From a virus: a stretch of 51,347 bases of DNA. The DNA lies in IMG/VR virus record IMGVR_UViG_3300036792_000046, positions 1 through 51,347 of that record; one strand, written 5' to 3'. The notes below the pieces were generated by a model, which was not told where the DNA came from, made no database searches, and saw only the letters and a list, made by a program, of their open reading frames with translations. A program made the position numbers and the translations under genes. Shown one piece after another: positions 1 to 51,347 of the stretch (the stretch's first letter is position 1; every line of letters begins with the position of its first letter).

Positions 1-212
1 GGTCGCTCATGTAGCTATTATATATGAGGTCCAAATGGACACACTACCCCAAGTGATACACGGGCATGACAAACGTGGTTCCAAAGCAACCAGTGAGCCC
101 TACGGGCCTTATAAATCCCGCAGAGCATACATTAAAATATAGTTATAAGCAAAAAGAAATCAACACCGAAAAACCGAAAAATCGATTCTTGATAACTACA
201 TAGTGATTCAGC
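1..212. repeat. Terminal direct repeat, left copy (short form)
   Basis: These 212 bases recur at 51102-51347, identical except that the right copy carries 34 extra bases. The difference lies at the heptamer GCAACCA (86-92), which occurs once here and twice on the right. The repeat shows that the ends join: the contig is either a circularised assembly with an overlap or a molecule with terminal redundancy. It contains the leftward promoter and the start of the small terminase gene, which are read in the right-hand copy. The 34-base difference looks like loss or gain of one tandem unit. Confidence 0.9.
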
Positions 213-264
213 TTCGGTGCGAAAATCAGCAGCAGAACCGAAACAACACTCTCAAGGAGAAACC
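1..264. promoter_or_regulatory. Divergent control region, no coding sequence
   Basis: Joined to 51112-51347 across the window ends, this forms a non-coding stretch of several hundred bases between the leftward terminase operon and the rightward early genes. It is AT-rich from about 110 to 200. TATAGT at 138-143 is a possible rightward -10 box, but no convincing -35 box lies 16-18 bases upstream. A strong ribosome site, AAGGAGA, lies just before the start at 265. The palindrome GTCCAAATGGAC at 29-40 belongs to the leftward promoter element. Confidence 0.55.
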
Positions 265-579
265 ATGTCTGCTTACGCACCAATCACCCCGTTCTACGCA
301 GCTGGCGTCGTCAACGCGCTTCTCGAGGCGAAGGGCGACTCACGCCGTGTGAAGCCGCAGATGCTGTACTCGTATCACAAGAAGGGTACGATCGCGTCTG
401 CGACCGGTCCGGACGACAAGAAGTACTTCGACGGCGACGCCTTCAAGGTCTGGCTCGACAAGTACCTCGCGGGCGACGCTCAGACGACCGGACGGATCGA
501 CGTCCGCGCTCTCGCAGCGGAGTACGCTGCGACGACCGAAGATGACGACGAGGACGAGACCGTCGACGAGACCGTCTAA
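265..579 (+). CDS. Small acidic-tailed HTH-like protein (paralogue 1)
   Basis: The 104-residue product is the first rightward gene after the divergent control region. ATG at 265 was chosen over an upstream in-frame start because AAGGAGA sits at ideal distance. The core has the segment VKPQMLYSYHKKGTI, and the last 15 residues are almost all Asp, Glu, Thr and Val. The same plan (a PQ-x-hydrophobic-Y helix, then an acidic tail) recurs in the genes at 6868 and 9640, so the three look like distant paralogues. The core resembles the short helix-turn-helix of excisionase/MerR-type proteins, but that is inference. Codon use is strongly C/G-ending, suggesting high expression. Binding DNA or acting as a nucleic-acid mimic are both possible. 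Confidence 0.75.
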   Translation: MSAYAPITPFYAAGVVNALLEAKGDSRRVKPQMLYSYHKKGTIASATGPDDKKYFDGDAFKVWLDKYLAGDAQTTGRIDVRALAAEYAATTEDDDEDETVDETV

Positions 580-644
580 CTAGCAACATCGCCGGAGCTG
601 AATCACTATGTAGTTACCAAGGGTTGGTAACGGAAGGGAAACAA

Positions 645-902
645 GTGAAGATACGGAACGTCGTCGTAGGAGTCGTCGCCGCGGGAACGCTATTCGCGGG
701 AGGAACAACTATGGCGCAGGGAGCGAACGCTTCGTCCCCCACGCTGCAGACGGTCACGAAGACGGAAACCCTCGTCAGCCCGAAGTGCTACCACATCTCA
801 CAGGTCACCCGTACGTACTATCACTGGTCACTAACCCACTACGTCCTCTACTCGGGCGGACCGCGGGTTACGACCCTGAACCAGACCGTCTGCCATGCGT
901 AG
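645..902 (+). CDS. Small secreted protein with signal peptide
   Basis: The 85-residue product starts at GTG 645 behind GGAAGGGA. A short basic N-terminus (MKIR), a hydrophobic stretch of about 20 residues and an AxA-type site (GANA/SS, near residue 30) form a classical Sec signal peptide. The mature part is only about 55 residues, rich in Tyr, Thr and His, with two cysteines (CYHIS and the C-terminal TVCHA) that could form a disulfide outside the cell. The family is not recognised. The next membrane protein starts inside its last codons, so the pair is translationally coupled. As an early gene for an exported product, superinfection exclusion is one plausible role. Confidence 0.7.
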   Translation: MKIRNVVVGVVAAGTLFAGGTTMAQGANASSPTLQTVTKTETLVSPKCYHISQVTRTYYHWSLTHYVLYSGGPRVTTLNQTVCHA

Positions 903-1080
903 ACGGCAAGTCATCCGGATCGCGACCCTCGTCATCTGGAGCCTCGCCTTCATCGGCGTAGGGTTCGCGATTCGGACGTACACGTACCACGCACCGACGA
1001 TCTGCATCGTCGTACACTCGAACGGAGTGCCGGCGCACGCGAACTGCGCGGACCCGAACTCGTATCAGGTCAACAACTAG
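895..1080 (+). CDS. Small single-pass membrane or exported protein
   Basis: The 61-residue product starts at ATG 895 and overlaps the previous stop by 8 bases. MRRRQVIR is followed by about 18 hydrophobic residues, so the protein is either anchored with its C-terminus outside or exported. The outside part carries two cysteines (TICIVV and HANCAD), like its upstream partner, which suggests the two may act together at the cell envelope. No family is recognised. A hairpin with a 10-base-pair stem follows at 1093-1122. Confidence 0.65.
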   Translation: MRRRQVIRIATLVIWSLAFIGVGFAIRTYTYHAPTICIVVHSNGVPAHANCADPNSYQVNN

Positions 1081-1092
1081 AGGATTTGGTCG

Positions 1093-1122
1093 GCTGAGGC
1101 ATAGTGCCCGCGATGCCTCAGC
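1093..1122 (+). terminator. Hairpin, probable terminator of the first transcription unit
   Basis: GCTGAGGCAT (1093-1102) pairs perfectly with ATGCCTCAGC (1113-1122) around a 10-base loop. The following bases are GGACTTGATTT, so the T-tract is weak. The next promoter starts only a few bases downstream. Confidence 0.6.
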
Positions 1123-1126
1123 GGAC

Positions 1127-1156
1127 TTGATTTCCTAGCTGGTGACGCGGTATAAT
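1127..1156 (+). promoter_or_regulatory. Sigma-70-type promoter
   Basis: TTGATT (1127-1132), an 18-base spacer and TATAAT (1151-1156). The perfect -10 box lies about 60 bases before the start at 1216, immediately after a terminator-like hairpin. Confidence 0.7.
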
Positions 1157-1215
1157 TAAAGTACGAGCAAAGATCAAGAGACCCTTAGGGCCGAACAACT
1201 CGTTTAGGAGTGGGA

Positions 1216-1509
1216 ATGCTACCGGCAGACTGGCAACAGTACGTCGCCCAAAAGAGCCGAGAGATCGGCCAACGTCCGGAGAACGCGCCGAAGAAGCCAC
1301 AGGGCGTCGGTAAGGGAGTCGGTGGTCGCCGATTGATGTCACGTCGGCAAGCTCAGGCATTCGCGCAGACGGCGAACACGGTTCGGGCGATCTATCAGGA
1401 AGTCGGCGAACACAATCAGGCGCAGGTCCGGAAAGGCCGTAAAGGCTTCACGACCAAACTAGGCGGTAACTGTGAGGCAGACATTCCTCACGGCAAGCGG
1501 ACAAGGTAA
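1216..1509 (+). CDS. Basic protein of unknown function
   Basis: The 97-residue product is rich in Arg, Lys, Gln and Gly and poor in acidic residues, with a Gly/Lys-rich segment near residues 28-42. ATG 1216 is preferred over GTG 1210 because TAGGAG (1205-1210) gives it normal spacing. It is a single-gene unit behind its own promoter and is followed by a 353-base non-coding stretch. A nucleic-acid-binding role fits its charge, but no family is recognised. Confidence 0.6.
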   Translation: MLPADWQQYVAQKSREIGQRPENAPKKPQGVGKGVGGRRLMSRRQAQAFAQTANTVRAIYQEVGEHNQAQVRKGRKGFTTKLGGNCEADIPHGKRTR

Positions 1510-1862
1510 CCGTTTAAAACCGATTATAAACCAGTATTTAGCTTTGGGCTCTAAGATAATCACAGCGAACGTTCCCATCGGACCCTTCGTAAAAATTAAC
1601 CATTATATAAACCTCCTAAAGTTCTATAAAGCTACGTAATTTGGACGTGGTAGCGCTGTCATGTACCGGCCCAGCGTTTAAGCATTCGTTTTTGCTGAAC
1701 GCGGTCAGAAACTTTCTACCAAACGCTCATCGAGACCGTTTAACGCACAGCAAAAACAGTAGCTGTAGAAGCTGGGGCTGAGTAACACATTGGGTACTGG
1801 TTCCAATTGAGCACGTGATATAATTATTAGTAGGATTAGGATTCAAACGAGAGGAACGTGAT
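1510..1862. other. AT-rich non-coding stretch with long inverted repeat
   Basis: No credible gene is seen. The stretch is clearly richer in A and T than its surroundings. GTTTTTGCTG (about 1688-1697) can pair with CAGCAAAAAC (about 1748-1757), and inside that CGGTC pairs with GACCG, giving a long imperfect hairpin or cruciform. TATAAT at 1819-1824 with an upstream TG forms an extended -10 promoter for the next gene. The mix of AT-richness, inverted repeat and promoter would suit a replication origin or a regulated leader; neither is proven. Confidence 0.45.
1816..1824 (+). promoter_or_regulatory. Extended -10 promoter (TGATATAAT)
   Basis: TGA-TATAAT lies about 40 bases before the start at 1863. 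No good -35 hexamer is seen at 16-18 bases upstream, but the TGN extension can compensate for this in sigma-70-type promoters. Confidence 0.55.
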
Positions 1863-2309
1863 ATGAGTCGGATAGTGGACCCTCAATCACCTGACGAATC
1901 GCTCACGCAGCGGAGAGTCGGAAGAGCGCCGATGTACCCATGGAATGAGTGGCTCATCGCAGACAAGACAGTTCAGATCGTACACGGAGACGATTTCCAC
2001 GTCAACGTTGAGTCTCTCATGCCGCAGATTTACAATGCGGCTCGGAGGCACCACGGACACGCGTCCGTGAAGCGACTTCGCAACTCCGACAACGTGGACG
2101 TAATGGAGATTACGTTCCATCCGGATCAGCAACGTCGAGAGCGCCTAGCACAGGCCCTGACGGTGAAAGTTCCCGAAGAGGACCAGCCACCAGACCTCAT
2201 CGACGATGACGCGATCACACCTGGTCAGTGGGGTCCGCCTCCAACGGATCCTCGGATCGACTTCGACAACCTACCGTTCACAGACGGTAGACACCTCAAG
2301 AGCGATTAA
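1863..2309 (+). CDS. Hypothetical protein, 148 residues
   Basis: ATG 1863 follows GAGAGGAACGTGAT. The first 100 residues look folded and mixed in charge, with an HH/HGH-rich patch near residues 60-68; the C-terminal 50 residues are Pro/Asp-rich and probably disordered. No family is recognised. It is a single-gene unit: its own promoter lies upstream, and a small AAGTCC/GGACTT hairpin (2310-2330) plus a new promoter follow. Confidence 0.65.
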   Translation: MSRIVDPQSPDESLTQRRVGRAPMYPWNEWLIADKTVQIVHGDDFHVNVESLMPQIYNAARRHHGHASVKRLRNSDNVDVMEITFHPDQQRRERLAQALTVKVPEEDQPPDLIDDDAITPGQWGPPPTDPRIDFDNLPFTDGRHLKSD

Positions 2310-2328
2310 AAGTCCTAGTTAAAAGGAC

Positions 2329-2358
2329 TTGCAAAAGCCCATGGTTCCCAGGTACAAT
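2329..2358 (+). promoter_or_regulatory. Sigma-70-type promoter
   Basis: TTGCAA (2329-2334), an 18-base spacer and TACAAT (2353-2358). It lies about 30 bases before the start at 2389 and overlaps the 3' arm of the small hairpin at 2310-2330. It is the likely promoter of the 2389-6728 gene run. Confidence 0.6.
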
Positions 2359-2388
2359 TAATCAACAGCAAAAAGCTAGGAGGCGAGC

Positions 2389-2859
2389 ATGTCTGAGCCA
2401 TCCGTCCGAGAGCTCGAAGAGCGACTCAATGCGGCAAGGCTCCGAGAGTCCGAAAGGATTCTGGAAGTCAGGAAAGCCCATCCAGTCCAGTACAAGTTCA
2501 CGATTACCGTCGACAAGCGTCGAAGCTCTTTCGACCGCATGTACGACACGTCGATCAAGCGCTACGCGATTCGCCGCTTCGTCACGAATCGCGCCGAGTC
2601 CGAAGCACTTGGCCACCCTGAGTGGGAGATGCGCGATGGCGGGATGACCTATCTCTTCAACACGCACACGAACCTCATCATCTGCTCCTGTGGAGGTGGA
2701 ACGAGTTACATCAGTCCCGCGTGGAACCAGTCAGACGATGACTACGACGCGGAAGCGTTCCGAGAGATCAGCAGGTTCCTCGTCGTCAACCCGCAGGGCG
2801 GCGACATCACACACATTGTCAACAAGTTCCTGGAGAAGCGTCGTGCAAGTAAAGGTTAA
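2389..2859 (+). CDS. Hypothetical protein, 156 residues
   Basis: ATG 2389 follows a near-perfect AGGAGG. The N-terminal 30 residues form a charged helix rich in Arg and Glu; the rest is mixed, with a conspicuous ICSCGGG turn near residue 97 that could be half of a metal site. It starts a long run of overlapping small genes. No family is recognised. Confidence 0.65.
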   Translation: MSEPSVRELEERLNAARLRESERILEVRKAHPVQYKFTITVDKRRSSFDRMYDTSIKRYAIRRFVTNRAESEALGHPEWEMRDGGMTYLFNTHTNLIICSCGGGTSYISPAWNQSDDDYDAEAFREISRFLVVNPQGGDITHIVNKFLEKRRASKG

Positions 2860-2959
2860 GAACGACGCTGGTCAGGTCGAGTTCATGGACGACGTGGACC
2901 CTGACGACGTCGAGCAACTCAAGTCCGAACTTCCGAGCGGATGGTACATCGATGACTAG
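2843..2959 (+). CDS. Very small protein, 38 residues
   Basis: GTG 2843 lies inside the end of the previous gene behind TGGAGAAG, and its stop overlaps the next start. The product is acidic (repeated Asp-Asp/Asp-Pro segments) and ends SGWYIDD. The tight overlaps on both sides favour a real translated gene. Function unknown. Confidence 0.5.
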   Translation: MQVKVKNDAGQVEFMDDVDPDDVEQLKSELPSGWYIDD

Positions 2960-3362
2960 CAAGTACATCTGCACCAGTGATCTGTCCCAGTTTTCGGAAG
3001 CACGGCCTTTCGTGAACCACTGCAACAAGACAGGTCACGACATCTACACCAACGCCTACAAGATGGCATGTAAGGAAATCGACGTTCAGTACTTCAGCGT
3101 CGACAACGTCCTCATCGAGGTCGGGGCAAAGTTCTGGGACAACAATCTGCAGGTTGTCCAGATTACCGAAGTTGCGACACATTCCAACGCTTACGCCGAC
3201 ACAGGCGAGATCCAAACGTGGCACAACCACACTCGTGGTTCGAGCGACACACTGACAGGACGGCTACGGCAGATTGGCCGCTTGGTCAGGTACTTCGAGG
3301 GCAAGAACGCGACCGATTACCCGAACGGTACCAGCTACAACGACATCAAGGAGACCCGATGA
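2952..3362 (+). CDS. Hypothetical protein, 136 residues
   Basis: ATG 2952 overlaps the upstream stop by 8 bases, and the stop overlaps the next start as ATGA. Mixed alpha/beta composition, with His and Cys scattered (for example VNHCNKTGH, QTWHNH) but no recognisable metal motif. No signal or membrane segment. Function unknown; it is co-translated with its neighbours. Confidence 0.6.
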   Translation: MTSKYICTSDLSQFSEARPFVNHCNKTGHDIYTNAYKMACKEIDVQYFSVDNVLIEVGAKFWDNNLQVVQITEVATHSNAYADTGEIQTWHNHTRGSSDTLTGRLRQIGRLVRYFEGKNATDYPNGTSYNDIKETR

Positions 3363-3790
3363 ACCTGAAAGACCTGTTCAAGAAGCTCGACTCGAAGGAC
3401 GTCTGGCTCGAAGGCGTACCTGCAGAGAACCTCGAACCGACCGTCCAGCTTGCGGCACTGAGCTTCTCGATCAAGGGCGTTAGGTACGACGAGCTCGGCC
3501 CAGTAATCGAACTCGACGTGGACGAGGACCTCGCGATGCTCCTCGATCTGTGGCTCGAGTACAGGTTGGAGGCCAAAGAGCACGAGATCGACGTTCACAT
3601 CACACCCGCCGAGCGGGTTCAGGACTTCGCGCTGTACCAGGACAGCATGGGCGATGAGGAATTCGGCGAGATCGTCGCCCTGTGGCGCGAGTACAAAGAG
3701 CAGGCCGAGAAGGTCGACTCCAGGGACTTCGTCAACTGGGTCGAGGTCAAGCACATGAACGACGAAGATCCGCCATCCAAGAACAAGTGA
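3359..3790 (+). CDS. Acidic hypothetical protein, 143 residues
   Basis: ATG 3359 was chosen because it overlaps the upstream TGA (ATGA), the pattern used throughout this operon. The protein is highly acidic, mainly helical in composition, with repeated Trp/Leu/Glu patches (DLWLEYRLE, ALWREYKE). No family is recognised. Confidence 0.65.
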   Translation: MNLKDLFKKLDSKDVWLEGVPAENLEPTVQLAALSFSIKGVRYDELGPVIELDVDEDLAMLLDLWLEYRLEAKEHEIDVHITPAERVQDFALYQDSMGDEEFGEIVALWREYKEQAEKVDSRDFVNWVEVKHMNDEDPPSKNK

Positions 3791-3853
3791 CAGGTCGAAA
3801 CGGCGGGAGCCGTCGTCCAGTGATGCTGGGCCTGATGAGACCAGGAGGGAAGT

Positions 3854-4030
3854 ATGGCAAAAGCGATTCTTGACATTGCGATGTGTAACGAGGAGGACTG
3901 CGTCGATGGCATGGCGTTGCCACCTCAGCAGATCGTCGACAAGCTGGAGCAGATCGATCCTGAGGACCTCGACGACGTTATCGTGCTGCTCGTGACCACG
4001 CACTACCCGAACGTACAGCTTGGCGGTTAA
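3854..4030 (+). CDS. Very small acidic protein, 58 residues
   Basis: ATG 3854 sits behind AGGAGGGA at ideal spacing. The product carries CNEEDC near residue 12 and ends in a leucine/valine-rich segment. The 63 bases before it are structured: ACGGC/GCCGT and CCAG/CTGG hairpins enclosed by GGTC/GACC. Function unknown. Confidence 0.55.
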   Translation: MAKAILDIAMCNEEDCVDGMALPPQQIVDKLEQIDPEDLDDVIVLLVTTHYPNVQLGG

Positions 4031-4042
4031 CCTCCCATGAAC

Positions 4043-4102
4043 GTCCTGCTCGAACAGCAGTGTCGGAGTACACGGTCGGATGCCGTGAGGTTCGAGCAGG
4101 AC
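4043..4102 (+). promoter_or_regulatory. AACGTCC-type hairpin leader, copy 1
   Basis: GTCCTGCTCGAAC (4043-4055) pairs perfectly with GTTCGAGCAGGAC (4090-4102), a 13-base-pair stem; CACGG/CCGTG makes an inner hairpin. The 5' flank is AACGTCC and the 3' flank is GGACCTTGAAAGGAGG, running straight into the ribosome site of the gene at 4121. The same flanks frame a different stem at 5860-5927. Control of translation or RNA processing is likely, but the mechanism is unknown. Confidence 0.7.
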
Positions 4103-4120
4103 CTTGAAAGGAGGTTAGAT

Positions 4121-4321
4121 ATGGAACAGACAACCCTATCCAAGGAAAACTTCAGGACGCTGCTGAAGGTCGTGCAATTCGCGATTGCAGATCTTGAAGA
4201 CACGCAGGGAGCTGCTCCACAGGGACGACTCAATCCCTCGGAGCCAGGTTCTCCGACCTACGAAGACTGTCTCAATCTGCAGGCAGCGATCGAGACCTGT
4301 ACCAAGGAGGTAAGTCCTTGA
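4121..4321 (+). CDS. Small hypothetical protein, 66 residues
   Basis: ATG 4121 follows AAGGAGGTTAGAT, and the hairpin at 4043-4102 ends just before that ribosome site. The N-terminal half looks helical (FRTLLKVVQFAIADLED). Two cysteines lie near the C-terminus. Function unknown. Confidence 0.55.
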   Translation: MEQTTLSKENFRTLLKVVQFAIADLEDTQGAAPQGRLNPSEPGSPTYEDCLNLQAAIETCTKEVSP

Positions 4322-4542
4322 ATACCATCGCCGAGTCCGTCGTAGCGCACCGAGGTTGGCGTGCGCTCATGACAGACAAGACAGCGGAAACGCTCCGTAC
4401 GGAACTCGAGCACAGAGCGCTACGCCAGAGCAAGCCGTGTGATACTTGCGGCGCTCTCAAGGGAGATCCGTGCCATAGCAGGTTCGGTCGGATCGTCTTC
4501 ACCTATCACGTAGCAAGAGTCATTGCTACTGAAGAGGTGTGA
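4318..4542 (+). CDS. Small zinc-finger-like protein
   Basis: The 74-residue product has the pattern C-x2-C-GA-x5-PC with a later H-x2-R (CDTCGALKGDPCH, then YHVAR). This matches the short actinobacterial/actinophage zinc-ribbon family usually written C-x2-C-GA-x-x-G-x-PC-...-H-x2-R, thought to bind nucleic acid. TTG 4318 is favoured by AAGGAGG seven bases upstream and by overlap with the previous stop; ATG 4369 is a shorter alternative that keeps the finger. Confidence 0.6.
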   Translation: MNTIAESVVAHRGWRALMTDKTAETLRTELEHRALRQSKPCDTCGALKGDPCHSRFGRIVFTYHVARVIATEEV

Positions 4543-4543
4543 C

Positions 4544-4999
4544 ATGCATGACAACGTGTTCGACATCGAGCAGCGTACGGGAGAGTTCGCTGTCACGCTG
4601 AGCATCAGCATGCAGCAGTTTCTCGACCTGTACCTCGAACCGAATCCTGACGACCCTGACACGTTCGAAGACGAAGAGCGTCTCTACATCATGAGCGCTG
4701 CAAATCTCGAAACGTTGACTGACAAGGCACGTGACAAGGCAGCGGAGCTTCTTCGTGACGCTGCAGACTGCCTAGCACTAGAGCGTCTAGGAGCGACGTT
4801 CCAGGAAGCTAGCAACATGTTCTCCCGCAAAAACGGTCACGGAGACAGTTTCGACCGTGACACCGCATACGAAGATGCACCGTACGAGGCTGACGAGGAC
4901 TGCGCGTTCATGTTGTACTTCGCCTCGGCTCTGTACAGCTTCATCTTCGAAGCACGCAGCCTACTCGATCCGCCACTAGTCAAGGAGACACATGCCTGA
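4544..4999 (+). CDS. Acidic helical hypothetical protein, 151 residues
   Basis: ATG 4544 follows GAAGAGGTGTGAC. Very acidic, with a helical middle section (LTDKARDKAAELLRDAAD) and a C-terminal aromatic helix (FMLYFASALYSFIFEAR) that is probably a buried or interface helix rather than a membrane span. Ends overlapping the next start. Family not recognised. Confidence 0.6.
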   Translation: MHDNVFDIEQRTGEFAVTLSISMQQFLDLYLEPNPDDPDTFEDEERLYIMSAANLETLTDKARDKAAELLRDAADCLALERLGATFQEASNMFSRKNGHGDSFDRDTAYEDAPYEADEDCAFMLYFASALYSFIFEARSLLDPPLVKETHA

Positions 5000-5303
5000 A
5001 GAGAGACGCTGGAGCTACGAAGAGGCCAGCGAAGCGACGGTGGCTCTGCACCATCGTTGGACAGAGTACCTAGCAGAACAGGAACAATCAGATGACGCAC
5101 CATCGTTCGCGGACTTCTTCGCCTGGATGTTCTACACCAAGGGAAGGATCGACGCGACCGATCGTGCTCGACGTGACCGTCAGGCCGAGATCGACAGGCT
5201 CGGGAACGATGCCGCGCGAACGATCGACGGCATCCACTACTTCGAGGGCACGGCGTCAGACCCAGAGGTTGATGACGGACCCAGACATTGGCTTTACTCT
5301 TGA
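4992..5303 (+). CDS. Hypothetical protein, 103 residues
   Basis: ATG 4992 overlaps the previous stop (ATGCCTGA). Mostly charged and helical, with a Phe/Trp-rich centre (FADFFAWMFYTKGR). No signal, membrane or metal motif. Its 3' end overlaps the next gene by 32 bases. Confidence 0.6.
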   Translation: MPEERRWSYEEASEATVALHHRWTEYLAEQEQSDDAPSFADFFAWMFYTKGRIDATDRARRDRQAEIDRLGNDAARTIDGIHYFEGTASDPEVDDGPRHWLYS

Positions 5304-5463
5304 CACGTTTTGGCGTGTCGCCGTAGGCCTTCTGCTGGTCATCATCGGTCTAGCACTCTGCTGCACCATCATTGGCATTCCACTAGGTTTGCCGCTCATC
5401 TTCTTCGCCGGCAAACCCCTTGCCGACAAGCTCAAGATACGAGTCAAGGAGGAAAACACATGA
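5272..5463 (+). CDS. Small membrane protein
   Basis: The 63-residue product begins at ATG 5272. A hydrophobic stretch from about residue 15 to 47, broken by a Cys-Cys pair and a GIPLG turn, is long enough for a hairpin of two membrane segments; the C-terminus is basic. The overall look (GLALCCTIIGIPLGLPLIF) is of the type seen in small phage and bacterial integral membrane proteins of unknown role. It overlaps the previous gene by 32 bases, and its stop overlaps the next start. Confidence 0.65.
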   Translation: MTDPDIGFTLDTFWRVAVGLLLVIIGLALCCTIIGIPLGLPLIFFAGKPLADKLKIRVKEENT

Positions 5464-5843
5464 ACAACGATAAGGTAATCGAAACGGTCCACGATCAGGA
5501 AGAGCCTGACGATCCACGCGATGCCGCACAGGAGACAGGCCTTTACGGTCAAGCCAGTCTGCATGAGGCGATGGGCACGTTGCCAGTCGAGACGTGGTTC
5601 TTCACGTTCGGCATGTCGACCAAGCTCGTGATCTACAACCCCGACATCGCCTTCGACGGTGACCGCCAGGAGGGTCTGCCGATGTCCAAGTACTACGTTC
5701 GCGCGACCGGTACGTACGACGAGGCGCGAGCGAAGATGACCAAGGTGTTCGGTACCAGCGGCTGGGCCTCGCAGTACTCCCAGGTGAGGTTCTTCGAGCT
5801 GATCAGGAAGCACCACTACAAGATGTTCCTTGACCTGAAGTAG
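5460..5843 (+). CDS. Hypothetical protein, 127 residues
   Basis: ATG 5460 overlaps the upstream TGA and is preceded by AAGGAGG. The first 30 residues are acidic and probably disordered; the rest is a compact aromatic-rich domain (TWFFTFG, SKYYVRATGTYDEARAKM) of the general length of a small alpha/beta fold. Function unknown. Confidence 0.65.
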   Translation: MNNDKVIETVHDQEEPDDPRDAAQETGLYGQASLHEAMGTLPVETWFFTFGMSTKLVIYNPDIAFDGDRQEGLPMSKYYVRATGTYDEARAKMTKVFGTSGWASQYSQVRFFELIRKHHYKMFLDLK

Positions 5844-5859
5844 CCTTCCTCCTCTGAAC

Positions 5860-5927
5860 GTCCGGCTAGGGCGAAATTCGTTAGGCACGGAACGGTTGAA
5901 ATCCCGTTAGTAATGTCCTAGCCGGAC
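5860..5927 (+). promoter_or_regulatory. AACGTCC-type hairpin leader, copy 2
   Basis: GTCCGGCTAGG (5860-5870) pairs with CCTAGCCGGAC (5917-5927), 11 base pairs, and AACGG/CCGTT forms an inner hairpin (5891-5908). The flanks match copy 1: AACGTCC on the left and GGACCTTGAAAGGAGG on the right, ending in the ribosome site of the GNAT gene. The stem bases differ from copy 1 while pairing is kept, which argues that structure is selected. Confidence 0.7.
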
Positions 5928-5943
5928 CTTGAAAGGAGGCAAG

Positions 5944-6267
5944 ATGCAAAACTGTTACGTCGACAAGGCACACAACGCAATAGCAGACCTGGTTCGTCCA
6001 GGCGAGCTAACCGAAAACTGGACGGTAACTCGTATCAACGTTCCAATGCGACATCGAGGACAAGGATACGGTACAGCTCTGCTCAAGCGTATCCTCTTCG
6101 ATGCAGACGTTGGAGGTGTTACTCTCCAACTAGAACCTCAGCCCTCAGACGGACTGAGTTACCGTCAACTAGTCGAGTGGTACAGGCGTCACGGATTCGA
6201 ATTCGTGCGTACAGGTTACATGGCTCGTAGTCCGAAAGGGCGAATCGGGCTTGTCCACGCAGAATGA
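5944..6267 (+). CDS. GNAT-family N-acetyltransferase
   Basis: The 107-residue product carries the acetyl-CoA-binding motif R-x-x-G-x-G as RHRGQGYG at residues 36-43, followed by a helix (TALLKRIL) and the C-terminal WYRRHGFEFV segment typical of the GNAT fold. At this length it is a minimal acetyltransferase. The substrate cannot be told; phage GNATs can modify host proteins, toxins or, in Mom-like enzymes, DNA bases. ATG 5944 lies after AAAGGAGG and directly downstream of the hairpin leader at 5860-5927. Confidence 0.8.
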   Translation: MQNCYVDKAHNAIADLVRPGELTENWTVTRINVPMRHRGQGYGTALLKRILFDADVGGVTLQLEPQPSDGLSYRQLVEWYRRHGFEFVRTGYMARSPKGRIGLVHAE

Positions 6268-6282
6268 AAGGAGGTGAACGAA

Positions 6283-6486
6283 ATGAGGACAGGAAGAACT
6301 TACCTGATGGTCGACCCGTCTGAGGATTCCGACAGAGCGTTGGATCTCCACAGGGTGCTCGCTCGTCGGGTTCGTGTGCAGCTAGTCAAGATACACATCC
6401 TCTCGCTGCGCAGGCGTTATGAGGTTGTGTACAACGGGGAAACCTATCGCACAGGACGTCTCTTCACACCCAAGAGGGCCGCATGA
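6283..6486 (+). CDS. Small basic hypothetical protein, 67 residues
   Basis: ATG 6283 is preferred to a GTG nine bases upstream, because GAAAGGAGGTG would then overlap the start. Arg-rich and beta-like in the second half (RYEVVYNGETYRTGRLF). Its stop overlaps the next ATG. Function unknown. Confidence 0.55.
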   Translation: MRTGRTYLMVDPSEDSDRALDLHRVLARRVRVQLVKIHILSLRRRYEVVYNGETYRTGRLFTPKRAA

Positions 6487-6728
6487 AGTGGAAGCTGATC
6501 AGGTTCGGCCGTCGTGTCGAAGCGCTGATACCCAAGAAGCTGTACCACCGTAGCTCGAATTGTAAGACCTTCTTCAATCGCCTGTTCATCTTCAGGCACC
6601 AACGGTCGGCTCGTTTCGACTATGAGTACCTGAGCTACGAAGGCGTTAGGTATATCAACGTCTGGTGGGGCAGTCCGACACGCCATCGCTGGTGGGCACG
6701 TAGTGTCTACCTCTATATTACCCAGTAG
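6483..6728 (+). CDS. Small basic, Trp/Tyr/Arg-rich protein
   Basis: The 81-residue product starts at an ATG overlapping the upstream stop. Strongly basic and aromatic (HRSSNCKTFFNRLF; HRWWARSVYLYI) with no clear membrane span. It is the last gene of the 2389-6728 run and is followed by a fresh promoter. Family unknown. Confidence 0.55.
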   Translation: MKWKLIRFGRRVEALIPKKLYHRSSNCKTFFNRLFIFRHQRSARFDYEYLSYEGVRYINVWWGSPTRHRWWARSVYLYITQ

Positions 6729-6784
6729 GAGGTGCCGTTTAACAGGACCCAAAAAACTTCCCAAAGAAAAACCATGTAAATCAC

Positions 6785-6813
6785 TTGAAGCTCCAATCTG
6801 ACTACTATATAAT
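6785..6813 (+). promoter_or_regulatory. Strong sigma-70-type promoter for the acidic protein and large RNA
   Basis: TTGAAG (6785-6790), exactly 17 bases, TATAAT (6808-6813). This is the best -35/-10 pair seen in the window. It lies about 50 bases before the start at 6868. The unit it drives runs through that gene, the tRNA-like element and the large structured RNA to the terminator at 7915-7991. Confidence 0.8.
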
Positions 6814-6867
6814 AGTCATAGAGCAGAAAACAGAAAAACGAGCAATCCGTTCTAGAGGGAGGACATC

Positions 6868-7320
6868 ATGTCCGAAGCAACCACCGCCCCTGCACCGGCC
6901 CCGGCTGCCGTTCCGACCGCCAGGTTCCCGCTGCCGACGGGCGTCGTCACGCCCATCGAGCTCCGCAACCACCTGGTCAAGGAGAACATCGCTCCGGCGA
7001 CCATGAAGCCGCAGCAGATGTACGCCTGGGTCAAGTCGCCGGGCAAGACCGACCCGTTCCCCGTCAAGTGGTACGACGTCGACGGCAAGGTCTACGACAA
7101 GCAGCCGACCGACCGGCTCACGCGTCCCGGCATCGCGTCGATGGAGATCGGTGTCGAGTGGTACAAGCGCAGGCTCACCGCCACCCCGACAGCGCCCGCT
7201 GCGAGTACCGCTGACGCGGCCACGGCCGATCAGGTCGCCGGCACCGCTGACGACGAGATTACCGATGCGAACACCGACGAGGACGCCGGCGACGAGGGTG
7301 ACTTCGACGAGGCCGAGTAA
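6868..7320 (+). CDS. Acidic-tailed HTH-like protein (paralogue 2), highly expressed
   Basis: The 150-residue product has a Pro/Ala-rich start, a central domain containing MKPQQMYAWVKSPGK, and an Asp/Glu-rich tail. The central segment aligns with VKPQMLYSYHKKGTI of the gene at 265 and IAPQLVYYYIRNKKL of the gene at 9640. Codons are almost all C/G-ending, a contrast with flanking small genes, and it has the best promoter and a GAGGGAGGACATC ribosome site; all point to high expression. It immediately precedes the large structured RNA in the same transcript, so a protein-RNA partnership is possible but not shown. Confidence 0.75.
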   Translation: MSEATTAPAPAPAAVPTARFPLPTGVVTPIELRNHLVKENIAPATMKPQQMYAWVKSPGKTDPFPVKWYDVDGKVYDKQPTDRLTRPGIASMEIGVEWYKRRLTATPTAPAASTADAATADQVAGTADDEITDANTDEDAGDEGDFDEAE

Positions 7321-7327
7321 TCGGCGT

Positions 7328-7389
7328 GAGGGGAAGTGTGGCCCGGAGTCAGTTTGTATCCGTGGGAGGTTCGAATCCTCCTCCCCTCG
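7328..7389 (+). ncRNA. tRNA-like element lacking a D arm
   Basis: GAGGGGA (7328-7334) pairs with TCCCCTC (7382-7388) as a 7-base-pair acceptor stem, followed by G and CAA rather than CCA. The T arm is perfect: GGAGG (7365-7369), loop TTCGAAT, CCTCC (7377-7381). Between them lie only 30 bases instead of the normal ~41: CGGA/TCCG (7344-7347/7359-7362) gives a four-pair stem with an 11-base loop, and there is no room for a D arm. This is not a standard decoding tRNA. It resembles the tRNA-like domain of tmRNA, or a decoy or processing signal at the head of the large RNA. Confidence 0.65.
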
Positions 7390-7991
7390 CAAGGTCCCCG
7401 ATCTGTCGGGAAGACCATCGATCAAGACGCTTGGCTGCGTTCGATGTTGATCGGGGACCGACAACTGAATATGTTTCTGCTTGGAGGGGTAGGCCGGGCG
7501 GTCGTTAGCAGAGCGACAGGCACGAATAAGCCGAGGTAGCGCATACCTCAGGTGACGTCGTTGGGACCAAGCAGAGCAAGCGGACTTCTCTTTGAACCGC
7601 ACGGAGAGACAACCGTGTCTTAATACGGGAGGAGTCCAAAGACGGGACATCGCTGCTGCGTGAACGATGCCGTCGCATCATAAGTCGTAGGGCGTACCTG
7701 GACGGGGAACCTAGGAAGGGCCACTCATCAGGTCTAAAAGCGCTAACGCAGATCGTCGACGGATAGCAACGAAGCACTGATGTCCTCGCCCGGCGAGGCG
7801 AGTTCCCGCTCCAGCCTCGCCGGGCCCAAAGCCGCCGCTAGGCTCAGTCAAGCTGATGCAGTGTCTGGACAGCGTGGGACTACGCAACCCACGTCTGAGC
7901 CTAGCGGTGTAAGCGCCGTTGCCAGGCAGACTCGGAGAAGCGGATCGCCGAGGTGCTCAAAGGATCGCCTGCCTGGCAACGGCATATTTTT
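7390..7991 (+). ncRNA. Large ornate structured non-coding RNA
   Basis: About 600 bases without a credible gene hold at least nine helices: 7393-7402/7450-7459 (10 pairs), 7477-7484/7567-7574 (8), 7533-7538/7544-7549 (6), 7582-7590/7629-7637 (9, one G-U), 7600-7604/7613-7617 (5), 7641-7645 plus 7648-7652 with 7665-7674 (10), 7789-7799/7814-7824 (11), 7835-7847/7895-7907 (13, with inner 7873-7878/7888-7893) and 7915-7929/7969-7983 (15). It follows a tRNA-like element, shares the strong promoter at 6785, and ends in a T-run. Known large phage RNAs that sit beside tRNAs (GOLLD, ROOL) are the closest class by size and context; membership is inference and no consensus motif was recognised. Confidence 0.7.
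7915..7991 (+). terminator. Terminator closing the large RNA
   Basis: A 15-base-pair perfect stem, GCCGTTGCCAGGCAG (7915-7929) with CTGCCTGGCAACGGC (7969-7983), is followed by ATATTTTTA. The 39-base loop contains its own CTCGG/CCGAG hairpin (7931-7935/7948-7952), which is unusual for a simple terminator; the helix may also be part of the RNA fold. Confidence 0.7.
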
Positions 7992-8011
7992 AAACAGGGA
8001 GGTTGTAATAC

Positions 8012-8239
8012 ATGGCACAACTTGATCTGACTGACGACGAGAGAGAAATCCTTCGAGACAACCTCGACATGCAAATTGAAGGCTGGGAAGAGCAGCTCGA
8101 ACAGATCTGCATGCAACCCTTCGACACGTGGGAAGAGTTGCTTAACCACTCGGCCTTCTCGGAAGAAGTAATCAACGCCTTGAAGAAGGCGAGAGAGCAG
8201 CTGCGAGATGAGCGAGACGGCGCCTCCGAAACTGTTTGA
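8012..8239 (+). CDS. Acidic helical protein, 75 residues
   Basis: ATG 8012 follows AGGGAGGTTG about 20 bases after the terminator of the large RNA, so expression needs readthrough or a promoter not recognised here. Composition is almost wholly helical and acidic (Glu/Gln/Leu-rich), suggesting a small helical bundle or coiled coil. It overlaps the next gene by 32 bases. Confidence 0.6.
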   Translation: MAQLDLTDDEREILRDNLDMQIEGWEEQLEQICMQPFDTWEELLNHSAFSEEVINALKKAREQLRDERDGASETV

Positions 8240-8618
8240 GCACTGCTCGTCAGTCTTCGAAGCAATGAAGAAGGCTTCCAAGCCGCAGAGCCTGGAAGGT
8301 CACCACGCACTTGTGTACGAGGGCTTCTTGACTAGGTTGTTCCAGGACCTAGGTCTGGCAACGCCTTACTACACGACCGTCATGAAGCGTCTCCGAGCCA
8401 TGGGCTGCGTTCAGCAGCTGTCGCGTGGAGGAGGCAACGCGCCTTCGCGCTGGGAGCTCATTGCCGAACCGACTTGGGAGAGGTTCGAGGAACACGAGAA
8501 CAAGCGTTTCACGAACAACACCAAGCTCGGTCAAGTGATCGACATGACCAACCAACTCGCCAGGCGCGTCACTGCGCTTGAGACGGCCATCGAGCAGATG
8601 AGGGAGAACGTACAGTGA
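8208..8618 (+). CDS. Winged-helix-like protein, 136 residues
   Basis: The segment HALVYEGFLTRLFQDLGLATPYYTTVMKRL..MGCVQQL, followed by a Gly/Arg turn (RGGGNAPSRW), has the spacing of a winged helix (recognition helix then beta wing). The C-terminal 40 residues form a coiled coil (LARRVTALETAIEQMRENV), consistent with a dimer. A transcription regulator is the natural reading. ATG 8208 lies within the upstream gene; its stop overlaps the next GTG. Confidence 0.55.
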   Translation: MSETAPPKLFEHCSSVFEAMKKASKPQSLEGHHALVYEGFLTRLFQDLGLATPYYTTVMKRLRAMGCVQQLSRGGGNAPSRWELIAEPTWERFEEHENKRFTNNTKLGQVIDMTNQLARRVTALETAIEQMRENVQ

Positions 8619-8770
8619 AGCAGCTCGTATCGTTCGTCATCGACGACGAGGACAAGGCGGAGGAATTCGCCAAGGACCTGATGGCTAACCAGGTGCTCGG
8701 CTACATCAACAACGACGGCGACGACATCGAGGTCGCCGTTAGCCGCGTCTCGATCGGGCCTGCGGACTAA
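8615..8770 (+). CDS. Very small acidic protein, 51 residues
   Basis: GTG 8615 overlaps the previous TGA and the stop overlaps the next ATG (TAATG), so it is embedded in a coupled operon. Acidic, with alternating beta-like segments (LVSFVIDDED; DIEVAVSRVSIG) around a helix. Too short to assign. Confidence 0.5.
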   Translation: MKQLVSFVIDDEDKAEEFAKDLMANQVLGYINNDGDDIEVAVSRVSIGPAD

Positions 8771-9102
8771 TGGCAGACACGACATTCGAACAGGCGCAGC
8801 GCTGCACGTTCTGCCTACAACCGTCCAGCCTCGTGAACGTAAGGCCTCTACCACAGGGCGGCAAAGTACACACGTTCGAGTGCAAGAACGAGCGTTGCTC
8901 GGACAATGGTGGCCGTCGCATCATTCAGACCAACCCTGACGGTTCTCTGGCACAACGTGAACAAGGACCGAAGACGTTCGCGAAGCTGAACCACTTCTCC
9001 GAGAACGCACGCCGTGCTCGTGAGGAGCTCCAGATACTCGAGCTCCAGTCCTTGCACCCGAACTGGACTCGAGCAGATATCATCAGATACCTAGGAGGGT
9101 AG
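8770..9102 (+). CDS. Zinc-ribbon-like protein, 110 residues
   Basis: An N-terminal CTFC (C-x2-C, about residues 12-15) and CKNERC (C-x4-C, about residues 38-43) form a plausible four-cysteine zinc ribbon. The C-terminal half is helical and charged, ending in a segment that looks like a small DNA-binding helix pair (HPNWTRADIIRYLGG). Probably binds nucleic acid; no family name can be given. Confidence 0.6.
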   Translation: MADTTFEQAQRCTFCLQPSSLVNVRPLPQGGKVHTFECKNERCSDNGGRRIIQTNPDGSLAQREQGPKTFAKLNHFSENARRAREELQILELQSLHPNWTRADIIRYLGG

Positions 9103-9324
9103 ATGGAAGGCACTAAGGCGCAGATTGCCGCGATCGTCCAGCAGCAAGGCCCTACGATCAGGGCAACGATCAGCCAACAGCTCGGCATCCCTATATCGAT
9201 GGTTGAGGTTCACAACCTGGGTGCGCTTGAGACCATGATTCGTCTCAAGACTCCAGATCATGGTCCTCGCTACTTCATGATGAAGCTGTCCGAGCAACTG
9301 TTATGCACCACATCGGACCACTAG
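9103..9324 (+). CDS. Hypothetical protein, 73 residues
   Basis: ATG 9103 directly abuts the previous stop, behind CTAGGAGGGTAG. Predicted alpha then beta composition (KAQIAAIVQQQG; PRYFMMKLSEQ). No motif recognised. Confidence 0.55.
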   Translation: MEGTKAQIAAIVQQQGPTIRATISQQLGIPISMVEVHNLGALETMIRLKTPDHGPRYFMMKLSEQLLCTTSDH

Positions 9325-9407
9325 GATGGCTAATCATCTCCGGATGGACCGTCTTCATCCTAGTCATCGTGGTCCTACTGGTCGTTAGTCACTTTAATTC
9401 TAAATGA
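9303..9407 (+). CDS. Very small membrane protein, 34 residues
   Basis: An open frame overlapping the previous gene encodes one strongly hydrophobic span (WLIISGWTVFILVIVVLLVV) with short tails. Composition is far from random and the overlap is typical of the operon, but the ribosome site is weak, so it may be spurious. Confidence 0.45.
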   Translation: MHHIGPLGWLIISGWTVFILVIVVLLVVSHFNSK

Positions 9408-9471
9408 GTCTAACAAGAGGACAATCGCGCTGTAGTAAGGGGGCGCGAAGCGCGTGCTCCTCGAGTTAGAC
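9397..9471 (+). repeat. GTCTAAC hairpin element, copy 1
   Basis: GTCTAAC-AA-GAGGA (9408-9421) pairs with TCCTC-GA-GTTAGAC (9458-9471) around a 36-base loop that holds CGCG-AAG-CGCG. The left flank and arm (9397-9421) match, in reverse complement, 24 of 25 bases at 31081-31105. Further GTCTA words follow at 9478-9502. This is one of two such elements in the genome; terminator, RNase III site or recombination site are possible roles. Confidence 0.7.
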
Positions 9472-9532
9472 CCTATTTAGACCGCGTCTAACTAATGAGT
9501 CTACACTTTAACGCAACTAAGAAGCGCTTACA

Positions 9533-9679
9533 GTGGACAGAGAAAAGTACCTAGAACGGCATCGCAGATACAACAAGTCCTCTAAAGGCATGAAGCGAAA
9601 CAAACGTTACGAGGAAAAACATCCAGAACGCAAAGTCAGGTGGGAACAAAACCGACCAAAGAATCCACCACCAGGTTAG
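9533..9679 (+). CDS. Very small basic protein, 48 residues
   Basis: GTG 9533 opens a frame for a highly basic Arg/Lys/Tyr-rich peptide (RYNKSSKG; RYEEKHPERKVRWEQN). Similar short basic proteins with a YEEKHPERK-like core are common in actinophages, so I think it is real despite its size. The stop overlaps the next gene. Nucleic-acid binding is likely from charge. Confidence 0.6.
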   Translation: MDREKYLERHRRYNKSSKGMKRNKRYEEKHPERKVRWEQNRPKNPPPG

Positions 9680-9975
9680 AAGATATCGTGAACATAGACG
9701 AGTTCGAACAACAAGTCCGAAAAGATGAACTAGAAGACCAGCCACTTATCACACCTGTAGAATACGGTCGACTCCGTGGAATAGCACCTCAACTCGTCTA
9801 CTACTACATCCGGAACAAGAAACTGGCAACACAGATCTGTCCCTGTGGCAGACGCTGTCTCAATAAGGAGGAGACAGATGAGCACTTCAGACGAATCGGA
9901 AAGCTTGCCCCCGCCACTACCGACAGCGAAGACGCTTCTGGCTCTGCTCCAGAAGATCGAACAGACGAATCCTGA
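9640..9975 (+). CDS. HTH-like acidic-tailed protein (paralogue 3)
   Basis: The core ITPVEYGRLRGIAPQLVYYYI followed by RNKKLATQICPCGRRCLNKEE reads like an excisionase/MerR-type helix-turn-helix: a helix entering at P-V-E-Y, a recognition helix PQLVYYYIRN, and a wing with a CPCGRRC turn. An acidic tail follows. The PQ-x-hydrophobic-Y element also appears in the genes at 265 and 6868. GTG 9640 is the longest start; GTG 9688 is an alternative that keeps the domain. DNA-binding regulator is the likely role. Confidence 0.6.
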   Translation: MGTKPTKESTTRLEDIVNIDEFEQQVRKDELEDQPLITPVEYGRLRGIAPQLVYYYIRNKKLATQICPCGRRCLNKEETDEHFRRIGKLAPATTDSEDASGSAPEDRTDES

Positions 9976-10216
9976 AAAGCTGAACCAGCCCGTAGGGACA
10001 TGGGAAGACGAGTACGCTGGCTACACGGCTTGGCAAGGTGTCCTCGAAGAGGATGAGGACATGCTTTGCCTTTCGTACAAGCAGACGCCTGAGATGGATG
10101 CGTGGAGCAGAAGAATGTACGAGCGTAGGCAGGCTGAAGAGGCTCGTGCAGCGGAAGAACGCAAAGCACGACAGATCGAAACAGTCCCGGAGGAATTGAG
10201 GAGGTTCCTGCCGTGA
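9878..10216 (+). CDS. Hypothetical protein with charged helical C-terminus
   Basis: ATG 9878 follows AAGGAGGAGACAG. The 112-residue product has a Ser/Pro-rich start, then an acidic middle and a long Arg/Glu/Ala helix (RRMYERRQAEEARAAEERKA) likely to form a coiled coil. Overlaps both neighbours. Function unknown. Confidence 0.6.
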   Translation: MSTSDESESLPPPLPTAKTLLALLQKIEQTNPEKLNQPVGTWEDEYAGYTAWQGVLEEDEDMLCLSYKQTPEMDAWSRRMYERRQAEEARAAEERKARQIETVPEELRRFLP

Positions 10217-10401
10217 GAATCATGACGCTCATCTGGTCCACTGCACACCAGACGAGATTCGCGCACTACAAGAGGACAGTCATCGAGGTTGGCGGTCCTC
10301 AGACAATCTGCAACACCGGTTTCGGATCTGCAACCAAGACCGGGACACAGCTTCCAGAACACCTCGAACTCTGTCCACGCTGTGAAAGGGCGGCAGGCTA
10401 A
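10213..10401 (+). CDS. Small protein with CPRC motif
   Basis: The 62-residue product from GTG 10213 (or ATG 10222) contains a cysteine at ICNTG and a C-terminal CPRC near residue 55, enough for a partial zinc knuckle; with HLEL just before CPRC a four-ligand site is possible. The stop overlaps the next ATG. Confidence 0.5.
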   Translation: MRIMTLIWSTAHQTRFAHYKRTVIEVGGPQTICNTGFGSATKTGTQLPEHLELCPRCERAAG

Positions 10402-10859
10402 TGGCCATTCCACCGATCCTCATCGAGGTGAGTCCTGCAGGAAACGATCTACTCAGGCTCACATACACCTGCATGCTCTGCGACAATCCAAACCAGATCG
10501 ACGTCAGCGCGCGGCTCTATGCCCTGTGGAGAAGTGGTACCGCGGGCCACGTGCAGGATGTCTTCCCCGACATGTCAGCCGGGGAACGCGAGGCACTCAT
10601 CTCTGGCTCGCACGCCAAGTGCTTTGACGAGGCCTTCAAGGACCCTCAGGAAGATCTAGAAGAAGAACCAGAAGGCGTATACGAGTACAAGTCGCCTTAC
10701 GAGACGGTCGAGCTACCTCCCTTCGTGACGCGCGACAAGTTCTATGACGACGATAGCGATGAGCCAGACGACGACGACGACGACGAGGAAGATCACCCCG
10801 ACATGTACCCGCATGATGAGCACGTCGGTCTCGATCTGCCAGAAGGGTACGGGTCATGA
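10401..10859 (+). CDS. Hypothetical protein with zinc-site-like N-terminus and Asp-rich region
   Basis: The 152-residue product has CMLC near residue 24-27 and a later SGSHAKCFDEAF, which together could bind a metal. The last 60 residues contain a run of Asp/Glu (near residues 115-132). Coupled by overlaps at both ends. Family not named; the layout is seen in actinophage hypothetical proteins. Confidence 0.6.
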   Translation: MAIPPILIEVSPAGNDLLRLTYTCMLCDNPNQIDVSARLYALWRSGTAGHVQDVFPDMSAGEREALISGSHAKCFDEAFKDPQEDLEEEPEGVYEYKSPYETVELPPFVTRDKFYDDDSDEPDDDDDDEEDHPDMYPHDEHVGLDLPEGYGS

Positions 10860-11197
10860 GCGCAACTGACTCCAGAAGGAACTTCGGTTCAGCGCCTTGC
10901 GACAACCCTACCTACAACGGACCAGCTCATCCAGGACATGCGAGGTGTATCCGTGCCAGACGACGACTTGAGGCCGAGGTACGGCAAGAGGACGTGGCGC
11001 CGGAGAAAACGAAGCGTTATCGGAAAGGAGTGGCAGCCGCCAACGCTGCAAGACGTGCACGCGGGCGTATGGTGCAAGGAATGCCACGTCAGACACCCGT
11101 ACAACGGGAAAGGGCGGCTCGCCAGCGCATACGAAGTAAGAAGCGGTCGCAACGTCCTGCTCTGGATCTGCCCGAAGACGAACAACGTGGTGGGTGA
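10856..11197 (+). CDS. Arg-rich hypothetical protein (overlaps another frame)
   Basis: ATG 10856 overlaps the previous stop and ends four bases before the next operon gene at 11201, the normal packing here. The N-terminal 35 residues have CDNPTYNGPAHPGHARC, a C/H-rich segment that could bind a metal; the rest is Arg/Lys/Gln-rich. From 10953 on the DNA is also open and protein-like in another frame, so about 245 bases may be doubly coding, or one of the two frames is not used. Confidence 0.5.
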   Translation: MSATDSRRNFGSAPCDNPTYNGPAHPGHARCIRARRRLEAEVRQEDVAPEKTKRYRKGVAAANAARRARGRMVQGMPRQTPVQRERAARQRIRSKKRSQRPALDLPEDEQRGG

Positions 11198-11237
11198 GCT
11201 ATGGCTTGGTTCTTCTCCGCCTGTTGGTGGACCATAG
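10953..11237 (+). CDS. Possible overlapping gene with zinc-site motif
   Basis: A GTG start behind GAGGTG opens a 94-residue frame with VWCKECHVRHP (C-x2-C-H) and LLWICPKTNN, giving a plausible metal site and a globular, aromatic-rich body ending NNVVGELWLG. Codons are more C/G-ending in third position than those of the overlapping frame at 10856, which argues that this is the constrained frame. It overlaps the start of the gene at 11201 by 37 bases. Confidence 0.5.
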   Translation: MPDDDLRPRYGKRTWRRRKRSVIGKEWQPPTLQDVHAGVWCKECHVRHPYNGKGRLASAYEVRSGRNVLLWICPKTNNVVGELWLGSSPPVGGP

Positions 11238-11638
11238 TAGCAATCGCCGATACTGTCTGGTGGATACTGACACACCTGAAGATCGATCTCATCGTCGTAG
11301 TAGGCGTGGTGTGTTTGGCGATCGTGGCCATCTTCTACCGTGCACTGAACCGGGGAGGGTTTTGGATTTTCCTACACGGAACAGAGCATCCTAGCTGGCG
11401 CAGCTGTACTCAGTGTTCAGGAATGGGCGTCCTAATGATGGACGGGAGTATCATTCCTAAGGAGTACAGGACGTACTACAAGGAAGATGACGGTGGCTAC
11501 GTTCAGAAGACTGCGATCGCAAACACCAAGACGTGCGAGTACTGTCTCGGCCATGGAGGCCGTTGGCATTACTCCAACAGTGCGCTTCGACGAGATATTC
11601 CTACTCGCCGACCAGGGGAGACGTGGCACCATGATTAA
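11201..11638 (+). CDS. Membrane protein with DnaJ-like CxxCxGxG motifs
   Basis: The 145-residue product has two hydrophobic spans (about residues 3-23 and 29-48), then a soluble domain with CTQCSGMG (C69, C72) and CEYCLGHG (C112, C115). Two CxxCxGxG repeats are the zinc-binding signature of the DnaJ central domain; here there is one pair rather than the four repeats of DnaJ, and there is no J domain. It should sit in the membrane with a small zinc domain, presumably inside. Its 3' end overlaps the helicase gene. Role unknown. Confidence 0.65.
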   Translation: MAWFFSACWWTIVAIADTVWWILTHLKIDLIVVVGVVCLAIVAIFYRALNRGGFWIFLHGTEHPSWRSCTQCSGMGVLMMDGSIIPKEYRTYYKEDDGGYVQKTAIANTKTCEYCLGHGGRWHYSNSALRRDIPTRRPGETWHHD

Positions 11639-13136
11639 CTCGATCCAGCCGTATCCGTTTCAGATGGACTGCGTTAGGCAAGTAGCCAAGCCGCAGTACG
11701 CGGGACGACTCGTAGCTGACGACATGGGGCTCGGAAAGACTCTCGAAGGCCTGCTCATCGATGGAGAACTGCGCGCTCCGAGGAACTATCCGGATATCAC
11801 GGATCCGAAACGTCTGCCGATGTACAGGCGACCAACTCTAATCGTTGCTCCCCTAGGTGTACATAGAACCTGGGTCAAGCACATCAGGATGGTCAACGAC
11901 AACTGGACCGAAGAGTCCTTCGCTCGGAACATCGCCGTCATCGACAAGAAGAATCGACCAGCCCTCGTCGAGCGTCTCCGGACGAAGCCGCTTCCGATGT
12001 ACGTGATCGTGCACTATGAGGCCCTTAGGCTGATGCCTGAGCTGACCGAAATGACCTGGTTCCACGTCATGTGCGACGAAGTCCACAGGGTGAAGAACCG
12101 TGCGGCGCAGCAGACGGCAAGCCTGAAGAGGATACCGACATACTATCGAACTGGTCTCTCGGGAACACCTGCTGACGACAAGCCTGCTGACATCTGGTCG
12201 GTTCTCAACTGGCTCTACCCCAAGGAGTTCAGGTCCTACTGGAGGTTCGTCAACACCTACTGCATCCAGGAGTTGAGCGAGAACCGAGGACAAGGTAGGT
12301 CGTTCCGTAAGATCACAGGTGTCAACCTGGCGGCTCTGCCGCAGCTACACGAACAGTGGAAGGGCTGGTATATCCGCAGGACCAAAGCCGACGTCGCTAT
12401 CGACTTGCCTCCGAAGACGTACACCCAGATCGAAGTGGACCTACTTCCGAGTCAGCGCAAGGCATACGAGCAGATGCGCAAGGACATGATTGCCTGGCTC
12501 GGTGAGCACGAGGACGTACCTTTGGTAGCCCCTGTGGTGATCGCGCAGCTGGTACGCCTGCAACAGATGGCACTAGCGACAGTCCAGTTCAACGAGGCTG
12601 GTAAGGTAACCTTGATCGATCCGTCAGCCAAGATGGACAGACTGGAGGAACTGATCGATGGTAATCCGAACGAACCACTTGTGGTCTTTTCCCAGTCAAG
12701 AAGCATGGTGGAACTGTGCGTTCGACGTCTACAGGCTAAAGGTATTTCGATACGGCCTTACACTGGTTCGGTATCCCAGGCAACTCGAGATCTGGCCGTT
12801 GAGGAGTTTCAGGCAGGTGACGTACAAGTTCTTGCTGGGACAATCGCAGCTGGTGGTGAAGGTATCGAACTCCATCGCGCAAGTACGACGGTTTTCTTCG
12901 ATCGAGCTTGGAACCCAACCCGCAACAGGCAAGCGGAGGATCGAACGCACCGAATCGGTCAGCTACGGCCAGTTCAGATAATCGACTTCGTCGCGCCTAA
13001 CACCGTAGACATGGGACGCAACCAGCGTATCCAGAACAAGTGGCAGAACCTGATGTGGCTGCTCACGCCAAGGACAGGAACACTACAAGACGAAGCGCTA
13101 CACGATGCGCTCGGTATATTCGTCGGAGGAATGTAA
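11631..13136 (+). CDS. SNF2-type DEAD/H-box helicase
   Basis: The 501-residue product shows the superfamily 2 motifs in order: Walker A ADDMGLGKT (about residues 29-37), DEVHR (motif II), LSGTPADDKPADIWS (motif III), and in the second domain VVFSQS, LAGTIAAGGEGIEL (motif V) and QAEDRTHRIGQ (motif VI). Q-A-x-D-R-x-H-R-I-G-Q is diagnostic of SWI2/SNF2 ATPases, which translocate on double-stranded DNA. Phage members may help replication, recombination or clearing of bound proteins. ATG 11631 follows AGGGGAGACGTGGCACC; a longer in-frame start lies inside the upstream gene and is unlikely. Confidence 0.92.
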   Translation: MINSIQPYPFQMDCVRQVAKPQYAGRLVADDMGLGKTLEGLLIDGELRAPRNYPDITDPKRLPMYRRPTLIVAPLGVHRTWVKHIRMVNDNWTEESFARNIAVIDKKNRPALVERLRTKPLPMYVIVHYEALRLMPELTEMTWFHVMCDEVHRVKNRAAQQTASLKRIPTYYRTGLSGTPADDKPADIWSVLNWLYPKEFRSYWRFVNTYCIQELSENRGQGRSFRKITGVNLAALPQLHEQWKGWYIRRTKADVAIDLPPKTYTQIEVDLLPSQRKAYEQMRKDMIAWLGEHEDVPLVAPVVIAQLVRLQQMALATVQFNEAGKVTLIDPSAKMDRLEELIDGNPNEPLVVFSQSRSMVELCVRRLQAKGISIRPYTGSVSQATRDLAVEEFQAGDVQVLAGTIAAGGEGIELHRASTTVFFDRAWNPTRNRQAEDRTHRIGQLRPVQIIDFVAPNTVDMGRNQRIQNKWQNLMWLLTPRTGTLQDEALHDALGIFVGGM

Positions 13137-13450
13137 TGCTCAGCAAGACAGCTATAATCGACGTTCAGGCCGACCTTCTTGGACGTGCAACGGCAATCCT
13201 GAGCGAGATCAGCCTCGGCCTGGAGATCATGTCCGTCGACGTCATCGCCTACATGCAGATGACACCCAGGGGTCCACGTCCTTCTTGGGGCATCGTATAT
13301 CAATGCCGAGGTATACTCATCGGTAGCAACAACTACAACATGCAGATGACGGGCGTCGATGACCCGTTCATTCCTGAGGAGGTGTTGCGTAAGGGCCTTA
13401 TCGAAGGCTGCGACCAGCTACGCGAACGACGTTCACAACAAGGCAACTAG
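13136..13450 (+). CDS. Hypothetical protein, 104 residues
   Basis: ATG 13136 overlaps the helicase stop (TAATG). Mixed alpha/beta composition with a Gly/Ile-rich core (SWGIVYQCRGILIGSNNYNMQM). No motif recognised. Followed after 8 bases by the next gene. Confidence 0.6.
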   Translation: MLSKTAIIDVQADLLGRATAILSEISLGLEIMSVDVIAYMQMTPRGPRPSWGIVYQCRGILIGSNNYNMQMTGVDDPFIPEEVLRKGLIEGCDQLRERRSQQGN

Positions 13451-13458
13451 GAGGAACG

Positions 13459-13863
13459 ATGTACGACGTACTCGACCGGAGCAACCCTGTCCCGATCATC
13501 TTCGACAACGACACCTTCTTCGACATTTGCAGACAGTGGGAAGATACGACTACGGTTACCATCCTCATGGCCAACGAGGCGATGCAGAAGGCACGAGCAG
13601 CGGCTCATGTAGCACGCATGCAGACGAGGGCACAGCTCGCAGCTCTCGTACGTCCTTCGTACACAGCGACTCGACCTGTTCCCGAGACAGCGCCGATTCC
13701 AATCGTGGTCGACGACACCTTCACGATGGAACGTACGGGTCCTCAGCTCCTTATGGACCTGACGCTTCAGAAGCAGGAACTCGAGCTACCAGACTACCGC
13801 TTCCCGAAAATCCACAGGGCTGCGGGTCTCGTCTGCAAGGCCTGGAAGAAGCTGTTCAGGTGA
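13459..13863 (+). CDS. Hypothetical protein, 134 residues
   Basis: ATG 13459 follows CTAGGAGGAACG. An N-terminal beta-like part, an Ala/Arg-rich helix (QKARAAAHVARMQTRAQLAA), a Pro-rich linker and a basic C-terminal helix (KAWKKLFR). No family recognised. Confidence 0.6.
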   Translation: MYDVLDRSNPVPIIFDNDTFFDICRQWEDTTTVTILMANEAMQKARAAAHVARMQTRAQLAALVRPSYTATRPVPETAPIPIVVDDTFTMERTGPQLLMDLTLQKQELELPDYRFPKIHRAAGLVCKAWKKLFR

Positions 13864-14054
13864 GGCAGATCTACACGCCTCCGGGAACGGACGCGCAGAA
13901 GACACATGGCAGCATTATCGGCGATGCTGTCGTCCATGATCACTCGGCAGACGAGAAGTGCGGTACATGGAAGCATGTCCTTTACCGCGAGGGCAAAAAG
14001 GTCGATGAATGGGGCACCCATGGCCAGGGCCATCCTCCTAACGTTCAAAGATAA
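13860..14054 (+). CDS. Small His-rich protein, 64 residues
   Basis: GTG 13860 overlaps the previous TGA. The peptide is rich in His and Gly (VVHDHSADEKCG; WGTHGQGHPPN). It overlaps the next gene by 35 bases. Metal binding is possible but unproven. Confidence 0.5.
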   Translation: MRQIYTPPGTDAQKTHGSIIGDAVVHDHSADEKCGTWKHVLYREGKKVDEWGTHGQGHPPNVQR

Positions 14055-14565
14055 CGCCGCTGCTGAGGCCTTCGTCAAGGCTATGTGGCGAGCACAGAGT
14101 GGCGAAGAGGGCATCTCGCTGGAACAAGTCGGCGAGATCGGCCTCATCGCTGCCGCGTCGAGCAGGATCCAGTGGATGGTCGCTCGTCCTCTGCAGTACT
14201 GCAAATGCAAAATCGTACCTCACACGGGTCAGGGCAAGTTCGCTACCAAGTTCGAAAAGTGGCGACAGACAGAGCGCTACGGTTGGCACGTTCATGTGAA
14301 GTGCAACAAGCCGAGCTACTGGGTCGTGCGCGACTGGATCAAGCATCGCAAGGTCGGTCTCAACGATCTGCTACCAGAACTCAGGGAGGAAGTCGATGGC
14401 CACCGAGAAAGTGAGGGTGAACATAGTGGCGACAATGATACCGGCGCCACCCCCACTGACGAGTCTGCACTGGTACAAGTTGGATCTGCGTCGGGAGTTC
14501 CCGCAGGTGTCGACGCCCTGGAGGCAGCCGGAGCACTCAGTCCTGATGGAGATAGTCTTCCTTGA
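14020..14565 (+). CDS. Hypothetical protein, 181 residues, with long 3' overlap
   Basis: ATG 14020 starts MARAILLTFKDNAAAEAF. The first 125 residues look folded, with CKCKIVPHTGQGKF in the middle and RYGWHVHVKCNKPSYWVV after it (possible metal site or small alpha/beta domain); the last 57 residues, acidic and low in complexity, are read over the first 170 bases of the gene at 14396. Either this tail is real and doubly coding, or the annotated stop lies beyond the functional domain. Confidence 0.6.
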   Translation: MARAILLTFKDNAAAEAFVKAMWRAQSGEEGISLEQVGEIGLIAAASSRIQWMVARPLQYCKCKIVPHTGQGKFATKFEKWRQTERYGWHVHVKCNKPSYWVVRDWIKHRKVGLNDLLPELREEVDGHRESEGEHSGDNDTGATPTDESALVQVGSASGVPAGVDALEAAGALSPDGDSLP

Positions 14566-14728
14566 CGAGGATAGGGCCGTGGCCTTCGAGGCTAAGGTCA
14601 GGAAGCTTCTCGAGGACGACGACATGCAAGTAGTTAGCGAGACGGAAGTCCGCGACATACTTGCATCAATGACTCCTGGAGATCCACTCCAGGCGACAAG
14701 AGAAGGAGATGGCAGTGCTACGAGGTAA
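14396..14728 (+). CDS. Hypothetical protein, 110 residues
   Basis: ATG 14396 has a strong site, CAGGGAGGAAGTCG, even though it lies inside the previous gene. Predicted alpha/beta (HSVLMEIVFLDEDRAVAFEAKVRKLL), ferredoxin-like in length and pattern. It overlaps the secreted-protein gene downstream by 20 bases. Confidence 0.6.
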   Translation: MATEKVRVNIVATMIPAPPPLTSLHWYKLDLRREFPQVSTPWRQPEHSVLMEIVFLDEDRAVAFEAKVRKLLEDDDMQVVSETEVRDILASMTPGDPLQATREGDGSATR

Positions 14729-16187
14729 ACTCCTCGCCGCAACAGCGGCAGCACTACCGGCGCTCTTCCTGATTGCAGGAGCAGCGCAAGCAAGTCCCAG
14801 TCCTACGCCTACCACTCCAGGTGGTCTGACAACGCTACAACCGGCCGCGTCAACATCTCAGCCAGGTGACGTGGTACCTGGAGGCCTCGTTCTCCAACAG
14901 TTCGCCCACAACAAGACAGGGAGCAACAGCGACCTCGGAAGTTTGGCGAAGGCCAACCAGGTGACCCCTGCTACTTCCAACTACGAGTACTCGGTTCTTG
15001 GCGTTTCGGTCTCCGGCTCGGAGCAGTGGGGTACGGTCGAAGAGAACAACGACACGACCGCTTACCCGGTTGGCAACAACCAGGGCACTACCGAGTCCGA
15101 CAGCATCTGGTACGGAGGCCAACACTCCCTCCAGAACTTCGTGGTCTCGGGTACCTGTGAGCCGGGCAACGCATCGTGTACGTCCAACCCTCTCATCGAG
15201 ATCACCGTCATCACAGGCCAGCAGTACTGCAAGTCGGGCCTGCACGCATGCTACGAGGTGCAGACTTGGAAGAACGGTGTCTGGACGCACTCCGACGGCT
15301 ACGTGGATCTCACCACGGGCTACCAGGGCGGTTGGCCGTCAGACGGGACGAAGCACTTCGGAGACCACGCGGACATCACGCTAGGTTTCCTGAAGTCCTT
15401 CGGACGACTGAACCTGGTCGCTGACGGTCATGGTACCACCAACATCGTCGGCTACATCCCTACTAGCTACTGGGGTCAGTCGACATCGTACGGCTTCGGG
15501 AACATCACCGAGGAGTCGCTCCAGACTGAGGTCTTCGAGGCCAACCCGAACTGGACCACTGCTCCGATCCCGTCGATGAACTACACCTACACCAACTGGG
15601 CAGACAGCAACGGAAACACGCTGCCTACTCCAACAGTGGACAGTCCTTACTCGCTCGTCAGTTCGAACTCGACGGGCTACGTCGTCTCAGGAGGCAATGG
15701 ACCTACTCAGACATCAGCGCCGTTCTACGGGCCATCCGAAGCGGACGCAGACAACCCCGGTCTGAGCGGCTACGGGACCTGCCTCGGCAACTCCGGTAAC
15801 TCTCAGACCAACGGCAACCACATCGTCATTTGGGACTGCGGCAGTGCTGGCAAGGCGCAGCAGTTCAACTTCGATCCCAACACTGGCTACCTCCAGACGC
15901 AAGACGGCGGAGCCAATGGCAAGTGCATCGACGATCCGGGTAACAGCACCGTGAACGACACGAAGGTCGTACTCGAACCGTGCGGTACCTCCGGAACCGT
16001 CTGGTCACTAGCTCTGGTCAGCGGTAGCAACTACGTCAAGTACGTGGGCGGTAGCAACGGCAACATGTGCCTCATGGACTTGAACGGTAGCGACACCAAC
16101 GGTCAGCAGGTCGAAGTGGCAGGCTGCAACAACTCCACCTGGCTCCAGTGGGATGCATTCTCCACTTGGGGCTACAACTTCCCGTAG
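14709..16187 (+). CDS. Large secreted protein with C-terminal ricin-B-like lectin domain
   Basis: The 492-residue product begins with a clear Sec signal peptide (basic start, hydrophobic core, AQAS cleavage near residue 29) and a Ser/Thr/Pro linker. Residues ~90-300 form a Trp/Gly/Tyr-rich beta domain containing VGYIPTSYWGQS and GNITEESLQTEVFE; the layout recalls the neprosin (DUF239) fold, an idea that needs a profile search. Residues ~350-490 carry two to three repeats of the beta-trefoil type (GKCIDDPGNS, NMCLMDLNGSDTNGQQVEV), typical of carbohydrate-binding ricin B domains. A phage-encoded secreted lectin is unusual; it may bind the host wall or mucus or block superinfection. Codons suggest high expression. 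Confidence 0.75.
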   Translation: MAVLRGKLLAATAAALPALFLIAGAAQASPSPTPTTPGGLTTLQPAASTSQPGDVVPGGLVLQQFAHNKTGSNSDLGSLAKANQVTPATSNYEYSVLGVSVSGSEQWGTVEENNDTTAYPVGNNQGTTESDSIWYGGQHSLQNFVVSGTCEPGNASCTSNPLIEITVITGQQYCKSGLHACYEVQTWKNGVWTHSDGYVDLTTGYQGGWPSDGTKHFGDHADITLGFLKSFGRLNLVADGHGTTNIVGYIPTSYWGQSTSYGFGNITEESLQTEVFEANPNWTTAPIPSMNYTYTNWADSNGNTLPTPTVDSPYSLVSSNSTGYVVSGGNGPTQTSAPFYGPSEADADNPGLSGYGTCLGNSGNSQTNGNHIVIWDCGSAGKAQQFNFDPNTGYLQTQDGGANGKCIDDPGNSTVNDTKVVLEPCGTSGTVWSLALVSGSNYVKYVGGSNGNMCLMDLNGSDTNGQQVEVAGCNNSTWLQWDAFSTWGYNFP

Positions 16188-16198
16188 TCTCGTCAAGG

Positions 16199-16245
16199 TG
16201 GGGCGCGCATACCTCCAATCACGCGCACTCACGAAGGGAACAATC
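16199..16245 (+). promoter_or_regulatory. GGGGCGCGCAT leader hairpin, copy 1
   Basis: GGGGCGCGCATACCT is followed by CACGCGCACTCACGAAGGGAA and the start codon at 16246. GCGCG can pair with CGCGC. A related block precedes the start at 26849, so this is a repeated 5' leader, ending in the ribosome site in both places. Confidence 0.5.
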
Positions 16246-17226
16246 ATGCAGGGCAAGCGCCTCATCGGCATCGCGAGTATCGCACTCGCCGCCGCAACGA
16301 CGATGGGTATCGGTTCCGCTGTCGTAGCCAACGCTGCCACGACGGTGTCCGCTAGCACGTCGGTAACCAACCATCCAGATACCACCGCTGCTCCGACCCA
16401 GGGGTCATGTGAAAGCAGTCCGGGCGGCTTCGTCTGGGCACACGACTTCTACACCAGCAAGATTACGGCGATCGAAGAAGCCAATCCGGCCAACACATGG
16501 AACGTGACCATCACCGATAACGGTACGTTCGACGGCTTCGCCGACCCGAACACGTGCCAGACTCTCCAGTCCGTAGGATCACTGAGCGGGAACTACGAGC
16601 TGACCGTCACCTCGGATACCGCTCCGAACGCATCGGGTCTGAAGTCGAACTACGACGGCGCGGTGTCAACGAACACGATGGTTGCCGACCTGTTCAACAA
16701 CAAGCAGACCAACATCGTCGGCGGCGCGTACAACTTCTCGTACCAGAACGGGCACTACGTTCAGGACACCTCCGGCCAGCACGGCAGCGTGATCGCGTCG
16801 CGTTTCAGCGCACCATTCACCATGAAGAACATGCTGTCGAGCAAGTGCATGAACGTCACTGACGGTGTGTACGTGGCAGGCGGCGAGATCAACCAGTATA
16901 CCTGCAACGCTGTTTGGCATGGCAAGGTGGCCGGTGCGCAGACCTTCGTGCGGGAAGACTCTGCGGAAGGTCGCTCGTACCTGCTCGCCGTGAGCCCTGA
17001 TGGGAGTCACCCTGCGTTCTTCGTTCAGGCAACCCTCAAGGCTGCCTCGCTATCTCTGACAACTGCTCCGGTTCCGTACACCTACAAGACCGGCGGCTTC
17101 TTCAACTGGAACGGTCTCAACGCCGACGACCAGGCCTTCAGCAAGTCGAACCTCACACACATCGTCGGTTACCCTGACACCGGCGCCTCCAACCAGCGTT
17201 TCACGGCTATCAACACCGCCGCGTAA
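16246..17226 (+). CDS. Second large secreted protein, partial lectin-like
   Basis: The 326-residue product has a signal peptide (MQGKRLIG..., cleavage at ANAA near residue 31). Two cysteine pairs punctuate a beta-rich body, including SSKCMNVTDGVYVAGGEINQYTC, which matches the single-repeat pattern of a ricin-type trefoil (C-hydrophobic-V/D...N-x-Q-x-x-x-C). It follows the first secreted gene after a 58-base leader and shares the repeated phrases TNIVG and APVPYTY / APIPSMNYTY with it, so the two seem distantly related and are probably exported as partners. Function not established. Confidence 0.7.
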   Translation: MQGKRLIGIASIALAAATTMGIGSAVVANAATTVSASTSVTNHPDTTAAPTQGSCESSPGGFVWAHDFYTSKITAIEEANPANTWNVTITDNGTFDGFADPNTCQTLQSVGSLSGNYELTVTSDTAPNASGLKSNYDGAVSTNTMVADLFNNKQTNIVGGAYNFSYQNGHYVQDTSGQHGSVIASRFSAPFTMKNMLSSKCMNVTDGVYVAGGEINQYTCNAVWHGKVAGAQTFVREDSAEGRSYLLAVSPDGSHPAFFVQATLKAASLSLTTAPVPYTYKTGGFFNWNGLNADDQAFSKSNLTHIVGYPDTGASNQRFTAINTAA

Positions 17227-17237
17227 CGCTCTAACGT

Positions 17238-17291
17238 CCGGTTCGGTCTTTCATCAGGGAAGTATCTGGTGAACTCCAAAGACCGAACCGG
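17238..17291 (+). terminator. Long hairpin after the secreted genes (AACGTCC-type, copy 3)
   Basis: CCGGTTCGGTCTTT (17238-17251) pairs perfectly with AAAGACCGAACCGG (17278-17291) around a 26-base loop. The left flank is AACGTCC, as in the hairpins at 4043 and 5860, and the right flank is GGCCTTAGGG. There is no T-run, so it may be a processing or regulatory hairpin rather than a simple terminator. Confidence 0.6.
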
Positions 17292-17322
17292 GCCTTAGGG
17301 TGTTACAAAGTAAAGAATGCCC

Positions 17323-17352
17323 TTGTGGAACCCAAATGAGACCCTATATAAT
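17323..17352 (+). promoter_or_regulatory. Sigma-70-type promoter of the replication block
   Basis: TTGTGG (17323-17328), an 18-base spacer and TATAAT (17347-17352), about 20 bases before the start at 17373. The leader is short and includes ACAAGGAG as ribosome site. Confidence 0.65.
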
Positions 17353-17372
17353 TAAGATACAAGGAGTAAGAT

Positions 17373-18596
17373 ATGCAGGGGGTGGGTATGCTTGGCGATC
17401 TCGTGCACGAAATCCATGTTTCAGAACTCAGGTCATATCGCGGCTGCCGTCGTCGTCACGATTGGGCCTTCAACCAGAATCTGCAACCACCCGTAACTCC
17501 GACACCGCTCGAGTTCGGTATCGCTTTCCACAGGGCGATGCAAGTGATGTACGATCCCAAGACTTGGCATCTCGACAAGTATGCGCTGGGAGTTCGTGCC
17601 GAGACTGCCTTCATCGAAGCCTGCAAAGAGCAACGGCGTGAGTTCATCCGCCTAACCGAGAAGTACGGTCTTTCCGATGAGGAAGAGAAGGACTACGAGA
17701 CTAACCTCGAACTCGGCGTCGGAATGGTTCGCTGGTACGCAAAGACACACCTCGTACAGAGCGAGTTTGCCCCTGTGGAAGTCGAGGCTAAGTTTCGCGT
17801 TCCCGTCCTCGATGAGAATGGCGTTCAGCTTCGATGTGCATGCAAGCGATGCAAGGCGAAGATTGCGACACTGTCAGGTACAGAGCTACACGAGCTCGCC
17901 AAGCAGTGTCAAGCAGACGGTTACGCCGAGCACGCATTGCCTGTCGTCTACGAAGGTCGCATCGACGCACTTGTTCTAGACCAGTTTGGAGGATACTGGA
18001 TTCTAGACTGGAAGACGACGATGCGTATGATGACCGAAGATTCGGATGTCATACTCGAAGTCGATGACCAGGTAGCTTCATACTGCTGGGCATTCCGCGT
18101 AGCTATGGGCTTGAACATTAGGGGGTTCAAGTACGTTGAGCTTCGCAAGGACTGGCCTAAGCCTCCGACAAGGAACAAGACTACTAGACTTGGTTGCGCC
18201 TTCTCGGTAAGCAAGTCGCAAGGAACAGACTACGAGACGTTCAAGGCTACTGTGATGGTCGAGGACCCTGTAGCATTCCGAGATGGTTTGTACGACGGAT
18301 TTCTCAATTGGCTTAAGGACGAAGGCATGCGCTTCATGCAAGTGCATACCGTTTACAAGCCTCCGCAGACGCTCGACAACATCGGTCACTACATCTACCT
18401 GCAGACTAAGGAAATGATCTCAGGCCCAGTGGTCTATCCTAGTCCTGGCAGGTTCACATGTAACTGGTGCCACTTCCAGGGACCATGCATCGACAAGACG
18501 GCAGGCAGGGATTACCAGTACGCGCTCGATACGATGTACGAAGTCAAACCTAGGTACTACGAACTACAGCAGCCTTCCACTGACAGGCGCATATAG
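17373..18596 (+). CDS. Cas4/RecB-like PD-(D/E)XK nuclease
   Basis: The 407-residue product has the RecB-family motifs in order: FGIAFHRAM (active-site His), YEGRIDALV (Asp), WILDWKTT (D-x-K), and DDQVASYCWAF (Q-x3-Y). One cysteine at residue 25 plus a C-terminal CNWCHFQGPC give the four-cysteine pattern of an iron-sulfur cluster as in Cas4/AddB. A CACKRC insertion in the middle adds further cysteines and is unusual. It should act as a DNA exonuclease supplying single strands for the annealing protein encoded two genes later. Confidence 0.85.
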   Translation: MQGVGMLGDLVHEIHVSELRSYRGCRRRHDWAFNQNLQPPVTPTPLEFGIAFHRAMQVMYDPKTWHLDKYALGVRAETAFIEACKEQRREFIRLTEKYGLSDEEEKDYETNLELGVGMVRWYAKTHLVQSEFAPVEVEAKFRVPVLDENGVQLRCACKRCKAKIATLSGTELHELAKQCQADGYAEHALPVVYEGRIDALVLDQFGGYWILDWKTTMRMMTEDSDVILEVDDQVASYCWAFRVAMGLNIRGFKYVELRKDWPKPPTRNKTTRLGCAFSVSKSQGTDYETFKATVMVEDPVAFRDGLYDGFLNWLKDEGMRFMQVHTVYKPPQTLDNIGHYIYLQTKEMISGPVVYPSPGRFTCNWCHFQGPCIDKTAGRDYQYALDTMYEVKPRYYELQQPSTDRRI

Positions 18597-18752
18597 ATGA
18601 CACCGATCAGGCACATGCGTTATACCGAGCTAGCTGCACGTAAAACGGAACTAGAGAAGATACTTGACGTTCTCATGAACAATACCGAAGATGACGTACG
18701 TCGAGAACTGAACGAGATCAACTACCTAATGGCCCCAAGGAGGAACGAGTAA
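18597..18752 (+). CDS. Very small coiled-coil protein, 51 residues
   Basis: ATG 18597 directly follows the nuclease stop, and its stop overlaps the next ATG (TAATG). The peptide is helical and charged (LAARKTELEKILDVLMNN). Role unknown; likely a genuine coupled gene. Confidence 0.5.
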   Translation: MTPIRHMRYTELAARKTELEKILDVLMNNTEDDVRRELNEINYLMAPRRNE

Positions 18753-19750
18753 TGCCACTTCCAAAGCTTGACACGGACAACATGCCTATGGCTAGCACTG
18801 CACAGCTAGGTCCCGAAGGCGAAGCGGCTCAGGACGATGTCTTTCAGAACCAGACGGTGACACAGGTGCTAGGTGAAGACGACCCGAGTACTGACGCAGG
18901 TAACGAGAAACTACCTGCGGAACCGAAACGTGGAGATGTAGCAGAGGCTAAACCAGCAGTACGCATGTTCGCTGGTGTACCTATGGCACCTGCCAAAAGC
19001 GTCAAGACTCCGAACATCAACACGCTTCTCTACGGACGTCCTGGCTCTGGCAAGACCTTCCTCACGGCGACAGCCGAGCTGTGTAAGTTCATGGCACCGA
19101 TGTTGTACGTCTCCTGCGAAGCGGGTTCATCGACCGTTCGCCAGGTAGCACCTGACATCATGATCCTTCCCGATCCCGAAGTCCGTGGTTCGGTGACCTG
19201 GGAAGAGTTCGAGGCCGTCTACGACGAGCTCGACCGTCAGTGCTACAACTCGAAGGACCTGCCCGACTTCCGCACCGTTGCCGTCGACACGGGAACCGAG
19301 CTGCAGAAGATCAACATGAACTGGGTCATGGGACAGACCCTCAAAGACCACCCCGATCGTGACCCTGACGTTCCAGGCCTTCACGACTGGGGCAAGTCGA
19401 CGAACAGGATGAGGTCAACAATCAGGCGCTTCCGCGACCTACCGCTGAACTTCATCTTCGTTTGTCACGAGCAGGAAGAGCGCGACAACCGTGGCCTCTT
19501 GTGGAAGAAGCCCGACCTCCCAGGCAAGCTGGCGAACCAGGCAGCCGCCTTCTTCGACCAGGTCATGTACCTATACACCAAGCAGGTGTCAGAAGGGAGC
19601 GAGACCGCAGCGACGGATATTAAGCGCGTACTCATGACAGGCGCGCTGGAGGGATATGTCACCAAGGACAGGTCAGGATACCTCCCACTACTGATGGTAG
19701 ACCCGAACATGACCGACATCTTCAACCTCATCACGACAGGACACAAGTAA
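18752..19750 (+). CDS. RecA-like ATPase, Sak4-type annealing protein
   Basis: The 332-residue product has an acidic disordered lead of ~80 residues and then Walker A YGRPGSGKT, a Walker B-like FRTVAVDTGTE, and FIFVCHEQEE. This is the compact AAA_24/RecA-fold protein found beside ssDNA-binding proteins in many phages, of which Sak4 is the tested example; Sak4 promotes single-strand annealing and recombination. The gene is followed after 2 bases by a DUF669-like ssDNA-binding protein, the usual partner. Confidence 0.85.
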   Translation: MPLPKLDTDNMPMASTAQLGPEGEAAQDDVFQNQTVTQVLGEDDPSTDAGNEKLPAEPKRGDVAEAKPAVRMFAGVPMAPAKSVKTPNINTLLYGRPGSGKTFLTATAELCKFMAPMLYVSCEAGSSTVRQVAPDIMILPDPEVRGSVTWEEFEAVYDELDRQCYNSKDLPDFRTVAVDTGTELQKINMNWVMGQTLKDHPDRDPDVPGLHDWGKSTNRMRSTIRRFRDLPLNFIFVCHEQEERDNRGLLWKKPDLPGKLANQAAAFFDQVMYLYTKQVSEGSETAATDIKRVLMTGALEGYVTKDRSGYLPLLMVDPNMTDIFNLITTGHK

Positions 19751-19752
19751 CC

Positions 19753-20238
19753 ATGGCAATCAAAGTCAACGTCTCAGACCAGGAAAACAAGTCAGGCGAG
19801 TACGTTCCACTTCCGGCAGGCAACTTCCACTGCGTCATCACCGACGTCGACCCGCGCGAGAGCAACTCTGACGCCAACCCTGGCAAGCCGATGCTCTACT
19901 TCACGATGAACATCCAGGACGGCCCGTACGCCGAAAGGGTCATGGGCGTCAACGCCTGCTGTTGGGACGGCGCGCTCTACACGATCATCGGCATCCTGAA
20001 GGCCATCGGTGAGTACGACAACTGCAAGCAGGGTGGCGGTCTCAACATCCCCGACGCGCCGGAGTTCTACCTCGGTCGTGACCTGATGGTGCGTCGTGGT
20101 GTGAACCAGAAGAAGAAGAAGGAAAACCCGGACGACAACCCGGAGATGTGGATCGAGGTGCGCGGCTTCGCCAAGTACGAAGGCGCAGCGTCGAAGACCA
20201 GTACTAACACTGGCGGTTCGAAAGACCTTCTCCCGTAG
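19753..20238 (+). CDS. DUF669-like single-stranded DNA-binding protein
   Basis: The 161-residue product (GEYVPLPAGNFHCVITDVDPR, then KPMLYFTMNIQDG, then a basic/acidic C-terminal region) has the length and OB-fold-like strand pattern of the DUF669 family, which often accompanies Sak4-type ATPases. The position after the ATPase gene supports the call. Codons are strongly C/G-ending, fitting a protein needed in large amounts. It would coat single-stranded DNA during replication and recombination. Confidence 0.75.
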   Translation: MAIKVNVSDQENKSGEYVPLPAGNFHCVITDVDPRESNSDANPGKPMLYFTMNIQDGPYAERVMGVNACCWDGALYTIIGILKAIGEYDNCKQGGGLNIPDAPEFYLGRDLMVRRGVNQKKKKENPDDNPEMWIEVRGFAKYEGAASKTSTNTGGSKDLLP

Positions 20239-20242
20239 CCAT

Positions 20243-20274
20243 GGTTAGCCTGTTACCTCCTTGGCAGGCTAACC
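20243..20274 (+). terminator. Hairpin after the ssDNA-binding gene
   Basis: GGTTAGCCTG (20243-20252) pairs with CAGGCTAACC (20265-20274) around a 12-base loop, four bases after the previous stop. CCTTCG follows, so the T-tract is poor; it may attenuate rather than fully stop transcription. Confidence 0.6.
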
Positions 20275-20279
20275 CTTCG

Positions 20280-20404
20280 ATGGTGGTCGAGTCGCGGCGT
20301 AAGGGCCGGCATACACCGTTTCATCGGCACGCTGATCCCGCTCCCCCCCCAGGGACAGTGTGAGTCCGAGAGCAGAGAGCGACTGGACGGGCCGGAGCCA
20401 CCAT
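20280..20404 (+). ncRNA. Structured leader of unknown type before the primase-helicase gene
   Basis: ATGGTGG (20280-20286) pairs with CCACCAT (20398-20404), and AGTCGC (20290-20295) with GCGACT (20379-20384), closing a 125-base domain. Inside, GCGT/ACGC (20297-20300/20329-20332), GCCG/CGGC and GGAC/GTCC (20353-20366) can pair, and GGGCCGG occurs twice. A run of eight C lies at 20343-20350. The design is like a riboswitch or ribozyme domain, but no known motif was recognised. Confidence 0.45.
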
Positions 20405-20431
20405 ATACACGTGAATTGAGCGGAGCCATGA

Positions 20432-22666
20432 ATGCCAGGACTACAATCCTTTTTCGAACTGGCATATGGATCTACGAAGGGCTACATGTGTATTGCCTCC
20501 CGTAAGACAGGAGGTGCTTTCACTGAAAGGTTCTTCGAGTTTCCAGAGCAGATTGAAGAAGGGCTTGCATTTCTTCGTAGCAAGTCTTCGATCGAAAACG
20601 TCTACTTCTGTCCCCAGCTTTTGACGCAGAAAAGGAGAGCCAAAGTCAATGTCGATTTGGTACAGTGCATCTGGGCAGACCTAGATGACTGCCACCCAAG
20701 TCGACTGCACGTACAGCCCACACTCGCACTAGAGACAAGTCCTGCACGTTATCAAGCGCTCTGGATACTCGAAGAACCTATACCTGGCGAAGACGCAGAA
20801 GCCATTTCACGACGGATTGCATACGGGCACGCACAAGAAGGATCGGACAGATCAGGATGGGACCTTACACAGCTACTTCGGATACCGGGAACAATCAACT
20901 TTAAGTACCTGGAAGATGGCGAAGCTCCCCAGGTAACGCTCCTCATCATCAACGAGAACAGGTTTACGCCTGGCGACTTCGACATGTACCCTCAGGTCGA
21001 GGGCTACGAGTACTTGGACGTTCCTTTCCCAGAGATGGTCCCTGAAAAGGGAGAGGAGATACTTGAGCGCTTCCGTTTCCGGATTAACGGTGAAGCGTTT
21101 ACGGTATTCCACAGGGAGCCGGAGAAAGATCGTTCCGCAGCATTGTTCCGTCTCGAGATGTACTGTTTCGAAGCGGGAATGTCAATGGCAGAAGCATTTC
21201 AGGTCTGCCGAGATGCAAGGTGTAACAAGTTCGCAGATGAGGACGTCAGGCTTTGGAAAGACATTTGCAGAGCGAAGTCCAGGTTTGACGAGAACCGTAA
21301 GGTCCAAACTCTTCCGCCAAGTGGAGAGATGGCGCTACTGACAGATCAGGAAAAGGTCATAGTGTCACAACTCCCTCCATCGTTTGTAGACAGGTACATA
21401 GAATGGGCGAAGACAGTAGGCGACGCTGCCGCGCAGTACCATGTAGCTGGCGCTTTTGTGGCACTGTCTTCGGTCCTTGCGGGGAGTTTGAAACTACCGA
21501 CGAGCTTCGGTGTTATCCTGCCAAACCTATGGTTCCTGATTCTCGCAGACACGACGTTGACGAGGAAGTCGACTGCGATGGAGCTGGCAATGGACGTGAC
21601 GATGGAAGTAGACGAATCAGTTCTGATGGCAACTGACGGCTCGCTAGAAGGATTGATGACGGCACTCCAGGCACGAGCAGGACAACCGAGTGTCTTCTTG
21701 CGTGACGAGTTTACTGGTCTTGTCTCGCAAATGCTCAAGAAGGACTATATGGCTGGACTGCCTGAGTTCCTTGCCAAGATATACGATGGCAGGCTGATGA
21801 AGCGAATGTTGAGGAAGGAAGAGATTATCGTCAAGGACCCACGCCTGATCGTGTTCGGAGGAGGTATCAAGTCGAAGATGACTCGTATCCTTACCTACGA
21901 ACATATCGAGAGTGGTTTCCTTCCGCGCTTCATCATCGTTACTGCGGACTCAGACATCACGAAAGTCAAGCCTCTCGGACCCCCTGTGGAAGCTAACCTA
22001 CAAGGGCGCGCCGAGATCGTCGGAGAGCTACGAGACATATCCAATAGACATACGGGTATGGTACCTATAACCATGAATGGTAAGGTCGTGGGTACAACTC
22101 GACAAGCTACAGACATAACTCTAACTCCAGAAGCGTGGGCACGATACAACGTACTCGACCAGACATTGACGCAGATCGGTTTGGAATCTGGCGAGCTCTC
22201 TGAAGTCCTGATACCAATGAACGCTAGGCTTGCAGTCAGTATTTTGAAGTGTGCCATACTGATCGCGGCCAGCAGATCTGAACGGTCTCCAGTAGAGGTA
22301 ACTGTATACGACCTACTCAAAGCAGCATCGTACGCCGACGCGTGGAGACGTTACGCACAAGACATTGTGGTCAACGTGGGCAGAGGTGAGCTTGAGCACA
22401 AGATCCAGATCGTACTCCATGCGATCCAGAAGAAGGGCTCAGTGAGGCGATCGCTGCTTATGCAGACTTACCACATGACGGCACGAGAGATGGACCAGAT
22501 CGAATTGACCTTGATCCAGAGAGGTCTTGTATCCAAGGGAGGAGAAGGACGTGCCACTTCTTACAACTCCCTTCTCGAGAACAACTTACGGTACGTACGT
22601 CAACCTATGCAAGACAATACCCATCACAGGAAAGGCAAACAGACAAGATGCGAACTCCTGGTATAG
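20432..22666 (+). CDS. Primase-helicase (AEP-like primase plus DUF3987-like ATPase)
   Basis: The 744-residue product has an N-terminal primase-like half: WADLDDCHPS (metal-binding D-x-D), SPARYQALWIL and LTQLLRIPGTINFKY, a signature of archaeo-eukaryotic-type phage and plasmid primases. The second half (~310-700) matches the DUF3987 ATPase plan (FVALSSVLAGSL, FLILADTTLTRKST, PSVFLRDEFTGL). The P-loop position, DTTLTRKS, lacks both usual glycines but keeps Lys-Ser. It probably primes and/or unwinds DNA at the replication fork with the PolA-type polymerase at 27609. It overlaps queC by 19 bases, tying replication and base-modification genes together. Confidence 0.8.
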   Translation: MPGLQSFFELAYGSTKGYMCIASRKTGGAFTERFFEFPEQIEEGLAFLRSKSSIENVYFCPQLLTQKRRAKVNVDLVQCIWADLDDCHPSRLHVQPTLALETSPARYQALWILEEPIPGEDAEAISRRIAYGHAQEGSDRSGWDLTQLLRIPGTINFKYLEDGEAPQVTLLIINENRFTPGDFDMYPQVEGYEYLDVPFPEMVPEKGEEILERFRFRINGEAFTVFHREPEKDRSAALFRLEMYCFEAGMSMAEAFQVCRDARCNKFADEDVRLWKDICRAKSRFDENRKVQTLPPSGEMALLTDQEKVIVSQLPPSFVDRYIEWAKTVGDAAAQYHVAGAFVALSSVLAGSLKLPTSFGVILPNLWFLILADTTLTRKSTAMELAMDVTMEVDESVLMATDGSLEGLMTALQARAGQPSVFLRDEFTGLVSQMLKKDYMAGLPEFLAKIYDGRLMKRMLRKEEIIVKDPRLIVFGGGIKSKMTRILTYEHIESGFLPRFIIVTADSDITKVKPLGPPVEANLQGRAEIVGELRDISNRHTGMVPITMNGKVVGTTRQATDITLTPEAWARYNVLDQTLTQIGLESGELSEVLIPMNARLAVSILKCAILIAASRSERSPVEVTVYDLLKAASYADAWRRYAQDIVVNVGRGELEHKIQIVLHAIQKKGSVRRSLLMQTYHMTAREMDQIELTLIQRGLVSKGGEGRATSYNSLLENNLRYVRQPMQDNTHHRKGKQTRCELLV

Positions 22667-23373
22667 CAATCGTCAGTGGCGGGCTCGACAGTGTCACGAT
22701 GCTGTACGACATGCTCTTGAACAGGAACTGCGACCCTACAGTCGTATCCTTTGACTACGGTCAGAGGCACGCGAGGGAACTTGACTCGGCCAACTACGTC
22801 AGCAACCTGCTCGGCCTCGAGCACATAACCATCGACGTCGTAGACTTCGGTGCTGCGATCAGCCAGAACGCACCCGGCGCAGTCCTCGTCAAATCCGACT
22901 CGGTGATACCTCAAGGTCACTACGCAGCCGAGAACATGAAGGCGACGGTCGTTCCGAATAGGAACATGGTCATGTTGTCGATGGCCGTAGGTGTCTGCAT
23001 CGCAACCGAAGGCCAGTTCGTTGCAACGGCCATTCACTCCGGCGATCACGAGATCTACCCCGACTGCAGGCCCGATTTCATCGGCGCTCTCAGCGCGACC
23101 GTGAAGCTCGCCAACGAAGGCTTCCTGCACCCGAACTTCCACTTCGACGCTCCGTTCATCTACAAGACGAAGAGCGACATCGCGCAGTTGGCCTTCGAAC
23201 TAGACGTTCCGATTGACCGTACATGGTCATGTTACGTGGGAGGTGATCTCCATTGCGGAAGGTGTGGCACCTGCGTCGAACGACTCGAGGCTATCGCCTC
23301 TACAGGCCACGACGACCCGACGACCTACGACGACAGCAACTTCTGGCGAACCCAAGTTGGACAGTCTGCATAG
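22648..23373 (+). CDS. queC: 7-cyano-7-deazaguanine synthase QueC
   Basis: QueC makes preQ0 from 7-carboxy-7-deazaguanine with ATP and ammonia. The 241-residue product has the PP-loop SGGLDS (residues 10-15), FDYGQRH, and the zinc-binding cysteines in WSCYVGGDLHCGRCGTC near the C-terminus, all as in bacterial QueC. It is the last pathway enzyme, followed by QueD and QueE genes and then FolE. There is no QueF-like reductase nearby, so the pathway should stop at preQ0. ATG 22648 overlaps the primase-helicase stop. Confidence 0.96.
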   Translation: MRTPGIAIVSGGLDSVTMLYDMLLNRNCDPTVVSFDYGQRHARELDSANYVSNLLGLEHITIDVVDFGAAISQNAPGAVLVKSDSVIPQGHYAAENMKATVVPNRNMVMLSMAVGVCIATEGQFVATAIHSGDHEIYPDCRPDFIGALSATVKLANEGFLHPNFHFDAPFIYKTKSDIAQLAFELDVPIDRTWSCYVGGDLHCGRCGTCVERLEAIASTGHDDPTTYDDSNFWRTQVGQSA

Positions 23374-23442
23374 GGCCTCCAATCATCGGTCGCATAATAG
23401 CAGGGTGGATGCTTAACTGCTTCTGCCCGGGATGGAATAGTG

Positions 23443-23844
23443 ATGTACAGCATCAGCAAGAAGTTCAGCTTTTCAGCGGCCCACTATCTGACTGGCCTCG
23501 CCAAGGACCACCCGTGCAGTAGGATACACGGACACAACTATGTGGTCAAGGTCGAGATCATGACTCCCGAGGTCGATGAAGTCGGCTTCGTTGTAGACTA
23601 CCGCGATCTTGACGACTTCAAGCGGTGGATCGATGAGAACTGGGATCACCAGAACTTGAACGACGTTCTGTTCCCAACAGGCATCAATCCGACAGCGGAG
23701 AATCTCGCACGCTACTTGTGGGACATCCTACGCGGGGGCAAGATCGGAGCGACGCTCGAAGAGAAGTTCGACGGCTTCGGCCTTATCGTCTACGTATCCG
23801 AGACGCCGAAGACTTGGGCGACGTTCGATGGAGTAGACGTCTGA
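23443..23844 (+). CDS. queD: 6-carboxy-5,6,7,8-tetrahydropterin synthase QueD
   Basis: QueD converts 7,8-dihydroneopterin triphosphate to 6-carboxytetrahydropterin. The 133-residue product has the pterin-synthase signature: FSAAHYL (first zinc His), C-x3-HGHNY as CSRIHGHNY (catalytic Cys and two zinc His), and DHQNLND further on. ATG 23443 was chosen; an adjacent GTG at 23440 would add one residue. Its stop overlaps the queE start. Confidence 0.95.
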   Translation: MYSISKKFSFSAAHYLTGLAKDHPCSRIHGHNYVVKVEIMTPEVDEVGFVVDYRDLDDFKRWIDENWDHQNLNDVLFPTGINPTAENLARYLWDILRGGKIGATLEEKFDGFGLIVYVSETPKTWATFDGVDV

Positions 23845-24545
23845 TGCTACGGCTCCTCGAGCACTACGTCAGCACTCAGGGCGAAGGGCCTAACGTCGGT
23901 AAGCTGACGCAATTCGTCAGGTTCGCAGGCTGCAACCTCAGGTGTCCTGGCTGGCCTTGCGACACTCCCTACGCTATCGAACCGAGGTTGTACACCAAGG
24001 AACAGCAGTCGATAGCTCCTGGAAGGCTCGCTGCCAAGATTCGTGATCTATACGTAACTACAGGAGCAACGAACATCTGCTTCACCGGCGGCGAGCCTCT
24101 GATCCAGCCTCAGGACGATATCGTAAAAGTTATCAACTGGCTTGACGAGTCCTTTGGCTTCTTCAGGTTCGAGATGTTCACGAACGGCACTCGGCAGATC
24201 GATACGTTCCTAGCTGATGGCTGCAACTTCGTGATGGACTGGAAGCTTCCTGGTTCAGGCGAAGACCCGGACGACCAGACGCGTATCAACAATCTAGGTA
24301 TTATCGATACTGCCAACAACTCCGTCAAGTTCACGATCGCCTGCGACGAGGACTTGGCAATGGCAAGCGGTATCTGGGCTCAGTACTTGATGGAGAGTCC
24401 TCTTCAGGTCTTCGCTGGTGCTGTCTGGAAGAAGTACTCCGACGAGAAGATCGTCGACTATATCAAGGGGCATCGGCTGCCGTGGCGTCTCAACGTGCAG
24501 GTTCACAACTACATCTTCGGAGGTCCGACAGTCCGTGGCATATGA
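23844..24545 (+). CDS. queE: 7-carboxy-7-deazaguanine synthase QueE (radical SAM)
   Basis: QueE contracts 6-carboxytetrahydropterin to 7-carboxy-7-deazaguanine. The 233-residue product has the N-terminal TQGEGPNVG and the radical-SAM cysteines CNLRCPGWPC, spaced C30-x3-C34-x4-C39 rather than the standard C-x3-C-x2-C; CFTGGEPLIQ is the SAM-binding GGEP element. Overlaps queD and folE. The wider spacing is a variation seen in some QueE forms and should still hold a [4Fe-4S] cluster; that point is inference. Confidence 0.93.
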   Translation: MLRLLEHYVSTQGEGPNVGKLTQFVRFAGCNLRCPGWPCDTPYAIEPRLYTKEQQSIAPGRLAAKIRDLYVTTGATNICFTGGEPLIQPQDDIVKVINWLDESFGFFRFEMFTNGTRQIDTFLADGCNFVMDWKLPGSGEDPDDQTRINNLGIIDTANNSVKFTIACDEDLAMASGIWAQYLMESPLQVFAGAVWKKYSDEKIVDYIKGHRLPWRLNVQVHNYIFGGPTVRGI

Positions 24546-25146
24546 AGAGGAGTCGTACAAGACAGAACTCGGCTTCACCGTGACAGGACCGAAGGATAAC
24601 GACGTGGCATATGACGAGAGATACGAAGCGGAGCGGCTCCTTGCCCGAGTCGTCGGCCTCGACACGAGCGATCCACAGGGCGAGGATACGCCTCGCAGGT
24701 GGATTGAGGCGATGAGGGAACTGACGACACCGAAACAGTTCACGTTCACTGTCTTCGATGCGGAAGTCGACGAGATGGTGGTTGAGCGTGACATCTGGTT
24801 CGCGACGCTCTGTAAGCATCACCTTCTACCGTTCACGGGCAAGTGTCACGTCGGCTACGTACCTAACGGGAAGATCGCAGGCCTTAGTAAGATCCCACGC
24901 CTGGTCGCTCTCGTCTCTGCGAGCCTCAACACGCAGGAGGAGTTGACGGTCAACATCGCTCGAGCGCTTGAGCAGGTCCTTGAGCCTCATGGCGTAGCTG
25001 TCGTCATGGAAGCGCAGCACATGTGTATGGCAATTCGTGGTGCTCGCGCAACAGGTGTAACTACGAGGACTGCCTCCATGCGCGGTGTCTTCGGCGATCA
25101 CCAGCGAACGGCGAAGATGGAATTCCTGGAGGCAATTCGTGGCTAA
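24535..25146 (+). CDS. folE: GTP cyclohydrolase I FolE
   Basis: FolE opens GTP to make dihydroneopterin triphosphate, the first step of the 7-deazaguanine pathway. The 203-residue product has LCKHHLLPF (zinc ligands C93 and H96), GLSKIPRLV, EAQHMCM (C164) and TRTASMRG, all FolE signatures. GTG 24535 was chosen because CGGAGG lies about 10 bases upstream; GTG 24604 is a second option that still keeps all motifs. With QueD, QueE and QueC it gives a full route from GTP to preQ0. Confidence 0.95.
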   Translation: MAYEEESYKTELGFTVTGPKDNDVAYDERYEAERLLARVVGLDTSDPQGEDTPRRWIEAMRELTTPKQFTFTVFDAEVDEMVVERDIWFATLCKHHLLPFTGKCHVGYVPNGKIAGLSKIPRLVALVSASLNTQEELTVNIARALEQVLEPHGVAVVMEAQHMCMAIRGARATGVTTRTASMRGVFGDHQRTAKMEFLEAIRG

Positions 25147-25492
25147 GACCCTAGACGAGATCATCGCACAGTGCCAACGGGACTCAGAGGACTGGTTCCC
25201 TAGCACATCTCACGACCTACCGTTCCAAGTCCTATCTCTCTGCGGCGAAACTGGTGAGCTGGCCAACCTCGTCAAGAAGGTAGCTCGAGGTTCACACGAG
25301 TACGTGGTGCTCAAGAACAGGATGAAGGAAGAGGCAACTGACGCTTTCATCTACCTATGCAACGTGTTCGCACTACTAGAAATGAATCCAGAGGAGTGGT
25401 ATGACGTCATCAGAGAGCAAAACAGGCAGCGATTCAGCGGCAGAGGAGATCCGAAGGTTGTTGCAAGAGGCGGATCAAGCCTTCCTGACTGA
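25139..25492 (+). CDS. MazG-like nucleotide pyrophosphohydrolase
   Basis: The 117-residue product has the all-alpha NTP-PPase signature: GETGEL (E-x2-E) in LSLCGETGELANLVKKV and, downstream, EEATDAFIYL (E-x2-D). Such enzymes hydrolyse non-canonical or regulatory nucleotides such as dUTP, oxidised dNTPs or ppGpp. GTG 25139 lies inside the folE end after CTGGAGGC. Its place between pathway and replication genes suggests nucleotide-pool control during infection. Confidence 0.8.
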   Translation: MAKTLDEIIAQCQRDSEDWFPSTSHDLPFQVLSLCGETGELANLVKKVARGSHEYVVLKNRMKEEATDAFIYLCNVFALLEMNPEEWYDVIREQNRQRFSGRGDPKVVARGGSSLPD

Positions 25493-25724
25493 GTGCCAGG
25501 TACGCCTCGATAAGGGTGAAGCGCAGTACGGATCGACAGCGTTCCTGAGTGTCGACACCCTAGACGAGGCTCTAGCCGAAGTCGTAGACCTGAGCAACTA
25601 CGCCAGGTTCACCTTCATCAAGCTCTACATCCTCCGTCAGTCGATAGCAAGGGTGACGGCACAACATCCACTAACCGACGCGAAGGGCTTCGTGCCCATG
25701 AAGGAGTTCATGCAAGGTGAGTAA
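25401..25724 (+). CDS. MazG-neighbour protein, possibly nucleotide metabolism
   Basis: The 107-residue helical product overlaps the MazG-like gene by 92 bases. LDEALAEVVDLSNYARFTFIKLYIL looks like the second half of a related all-alpha phosphohydrolase (E-x3-D-x2-N pattern) though its first E-x2-E motif is less clear. An accessory or dATP/dGTP-hydrolase-like role is possible. ATG 25401 follows AGAGGAGTGGT. Confidence 0.6.
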   Translation: MTSSESKTGSDSAAEEIRRLLQEADQAFLTECQVRLDKGEAQYGSTAFLSVDTLDEALAEVVDLSNYARFTFIKLYILRQSIARVTAQHPLTDAKGFVPMKEFMQGE

Positions 25725-26298
25725 CGTCCCAGTAAGTCAACTCGTTCCAGGTATCCCCGGCGTCAGTCACGGTGGTGGTATGGCTGGCCTTATCATCCGC
25801 GACGCCACTGGCTCCGAAGCAGGCCATGCGTTCGGTCACCTAGGTGGTGGGCAGGCTATCTCCGGTCAGCCGCCCAAGGCTGTCATCGTTCCTGCAGCCA
25901 GCTTCGGTGACGCCATCTGGTTCCACCGCATGTGGGATCAGCTTATGGCCGAAGAGGGATGGACCAAGGAGCGGGTCGCGAAGTCGCAAGATGCGGTCGT
26001 AGCTCGCTGGCGGCAGGAAGATGGCTGCAAGTACGACTGGGAAGCGTACCCAGCCTTTGCCGCGGAAGTCTTCCACTTCCGTACTTCGCAGCAACTCGCT
26101 CCCTGGTTCAAGACCGACGCGGCTCGAGTGTGCTCCGCGATCATCGCCGACGGCCTGATGAAGGGAGGCGTGCCTCTCAACTTCGTCCCCGAAGACGGGC
26201 CAGGTATCATCGGTGGCAAAGGCAGCGTAGCGTTGCCACCCAACTTGATCGCGCCCGGCATGCTACTAGGCCTAGCAGAACGGTTGGACTGGACATGA
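25717..26298 (+). CDS. Permuted papain-fold (NlpC/P60, YiiX-like) protein
   Basis: The 193-residue product has an early Gly/His section (GVSHGGGMAGLIIRD, GHAFGHLGGG), a central YDWEAYPAF and a later AARVCSAIIADGLMKGG. A His near the N-terminus and a catalytic-type Cys in V-C-S near the C-terminus is the order found in circularly permuted NlpC/P60-like hydrolases. It may cleave an amide bond in cell wall, lipid or protein, or act on a host signal. The assignment is from motif order only. GTG 25717 overlaps the previous stop. Confidence 0.5.
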   Translation: MSNVPVSQLVPGIPGVSHGGGMAGLIIRDATGSEAGHAFGHLGGGQAISGQPPKAVIVPAASFGDAIWFHRMWDQLMAEEGWTKERVAKSQDAVVARWRQEDGCKYDWEAYPAFAAEVFHFRTSQQLAPWFKTDAARVCSAIIADGLMKGGVPLNFVPEDGPGIIGGKGSVALPPNLIAPGMLLGLAERLDWT

Positions 26299-26567
26299 TC
26301 GACGCATCTATCCTTATCCAACACAACAAGCCTGTCGTCGATCAGGCACGCTGGCTCGACAGCTCACATCTCCGTGACGACCTGAAGTTGGTCGTCCAGC
26401 CATTCGAGGCACTCGCAGCGGACATGCTAAGGGGCATTCCTTCATCGCCAGAGCTCACGGCGGCACTCCGAAAGCTCGTCGAGGCGAAGGACCAGATGGT
26501 CCGTGCCAAACTGTACGCGCTCGAGAACAACCTCAGGCATACGTACCAAGGAGGTCAGACTTCATGA
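26295..26567 (+). CDS. Helical hypothetical protein, 90 residues
   Basis: ATG 26295 overlaps the upstream TGA. Almost wholly helical, charged, with a predicted four-helix or coiled pattern (LTAALRKLVEAKDQMVRAKLYALENN). Family not recognised; it sits between two coupled genes of unknown role. Confidence 0.6.
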   Translation: MIDASILIQHNKPVVDQARWLDSSHLRDDLKLVVQPFEALAADMLRGIPSSPELTAALRKLVEAKDQMVRAKLYALENNLRHTYQGGQTS

Positions 26568-26800
26568 ACAACTGGACTCCCCAGAACGTCGCCGCTCTCA
26601 TAACCGGTCTCACGGCACTCCTCGCCGCCGCAGGAGGACTCGTCGCCGCCTTCAAGTCGCATGGTACGGCCAACGAAGCCAAGGGAACGGCTAACCAGGC
26701 ACAGAGCACAGCTCAACAGGCATCTGCTCTCGCACAAGGTGCACACTCCATGGCTTCCGAGGCTAGGGCCGTCGCTAAGACGATAGCCGACAGCAAGTAA
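26564..26800 (+). CDS. Small membrane protein with Ala/Gln-rich helical tail
   Basis: The 78-residue product has one membrane span (about residues 7-29, VAALITGLTALLAAAGGLVAA) and an Ala/Gln/Ser heptad-like tail. Size and layout are holin- or spanin-like, yet it lies in the early/replication block rather than with the lysin, so a membrane-anchored host-interaction role is equally likely. Confidence 0.6.
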   Translation: MNNWTPQNVAALITGLTALLAAAGGLVAAFKSHGTANEAKGTANQAQSTAQQASALAQGAHSMASEARAVAKTIADSK

Positions 26801-26808
26801 CCCTGTGG

Positions 26809-26848
26809 CGGGGCGCGCATGCCTAATACGCGTACTAAGGAGAAGGAA
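26809..26848 (+). promoter_or_regulatory. GGGGCGCGCAT leader hairpin, copy 2
   Basis: GGGGCGCGCATGCCTAATACGC and TACTAAGGAGAAGGAA precede the start at 26849. GCGCG can pair with CGCGT. The block matches 16199-16245 in sequence, order and distance to the start codon, so it is a shared leader. Confidence 0.5.
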
Positions 26849-27616
26849 ATGGAAGTCGCACTCATTCCTCCGCTAAGCCTTCTGCATCACCGGAACGGTC
26901 GCAAGTTCCAGATGATCTTGCCTGAGCTGCTTACTAGTCGCAACTACAGGAACACGTTGCCCGCGCTCAAGGGATCACACCTGATTCTCGACAACGGAAT
27001 GTTCGAAGGTCAGATATCAGATCCAGAAGAGCTCTGCGCCTTGGCGACTAGCACTGGAGCCACCGAGATTGTCATGCCCGATGTGCGTGAGGACATGGAC
27101 GGCACACTCAAGGAGGTCTCCAGATTCCTCGACATCTTTGAGCTGACACATTTCCCCTATGGTCAGCCGCAACTAATGATCGTAGTACAAGTAGGCAATC
27201 TGGAACAGATACCATGGTTCATATCACAAGCAGCATATCTCGAGGGCAGGTACTTCGGAACGCACAAGTTCACGTACGGCATACCTCGAAGGCTCGCTGA
27301 GAAGTTTGGACCTGGAACACGTATCCACGTCGTTGACTGGATCACTGACATGTCACCTAGTAGTGCTATCCATTTGCTAGGATATGCGCGTACAGGTCTC
27401 AACGTTAGAGTCTTCAACGAGGTCCTAGCTCTACGTAGTCGTGTAAGGTCGATAGATACGGATGCTCCTTATGTCTGGGCACAGCGTAACGAGTCGCTAG
27501 TAAAAGGCAAAAGCATCGAACGGCCTAAGAAGTACTTCGGCATGTTGCCAGAACAGTTTCCCGAGAACGCTCTGGTACACAACATCAGGGCACTAGAAGG
27601 TTGGGCACATGCCTGA
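26849..27616 (+). CDS. dpdA: DpdA-like 7-deazaguanine DNA transglycosylase
   Basis: DpdA swaps guanine in DNA for a 7-deazaguanine base, using a TGT-like mechanism. The 255-residue product opens MEVALIPPLSLL, has LILDNGMFEG (Asp-Asn-Gly, residues 47-50) and IVMPDV (Asp at 78), and later HLLGYARTGLNVRVFNEVL, the pattern of phage DpdA. It is shorter than bacterial TGT and lacks its zinc cysteine set. With QueC, QueD, QueE and FolE in the same genome, the expected modification is preQ0 in DNA, giving resistance to restriction. ATG 26849 is placed by AAGGAGAAGGAA. Confidence 0.85.
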   Translation: MEVALIPPLSLLHHRNGRKFQMILPELLTSRNYRNTLPALKGSHLILDNGMFEGQISDPEELCALATSTGATEIVMPDVREDMDGTLKEVSRFLDIFELTHFPYGQPQLMIVVQVGNLEQIPWFISQAAYLEGRYFGTHKFTYGIPRRLAEKFGPGTRIHVVDWITDMSPSSAIHLLGYARTGLNVRVFNEVLALRSRVRSIDTDAPYVWAQRNESLVKGKSIERPKKYFGMLPEQFPENALVHNIRALEGWAHA

Positions 27617-29978
27617 TCGACGACATCCACTAGCGGAGTGTGAGAGCTGTGACCTCTTCCAAGTTGGAAGATATGTTCCAAGCGCATTGCCAGCAGGTCG
27701 AGGCAATGGCATCGCAGTTGTTGGAGAGGCTCCTGGAGCAAATGAGGCAAGACTTGGTATACCTTTTTCAGGTGTATCAGGCAAGCTCCTGGATAAGGTA
27801 CTACAGTACCAGCACATCGAACGTAGTGAAACGCTCCTCACAAACGCATGTAGCTGCCGCCCTCCGAACAATGCAACCCCCTCAGCCAACGCGATCGCTG
27901 CATGTAGGCCCCGTCTACTGGCGGAGATACAACAGCAAGACATACAAAGCGTGGTGGCTTTGGGTAACACTGCCAATGCTGCCATCTTGGGAAGTAAAGA
28001 GGGAATCACGCGGCTTCGGGTTGGACCGCCAAGGCGTCCACAGGGAGCTCCGTATCAGGTCATACCAACGTTCCACCCCGCCGCCTGTCTTCGTCCAAAG
28101 GGCGACTCCTACTTCCCGTCGATAGTCAACGACTTCACCAAGTTGAGAGGACTGACACGTGTTTGGCAGGAGCCCGTATATCGAGTCCTGGAATCGAGTG
28201 GAGAGGCTCTTCAGGGACTGGGTGAACTCTTTCGGCGAACCGCTCCGATCACAGTTGACATCGAAGTCGATATCGATAAAGATGTTTCGTTCGACCATCC
28301 AACAAGACACAGTCTTCTATGTGTCGGTATCGGGTACGAGCGTGGAAAGGTTGCTGTGTTCGGTGAAACTGGACTACGCGACCCAGCTGTCCGCCAGGAG
28401 CTTGGACGATATCTACGTGAACACCGTCGAGTCATTGCTCAGAATGGCAAGTTCGATCTTGCAGGGCTTTATACCAAAGACATGCGAGGTATCGAACTCT
28501 GGTTCGACACTATGCTCGCCTCCTACTGCCTTGACGAACGGGCAGGAATCCACGGACTGAAGTACCAGGCAGTTGAGAAGCTAGGAACGCCTCGCTACGA
28601 TGACGAGATCAAGAAGTACGTTCGCGCTGGCCACGGATACGGTTCGATACCACGTGACATCTTGTACAGATACAACGCCTACGACTGCGCCGCTACGTAT
28701 GAGTTGTACTATCTGTACAGCGAGCTACTCGACCAGGAGCCTGGCTTGCGCTCACTACACGATTTTCTGGTTCGAGCATCCAACGAACTCATGTACGTGG
28801 AGCTCAATGGTATCGGCGTGGACCTGGACTATAACGACCAGCTCCGAGAAAGGTTTGAGAATACGCTTCGGGCACTTGAGACGGATCTGGCAACCCTTGC
28901 CAAGAGATCCGACTTCAATCCCCGCTCACCGCAGCAGGTTGTGGCTGCACTCGAGGCATTCGGACTCCGAGTCCCCACGAAGCGAAACCAGCAAGGAGGA
29001 GTTAGTAAGACAACGGACGTTGAAGCTCTCACGACGCTTCTCAACTTTGCTGGAGGGGACGTAGCCGACTTCCTTACAACGTTGCTCGAACACCGAAAGG
29101 ATGCCAAGTCGTATGGCACATATGTCAAGGGTATACGCAGGCGTGTCTATCGAGGCCGTGTATTTCCGACCTTCCTTCTACATGGGACGACGACGGGTCG
29201 TCCATCTTGCCGCAATCCTAACCTACAAAACATCACTCGGGGGGAGCTCCTCCGTAAGCAGTTTGTGCCTGTCTCCCCAGACAATGTGTTCGTGCAAGCG
29301 GACTACAAGCAGGCCGAACTACGAGTTTTCACGTGGTTGGCTCAAGAGACTTATTTCCGGGACATATTCAACGAAGGTACTCGCGACATCTTCAATGAGC
29401 TCGCTCCCGTTCTCTATGGAGACATATCCGGACTCGATAAAGCCGCTGCAAAGGAACTCCGAATCAGAATCAAGGCATACGTGTACGGTCTTGGTTACGG
29501 TAGGGAAGCTAAGAGTATTGCCGACGAGTTCGGAATCCCCGTGGCTGAGGCTGCGAGAGGTATGCGCGCCTTCTTCTCGGTCATCCCGAACATCGTCAAC
29601 TTCCGTGAGCAGACTCGGCAAGCGGTTCTAGACGGTAAGGATCTGATAACGCCATTCGGTCGCCATCGTCGCTTCTGGCTCATTACCAATCAGAACAAGC
29701 ATGAGATACTGAACGAGGCACTTGCATTTCTGCCGCAGTCCACTTCCTCAGACATCTGCTTGGATGCGCTCTGCACACTTAGACCAGCCCTTAAGGGTAT
29801 CGGATGGATTCGCAACATCGTGCACGACTCACTCCTTGTAGAAACACACAAGGACAACGTCGAGCATGTCAAAAGCCTCTTGGAGTTCCACATGCTGGAA
29901 TCTGCAAGAAGGGTCGTCGGTGACTACGTGAAGTTCGCCGTCGATATTACTGTCGGAGAAAATTGGGGTGTACTATGA
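27609..29978 (+). CDS. Uracil-DNA glycosylase/DNA polymerase I fusion
   Basis: The 789-residue product joins two enzymes. Residues 1-~185 are a family 4-type uracil-DNA glycosylase: VVGEAPGANEARLG (38-50), TFHPAA (154-159), and cysteines C11-x2-C14, C83 (or C81) and C99 for a [4Fe-4S] cluster. Residues ~210-365 are a 3'-5' exonuclease (D217-x-E219, D283, D359). Residues ~380-789 are family A polymerase: DYKQAELR (motif A, 565-572), RIRIKAYVYGLGYG (motif B, 618-631) and VHDS (motif C, 738-741). No 5'-3' exonuclease is present. It should replicate the phage genome and remove uracil. ATG overlaps dpdA. Confidence 0.93.
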   Translation: MPDRRHPLAECESCDLFQVGRYVPSALPAGRGNGIAVVGEAPGANEARLGIPFSGVSGKLLDKVLQYQHIERSETLLTNACSCRPPNNATPSANAIAACRPRLLAEIQQQDIQSVVALGNTANAAILGSKEGITRLRVGPPRRPQGAPYQVIPTFHPAACLRPKGDSYFPSIVNDFTKLRGLTRVWQEPVYRVLESSGEALQGLGELFRRTAPITVDIEVDIDKDVSFDHPTRHSLLCVGIGYERGKVAVFGETGLRDPAVRQELGRYLREHRRVIAQNGKFDLAGLYTKDMRGIELWFDTMLASYCLDERAGIHGLKYQAVEKLGTPRYDDEIKKYVRAGHGYGSIPRDILYRYNAYDCAATYELYYLYSELLDQEPGLRSLHDFLVRASNELMYVELNGIGVDLDYNDQLRERFENTLRALETDLATLAKRSDFNPRSPQQVVAALEAFGLRVPTKRNQQGGVSKTTDVEALTTLLNFAGGDVADFLTTLLEHRKDAKSYGTYVKGIRRRVYRGRVFPTFLLHGTTTGRPSCRNPNLQNITRGELLRKQFVPVSPDNVFVQADYKQAELRVFTWLAQETYFRDIFNEGTRDIFNELAPVLYGDISGLDKAAAKELRIRIKAYVYGLGYGREAKSIADEFGIPVAEAARGMRAFFSVIPNIVNFREQTRQAVLDGKDLITPFGRHRRFWLITNQNKHEILNEALAFLPQSTSSDICLDALCTLRPALKGIGWIRNIVHDSLLVETHKDNVEHVKSLLEFHMLESARRVVGDYVKFAVDITVGENWGVL

Positions 29979-30082
29979 CAAGTTCTCTAGAGCCTTATAG
30001 ACGTCGAGGCGTCATACACACCTTGACGCACTTCGCACAGCATCCCATCAGATGGTTCGAACAGGAAGCAGGAAACACGACC

Positions 30083-30379
30083 ATGGCAGCACCAACCAAC
30101 GTCGCAGTCGTCCTCGACAAGTCCACGTACAACCCCGGAGAGACGATCACCGCGACAGTCACATGGGAGTCAGGGGAGGCGATTCAAACGGCCACCTTCA
30201 CCGGCACGTTCACCGTCACGAACCAGAACGGCGAGTCGGCCAGCGCCGAGGTTCAGTTCTCCGTCGCCACTGCGGCTCCGACCGACACGTTCACTGTATC
30301 GGCTTCCGATGAAGGCAATCGGACTTGGACCGTCACAGAGTCCAACGGAACCTCAGCGGTCCTGACAACCGAAGCATAG
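30083..30379 (+). CDS. Ig-like beta-sandwich protein
   Basis: The 98-residue product from ATG 30083 has the strand pattern of a bacterial Ig-like domain (NVAVVLDKSTYNPGETITATVTW, then FTVTNQNGE..., then WTVTESNGTSAVL). Codon use becomes C/G-ending from this ATG, matching highly expressed genes. An upstream in-frame ATG at 29975 overlaps the polymerase stop and would add 36 residues, but that leader has poorer codons, so the shorter form is preferred. Ig-like modules usually decorate virions or bind surfaces; a free-standing small version among replication genes is unusual. Confidence 0.65.
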   Translation: MAAPTNVAVVLDKSTYNPGETITATVTWESGEAIQTATFTGTFTVTNQNGESASAEVQFSVATAAPTDTFTVSASDEGNRTWTVTESNGTSAVLTTEA

Positions 30380-30394
30380 CCACAGGGAGGTGAA

Positions 30395-30424
30395 GGGAGG
30401 CGGCTCTTTCGGGGGTCGCCTCCC
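30395..30424 (+). terminator. Hairpin between Ig-like gene and next gene
   Basis: GGGAGGCG (30395-30402) pairs perfectly with CGCCTCCC (30417-30424) around a 14-base loop. It includes an AGGGAGG word that could serve as a ribosome site for the next start at 30432 when the hairpin is open, so it may be a regulatory element as well as, or instead of, a terminator. Confidence 0.5.
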
Positions 30425-30431
30425 GGCTGTT

Positions 30432-30686
30432 ATGGCAACAGTACAAGAACTACGATCTGGCGATGTAGTGACTCTAGCTGATCAGTCGGCAGTGTTCATA
30501 GCATCAGAACCGCATCCCGAGTATCCGGGTCTTCGTCTAGTAATCTGGAAGCTAGATGACGGAACCTGGAGCCTAGACGCTCTCAGCAACTTGCAAGAAG
30601 TAGGAGACGTTCTCTCTTATGCCATAGCTGATGACAGGCACATGAGGTGGCAACGTATCCAGGAGGTGTTCGATGGCAAGAGGTAA
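30432..30686 (+). CDS. Small hypothetical protein conserved in actinophages
   Basis: The 84-residue product reads ELRSGDVVTLADQSAVFIASEPHPEYPGLRLV with WKLDDGTWSLDAL, a pattern familiar from actinophage hypothetical proteins (pHPxYpxLrLVxWxLxDGtWSxDAL). No enzyme function is known. ATG 30432 has no classical site except in the hairpin just upstream; the stop overlaps the next gene. Confidence 0.6.
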   Translation: MATVQELRSGDVVTLADQSAVFIASEPHPEYPGLRLVIWKLDDGTWSLDALSNLQEVGDVLSYAIADDRHMRWQRIQEVFDGKR

Positions 30687-30987
30687 AGCAAGCGCACTAG
30701 GTGATCGGTTCACTAACCAGAACGGATACACCTACGAGAAGACAGAAGAAGGATGGCGTCCTGTCCACCAGCTGATTGCCGAGAAGTTTCTAGGAAGGTC
30801 ACTCAAGGCAGACGAGCGAGCTGTCTTCGTCGACGGCGATCGACACAACCTCGATCCGAGTAACATTCGTGTCGTGCAGAAGTACTCCAAACAGTCTCTA
30901 CAGGCCAAGCTCACGAGGATTGAAGAGCAGGTTAGGGAGCTGGAGGAACAAGCTCGTGAGCTACGACACCAAATCGCAAACTCTTAG
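30673..30987 (+). CDS. Degenerate HNH-like DNA-binding protein with coiled coil
   Basis: The 104-residue product has VHQLIAEKFLGRSLKADERA followed by VFVDGDRHNLDPSNIRVV. This matches the HNH_3 pattern (H-x-L-V-A-x-x-F-x9-V-D-H-x-N-G-D...NL) except that the catalytic His expected in V-D-H is not there (V-F-V-D-G-D), so it is probably not a nuclease. A coiled coil (LTRIEEQVRELEEQARELRHQI) ends the protein, suggesting a dimer. A DNA-binding or accessory role is likely. Confidence 0.6.
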   Translation: MARGKASALGDRFTNQNGYTYEKTEEGWRPVHQLIAEKFLGRSLKADERAVFVDGDRHNLDPSNIRVVQKYSKQSLQAKLTRIEEQVRELEEQARELRHQIANS

Positions 30988-31031
30988 CGCGCTAAACTGT
31001 AGACTCATCGTTTAGACTGAGTCTATTATAG

Positions 31032-31105
31032 GTCTAACAAGAGGAATAAGCTTCTGCGCGTAGCTCTATAGCTTAAGGTGTCCTCTTGTTAGACTCAATT
31101 AGAAT
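31032..31105 (+). repeat. GTCTAAC hairpin element, copy 2
   Basis: GTCTAACAAGAGGA (31032-31045) pairs perfectly with TCCTCTTGTTAGAC (31081-31094), 14 base pairs, around a 35-base loop. The right arm plus flank (31081-31105), read on the other strand, matches 9397-9421 at 24 of 25 positions. More GTCTA/TAGAC words lie upstream at 31000-31030. Two loci 21.6 kb apart share stem and loop length but differ in loop sequence. Confidence 0.75.
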
Positions 31106-31140
31106 CTGTAGCCCCTAGACATAGAAGGCGTAGGGTGTAA

Positions 31141-31638
31141 GTGAAAGTCATCGCGATCGACCCAGGCGGGACTACGGGCTGGGCGACCTTTGAGGTCGAG
31201 GCCCTCAGGTCTACAGGCGAGGTGCACTGGCGTGGTAAGACTGTCGCAAAATGCTTCGACGACGGCGGGCAGCTCAACCAACCAAACCATCACGCGCTCC
31301 TGTGGGAACTTCTCGTCTCACAGGGCGCGGACTATGTTATCTGCGAGCGGTTCGAACATCGTAACAACGACTTTACCGAGCTCATTTCGCTCGAGTACAT
31401 CGGAGTAGTAAAGGCTTATGCTCAGAGGTTCAGGGTGAACCTGATCATGCAAGGAGCACACCAAGCCTTCAACTTCAACGATCGCGGGATGAAGCTCGAC
31501 AGACTAGGATTGACTCTAACACCCTACAAGAAGTGGAAAGATGCCAACGCGGCCCGAAAGCATCTGGTCTACTACCTATGCACGCAGATGGACTACCCTG
31601 AGATTCGACAGCTCGCACTTGTAGCTGTGACCGCATAA
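31141..31638 (+). CDS. RuvC-like Holliday junction resolvase
   Basis: The 165-residue product opens with VIAIDPGGTTGWATFEV, the first Asp strand of the RNase H fold in RuvC-like resolvases, and continues with YVICERFEHR (second acidic residue, Glu) and downstream Asp/Lys residues (LGLTLTPYKKWKDANAARKH). It would resolve branched DNA before packaging. GTG 31141 follows AGGGTGTAA; the gene is the last of the rightward array and stops just before the bidirectional terminator. Confidence 0.8.
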   Translation: MKVIAIDPGGTTGWATFEVEALRSTGEVHWRGKTVAKCFDDGGQLNQPNHHALLWELLVSQGADYVICERFEHRNNDFTELISLEYIGVVKAYAQRFRVNLIMQGAHQAFNFNDRGMKLDRLGLTLTPYKKWKDANAARKHLVYYLCTQMDYPEIRQLALVAVTA

Positions 31639-31642
31639 CAAA

Positions 31643-31703
31643 GTCTCCGCCCTACCTCGAGGGACCAGCGGCCGCGTCAAGCGCTGGCAGGTAGGGCGGA
31701 GAC
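31643..31703. terminator. Strong bidirectional terminator at the convergent junction
   Basis: GTCTCCGCCCTACCT (31643-31657) pairs with AGGTAGGGCGGAGAC (31689-31703), 15 base pairs, with an inner CCAGCG/CGCTGG stem. ACAAA flanks the left and GTTTTGT the right, so each strand has a T-run after its hairpin. It lies exactly between the resolvase and endolysin stops and should end both transcription arrays. Confidence 0.9.
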
Positions 31704-31709
31704 GTTTTG

Positions 31710-32594
31710 TTACAGGTCGTTCAGAGCGACGAGAGCGTTCCGCGTTTGCGGTCCAGCGATCCCGTCGACTAGAAGACCCATCGCCGACTGGAAGTTGCGG
31801 ACAGCTGTCAGCGTCTGAGATCCGAAGTCCCCATCAACATCGATCCCACGAACGCCTTCCATGCCCGAGTTGGCACACGCAGTCTGCAGAACCTTAACGG
31901 CGTCGCCCTTGTCTCCCTCCTTCAGCGTGACGTTCGTAGGCCACATCGACCATGTGATACCGCCTGAAGCTGGATGCGAGCCTTGCCATCCCATCGCTCC
32001 GAGCTGGTCGGCGGAGTAGCCCGTGACGCTGGTGTCGCAGTATCCCGCTCCTGCCCAGCTCGTACGGTTGATGCCGACGGCCCCGTTTGTGCTCTGCCAC
32101 AGGGTATGTCCGATCGATGGTTCCGTCGACTGGTAGGCAGCGACCCAGGTGTGCCGCGCTGAGGCGAAGATGCTGCCCAGGTAGGCTCCTGCGAAGTTCG
32201 CTCCCGAGTAACACCACGATCGCTTGTCTAGTGCCAGACCTGCGAGGCCGAAGTGGTTGTCGACGATGTTGAACCAGGAGTTGCATCGGGCCTCTTGGAG
32301 ACTGCCCTGACCCTCCTCACAGTCGACGATCGGGATCTCTCCCGGGTTCAGGTGACCGACCCAGTTGCAGTAGATCTCGGCCTGAGCGACCGGGTCCTGA
32401 CCCGCGACGAGGTAGTGGTAGAGGCCCGTGAACTTGAAGCCCTGCTGAACAGCCTGAGGCCTGGTCCTGTCGATCACCAGGTCCTTGTGATCGTGGCCGT
32501 AACCGACTCGTAGGATGATCGCGTCTGTCTGCTTTCTGACTCCTGCGATGTTGACGTTGGGCTGCCACTCACTGAAGTCTGGAACTAGAGTCAT
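31710..32594 (-). CDS. Endolysin: GH25 muramidase with peptidoglycan-binding domain
   Basis: The 294-residue product has an N-terminal GH25 lysozyme domain (PDFSEWQ with Asp6; IVDCEEG with Asp91 and Glu93; LYHYLVAG) and, after residue ~215, a PG_binding_1 domain (KGDAVKVLQTACANSGM...GDFGSQTLTAVRNFQ). GH25 cuts the glycan backbone of peptidoglycan. There is no LysB-type esterase nearby, hinting that the host lacks a mycolic outer layer. ATG 32594 follows GAAAGGAAACAAG. It is the last gene of the leftward array. Confidence 0.93.
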   Translation of the reverse strand: MTLVPDFSEWQPNVNIAGVRKQTDAIILRVGYGHDHKDLVIDRTRPQAVQQGFKFTGLYHYLVAGQDPVAQAEIYCNWVGHLNPGEIPIVDCEEGQGSLQEARCNSWFNIVDNHFGLAGLALDKRSWCYSGANFAGAYLGSIFASARHTWVAAYQSTEPSIGHTLWQSTNGAVGINRTSWAGAGYCDTSVTGYSADQLGAMGWQGSHPASGGITWSMWPTNVTLKEGDKGDAVKVLQTACANSGMEGVRGIDVDGDFGSQTLTAVRNFQSAMGLLVDGIAGPQTRNALVALNDL

Positions 32595-32952
32595 CTTGTT
32601 TCCTTTCGTACCGTTGGGACAACCAGATCATGACACCGCGCCACAATATGATTGCCGGGATACCCCAGATGGAAATTGCTTCTATCCATCCGAAGAGGTA
32701 TGTGTCAGGATTCAGACCGAAGAACCTGTGCAGGAACGCCGGCAAGAGTGCAAGAGCTGCACAGTAGTCGAAAGCGATCAGGTTCCAGCCCCAATCGCTC
32801 TGCCACCAAGGCCAGAACCCTATGCGAACTCTCCGCTGTGTAGGCCAAAGCCTGAAGTGAGGCAGTCCTATAATAGGAAAGAGAACTGAGACAATGAAGG
32901 CGATGCTGACTCCGTCGTGAATGATATCAGCTAGTAGCTGTGCCTGAGTCAT
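32569..32952 (-). CDS. Membrane protein, holin candidate
   Basis: The 127-residue product has three to four hydrophobic stretches (ADIIHDGVSIAFIVSVLFPIIGL; LIAFDYCAALALLPAFL; AISIWGIPAIILW) and a charged C-terminus. It lies just upstream of the endolysin, overlapping it by 26 bases, the usual holin position. ATG 32952 was preferred over an in-frame ATG 33 bases earlier because AAAGGACGCG precedes it. Confidence 0.65.
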   Translation of the reverse strand: MTQAQLLADIIHDGVSIAFIVSVLFPIIGLPHFRLWPTQRRVRIGFWPWWQSDWGWNLIAFDYCAALALLPAFLHRFFGLNPDTYLFGWIEAISIWGIPAIILWRGVMIWLSQRYERKQDDSSSRLQ

Positions 32953-33139
32953 CGCGTCCTTTCCTAATGACAGCGCGTATGTCATCCTGTACGTGGTTCA
33001 CCCTAACCATCTCTTGTAGAGATCGCTTGAGCGGTTCTTCCTCTACTAGCTTTCGTTCAGAATGCTCTCGTGCCTGACGAGCTTCCTCAATGCCTACACT
33101 GGTCCTCATCTTCTCTTGCCGCTTCCATGGAAGTCTCAA
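32927..33139 (-). CDS. Small charged protein of the lysis cluster
   Basis: The 70-residue product is basic and helical (EEARQAREHSERKLVEEEPLKRSLQEM), no membrane span. It overlaps both the membrane gene upstream (33136) and the holin candidate downstream. It may regulate holin timing, but this rests only on location. Confidence 0.55.
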   Translation of the reverse strand: MRLPWKRQEKMRTSVGIEEARQAREHSERKLVEEEPLKRSLQEMVRVNHVQDDIRAVIRKGRDDSGTATS

Positions 33140-33408
33140 GGTTGTATCTCCTTGCGGAGTCCTTGCATCACGTCTCGGACTATCTGGCCCGTCAGAACAG
33201 CAGTCTCAGCCCTGTGGCCGTTTACCTCTGCTGTCCGCTTCCATTCGTCCCGCTCTTCTCGCATTTCATCCAGGCGCTCCTTCATTTCATCTATGCGACT
33301 TTTAGGAACGATCTGGCCTGTGATGAACAGCCCCAACATTGCAAGAGCAATACCCACGGCTGTAATGCCACCAGGACCAAGTGCTGACGCTATATCACTG
33401 GCCGACAT
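33136..33408 (-). CDS. Single-span membrane protein with coiled coil
   Basis: The 90-residue product has one span (about residues 12-33, GGITAVGIALAMLGLFITGQIV) and then a charged coiled coil (DEMKERLDEMREERDEWKR). Such proteins are common near actinophage lysins and are often called holins; with two membrane genes here a two-component holin pair is plausible. Confidence 0.6.
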   Translation of the reverse strand: MSASDIASALGPGGITAVGIALAMLGLFITGQIVPKSRIDEMKERLDEMREERDEWKRTAEVNGHRAETAVLTGQIVRDVMQGLRKEIQP

Positions 33409-33420
33409 TCATCGTCCATT

Positions 33421-33843
33421 CTAAATGTCTAGTGGTATAGAAACTTCGAAGGATACCTGTGTGACCGTACCGACAAAGCCGATTACTGTTATGGTCCCCG
33501 CAGTAGTGAGCGTTGCTCTCGGCAACTGGTAACCGCTAGGGCTTGCAACGTTGGCGTTGGAAGTGATGTTGAACTCATGCGGACCAAATGGTATGGGCAA
33601 ACCGGATGCAATTACAATGTTAGCAGAGTTAGTACCGACGCCCAACTGGTGAGCAGATATGTCTACCTTGTTATCACGCGTTATGCGGAAGTTGACTATT
33701 CCTGTCCAGCTGTTCTGCATAGCTGCCTGTTGCCAAGCACCGTTCTGACCACCTGAACGGACCTGCAGTTGCTTTACAGTCGTCTGCATTTCCTTGACGT
33801 CTCGTACGAAGTCGAACGGCTTAGCGTGCTGGTACCTAGTCAT
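33421..33843 (-). CDS. Minor tail protein, C-terminal beta-rich
   Basis: The 140-residue product has a helical N-terminus (DFVRDVKEMQTTVKQLQV) and a beta-rich body of the type seen in small fibres or tip proteins (GIVNFRITRDNKVDISAHQLG). It is coupled to the tail-hub gene upstream (stop/start overlap). The last structural gene before lysis. Confidence 0.6.
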   Translation of the reverse strand: MTRYQHAKPFDFVRDVKEMQTTVKQLQVRSGGQNGAWQQAAMQNSWTGIVNFRITRDNKVDISAHQLGVGTNSANIVIASGLPIPFGPHEFNITSNANVASPSGYQLPRATLTTAGTITVIGFVGTVTQVSFEVSIPLDI

Positions 33844-34955
33844 CAGCTAACCCCAGTAACTTCGTCGAAGACTAGGTTGACCTGCTCAGTACCCTGACCT
33901 TCATCTGGAGGCTGAATAGACCAACCAATGCATCGAACGTTGAAGGTTAGTCCTGCAGGCCAGCGGGCGTCTTGAACGTTAACTGTCACATAATCGCCTA
34001 GACCATAGGACCCGAACATTGGGAAGGCTTCTCCTGCTAGGTCTATCGCATGAGTGATCAAGGGTTGAGGTAGCGACGCTATGTCAGAGTTCGCGTGGGA
34101 GTTGATCGTTGCTTGAACAGTGACACCCGAGTAGTTGTTCACGCCTTCCCAAAGGGGAACGCCGCTGTTCAAGGATACGAGATCAGATGCCTCTCCAACG
34201 GTTGTCGTTGCACCAGTGCCGTCGCCTACCGCCCACCATTGGTTCTTACCTGACGAAGCGTTCTCCGTATAGGTGTAATTGAGTATTGCTCCTGGATAGT
34301 CAACTTCCAAGTCAGTCATGCCTACTGGGTTGCCAATTGGTGCGCCGACAACCAGTTGCTTCTGCGGATTGCCATTCGCATCGGTAGACCAGATTATAGT
34401 CCAGTCAGGTCCACCGTCTAGCTGCGTGATGGAGTTGATCAAGTCAGCATAAGACGTTGACAGATCATACCCGTTGACAGTCAGTGTTGTCGCAGGATCA
34501 AGACCTGGTACGTTGGCAGGTAGAACGCCTATGTTTCCGTACGTGGCAGACTGTAGCTGCTGCCACAGGGTATCGATCATCGCTGACTGGCCCATAGACA
34601 AGGCCTGAACTGCTGTGCCTATGACAGATCGCGGGAACCTGTTAGCTGCATAGCACTCGAACGTTTGACCAGTCAACGTCAACGACTTACCACTAGACTG
34701 GTACTCACGCGACAGGATAATTCCGCCCCAGACGATCTGGCTCCCCCGATAGGCCCAGAACGCTGTCCTGCCCGGCGTTGTCCTACCTATAAACGATGCA
34801 TTGTCGATACGGGGGTCGTCTAGGTGACCACCAGCAGACATGTTTCCTGCAGAGTTGAGTTGGCAGTCCAAAGAGACGTTGTTGACAGGCAACTCGCCCA
34901 GCATCGCACCTGTAGCCAAGTCGGTTGCCAAGTAAGTGTACTGAGGAGTACTCAC
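33843..34955 (-). CDS. Minor tail / baseplate hub protein (Gp37-like)
   Basis: The 370-residue product follows the plan of the Siphovirus ReqiPepy6 Gp37-like family: an N-terminal beta domain binding the tail hub (YTYLATDLATGAMLGELPV), WGGIILSREY near residue 75, and a C-terminal YLGDYVTVNV-like strand (GLGDYVTVNVQDARWPAG). It should form part of the tail tip. Overlaps with both neighbours show coupled translation. Confidence 0.75.
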   Translation of the reverse strand: MSTPQYTYLATDLATGAMLGELPVNNVSLDCQLNSAGNMSAGGHLDDPRIDNASFIGRTTPGRTAFWAYRGSQIVWGGIILSREYQSSGKSLTLTGQTFECYAANRFPRSVIGTAVQALSMGQSAMIDTLWQQLQSATYGNIGVLPANVPGLDPATTLTVNGYDLSTSYADLINSITQLDGGPDWTIIWSTDANGNPQKQLVVGAPIGNPVGMTDLEVDYPGAILNYTYTENASSGKNQWWAVGDGTGATTTVGEASDLVSLNSGVPLWEGVNNYSGVTVQATINSHANSDIASLPQPLITHAIDLAGEAFPMFGSYGLGDYVTVNVQDARWPAGLTFNVRCIGWSIQPPDEGQGTEQVNLVFDEVTGVS

Positions 34956-35977
34956 GACTGAATCAGTCCTGAAGAGTCTAGTGGATAGGTGAAACCGAAG
35001 TGGACTATCTGGCTGCCTACTGCCAGACCCGCAAATTGCATAGTGCCGTTTGCCAAGACGAATACACGTGCACCGTCGCTTACGCTCGTGTCCTCGCTAG
35101 CAGGAAGTGTAACGTTGTGGTTGGGCCTGTACGCTGCAGGTATTGCGTTGGTGAATACCTGGACGCCGTTGAAGCTGCTTGCAGGTACACCGACATCGCC
35201 TATCACCTCTACATGCTTACCGTCATCCATCATCCTGTACTGAGGAGGATAGTGACCAGTGTTTGTACCGTTGAAGCCCGCAGAGCAAGGCCGCAAGTCG
35301 TGCCACGTGTCAACGGCTAGAGGAGAAGTCGGAATGTAGTGGTAAGCGCCTGCGATGATGATACCGTACTGCTGTGTATCGGCTTCGTACCACGTCGTAC
35401 CTGCAGGCGCTGATAGCGAAGGCCTACTGCCTGATGTAGTGGGCCATGCACCCGACAGTGGCTGATAGACACGCGCGTCTTGAACAGTGCCGCCGCCGTT
35501 AGTCACTGTCATGTTTGGCACGACGTTGACAATGGCAATAGGTACCGAGTTGGCAGGAAGTGAGGGTAGCGATCCCGGAGCAGAAGACGAGAACGCCCCT
35601 GGCACATCGACAATGTCCCAAGCGGCTGCAGAGGTGCCAGCGTCGGTCATCACGGCTGCGATGTAGTCGCGTCGCCACTGTGACGAGTTCGATGCAGGTA
35701 CTGTCACTACGTACGAAGCCGTATTGTAGCCCAAGTACATGCCACCCCACGCAGCGGAGTTAGGCATCAGCACGAGGCCGGTGTTGACGTTAACAGTCAT
35801 AGCAGCGTTACCGGTAACAGCCAACGCGTTGCCGAGCATGGAGTTAACGCCTCCCTGAAGAGCAGCTGCGCCGACAGCAGTCGGCCCACCTTCTGCAGCT
35901 GCAAGGGCTAGACGGAAGAGCTGTGCAGGGTGGTCAGTCCTACCCTGACACACGAACGCTGGCTGAACTGGTGCCAT
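34952..35977 (-). CDS. Receptor-binding/baseplate-type minor tail protein
   Basis: The 341-residue product is Ala/Gly/Val-rich and beta-strong, starting MAPVQPAFVCQGRTDHPAQLFRLAL, a start common to actinophage tip proteins, with an N-terminal anchor and a C-terminal adhesin-like region (RMMDDGKHVEVIGDVGV...FTNAIPAAYRP). It lies between Dit-like and hub genes. The exact role (receptor binding or structural) cannot be told. Confidence 0.65.
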   Translation of the reverse strand: MAPVQPAFVCQGRTDHPAQLFRLALAAAEGGPTAVGAAALQGGVNSMLGNALAVTGNAAMTVNVNTGLVLMPNSAAWGGMYLGYNTASYVVTVPASNSSQWRRDYIAAVMTDAGTSAAAWDIVDVPGAFSSSAPGSLPSLPANSVPIAIVNVVPNMTVTNGGGTVQDARVYQPLSGAWPTTSGSRPSLSAPAGTTWYEADTQQYGIIIAGAYHYIPTSPLAVDTWHDLRPCSAGFNGTNTGHYPPQYRMMDDGKHVEVIGDVGVPASSFNGVQVFTNAIPAAYRPNHNVTLPASEDTSVSDGARVFVLANGTMQFAGLAVGSQIVHFGFTYPLDSSGLIQS

Positions 35978-35986
35978 CTCGTATCC

Positions 35987-36844
35987 TTAGTAGTACGTGT
36001 TGTAAAGCTGGACAGTTGCTACACCTGTACCTGCTGAAGCTGATAGCTGGATGGAAGACGTTCCCCCTGCAGGTGTAGAGAACCAGCTGAGTCCACTCAA
36101 CGAGTTTCGCCTGCTTGCCGATCCGTTCAAGACGACTGACTTGTTTCTGCAGTCGACTACAAGCAGGTCTCCTGCAGCTAGCGTAATTGCAAATGCCATA
36201 GTAATGCCGCTAGAAGAGTCAACTAGGGCAGGGTTGGTCAACGGTCCTACTAGCGTGATAACAGGATAAGCTGTATGCGTTCCGCCATTAAAGACAGTAG
36301 CAGCGTTACCAGGAATAGCTCCACCAAAGCCAACATTGAAGGCCATGTTGAAGCCAGTACCAATACCACCCGTTTGAGCTACAGCGACCTGGTTTTGTCC
36401 TGGGTAGTCATAGATGTAAGGATCTCCAGCAAGCACGGTGAGCTGTATAGGTGTAGATCCAATTCGCCTGTTCTGATCTACGTTGTACTGGAGCCCTCCA
36501 CCTTGTCCATTGCAGAACTGAACGGGTTGGCCTGGCAATAGCCAATAGAAAGGTCTTATGACGTTCGAGTTGTAATCTGCACGCAATGACTTCAGGAGCG
36601 TATCAGGATCGTTAGGGTCGGTATATAGTGTGCCTGTTACAACGATCGTGCGCATCGACATGTAAGGTGTATCGACATACGTTCCGTCTTGACCTTGATG
36701 CTCATCAGTGTTGGTCCTTAGTGGTGCGGTATCTAGACCTGACACAGATGTTACATCAACAAACGGCACACCAAGGCTGTCGGTGTTAAGAACTGTTCCC
36801 GTGTCACCGAATGCCCAAGTGTAATCGGTCATTGGTGGAGGCAT
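35987..36844 (-). CDS. Distal tail (Dit-like) protein
   Basis: The 285-residue product comes straight after the tape measure gene, the standard place for Dit. It contains HQGQDGTYVDTPYMSMRTIVVTG, TLYTDPNDPDTLLKSLRAD and WLLPGQPVQF, typical of the sipho-tail component family that forms a ring at the tail end. The C-terminal half is a beta-sandwich-like region (LVVDCRNKSVVLNG) common in galectin-like Dit domains. Confidence 0.78.
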   Translation of the reverse strand: MPPPMTDYTWAFGDTGTVLNTDSLGVPFVDVTSVSGLDTAPLRTNTDEHQGQDGTYVDTPYMSMRTIVVTGTLYTDPNDPDTLLKSLRADYNSNVIRPFYWLLPGQPVQFCNGQGGGLQYNVDQNRRIGSTPIQLTVLAGDPYIYDYPGQNQVAVAQTGGIGTGFNMAFNVGFGGAIPGNAATVFNGGTHTAYPVITLVGPLTNPALVDSSSGITMAFAITLAAGDLLVVDCRNKSVVLNGSASRRNSLSGLSWFSTPAGGTSSIQLSASAGTGVATVQLYNTYY

Positions 36845-39800
36845 TAGCCTGACCTCCTAGACAACTCAAATCCTAGCTGCGCTGCGTGCATACGCGGATT
36901 GATCTCTTGCGTGGTAATGAAGAACTGCTGCACTGGACCATGTGTCCCGCCTCGACGGTGCGGAGTCACTGTCACATCTTCAGGTCCGCCATCGCCAACG
37001 CCGATTACAGTTGGCTTGTTGAAGGTCCCGTTCACTCCATTACCGTACCAGTTGAAGCCTACCTCGTGAGCCCAAGCGTTGGCAGGGTTACCGTACCTTC
37101 CGCCAATGTACTGAATACCCCAAGTTTCCTGAGCACGAACGTTTGCCGAGCCGCCTTGTCCTGGCAACCATGCAGCCCGAGGCATCTTCGTATAAGGTAG
37201 TGCCTGCGGAATACCTGTCGCGCCTGAAGAGCTGTTGAAAGCGAACTGGTTCCATCCGGACTCCTGGTTCCACAACGACATCCAGGAAGCCCACTGCCTT
37301 CCGCTAGACCAGGCAGGCATCAGCTGCTGTGCCAACCGCATGTTCGCGGTAACGCTGCCTCCGCCAGGTCCAGCTCCTACACCAGGTGTCGCAGTACTTG
37401 CAGATCCGGTAATCATGCTCCAGACCTTGCCTATGACATGCTTGAACAGCGCCACAGGGAGGGCTGCAATCATACTGGCGAACGAGCCGCCTGCGTTACC
37501 AGATCCCGTAGCACCTATCAAGGCGTTGGCAAAAGCTGTTGAGTTCCCTGTGGCTGCTGCCAACAGCATCTTACCGGCAGCACCAGTCAGACCAAGTAGT
37601 CCCTGAAGCGGTCCGAAGGTAGGACCAGTAGGATTACCTGCACCTAGCGCTCCGCCACGTCCGATTCCTGGCCCAGGAACACCGCCTGATTGGTATCCTG
37701 GCACACCCATCATCTTGAACAGCCACGCGTACGCCCGCGACTTATGCTTGTCGACAACAGTCTCGCCAGCTTCAAGGAGTGCAGGGATTCTATCTCCGCC
37801 TCCGAAGCCTGCGAGGTGTCCTCCTGCAGCGAGCGTCTTTACCGAGGGCAGATCGAGCTTACCTAGACCGACAGCATTCATTACCGTGTTCCAGAGTCCA
37901 CGAATGCCATCGTCGTAGACATACTGGATCAGGAAGTTCACTGGACTCTTGAATACGCCTTCGATCGTGTTCCAGACCCTGCCAAGGTTGCTGACAAAGA
38001 TCTTAGCACCACCGACGATGTCGCCCCAAATCGAACCTAGATAGCTCTTGATGCTACCCCAGATACCATGGGTGGTGTTGTAGATCGAGTGCCACGCTCC
38101 GAAGAACAGGTTCTCCATCGCACCTACGACAGCATTGGCTACAGTTTCTATACCGTGCCAAATTACGGTGAACAACGCCTTAATGTTGTTCCAGGTCTGA
38201 ACTCCGAAGCTGCGAATGTCAACCCAAGCCTGGTGCCAGTGCCCGGAGAGTATGTCGAGGAACACGCTAAATATGACAACGAGAGTGTCCCATACCTGCC
38301 TAAACATGAACTGGATTGTCGCCCAGAATATCTTCGCACTGGCCAGCAGTATCGCCCAGAACACTCTCCACCCCGCCTGGATGACATCCCAAGCAAAGAC
38401 GAAGATGCCTTGGATAATGGACCAGGACACCCTGAAGATCATAATCAAGGTGTTGAGGTAGATCTTGAAGATAGAAGTGAACAGATCAAATTCGGTCTTG
38501 AGTATGGAGACTAGGATGTCCCAGAATGTACTGAACACCATGGATACGTTGTTCCAGACAGTACGCCAGACAGCCTCTACAGCCTCGCCATGTGTAGACC
38601 ACCACTTGTCGAAGTTAGAGGATATCCAATCCTCAATCCTCTTGAAGACGCCCTCGATCTTGTCCCAAGCACCTGAGATGCTACCAGCAATCATCTGCCA
38701 GACGTGGTCGATCCAGTGCCACATATCGAACCACATGTTGTGGAACCACGTGCTGATAGGGTTCCAATGCTTGTAGAGCTCAAAGGCGCCGAGAGCTAGC
38801 AGAGCGATTACGGCAATGACTGCTAGGATAATGGCAATGATAGGAGCTAGCCCTATCTCCGAAGCTGCCATAACGGTCGACAAGACTATCCAGGCACCTG
38901 TAACAGCTACTAGGACGCCAACGAATATAGCCAAGACAGAGACTACGGCGAGGATGATTACGCCCCACTTGATAATGGCCGGATTCAGTTTTGCTATCCA
39001 AGCAAAGATGCCAGCGAGGATAGTCGCACCCTTTTTCACGATCGGAATAAGTACGTTTCCGATTTCGATCATCAGCACGTGGAAGTTGTTCTTCAGGAGT
39101 TGGATCTTTGCTGCAGGTGTGTTCGCCATGACATTGTAAGCTGCCTGCAGTGCTCCCTTACTGTTACCCATCTCCTTGGTGATCGTGTTCAACTGCTTGT
39201 AGTTCTTGACAGCGATGTCTAGGAATCGCATAGCCTGAATCGTGCCACCGGTACCCTTGAACATCTCTGTCAAGACGTCGTTCAACTGTGTCGGGTTCAA
39301 GCCCTTGAGAGCTGTACCCATCTCAGTCATGATCTGGTTGATAGGCAGAAGCTTTCCACCAGCATCTGTCATCTTGATCATAGACTGTGCAGTAATGCCC
39401 AGCTTTGCAGCAGTCGCTGGGCCAAGAGTATTGACTACTATCTGACCGAAGTTCTGGATCTTGTCTCGAGACTTACCAATGGCATCGAGTGCACGGCCTA
39501 CAGCAGAGGCAGCGTTAGAAGCCGACAGACCGTTTCGAGTCGTGAAGGCCATCAGAGCTGCGGTCTGCTGGAAAGTCTGGTTAGCACGAACAGCTGGTCC
39601 AGTAACTCTACCGATACTGTTCGCGAAGTCTGCATAGGTACCGACGCCGTACTTCACCAGGTTGAACATGATGTCCTGAACCTGGGTAACGTCAGACACC
39701 TTCATCTGGTAAGCGTTCATGATGCCGATGCTTGCTCGCTCGGCGGTACTCAGATCGACTTGGCCAGCGACAGCTTCCTTGGAGAAGTTCGTCAACAGGA

Positions 39801-40209
39801 ATTTGGCCTGAGACAGGTTTACATCCATCGACGAGAAGATGTCGTACAGGCCTCCCTGGATCTGATTTAGAGGGACGGCGATCTTACTTGCAACGTCCAG
39901 ACCTGCTTGGGCGACCTGATCAAAGCTAGCCTTGACACCGTACATCTGTGTCTTAGTCAGGGCTACTTGCTTGTTGTACTCAACCGCGTCAGCTGTCGCC
40001 TTAGCCAAGAAGGCAATGCCCGCAACACCTACGGCAGCGATACCAGCGCCGACAGCCATGAGGGCCTGACCGCGTTGGATAGAGGCCTGTGCGGCCTTCT
40101 GCTCAGCAGCACCCAAGTTGTTAAGGTCGCCAGCCAGACCGCGCAGGACTCCGGAGCTCATGTTCTGGGCGCGTACGACGAGGATTACCTCTCGAATGCC
40201 AAGTGGCAT
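36844..40209 (-). CDS. Tape measure protein with C-terminal lysozyme-like domain
   Basis: The 1121-residue product sets tail length; at roughly 1.5 Angstrom per residue it predicts a tail near 170 nm. It starts MPLGIREVILVVRAQN, has an Ala-rich early helix region, hydrophobic spans around residues 395-480, many Trp-rich amphipathic repeats (WHNMWFDMW, WHSIYNTTHGIW) at ~480-750, and a C-terminal lysozyme/transglycosylase-like domain: WMSLWNQESGWNQFAFNSSSGATGIPQ, with catalytic-type Glu in NQESGWN, then WGIQYIGGRYG. That domain should open peptidoglycan during DNA injection. Confidence 0.92.
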   Translation of the reverse strand: MPLGIREVILVVRAQNMSSGVLRGLAGDLNNLGAAEQKAAQASIQRGQALMAVGAGIAAVGVAGIAFLAKATADAVEYNKQVALTKTQMYGVKASFDQVAQAGLDVASKIAVPLNQIQGGLYDIFSSMDVNLSQAKFLLTNFSKEAVAGQVDLSTAERASIGIMNAYQMKVSDVTQVQDIMFNLVKYGVGTYADFANSIGRVTGPAVRANQTFQQTAALMAFTTRNGLSASNAASAVGRALDAIGKSRDKIQNFGQIVVNTLGPATAAKLGITAQSMIKMTDAGGKLLPINQIMTEMGTALKGLNPTQLNDVLTEMFKGTGGTIQAMRFLDIAVKNYKQLNTITKEMGNSKGALQAAYNVMANTPAAKIQLLKNNFHVLMIEIGNVLIPIVKKGATILAGIFAWIAKLNPAIIKWGVIILAVVSVLAIFVGVLVAVTGAWIVLSTVMAASEIGLAPIIAIILAVIAVIALLALGAFELYKHWNPISTWFHNMWFDMWHWIDHVWQMIAGSISGAWDKIEGVFKRIEDWISSNFDKWWSTHGEAVEAVWRTVWNNVSMVFSTFWDILVSILKTEFDLFTSIFKIYLNTLIMIFRVSWSIIQGIFVFAWDVIQAGWRVFWAILLASAKIFWATIQFMFRQVWDTLVVIFSVFLDILSGHWHQAWVDIRSFGVQTWNNIKALFTVIWHGIETVANAVVGAMENLFFGAWHSIYNTTHGIWGSIKSYLGSIWGDIVGGAKIFVSNLGRVWNTIEGVFKSPVNFLIQYVYDDGIRGLWNTVMNAVGLGKLDLPSVKTLAAGGHLAGFGGGDRIPALLEAGETVVDKHKSRAYAWLFKMMGVPGYQSGGVPGPGIGRGGALGAGNPTGPTFGPLQGLLGLTGAAGKMLLAAATGNSTAFANALIGATGSGNAGGSFASMIAALPVALFKHVIGKVWSMITGSASTATPGVGAGPGGGSVTANMRLAQQLMPAWSSGRQWASWMSLWNQESGWNQFAFNSSSGATGIPQALPYTKMPRAAWLPGQGGSANVRAQETWGIQYIGGRYGNPANAWAHEVGFNWYGNGVNGTFNKPTVIGVGDGGPEDVTVTPHRRGGTHGPVQQFFITTQEINPRMHAAQLGFELSRRSG

Positions 40210-40221
40210 CTTGCCTCCTCG

Positions 40222-40856
40222 TTAACGCCTGTTACCTTGTCTGCTGCGTTTGCGCTCGTCTTCGGCTTCCTTGATCTTCTTGGCCTCTACGACCATGTCC
40301 ATCCCATATACGAAGAATGAATCCTGATCGAAAAGCCCGCCCGATTGAGGGAGGCAGTGCATCTGCTCACAGACATTGACCAACCCTATGAGCTGAACGG
40401 CTATGATTCCGTCTGGAGTGTCGGACGGCTTCCGGCTGGCTTCGCTTCTCCCGCCACCGAGGATGAGCTTGAAGACTTCTCCTCGGAGTTTGGGAGGTCA
40501 GCATCCCAATCGTGCATCTCCTCGATCAGGGCCGCGATCTCTTCACCGATGCGACCGTCGAGCTGGTCGATATCCACAGGGCTGCTGAAGTTGAGGAGCG
40601 TGCCGACGTCGTCCTTCTCCAAGTTGTGTTCGACGACGCAGCAGGAAAGCTCGAAGGACGCAACGGCCGTCTGCGCCTGCTTGACCTCCATCTTGCCGCT
40701 CTTGCTACGTGTGTCGGCTTGCATTGACATGGTCATAGCAATGTCCTGGCGGTGCAGGCGTTCGCCGTACGACATACGACGAAGCCTGACCCAACCGCCA
40801 GGACACGACTTGAGATCGAACTTCTGAGCTTGGGTTGAAATCGTTGCTCTAGGCAT
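40222..40856 (-). CDS. Tail assembly chaperone long form by -1 frameshift
   Basis: Slipping back one base at CCCAAAC (complement of 40488-40494) during translation of the chaperone lets ribosomes continue in the -1 frame to the stop at 40222-40224, adding ~90 residues with GEVFKLILGGGRSEASRK and a highly charged C-terminus (EAEDERKRSRQGNRR). Total length is about 211 residues. Two forms in a fixed ratio from one gene is the rule for tail chaperones of this type. The slippery heptamer fits the classical X-XXY-YYZ form exactly. Confidence 0.85.
40401..40856 (-). CDS. Tail assembly chaperone, short form
   Basis: The 151-residue product from ATG 40856 (behind AAAGGGAGGACGAAA) lies between tail tube and tape measure genes, the usual place for chaperones that coat the tape measure. 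Sequence MPRATISTQAQKFDLKSCPGGWVRLRRMSYGERL is typical of this family, and the C-terminus is Ser/Glu-rich. The frame ends at 40401, but a -1 frameshift at 40488-40494 gives the long form. Confidence 0.85.
   Translation of the reverse strand: MPRATISTQAQKFDLKSCPGGWVRLRRMSYGERLHRQDIAMTMSMQADTRSKSGKMEVKQAQTAVASFELSCCVVEHNLEKDDVGTLLNFSSPVDIDQLDGRIGEEIAALIEEMHDWDADLPNSEEKSSSSSSVAGEAKPAGSRPTLQTES
40488..40494 (-). promoter_or_regulatory. CCCAAAC slippery heptamer for -1 frameshift
   Basis: Read leftward, C-CCA-AAC lies in frame with the short chaperone; after a one-base backward slip the tRNAs pair with CCC and AAA. The -1 frame opens just upstream (after a TGA at about 40500) and stays open for ~90 codons. 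Confidence 0.85.
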
Positions 40857-40908
40857 TTTCGTCCTCCCTTTGGACTTACGCCTTTTTCTTACGCGGCTGA
40901 TAGGCATG

Positions 40909-41850
40909 TTACGTGTGCGGGGTAATGACTTCTTGCGTCTTGTAGATGATGTCGTACTCGTTACCGGAACCATCGAGCACTGACTGGTAGGTGATGGAGG
41001 CACGAACCAAGTCACCCTGACCAGACAGCGGAACCTGATACACGTCCTTAATACCACCGAACACGTCGAACGAGATGCCGTTGTTCGCGCCGTTCGAAAC
41101 AGCGATCGTCAACCTCTGCTGCGCAACGCTCTGGAAGAGGTTGTAGTCGGTCCTGTCCATGAAGTCACGAGACGCGGTCATCTGGACCGAACGCTCGCCG
41201 TAGGCGACGAACTGCGCTCCGCGCGCGTTCTTGAGGCGGTACTGGGCAGCACCAGCGTCGTCGACGTCGAACGAGAACGTGTCCATGTCGAAGACCGGAG
41301 TACCGTTCGGGATCGAAACGACCCAGGAACCGGGACCGTAGGGAACCGACGTTGGCCAAGTAGCCGTTGGCAGGCTCTGCGAAGCTTCGAGCAACCCGAT
41401 GACATCGACGGCGTACTCGAGAACGTTGTTGTTCACGGTAAACGTCTGCTTCGTCGTACTGACACCTGAGTAACCGAATACGACGCCGTTTCGCACGATC
41501 GTGACCGACAACGTCCTCGGCGGAATGGCTACCGCCGTTGGCGTGTACGTGTAGACCCAGTTCGGAGTCGTTCCGCTCTTGATACCGACAGCTCGACTCG
41601 TCTCGGTGAAGTAGATGCAGGTGTCTTCCGTTGCCTCCATCGTGATCGTGCCCTCGACGTCGAAGTCACCAGGGACGACACCGATCTGTGCAGCGGACTG
41701 GCGAATCGGACGTCGGTAGTTGTTCGACTCCTTGTACTCGAGAGTCTCGTTCAAGATCGGGATGTACTTCGTCGGCGGTGTGTAAGTACCTGAGACGGTC
41801 TCGAAGGCGACGCCGATAATTCCACCAGCGCCAATGCCATAACCCGTCAT
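40909..41850 (-). CDS. Major tail tube protein
   Basis: The 313-residue product contains GVAFETVSGTYTPPTKYIPILNETL, EYKESNNYRRPIRQSA, and EGTITMEATEDT, patterns shared by actinophage tail tube subunits. Its place (after the small tail gene, before the chaperones) and strong codon bias fit the most abundant tail protein. ATG 41850 overlaps the previous stop. Confidence 0.85.
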   Translation of the reverse strand: MTGYGIGAGGIIGVAFETVSGTYTPPTKYIPILNETLEYKESNNYRRPIRQSAAQIGVVPGDFDVEGTITMEATEDTCIYFTETSRAVGIKSGTTPNWVYTYTPTAVAIPPRTLSVTIVRNGVVFGYSGVSTTKQTFTVNNNVLEYAVDVIGLLEASQSLPTATWPTSVPYGPGSWVVSIPNGTPVFDMDTFSFDVDDAGAAQYRLKNARGAQFVAYGERSVQMTASRDFMDRTDYNLFQSVAQQRLTIAVSNGANNGISFDVFGGIKDVYQVPLSGQGDLVRASITYQSVLDGSGNEYDIIYKTQEVITPHT

Positions 41851-42116
41851 TCGCTGTCACCTCCAACCTTCTCAATCGTTACGCCGAAGATGTTGAGCTC
41901 TGTCGGGTCCTTCGCGCGCACCGGAAGAGGTATGCGCCTACCCGTCTCTGGATGTGGATCGGAGACGTTGACTACTGAGTTCATAGACCTGAAACGTTCC
42001 ACTTGCTCGTCGTCCACGTCGGTGGTGGTACCGTTGTGAAACGTGCCGAGTCCGTGGATGTACAGGTCCGTGTCTCCGATGCTCGGATGGTCGACCGTTA
42101 CCTTGTAAGTCATCAC
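41847..42116 (-). CDS. Small tail-associated protein, 89 residues
   Basis: The product (MMTYKVTVDHPSIGDTDLYIHGLG... and RRIPLPVRAKDPTEL) is short and beta-rich, located between tail terminator and tail tube genes, both overlapped. Probably a connector or a small tail-tube-associated factor; the family is not named. Confidence 0.6.
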   Translation of the reverse strand: MMTYKVTVDHPSIGDTDLYIHGLGTFHNGTTTDVDDEQVERFRSMNSVVNVSDPHPETGRRIPLPVRAKDPTELNIFGVTIEKVGGDSE

Positions 42117-42574
42117 ACCACCTGCTGTGGAAGCGTCGTCTTGCTCTGCGATTCAAACGTCATTCTAGCGCCCATCAGGAGCGCGCCAGCCTTCGAAATC
42201 ATTCCTGGTTCGTTCTGCGTACACAGAACCGAAAATACATTCCCGCCCAAGAGCAGGTCACTGTGTACCAACGTCTCAATATTATCGGCTAGCAGAGTTA
42301 CACTGTGCAGGTTAGCTTGCACATCCTGGATCTTGCCATAGTATACCAGGATGTAAGTCTCAAATGTGTTTAGAGTACGGAACGTTGCACCCTGAAACTG
42401 TCGCTGCTTGTTTCCGGGCGCAACGCATGCAGCTGGCGTATGAGGTAGCAGATCCTGATCGCCATACCAAACATCGACCAAACCCAAGTTGGCCTTGTTC
42501 GTTGGGTCGTTCAACTTCGTGTAGATGTAGTTGGCAACGACCTCTGAGCTATCGGTGTTTGGTCCGGGCGGCAT
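42113..42574 (-). CDS. Tail terminator protein
   Basis: The 153-residue product (VVANYIYTKLNDPTNKANLGLVDVWYGDQDLLPHTPAACVAPG) shows the Ala/Pro/Gly turn seen in lambda gpU-type and related tail terminators, at the correct place before the tail tube. It should cap the tail and join it to the head. Confidence 0.7.
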   Translation of the reverse strand: MPPGPNTDSSEVVANYIYTKLNDPTNKANLGLVDVWYGDQDLLPHTPAACVAPGNKQRQFQGATFRTLNTFETYILVYYGKIQDVQANLHSVTLLADNIETLVHSDLLLGGNVFSVLCTQNEPGMISKAGALLMGARMTFESQSKTTLPQQVV

Positions 42575-43194
42575 AACAACCCCAACCTAGCGATGATTCG
42601 CTCGTTCATCCAGATCTCGAATACGGTCTGGATCGCATCGAGGTCTTCAGTCTGGACCATTGCAAATGGTCTAGCAGGAATGTGGGCCGCTCTGAAGCCA
42701 CCAGACATGACAGTGTCCATCATCGTCTTGAAGCCCTCTGCAGTTGTCGCACCAGCTGCAGCGGCGCTCGCATTACCGAATCCTGCTTGATGAACCTTCC
42801 CGTACCAGACCTTTTCTGGTAGATCCAGTATCGCGGCCTGGGTCTGCGTTACGGTCCAGATGTTATACTGACCCATCGTCTTGTACAATAGACCGGAACG
42901 AAGTAGCGGATCTCCTACAGGGAACTTGGTCTTCGAGTCGGCAGCCTTGATAATCATCGTCGCATCTGACAGTGGTGTCCAAGCTTGAGGACGACCTGCA
43001 GCGATGAAGTTCTTCTGGATGCTAGGAGCGACTACGGTCTGGATGGCACGCTTTAGCGGTTCCTTGAAGGACCGAATGTCTAGATCCAGCGTATCGAAGG
43101 CCTTAGCGGACATGGCTATCGTAGGCGTAAACGAATAGCCCAGGTTGATCATACTGTCAACCCGGACACCGTTCGCCGTCTTAGCCGCTACCAC
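42511..43194 (-). CDS. Mu gpG-like virion morphogenesis protein
   Basis: The 227-residue product contains NFIAAGRPQAWTPLSDATMIIK, DPLLRSGLLYKTM and WYGKVHQAGFG, the plan of the Phage_tail_S/Mu gpG family that joins tail completion and head-tail connection (F-x-x-x-G-x-P-x-W-x-P-L-S, then L-L-x-S/T-G-x-L, then H-Q-x-G). It starts with GTG at 43194 overlapping the previous stop, and its 3' end overlaps the tail terminator gene by 64 bases. Confidence 0.75.
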   Translation of the reverse strand: MVAAKTANGVRVDSMINLGYSFTPTIAMSAKAFDTLDLDIRSFKEPLKRAIQTVVAPSIQKNFIAAGRPQAWTPLSDATMIIKAADSKTKFPVGDPLLRSGLLYKTMGQYNIWTVTQTQAAILDLPEKVWYGKVHQAGFGNASAAAAGATTAEGFKTMMDTVMSGGFRAAHIPARPFAMVQTEDLDAIQTVFEIWMNERIIARLGLLCRPDQTPIAQRSLPTTSTRS

Positions 43195-43676
43195 TAGAAG
43201 ACCTTCCCCATACCGAACTTAGCAGGACCCAAAGACTGATCATCGCAGTCTGTATTAGTACGCCAAGCGTCCCAAGTACTAGAAACGTCAGTAGGATAAA
43301 ACACTGGAGCAACCGCAGGCTGGTTAGGCGCAATCTCCTCAATGGAAACCGCTCCACTAATTATGTCCGTTAGCAAGGCTGTTGCCCAGGTCCTTAGCAC
43401 CAGCCCATAGCTACTGGCAGGTTCTTGCGAAATGACTTCTGCATACTGCCTGTCGTAGAACCAGCCAGCGTACATCATCGCCATGACCTTTTTCACGATC
43501 TCTGGCGTTGTCGAAGTATCAACCCATTCGGAAGTGAATCCGGAGTAGGTCTCGGTGAGTCGTCCTAGAACCTCTCCCGAGACCTGAGTCTCCAACGCCA
43601 CTTCGATAGAAGGGACGGTGAGCTTCGTCGTCTCCAACCAGGCTTGGACATCGGTCGTAGCTATGTGTGCAGCCAA
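43194..43676 (-). CDS. Head-tail connector (Mu gp36/DUF1320-like)
   Basis: The 160-residue helical product lies between the capsid gene cluster and the gpG-like gene. Length, helical content and the pattern TTPEIVKKVMAMMYAGWFYDRQYA fit DUF1320/gp6-type connectors, which form the ring at the portal's exit. The Mu-like neighbourhood supports it. Confidence 0.7.
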   Translation of the reverse strand: MAAHIATTDVQAWLETTKLTVPSIEVALETQVSGEVLGRLTETYSGFTSEWVDTSTTPEIVKKVMAMMYAGWFYDRQYAEVISQEPASSYGLVLRTWATALLTDIISGAVSIEEIAPNQPAVAPVFYPTDVSSTWDAWRTNTDCDDQSLGPAKFGMGKVF

Positions 43677-43692
43677 CGAAGCTCACCCCCCT

Positions 43693-43989
43693 CTACTTCT
43701 TGGCCTGCTGGTCGTCGACCTTCGCCTGCGCGTTCAGATCCACAGGGCCTCCGCCTCGAGCCTGAGCCAGTTGCGCCTCAAGCTCCGCGATGCGTGCGTC
43801 GCGGGGGTCTTCGTAGTCCTCGCCGGCAGCCCGCGCTTCGAGGATACGAGGATCGTGTTCCCCGCCCTGAGTGACCACGTTCCCGTGCTCCAGAAGATAC
43901 TCCCACTGGTCGGGCTCGAAGTCCGCTTCCTTGACAACCGTGCCCGGAGGAACGTCCTCGCCAAGCTCGGTATATGCCACGTATGCCAT
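43693..43989 (-). CDS. Small acidic head-associated protein with coiled coil
   Basis: The 98-residue product has an acidic N-terminal half (AYTELGEDVPPGTVVKEADFEP) and a helix near residues 63-78 (DARIAELEAQLAQA), typical of small head proteins encoded just after the major capsid gene. A minor capsid or connector role is likely. Confidence 0.6.
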   Translation of the reverse strand: MAYVAYTELGEDVPPGTVVKEADFEPDQWEYLLEHGNVVTQGGEHDPRILEARAAGEDYEDPRDARIAELEAQLAQARGGGPVDLNAQAKVDDQQAKK

Positions 43990-43997
43990 GTCGCCTC

Positions 43998-45119
43998 CTA
44001 GCTGAAGCCGCCGCTGAGGACACCGGTGAACAGGAAGCCACAGATCGACTTGTTGTTCGTGTCCAGACCGATGAGCTCGAGGTCGTAGCGCTGACGGAAG
44101 CGGATGACGTCGGAAGCGCGACGCTCTTCACGCCACCTGTCGACAATCCCGCCGCCGAGAGCGTTGTCCGTTCCCGTTCCACCTGTCGTCGGGTTCAGCG
44201 CCGTACCGTCCATGTTGCCGCCGATACCCTGACCGGAGAAGGCGCCGGAGCCGAAGCCCAGACCGCCCGCACCGCCACCGCCGAAGCCCCACGTGAACTG
44301 GTACGCGAACGCCGGCACCTTGAGACCAGGCCTCGGAGGCGTGTACGCAAGCAGCGTCTCGATGTTCCAGAGGTACTGCAGCGCCAGAACCTGACCGGGG
44401 TTGTTGTTCGCGATCCCGAAACCGGGGACGACGACGTTCTGCAGGCTCAGCAACGAGGCGACCAGGTCGGGCGTTAGCACTGCACGCTCGACGTACTGGA
44501 TCCGGGTGATGAAGTCCTGCGCGTCCTCAAGAGCCGACATGACCTTGTAGGGGATCACTGCCTGATTGGGCGAAAGGAAGGACAGACCGTGCATCGCACG
44601 ACAAGCCTTCCTGATGTCCTTGATCGGCGTCGCTGTCGCGGACGTGTCCCAGAGAGGACCGTAACCCGACGTTGTTCCCGGGATAGCCGTGAGTGCCGCG
44701 TTGAAGTTCGACGCGTTCGCGACCGTGTTGTAGATCCTGTACTCCTTGCCCAGAGCGATCCTGGACGCGAGCATCTCGGTACCGTCGACGTCGGGGGACA
44801 GCGGCGAGTCCGCGTTCTCCCGCTCTTCGTCGGTGACCGCAATCTGGAGCGCGTGTTCCTGTGCGTAGTAGCTGCCGATGCTGACGGTGAGACCAGGAAC
44901 CTCGTTGGCCTCATCACCAGGAGCGCGTGCGTCGTCCAGTGCGGGGTACCAGCCCTCGCGACCCTGGAAGATGTAGTACTTGTCCGACTGCTTCTGGACC
45001 GGAACTGAGGGGAAGAGGAAGTTGCCAACCAGCCCCTCGTTCGGCCAAGCAACCGAGATCTGAGTGAGGACAACGTCGATGTGGACGTTGCCAGATCCAG
45101 TTGGTGCGTAGACAGCCAT
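43998..45119 (-). CDS. Major capsid protein
   Basis: The 373-residue product (VWPNEG-like start, FPSVPVQKQSDKYYIFQGREGW, DEANEVPGLTVSIGSYYAQEHALQIAV) carries the patterns of phage major capsid proteins, with a Gly-rich segment (GFGGGGAGGLGFGSGAFSG) near residues 277-296. Its place after protease/scaffold and decoration genes and its strong codon bias fit the most abundant virion protein. The first 16 residues (MAVYAPTGSGNVHIDV) recur in the basic protein at 46793. Confidence 0.88.
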   Translation of the reverse strand: MAVYAPTGSGNVHIDVVLTQISVAWPNEGLVGNFLFPSVPVQKQSDKYYIFQGREGWYPALDDARAPGDEANEVPGLTVSIGSYYAQEHALQIAVTDEERENADSPLSPDVDGTEMLASRIALGKEYRIYNTVANASNFNAALTAIPGTTSGYGPLWDTSATATPIKDIRKACRAMHGLSFLSPNQAVIPYKVMSALEDAQDFITRIQYVERAVLTPDLVASLLSLQNVVVPGFGIANNNPGQVLALQYLWNIETLLAYTPPRPGLKVPAFAYQFTWGFGGGGAGGLGFGSGAFSGQGIGGNMDGTALNPTTGGTGTDNALGGGIVDRWREERRASDVIRFRQRYDLELIGLDTNNKSICGFLFTGVLSGGFS

Positions 45120-45134
45120 TCAGGCTCCTCCTCC

Positions 45135-45644
45135 CTAGGCCCTTGCGCCGATCGAAAGGGCGACGTCGAAGAGGTCACCCGCGGCTGCGTTGGCTCCGAA
45201 TGTTGGTAGCGGTGAACCGGGAAGCGAAAGCAGCGTCCCGATGACCTGCCAGCCGAGGTACGGCGCGCTGACAGGGATGAACTTGACGCGGCCGGCGACG
45301 AGCTGCGAGCACACGACTAGCGCACCAACGACGGGAGCGATACCGACGGTAGCCCACGGAGTGGTACCGCCTGTCGTTCCGTCCCAGATGCACTTGGTGT
45401 TGCCGTCGAGTGCGACGCTGATGAACGCCTTGCCGGTGTTCGTCTTCGCAGCGTCGAGCGGCTCCTGGCAAACGCCCAGAGGCGCCGCCTGTGCAGCAGC
45501 ACCCAGAGAGATCGGTGCGAGTTGGCAAGCTGCAGGCGTGAAACCTACACCTGCGACCTGCTGCACGACCGACCACTGCGGATAGGCGACAGAGCCTCCC
45601 GTTGCCAGGAAGGCCTTAGCCAGAATGTGATCTGTACCAGGCAT
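45135..45644 (-). CDS. Capsid decoration protein (DUF2190-like)
   Basis: The 169-residue product (GGSVAYPQWSVVQQVAGVGFTPAACQ, NTGKAFISVALDGNTKCIWDG, VCSQLVAGRVKFIPVSA) is beta-rich and Ala/Val/Gly-heavy, matching the small DUF2190-type head decoration or stabilising proteins encoded just before the major capsid protein. It lies 15 bases from the capsid gene. Codon use suggests high expression. Confidence 0.7.
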   Translation of the reverse strand: MPGTDHILAKAFLATGGSVAYPQWSVVQQVAGVGFTPAACQLAPISLGAAAQAAPLGVCQEPLDAAKTNTGKAFISVALDGNTKCIWDGTTGGTTPWATVGIAPVVGALVVCSQLVAGRVKFIPVSAPYLGWQVIGTLLSLPGSPLPTFGANAAAGDLFDVALSIGARA

Positions 45645-45647
45645 GTG

Positions 45648-46796
45648 CTACTCCTCCTTCCCGGCGTAACTGTCCGCACGGTAGCTCTGGTACAGCTCCG
45701 GATCATGCGAAGCGACCGCACGTACGGCATCAGTGTAGCTGAGCTGCTTGCCGGTCGTCTGGAAGTGCTTCACCTGGATGGCGGAGACGCGCTCACCTAG
45801 CTGCGTGGAAGCGTCCTTCTCAGTCCGCTGACCGGCACGACCGCGCTCGCCGAGCTCGACGTAGCCAGTGCTGGTGAGTGTTTCCAGCGCCTTGACGAAG
45901 CCCTCGGTCAGCTTGACAGGATCGGTTTCGACCGATCCGCTCGCGATGGCGTCGATCACTGCAGGAGGGAGGACGTACTTCCTGCCTCCCTGGTTGGCCG
46001 TCAGACCTGACAGACGCGTCGTGACTTCGGCAAGCCGACGAGCGCGCTCGGACTCGACAAGCTTCTCGGACAGCGACTTGGTGTCAGCGAGCATCTGCTT
46101 GAACATCGGATGCTCTGCGAGCGCCTTGGCGATGACGTCGTCGCCGAAGGCGACAGGCGGAGTGGGCGGAGTGGGCGGAGTGGGCGGTGTCGGAGGTTCG
46201 CCAGCCTCGGTGAGCTTCTTTAGTGCCTTGACAACCTCGTCGTCAGTGGCACTCTCACCTAGCTTGAGCGCGATCCTCAGTGCCTTGGGGTCCAACGTGT
46301 CTCCCGTCGACTGAGTAGTGATAGTGATTTCAGACAAGTTGACGGGAAGCAGGTCCTTCAGGAACGGCCTGTTGGTTAGCGCTCCGCCAAACAGTACATC
46401 TTGGTGCTTGTTGCCCTGAGCGTCAGTCCACTCATCGACAAACTCCGGACTCAGATACCGGTACTCACCGGCCTTGATAGCCTGTGCCGCTGGCTGGGTC
46501 CAGTCAACCTGTAGCCACAGGGAGGTGCCATCGCGCACTTCCGCGTCGCGAATCCACCCTGCGGCCTTGTTGCCCTGTGCCGGATCCTGCTTGTGGTCGT
46601 AGTCGATGTCGAGGTCAACGCCTCGCACCTTCTGCTTCACGCCTGACGCGAACACGTTCAGCTTGTCAGACGTGAACTCCATCGTGCCGTAGACCGGGTG
46701 CTCGTAGGTTCCGACGTTGAAGGCGTGGATCCACGAGCTTGCGCCAGGGTCGAAGAACTTCTTGCTGATATCGACCCAGTAGCCGTAACGACTCAC
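45648..46796 (-). CDS. Prohead protease/scaffold (Mu gpI-like)
   Basis: The 382-residue product has an N-terminal protease-like domain (YGTMEFTSDKLNVFASGVKQKV, VDLDIDYDHKQDP, YRYLSPEFVDEW, FGGALTNRPFLK) close to the Mu protein I family, then a Pro-rich linker of four TPP repeats (9-base DNA repeats at about 46146-46190) and a helical C-terminal part that would serve as scaffold and be removed during maturation. This is a normal gene position between portal and capsid genes. The protease active site was not mapped. Confidence 0.78.
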   Translation of the reverse strand: MSRYGYWVDISKKFFDPGASSWIHAFNVGTYEHPVYGTMEFTSDKLNVFASGVKQKVRGVDLDIDYDHKQDPAQGNKAAGWIRDAEVRDGTSLWLQVDWTQPAAQAIKAGEYRYLSPEFVDEWTDAQGNKHQDVLFGGALTNRPFLKDLLPVNLSEITITTQSTGDTLDPKALRIALKLGESATDDEVVKALKKLTEAGEPPTPPTPPTPPTPPVAFGDDVIAKALAEHPMFKQMLADTKSLSEKLVESERARRLAEVTTRLSGLTANQGGRKYVLPPAVIDAIASGSVETDPVKLTEGFVKALETLTSTGYVELGERGRAGQRTEKDASTQLGERVSAIQVKHFQTTGKQLSYTDAVRAVASHDPELYQSYRADSYAGKEE

Positions 46797-47107
46797 TTAC
46801 CACCACCTCTCTTCATCGGGGCCTTCGACTTCCCGCCGGTGGCCTTCTTAACTGCGACCTTCTTCAGGTTCGGGTTGGCCTTCTTCGCCGCCGGGGAAGC
46901 GTTGCGAGCTGCCGAAGCGATGACAGCGTTGGCCTGAGCCTTCGGTAGGCCTGTCGCCCTAGCAGCAGCGGCAAAGCCCATCCCCTTCTTGGCAGGAACG
47001 CTTGCCTTCTTGGCTTTGGGCGTCGCCCGCGCCTTCGGTGGCACTTTGCCTCCCATGATCCTGTCGACGTGTACGTTACCGGACCCTGACGGACTGTAAA
47101 CGGACAC
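46793..47107 (-). CDS. Small basic head protein with capsid-like N-terminus
   Basis: The 104-residue product is rich in Lys, Ala and Pro (about 25 Lys), like a histone H1 tail. Its first residues, MSVYSPSGSGNVHVDR, copy the start of the major capsid protein (MAVYAPTGSGNVHIDV): 11 of 15 residues after the initiator are the same. The rest is unrelated (KARATPKAKKAS; KPAKK-type repeats). GTG 47107 is preceded by TTAGGAG and by a promoter at 47131. It may be packaged with DNA or tethered in the head by the shared segment. Confidence 0.7.
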   Translation of the reverse strand: MSVYSPSGSGNVHVDRIMGGKVPPKARATPKAKKASVPAKKGMGFAAAARATGLPKAQANAVIASAARNASPAAKKANPNLKKVAVKKATGGKSKAPMKRGGGK

Positions 47108-47130
47108 TCTGGTCTCCTAAGCCTATGACC

Positions 47131-47160
47131 ATTATATATGGTGTCCAATGGGAAAAGCTA
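47131..47160 (-). promoter_or_regulatory. Late-type leftward promoter, copy 2
   Basis: Read leftward, TATAAT is the complement of 47131-47136; upstream it has TGGACACCATA and, further up, TAGCTTTTCCC at the -35 position. The arrangement is nearly that of 51118-51146 (TTGGACCTCATATATAAT). Both lie before leftward structural genes. Confidence 0.65.
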
Positions 47161-47172
47161 CCCCTTGTGTTA

Positions 47173-49137
47173 CTACTGCCCGCGGCGACCTGAATTGCCT
47201 GAACTATCGCCGCGCCCTGTGGATGGAGTCACTACACCGGGAGCTGATTGACGTGTCTGTCCTGCTACTGCACCTTGTCCCTGTTGCTGCGGTGCGTTGA
47301 TCATCTGCTGGTACTGCTCCTGCGTAATCTGGCCGCTCTTGAGCGCCTCTTCGATGTCTGCAGGGTTGCCAGGAAGTTCGGAAGGTGCAGGCTGTGCAAC
47401 GTTCCGGTTCATCGTAGACCTGACCAGACGCGAAGTTGCTGGGTCTGCTGGCGGCAAGCCCATCTCTTCACGGAGGTGATCTTCGAGTGGCTGGTCAGGT
47501 ACAATGACACCCGCACCAACGTAGTTCCTGATCGTGAAGCTGGCCGTACGCCAATCCTCCTGCTCACCGATTCGCTTCACGGTAAGCATCGGATAATCTA
47601 CCCCAGCCCAGTTCATATCGACCAGCTGCGGTATGCCGTAGGAGTTGAACACATCAGTGACGATGTCTGCAGTGAACCTCGTCGCCTTCAGGAACAGTGT
47701 CTGGTCTGCTTCATCCGTCTTCTGCGCTGTCGTGAGGAACTGGCCGAGGATCTGCTTCTCAATCTGCGTGTCGTGATGCTCGATCGACGCGATGCAGTTG
47801 ACAGGCTGACCCTTCAGTTCAGCGAACGACAGAAGCCAGTTAGGGGGCAATACAACGTGCGCCCTGTCATTGGTTCGGAGATTTCGGCCAAGAGAATCAG
47901 CCAGAGAAAGGTCTTGTGGCGAGTACCCAGCGGGGAGCTGGATGACAGGAACGCCGATACCATGACGCTCTTTCTGGATGGCATCGATCTTGTAGAGGTT
48001 GTCCTTGTAGTACCAGTGCTTGTAAGCGGAGCGGAGGAGAGAGATGCCCTCAATATTGCCCGCTTCCTTGTCAAAGGAGAATACAAGCAACTTGTTGATG
48101 GGGATGTTGACCCACTGAGAGAAGCCTTGGAAGACACCACCCTGGAGTCCAGGAATGATCGAAGGAGGCGCCCACAGATCGACAGATAGAGGACCACCCT
48201 CATAGTCAAAGAACCATTCCTTGACGTCCATCGGATGGCGCGGTGCCAGCTTCTGCCAAACGATCTTGCCGCGTGCATCTGGATCATTGGTTACCTGTTC
48301 CCCCCGAGCGAAGACCTTCTCGAACATGTAGTAGCCGAAGTCTAGCATCAGAAGCGTTTCCGTCATCGTCTGCGGCCAGCTACTTGACATCCACCGCGTC
48401 AGGTTCTTCCAGACGAAGTTGGCGATCATCTTGTCCTTAGACGACTGGCTAGCAGGAGTCATACTCCACTGCCCAGCCAGTACAGGAGTCTTCGCAAGGC
48501 GCATCGTACCACGGACGGTACCATCACTCTTCCGCATCTTGTCGTAGATGCGAAGACCCCTAATGCCGTACAGGTCCTTGTTGTACTCGCGCCTTATCCA
48601 CGAAGTGAATGGAGACGGTACTGAAGAACCAAGTTCCGCACTGATACCGGCGACTGGAGACCCGAGACCCACACCTGCGCCTTGGGCGAGGTCCACTCTC
48701 TTGTGGACACGCATCGTGCCGGACTCTTGACCGATGCCCACCTTGATGTCAGGAGGCTGGGGGAAGTCAAGACCGTCTGCACGAGAGCCAACCAGAGTAC
48801 CAGGTGAAGTCTGGATCGAGTCTGTAGGAAGAGGAGGACGGCGACCAGGACCAATACCTGCTCGGGATCGTATTGTCGCGAGCTGTCGTCTTGAGGCATC
48901 ATCATCTCCGTGTTGGGCCATCTGGTATGCAGCAACTTCCTCAGGCCCGGAAACTGTGGTGTACCGAACAGCGTCGGTTTCTTGAAGTCGCGCAACGTCA
49001 TCCGCGACCTGGTCCATAGAACCGTGAGGCGGTGCCATCACGATGAACGCGTTTTCACCTTCGTGAGCGATGACGGGTTCATAGCCACCGTCAATCAAGT
49101 CTTGAAGGTTAACCCTAGGGAGGTCTCTCATGTCCAT
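47173..49137 (-). CDS. Portal protein (Mu gp29 / DUF935-like)
   Basis: The 654-residue product contains GLRIYDKMRKSDGTVRGTMRLAKTPVLAGQW, LLMLDFGYYMFEKVF, WQKLAPRHPMDVKEW, LLRSAYKHWYYKDNLYKIDAIQKERHGIGVP and QILGQFLTTAQKTDEADQT, all typical of DUF935/Mu gp29-type portals. It is long because of a 150-residue N-terminal extension and a Gln-rich tail. Forms the dodecameric ring for packaging. ATG 49137 overlaps the terminase stop; ATG 49131 is an alternative. Confidence 0.9.
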   Translation of the reverse strand: MDMRDLPRVNLQDLIDGGYEPVIAHEGENAFIVMAPPHGSMDQVADDVARLQETDAVRYTTVSGPEEVAAYQMAQHGDDDASRRQLATIRSRAGIGPGRRPPLPTDSIQTSPGTLVGSRADGLDFPQPPDIKVGIGQESGTMRVHKRVDLAQGAGVGLGSPVAGISAELGSSVPSPFTSWIRREYNKDLYGIRGLRIYDKMRKSDGTVRGTMRLAKTPVLAGQWSMTPASQSSKDKMIANFVWKNLTRWMSSSWPQTMTETLLMLDFGYYMFEKVFARGEQVTNDPDARGKIVWQKLAPRHPMDVKEWFFDYEGGPLSVDLWAPPSIIPGLQGGVFQGFSQWVNIPINKLLVFSFDKEAGNIEGISLLRSAYKHWYYKDNLYKIDAIQKERHGIGVPVIQLPAGYSPQDLSLADSLGRNLRTNDRAHVVLPPNWLLSFAELKGQPVNCIASIEHHDTQIEKQILGQFLTTAQKTDEADQTLFLKATRFTADIVTDVFNSYGIPQLVDMNWAGVDYPMLTVKRIGEQEDWRTASFTIRNYVGAGVIVPDQPLEDHLREEMGLPPADPATSRLVRSTMNRNVAQPAPSELPGNPADIEEALKSGQITQEQYQQMINAPQQQGQGAVAGQTRQSAPGVVTPSTGRGDSSGNSGRRGQ

Positions 49138-50672
49138 CAGAAAGTCACACCATCCTGGTTCATGGAGAAGAACCCTCCAGAAGATTGGTCTGCACCCATC
49201 ATGCCTGCGAAAGCGTGCTGGTTAGCTGCCGCTTGCCGCTCCGACGCGGCCCTCGGAGAGAGCTCCACAGGGGCAGCATTAACCATGTCTGGAGAGAGAT
49301 GCTGTCCCGCTGCTCCTAGCCTGAACAGACAGAGGAGCGCATAACGCATGGCGTCCAGCGTGTGATCCTCTACTCTGTTACCGAACTCAGGAACGTTCTG
49401 CCCCTTGACTGGTTCTTTAGATCGGTAGTTGTTCAGCTCACGAATGTGGTCCTTGCAATCCCAAGCAACCCAGTACCGAGGCTCCTCAATCGGAGCTCCC
49501 CACTTGTCTTCACCAATCTGCCTGGGCCGCATGAAAGAGGCCATCAGGTCGATACCGTCACGCCAAGTGAACTGGCTCTTCAACTCCGGAGGTGCCCAGC
49601 ACTGCAGGTAAATGTTGTGCTTCTGGAAGGCCTTGCTAACTTCAATAGCCGCTGCCGGGTCTGCGGGGTCTCCGAAGCACATGTCAATGTGGTAGTTAGC
49701 TGGCTTGGGTCGTTCCATCAACAGGTCAATGTGGTCCGGAATCGTCTTGTACTTCTTGTAGTGGACACGCCAGACGTAAATCTCGTCTTGAGGGCTGACC
49801 TGGAACTCGACGGCAGCCAAGGGGTTGGTGTAGCCCCAGTCAAAGGCAACGTAGTTCGGCCATCCAGGAATGAACTTGTAATCCCCAGTTAGCACATGAC
49901 GGGTCTCATCCCACTCCTGGAATATCTTGCCAACGAAGCTTGCGAAGTCGGCACCAATCTCCTGCTGGAACCACTCAGGCTCGGAGGTCTCCTCCATGAG
50001 GGTGATCTCTTCGTCTTTTCTTCCCATTGGGTAAACATATGGATTGTCCCACGAAGGGAATCTCCACGATTCGTAGATCCCCTTGAACTTGTCCCGCCGA
50101 CCTAGCTGCCAGAGGTCGTGGAGCCAGTTGAAGCCTTCAGGTGTCGTAGGAAAGTCCGCGCCGCCTCTTCGGTCGGCAAGAGCAGGGCGAATGTAGCGCT
50201 CCCAGGTCTCCCGCTTGTGCTTGGCGGCTTCAGACATGATGACGTGGTCCAGTGCTTCGCCGACAAGGTACTCGGGGTGTTCCGCCGACCGACATTCCAC
50301 TCGAGTGCCCCAGGGTAGCTGGATGAACATGTCCCCGGACCGCTTGGCGTAGGCTCGCTTGACACGCTTGTCCTTCCCTAGTCCTTGACGAACTATCAGG
50401 TCGTTCCAGACGACGCGGAACTCCTTCTCCGCAAGGTCGTACGTGGGCCCAACAATCCAGACCATCTTGCCTGGCTTGAGGAGGTGCTTCGGAGTCACAT
50501 CCCTAGCCGCCATCGTGCTCTTGCCGAACCTGCGGCCGCACGTGGGAACGCGGAAACGAGCTTGGGACTCATGGTACAGCAACTGCTTCGGGTGAGGCGT
50601 GTACTCCACCTTCTGCCAGTACGCAGTGGTCAGTGGGTCCACTACGGAATCCACAGGGAGAGCGCGAGGCAT
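49137..50672 (-). CDS. terL: Terminase large subunit
   Basis: The 511-residue product packages DNA. It has PTCGRRFGKST (Walker A, residues 44-53), DHVIMSEAA (Walker B with Glu), and the RNase H-like nuclease residues AFDWGYTNPLA, FGDPADPAA and DHTLDAMRYAL. ATG 50672 (start MPRALPVDSV) is preferred to a longer in-frame start 129 bases upstream, which would lie in the upstream membrane gene and lack a good ribosome site. Overlaps the membrane gene by 31 bases. Confidence 0.94.
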   Translation of the reverse strand: MPRALPVDSVVDPLTTAYWQKVEYTPHPKQLLYHESQARFRVPTCGRRFGKSTMAARDVTPKHLLKPGKMVWIVGPTYDLAEKEFRVVWNDLIVRQGLGKDKRVKRAYAKRSGDMFIQLPWGTRVECRSAEHPEYLVGEALDHVIMSEAAKHKRETWERYIRPALADRRGGADFPTTPEGFNWLHDLWQLGRRDKFKGIYESWRFPSWDNPYVYPMGRKDEEITLMEETSEPEWFQQEIGADFASFVGKIFQEWDETRHVLTGDYKFIPGWPNYVAFDWGYTNPLAAVEFQVSPQDEIYVWRVHYKKYKTIPDHIDLLMERPKPANYHIDMCFGDPADPAAAIEVSKAFQKHNIYLQCWAPPELKSQFTWRDGIDLMASFMRPRQIGEDKWGAPIEEPRYWVAWDCKDHIRELNNYRSKEPVKGQNVPEFGNRVEDHTLDAMRYALLCLFRLGAAGQHLSPDMVNAAPVELSPRAASERQAAANQHAFAGMMGADQSSGGFFSMNQDGVTF

Positions 50673-50833
50673 AGGGCTCCGGTAGGTGGAACCCAATCCG
50701 GAATGGTGAAGCCAGATGCGATGACCGACAGGAACCAGAGAGCCAGGAAGATCAAGGCTGCTACGGCCAGCAACCAGTGGAGCAGTGAGTAGGAACCCCA
50801 ATACTCCCTGTAACGAGCGCGCTGTGGCATCAT
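50642..50833 (-). CDS. Small two-span membrane protein between terminase genes
   Basis: The 63-residue product has two hydrophobic spans (HWLLAVAALIFLALWFLSVI and PTGALCLALSLWI) joined by a short loop. Its start overlaps the small terminase stop and its end overlaps the TerL start, so it is co-expressed with packaging genes. A membrane protein here is unusual; function unknown. Confidence 0.6.
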   Translation of the reverse strand: MMPQRARYREYWGSYSLLHWLLAVAALIFLALWFLSVIASGFTIPDWVPPTGALCLALSLWIP

Positions 50834-51111
50834 GACTTGCCTCCGTTAGCCAACTTTTCCATGCCCTTCAGGAACTCGTCGAGAGCATCCACCTGCTCCT
50901 CTTTTCCGAGTGGGCCAAGAACGCGATCGACGACATACTGCGCTGCCCTTAGTCGAACGGCATCTGAGGTGCCATTCTCCATTAGGTCCACGATCTGCTT
51001 GGCCGCGAACGGGCCAGCGGTAATGAAGATGCGCTTCGTTCGGCCCTCGTGGCCCTCTTCGCCGTAGAGGTCCTTTTCGAAGGCGTCCATGTGGTCCTTA
51101 GGGTCGCTCAT
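50830..51111 (-). CDS. Small terminase-like protein
   Basis: The 93-residue product (MSDPKDHMDAFEKDLYG..., then QIVDLMENGTSDAVRLRAAQYVVDRVLGPLG) resembles the small subunit type that carries an N-terminal helix-turn-helix-like core and a short oligomerisation region. It is the first gene of the leftward array, two genes before TerL. ATG 51111 is taken as start; a longer frame begins at 51135 but its start lies inside the -10 box. The promoter puts +1 at or next to this ATG, so the transcript may be leaderless. Confidence 0.6.
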   Translation of the reverse strand: MSDPKDHMDAFEKDLYGEEGHEGRTKRIFITAGPFAAKQIVDLMENGTSDAVRLRAAQYVVDRVLGPLGKEEQVDALDEFLKGMEKLANGGKS

Positions 51112-51347
51112 GTAGCTATTATATATGAGGTCCAAATGGACACACTACCCCAAGTGATACACGGGCATGACAAACGTGGTTCCAAAGCAACCATAACGCC
51201 ATGACAAACAAAGGATCTCGGCAACCAGTGAGCCCTACGGGCCTTATAAATCCCGCAGAGCATACATTAAAATATAGTTATAAGCAAAAAGAAATCAACA
51301 CCGAAAAACCGAAAAATCGATTCTTGATAACTACATAGTGATTCAGC
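51102..51347. repeat. Terminal direct repeat, right copy (long form with tandem unit)
   Basis: This is the 246-base counterpart of 1-212. Inside it two units of the form ATGACAAAC-N11-GCAACCA lie in tandem with a 34-base period (51166-51193 and 51200-51227). The left copy of the repeat keeps only one unit. The tandem units sit in the divergent control region between the leftward late genes and the rightward early genes, so they could be binding sites for a regulator or replication protein; that role is inference. Confidence 0.88.
51118..51146 (-). promoter_or_regulatory. Late-type leftward promoter, copy 1
   Basis: Read leftward, TATAAT is the complement of 51118-51123. Six bases separate it from the ATG of the small terminase. 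Upstream comes GTCCATTTGGAC (a palindrome, 51130-51141) and TAGTGTG at the -35 position. The same block recurs at 47131. The palindrome overlaps the -35/-10 spacer and may be an operator. Confidence 0.7.

Follow-up and report, generated by a model that had tools for sequence, protein, structure and literature searches.

GOLLD and ROOL are large RNAs of phages, found near tRNA islands and forming RNA cages (PMC12286853). In the rRNA leaders of mycobacteria a putative boxA antitermination element has been described (PMC10218544). The locus described in this work is a phage interval which resembles both systems. With GOLLD and ROOL it shares its phage origin, its large size, its many stems and, as far as its tRNA-like element stands for tRNAs, the presence of such elements near or inside it; it differs in having no Rfam match, in its exchangeable domains and in one domain which occurs elsewhere as a free-standing small RNA. 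With the actinobacterial rRNA operons, where boxA is found in leader and spacer, it has in common a structured non-coding RNA preceded by TTGA(G/C)AACTNNAYAG, while it contains no rRNA and its own motif, TTGACAACTNAATAG, is similar but not identical.

RNase P would be expected to cut a tRNA-like element that separates an mRNA from another RNA. The order of mRNA, tRNA-like element and RNA in the interval is that of tRNA punctuation and of MALAT1/mascRNA-type processing, with the difference that the interval belongs to a prokaryotic phage and that cleavage here is putative. The tmRNA likewise has an acceptor and a T arm and no proper D or anticodon arm; in the phage element, unlike tmRNA, both acceptor strands close one compact unit of 62 nt, and no tag-reading frame was identified. 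A partial search of the literature, covering open-licence papers, found no description of the locus or of the RNA family R1 presented below.

The interval and its flanking genes

The window, i.e. the whole stretch of DNA analysed, has 51,347 bases and constitutes one metagenomic virus record (IMGVR_UViG_3300036792_000046). Terminases of actinobacteriophages are at best about 34-36% identical to that of the window, which together with the boxA-like motif points to an actinobacterial host; soil actinobacteria are probably the hosts. Among other genes of the window are those for an SNF2-type helicase (11487-13136, + strand) and for a 492-aa protein with a C-terminal ricin-type beta-trefoil lectin domain (14709-16187, + strand).

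The RNA interval, positions 7321 to 8011, lies between the genes of an acidic protein and of a 75-aa protein, both on the + strand (Table 1). The acidic protein has no Pfam match; its C-terminus is E(A/V)E in 14 of 14 aligned homologues, mostly FxEAE, and a core FPVKxY...TRPG is kept across them. For the 75-aa protein the Pfam result is a sub-threshold match to uroporphyrinogen decarboxylase, which is probably due to chance. A TATAAT-type promoter is found 5' of the acidic gene in nearly all relatives. The sequence-only reading had called that of the window its best promoter: it is a good site, with 10 of 12 consensus matches, but two others in the first 20 kb score equally. Judged by position, it would also drive the RNA interval.

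Table 1. Features of the RNA interval and its borders (window coordinates).
Feature	Position	Strand	Description and evidence
Sigma-70-type promoter of acidic gene	6785-6813	+	TTGAAG, 17 nt, TATAAT; consensus scan
Acidic protein gene	6868-7320	+	150 aa, ends FDEAE; conserved upstream neighbour; homologues in related records, protein alignment
tRNA-like element	7328-7389	+	acceptor 7328-7334/7382-7388, T stem 7365-7369/7377-7381, T loop TTCGAAT 7370-7376, discriminator G7389
Hairpin domain	7393-7459	+	perfect 11-bp closing stem; fold, inverted repeat
Perfect inverted repeat, 11 bp	7393-7403/7449-7459		
boxA-like motif	7460-7471	+	GACAACTGAATA; resembles boxA of actinobacterial rRNA operons (TTGAGAACTCAATAGTG type)
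Domain 3	7476-7575	+	multi-branched, closed by TCTGCTTGG/CCAAGCAGA; fold, inverted repeats
Domain 4	7581-7638	+	GGACTTCTC...GGAGGAGTCC stem, GAA facing AAUACGG; blastn to L192, alignment, folds
Module A-like domain (tentative)	7644-7787	+	GGGACATCGCTGCTGCGTG ... AGCACTGATGTCC, contains module B; 5' strand within L192 blastn match
Module B	7674-7754	+	TAAGTCGTAGGGCGTACCT ... GGTCTAAAAGCGCT; similar in L194, L196 at same locus
Hairpin	7788-7825	+	perfect 12-bp stem; inverted repeat
Perfect inverted repeat, 12 bp	7788-7799/7814-7825		
R1 three-way-junction RNA (model match)	7838-7905	+	closing helix 7835-7847/7895-7907, P2 hairpin (14-nt loop), P3 hairpin, L2-L3 pseudoknot
Perfect inverted repeat, 13 bp	7835-7847/7895-7907		
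Closing hairpin	7915-7991	+	perfect 15 bp, 39-nt loop, then T-run; inverted repeat, long hairpin at same place in relatives
Perfect inverted repeat, 15 bp	7915-7929/7969-7983		
75-aa protein gene	8012-8239	+	conserved downstream neighbour; tblastn matches, same order in relatives

The interval is non-coding: none of its open frames is common to the corresponding intervals of divergent relatives, in agreement with the earlier statement that its roughly 660 bases hold no credible gene. In two relatives which are 84% identical (L204 and L206) shared frames occur equally on both strands, and the few frame matches of 22-50 residues between intervals (E 1e-3 to 1e-5) track DNA similarity. Its fold reaches -309.5 kcal/mol, compared to -260.8 +/- 8.4 for dinucleotide shuffles (z -5.8), so that the proposal of a large structured non-coding RNA region is confirmed. 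Long perfect stems are present as claimed; those of at least 11 bp are four, not three, and there is also a perfect inverted repeat of 9 bp. The terminal stem with its T-run is likewise where it had been placed, and was missed by a simple terminator scan because of its long loop. Neither the hairpin domain with the 11-bp stem nor the hairpin with the 12-bp stem had a homologue among the sequences searched, and homology of domain 3 is partial, its 3' part lying within the match to a relative (L192).

That no known RNA family had been recognised was upheld: Rfam 15 gave no match in the whole window at gathering thresholds, self-splicing introns, RNase P RNA and riboswitches included, and none for GOLLD or ROOL in 6700-8100 at E values up to 10, while relaxed thresholds yielded in the interval only matches far below their thresholds. 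For tmRNA there was neither an ARAGORN call nor an Rfam match in the window, and sub-threshold fragments only (15.9 bits, gathering 47) in the relative L227. Across the window, the R1 loci and the relatives, at gathering as well as relaxed thresholds, the Rfam matches were limited to tRNA, rRNA, such tmRNA fragments, weak matches attributed to chance and, outside the interval, two hammerheads.

The three-way-junction RNA R1

On the basis of a covariance model the last big domain of the interval is assigned to a new RNA family, R1. The model, built from 20 loci with the window left out and thus independent of it, matches the domain with 56.5 bits (E 2.4e-11) and recovers 60 of the 60 loci searched, some of which are duplicates of one element; R1 is known from some 50 loci of actinobacterial phages and genomes. 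The starting lead was a 41-bp, 85% blastn match to Streptomyces phage TurkishDelight, located at the edge of an intergenic stretch, where the common hairpin pair stands within a long closing helix. Apart from this match, phage and plasmid sequences searched by blastn with the full region gave only short tRNA-like or chance matches. A pattern made from the TurkishDelight match found 41 viral loci and further patterns added more. Real members carry GCYGATGCAGYGYCYGGRCRGC followed by a 5-bp hairpin, both enclosed by a closing helix whose sequence varies and whose length is about 6-15 bp. The pattern GGAAGYGCYGATGCAGYG was discarded for its many unrelated matches, and most pattern matches outside Actinomycetota (Pantoea, Thiobacillus, Pseudomonas and others), having neither second hairpin nor closing helix, were set aside as chance.

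Over all loci, 97.7% of the cells in the R1 pairing are paired and 14 of 19 pairs are changed on both sides, with a covariation score of 0.565, where slid versions score 0.06-0.17 and shuffles 0.16; the alignment behind the 97.7% and the 0.565 is fitted to the model, and an unfitted one (n=20) gives 98.9% and 0.484. The unfitted count includes a loop-loop pseudoknot of three pairs (GYG with CRC), one of which varies, in step. The compensatory changes exceed both kinds of control. Conservation of the core is in part imposed by the search patterns, from which the helices outside the core are free. Rfam had no match to R1 in the 11 loci tested, and ARAGORN likewise does not recognise it.

The named organisms with R1 contigs are Streptomyces, Actinomadura and Kutzneria, with one copy per genome, and under stricter filters R1 was found in 0 of 394 other genomes of the class. 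Single copies and this absence fit an RNA of phages or mobile elements, and the reading as a host RNA was rejected. tRNAs are near R1 at 7 of 53 loci, and at least four loci lie between tRNAs. At three of them (L014, L016, L038) R1 has a tRNA immediately on either side, at a distance of no more than about 3 nt; it thus occupies a single slot of a phage tRNA array, from whose tRNAs it differs in being a three-way junction with a pseudoknot, and processing of the neighbouring tRNAs would free it with ends at its closing helix.

At seventeen other loci the next 110 nt or so 3' of R1 contain a Shine-Dalgarno-like site and a start codon, and many of the remaining ones are followed, as read by eye, by a GC-rich, terminator-like hairpin. 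A function solely as riboswitch or leader was rejected as a general explanation given the loci near and between tRNAs and those with terminator-like hairpins; the copies before start codons could still act in cis. In the window the closing hairpin begins within 10 nt 3' of R1, and because of this position a put-like antiterminator or an exonuclease block was considered. The R1 loops have no pairing match of 7 nt or more in the piece of rRNA tested. In one group of Streptomyces elements (L048, L057, L063, L103, L002) R1 is preceded by a conserved intergenic stretch (GTCGGCGGAGCATSATAGGCC...), which may be a promoter region.

Variable RNA modules at the same locus in related phages

A search with the terminase gave 24 relatives of 72-85% identity, 15 of which carry the acidic gene, and an alignment-based protein search added two records (L224, L227). 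Between the acidic gene and the 75-aa gene, or the next conserved gene, there are 95 to about 1,500 nt, and 16 distinct intervals, that of the window included, are found at this locus. Each of the 13 intervals tested for folding was more stable than its dinucleotide shuffles (z -2.8 to -8.7). The recurrent parts are tRNA-like elements, the boxA-like motif, conserved modules and, ahead of the next gene, a closing hairpin; in L200 and L218 the locus is near-empty, with little beyond this hairpin.

Even intervals with little else keep the long hairpin 5' of the 75-aa gene, which would suit a cis-acting untranslated region. Its stems and tRNA-like element would stabilise the acidic mRNA or bring about its termination and would control expression of the 75-aa gene, with no role in trans. 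The position between two genes of the same strand and the several R1 copies directly 5' of start codons go in the same direction. Exchangeable modules amounting to 95 to 1,500 nt would, however, be superfluous in such an element, no coding gene adjoins R1 for regulation where it lies between tRNAs, and the conserved bases of its loops suggest a specific partner. We consider this explanation unlikely.

By blastn, positions 7549-7670 match L192 (E 2.9e-8) and positions 7675-7765 match L194 (E 2.0e-6) and L196 (9e-5). The stem bases of domain 4 differ yet remain paired in L192, L195 and L197; the bases opposite GAA are GUACG in three relatives, and in the window they are AUACG, an internal motif which may resemble the rRNA bulged-G motif. 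Module A (GGGACAACGCTG...CACTGGTGTCCC) is present in eight relatives. Its covariance model, R2, built from six of them, recovers the left-out L206 (3e-12) and L195 (2e-4) and does not detect the window, whose similarity to L192 is partial and at sequence level; membership of the window domain in module A is tentative. At least two new families, R1 and R2, bear out the suggestion of a new class, R1 being the one found in the window. A large insertion, module B, occupies the module A-like domain of the window, whereas in L194 and L196 module B stands alone. In L194, L196 and L197 another conserved module (GGATGSCAGTCTGGG ... GGCAGG), not seen in the window, adjoins the tRNA-like element 5' of the 75-aa gene. 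The R1 model gave no match in the sampled relatives, and R1 may for this reason be a recent arrival in the window.

The locus is an array of exchangeable RNA domains, unlike one fixed RNA, and this module exchange argues against one fixed assembly of the GOLLD and ROOL sort. The initial proposal of one ornate RNA like these two was not supported: the modules change at a fixed locus, R1 is free-standing elsewhere and no model matches. A single large assembly, homo-oligomeric or a cage, with variable peripheral domains, could still draw on size, stems and tRNA proximity like those of GOLLD and ROOL (PMC12286853), and on loop 2 of R1, whose near-palindromic YCYGGR is mostly self-complementary (TCCGGA, CCCGGG, CCTGGG, TCTGGA) and might be a kissing site. 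Set against differing order, nesting and content among relatives, a length which varies from 95 to about 1,500 nt, R1 occurring alone elsewhere and an interval with no Rfam match, it appears improbable.

The tRNA-like element without a D arm, with which the RNA had been said to begin, starts 8 nt 3' of the stop codon of the acidic gene and comprises an acceptor of 7 bp and, stacked on it, a T stem of 5 bp; a normal anticodon arm is absent. Under a strict definition, which requires 6 or more Watson-Crick pairs in the 7-bp acceptor, a T stem of 5 bp and a TTCRANN loop, the 10.5 kb of intervals hold seven such elements. Control sequence of these loci (198 kb) and 50 shuffles have none, so that the enrichment is beyond chance. 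Of the seven, that of L197 is a normal tRNA-Met and that of L194 has a tRNA-Gly call; no tRNA is called for the remaining ones, among them the element of the window, and two have a middle of 95-98 nt. The element is at the 5' end of the interval in the window and near the 3' end in L194 and L196. No four-arm tRNA with an anticodon was recognised in the window's element: ARAGORN called no tRNA in the window, and the best Rfam match of 7327-7389, at relaxed thresholds, is tRNA-Sec with 20.6 bits against a gathering threshold of 47. As regards the location of GOLLD and ROOL near phage tRNA genes, the window has a tRNA-like element and L197 a real tRNA.

Degenerate D and anticodon arms, and the real tRNA-Met of L197, could also be expected from a decaying tRNA cluster with recombination debris, the structure being a by-product of old tRNAs and terminators. 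Acceptor and T arms, however, remain paired though the rest varies, every interval tested folds below its shuffles, and R1 and module A show compensatory changes; decay is thus a very improbable origin.

The boxA-like motif, as (T)TGACAACTNAATAG or a close variant, is present in 12 copies in 11 of the 16 intervals, and was found neither elsewhere in the window on either strand nor on the sense strand of the loci and flanks examined. The rRNA counterpart, TTGAGAACTNNAYAGTG, occurs in 30 of 60 genomes of the class; one Streptomyces genome has six copies, the one examined being located between 16S and 23S. The likeness spans 11-12 nt and is imperfect.

A candidate cassette locus for structured RNAs

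For a non-coding, structured, modular and hypervariable interval, enriched in tRNA-like and boxA-like elements and with an R1 member by model in its 3' part, the explanation we favour, at a probability of about one half, is an accessory RNA-cassette locus ("RNA island"): one transcript, antiterminated and cut into trans-acting RNAs. Transcription would start from the promoter of the acidic gene, as order and strand suggest, and the boxA-like element of actinobacterial rRNA type may let RNA polymerase pass the many stems. The tRNA-like minihelix would mark the place where RNase P and tRNA 3' processing cut, splitting the acidic mRNA from the downstream RNAs, and the freed domains would be separate trans-acting RNAs in infection, with factors of the host or of rivals as likely targets. 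As the locus is accessory and hypervariable, counter-defence or host takeover may be guessed as their role.

This RNA island is favoured by a fixed locus of 95 to about 1,500 nt with modules in differing order and nesting, by the recovery of L206 and L195 with R2, by motif enrichment, by the covariation of R1 and by the lack of Rfam matches. Points against it are that R1 is absent in the relatives, that R2 misses the window, that some domains have no homologues, that the boxA is imperfect and that only 7 of the 53 R1 loci are near tRNAs. The hypervariable RNA-cassette locus would be new in kind, while R1 alone is a new candidate family of structured RNA, a familiar sort of find.

In a wider and more tentative form, some phages might keep a dedicated cargo locus for structured RNAs, with cassettes that are swapped between phages, have a promoter, rRNA-like antitermination and tRNA-like cutting in common and each act in trans on host or rivals. 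R1, found within tRNA arrays of phages as well, would be one of them. Such a locus would be the RNA counterpart of accessory-gene or anti-defence islands. The accessory loci of phages are mapped by their proteins, and gene callers would miss one with RNA cargo. If the tRNA-like elements are cut by RNase P, the phage would be using tRNA punctuation to deliver RNAs other than tRNA. For experimental work R1 offers a handle, with its approximately 50 loci, strong covariation and a copy in the cultured phage TurkishDelight.

Two minor observations concern the relatives. No hammerhead ribozyme was found in the window at 4500-6900; in L194 (2382-2445, - strand) and L196 (2978-3036, - strand) type II hammerheads above the Rfam gathering threshold are located 5' of the acidic gene. 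L199 and L217 have gained a protein gene inside the interval (MSKFRIVAIGASAAVLL... in L199), and the cargo may thus possibly include protein.
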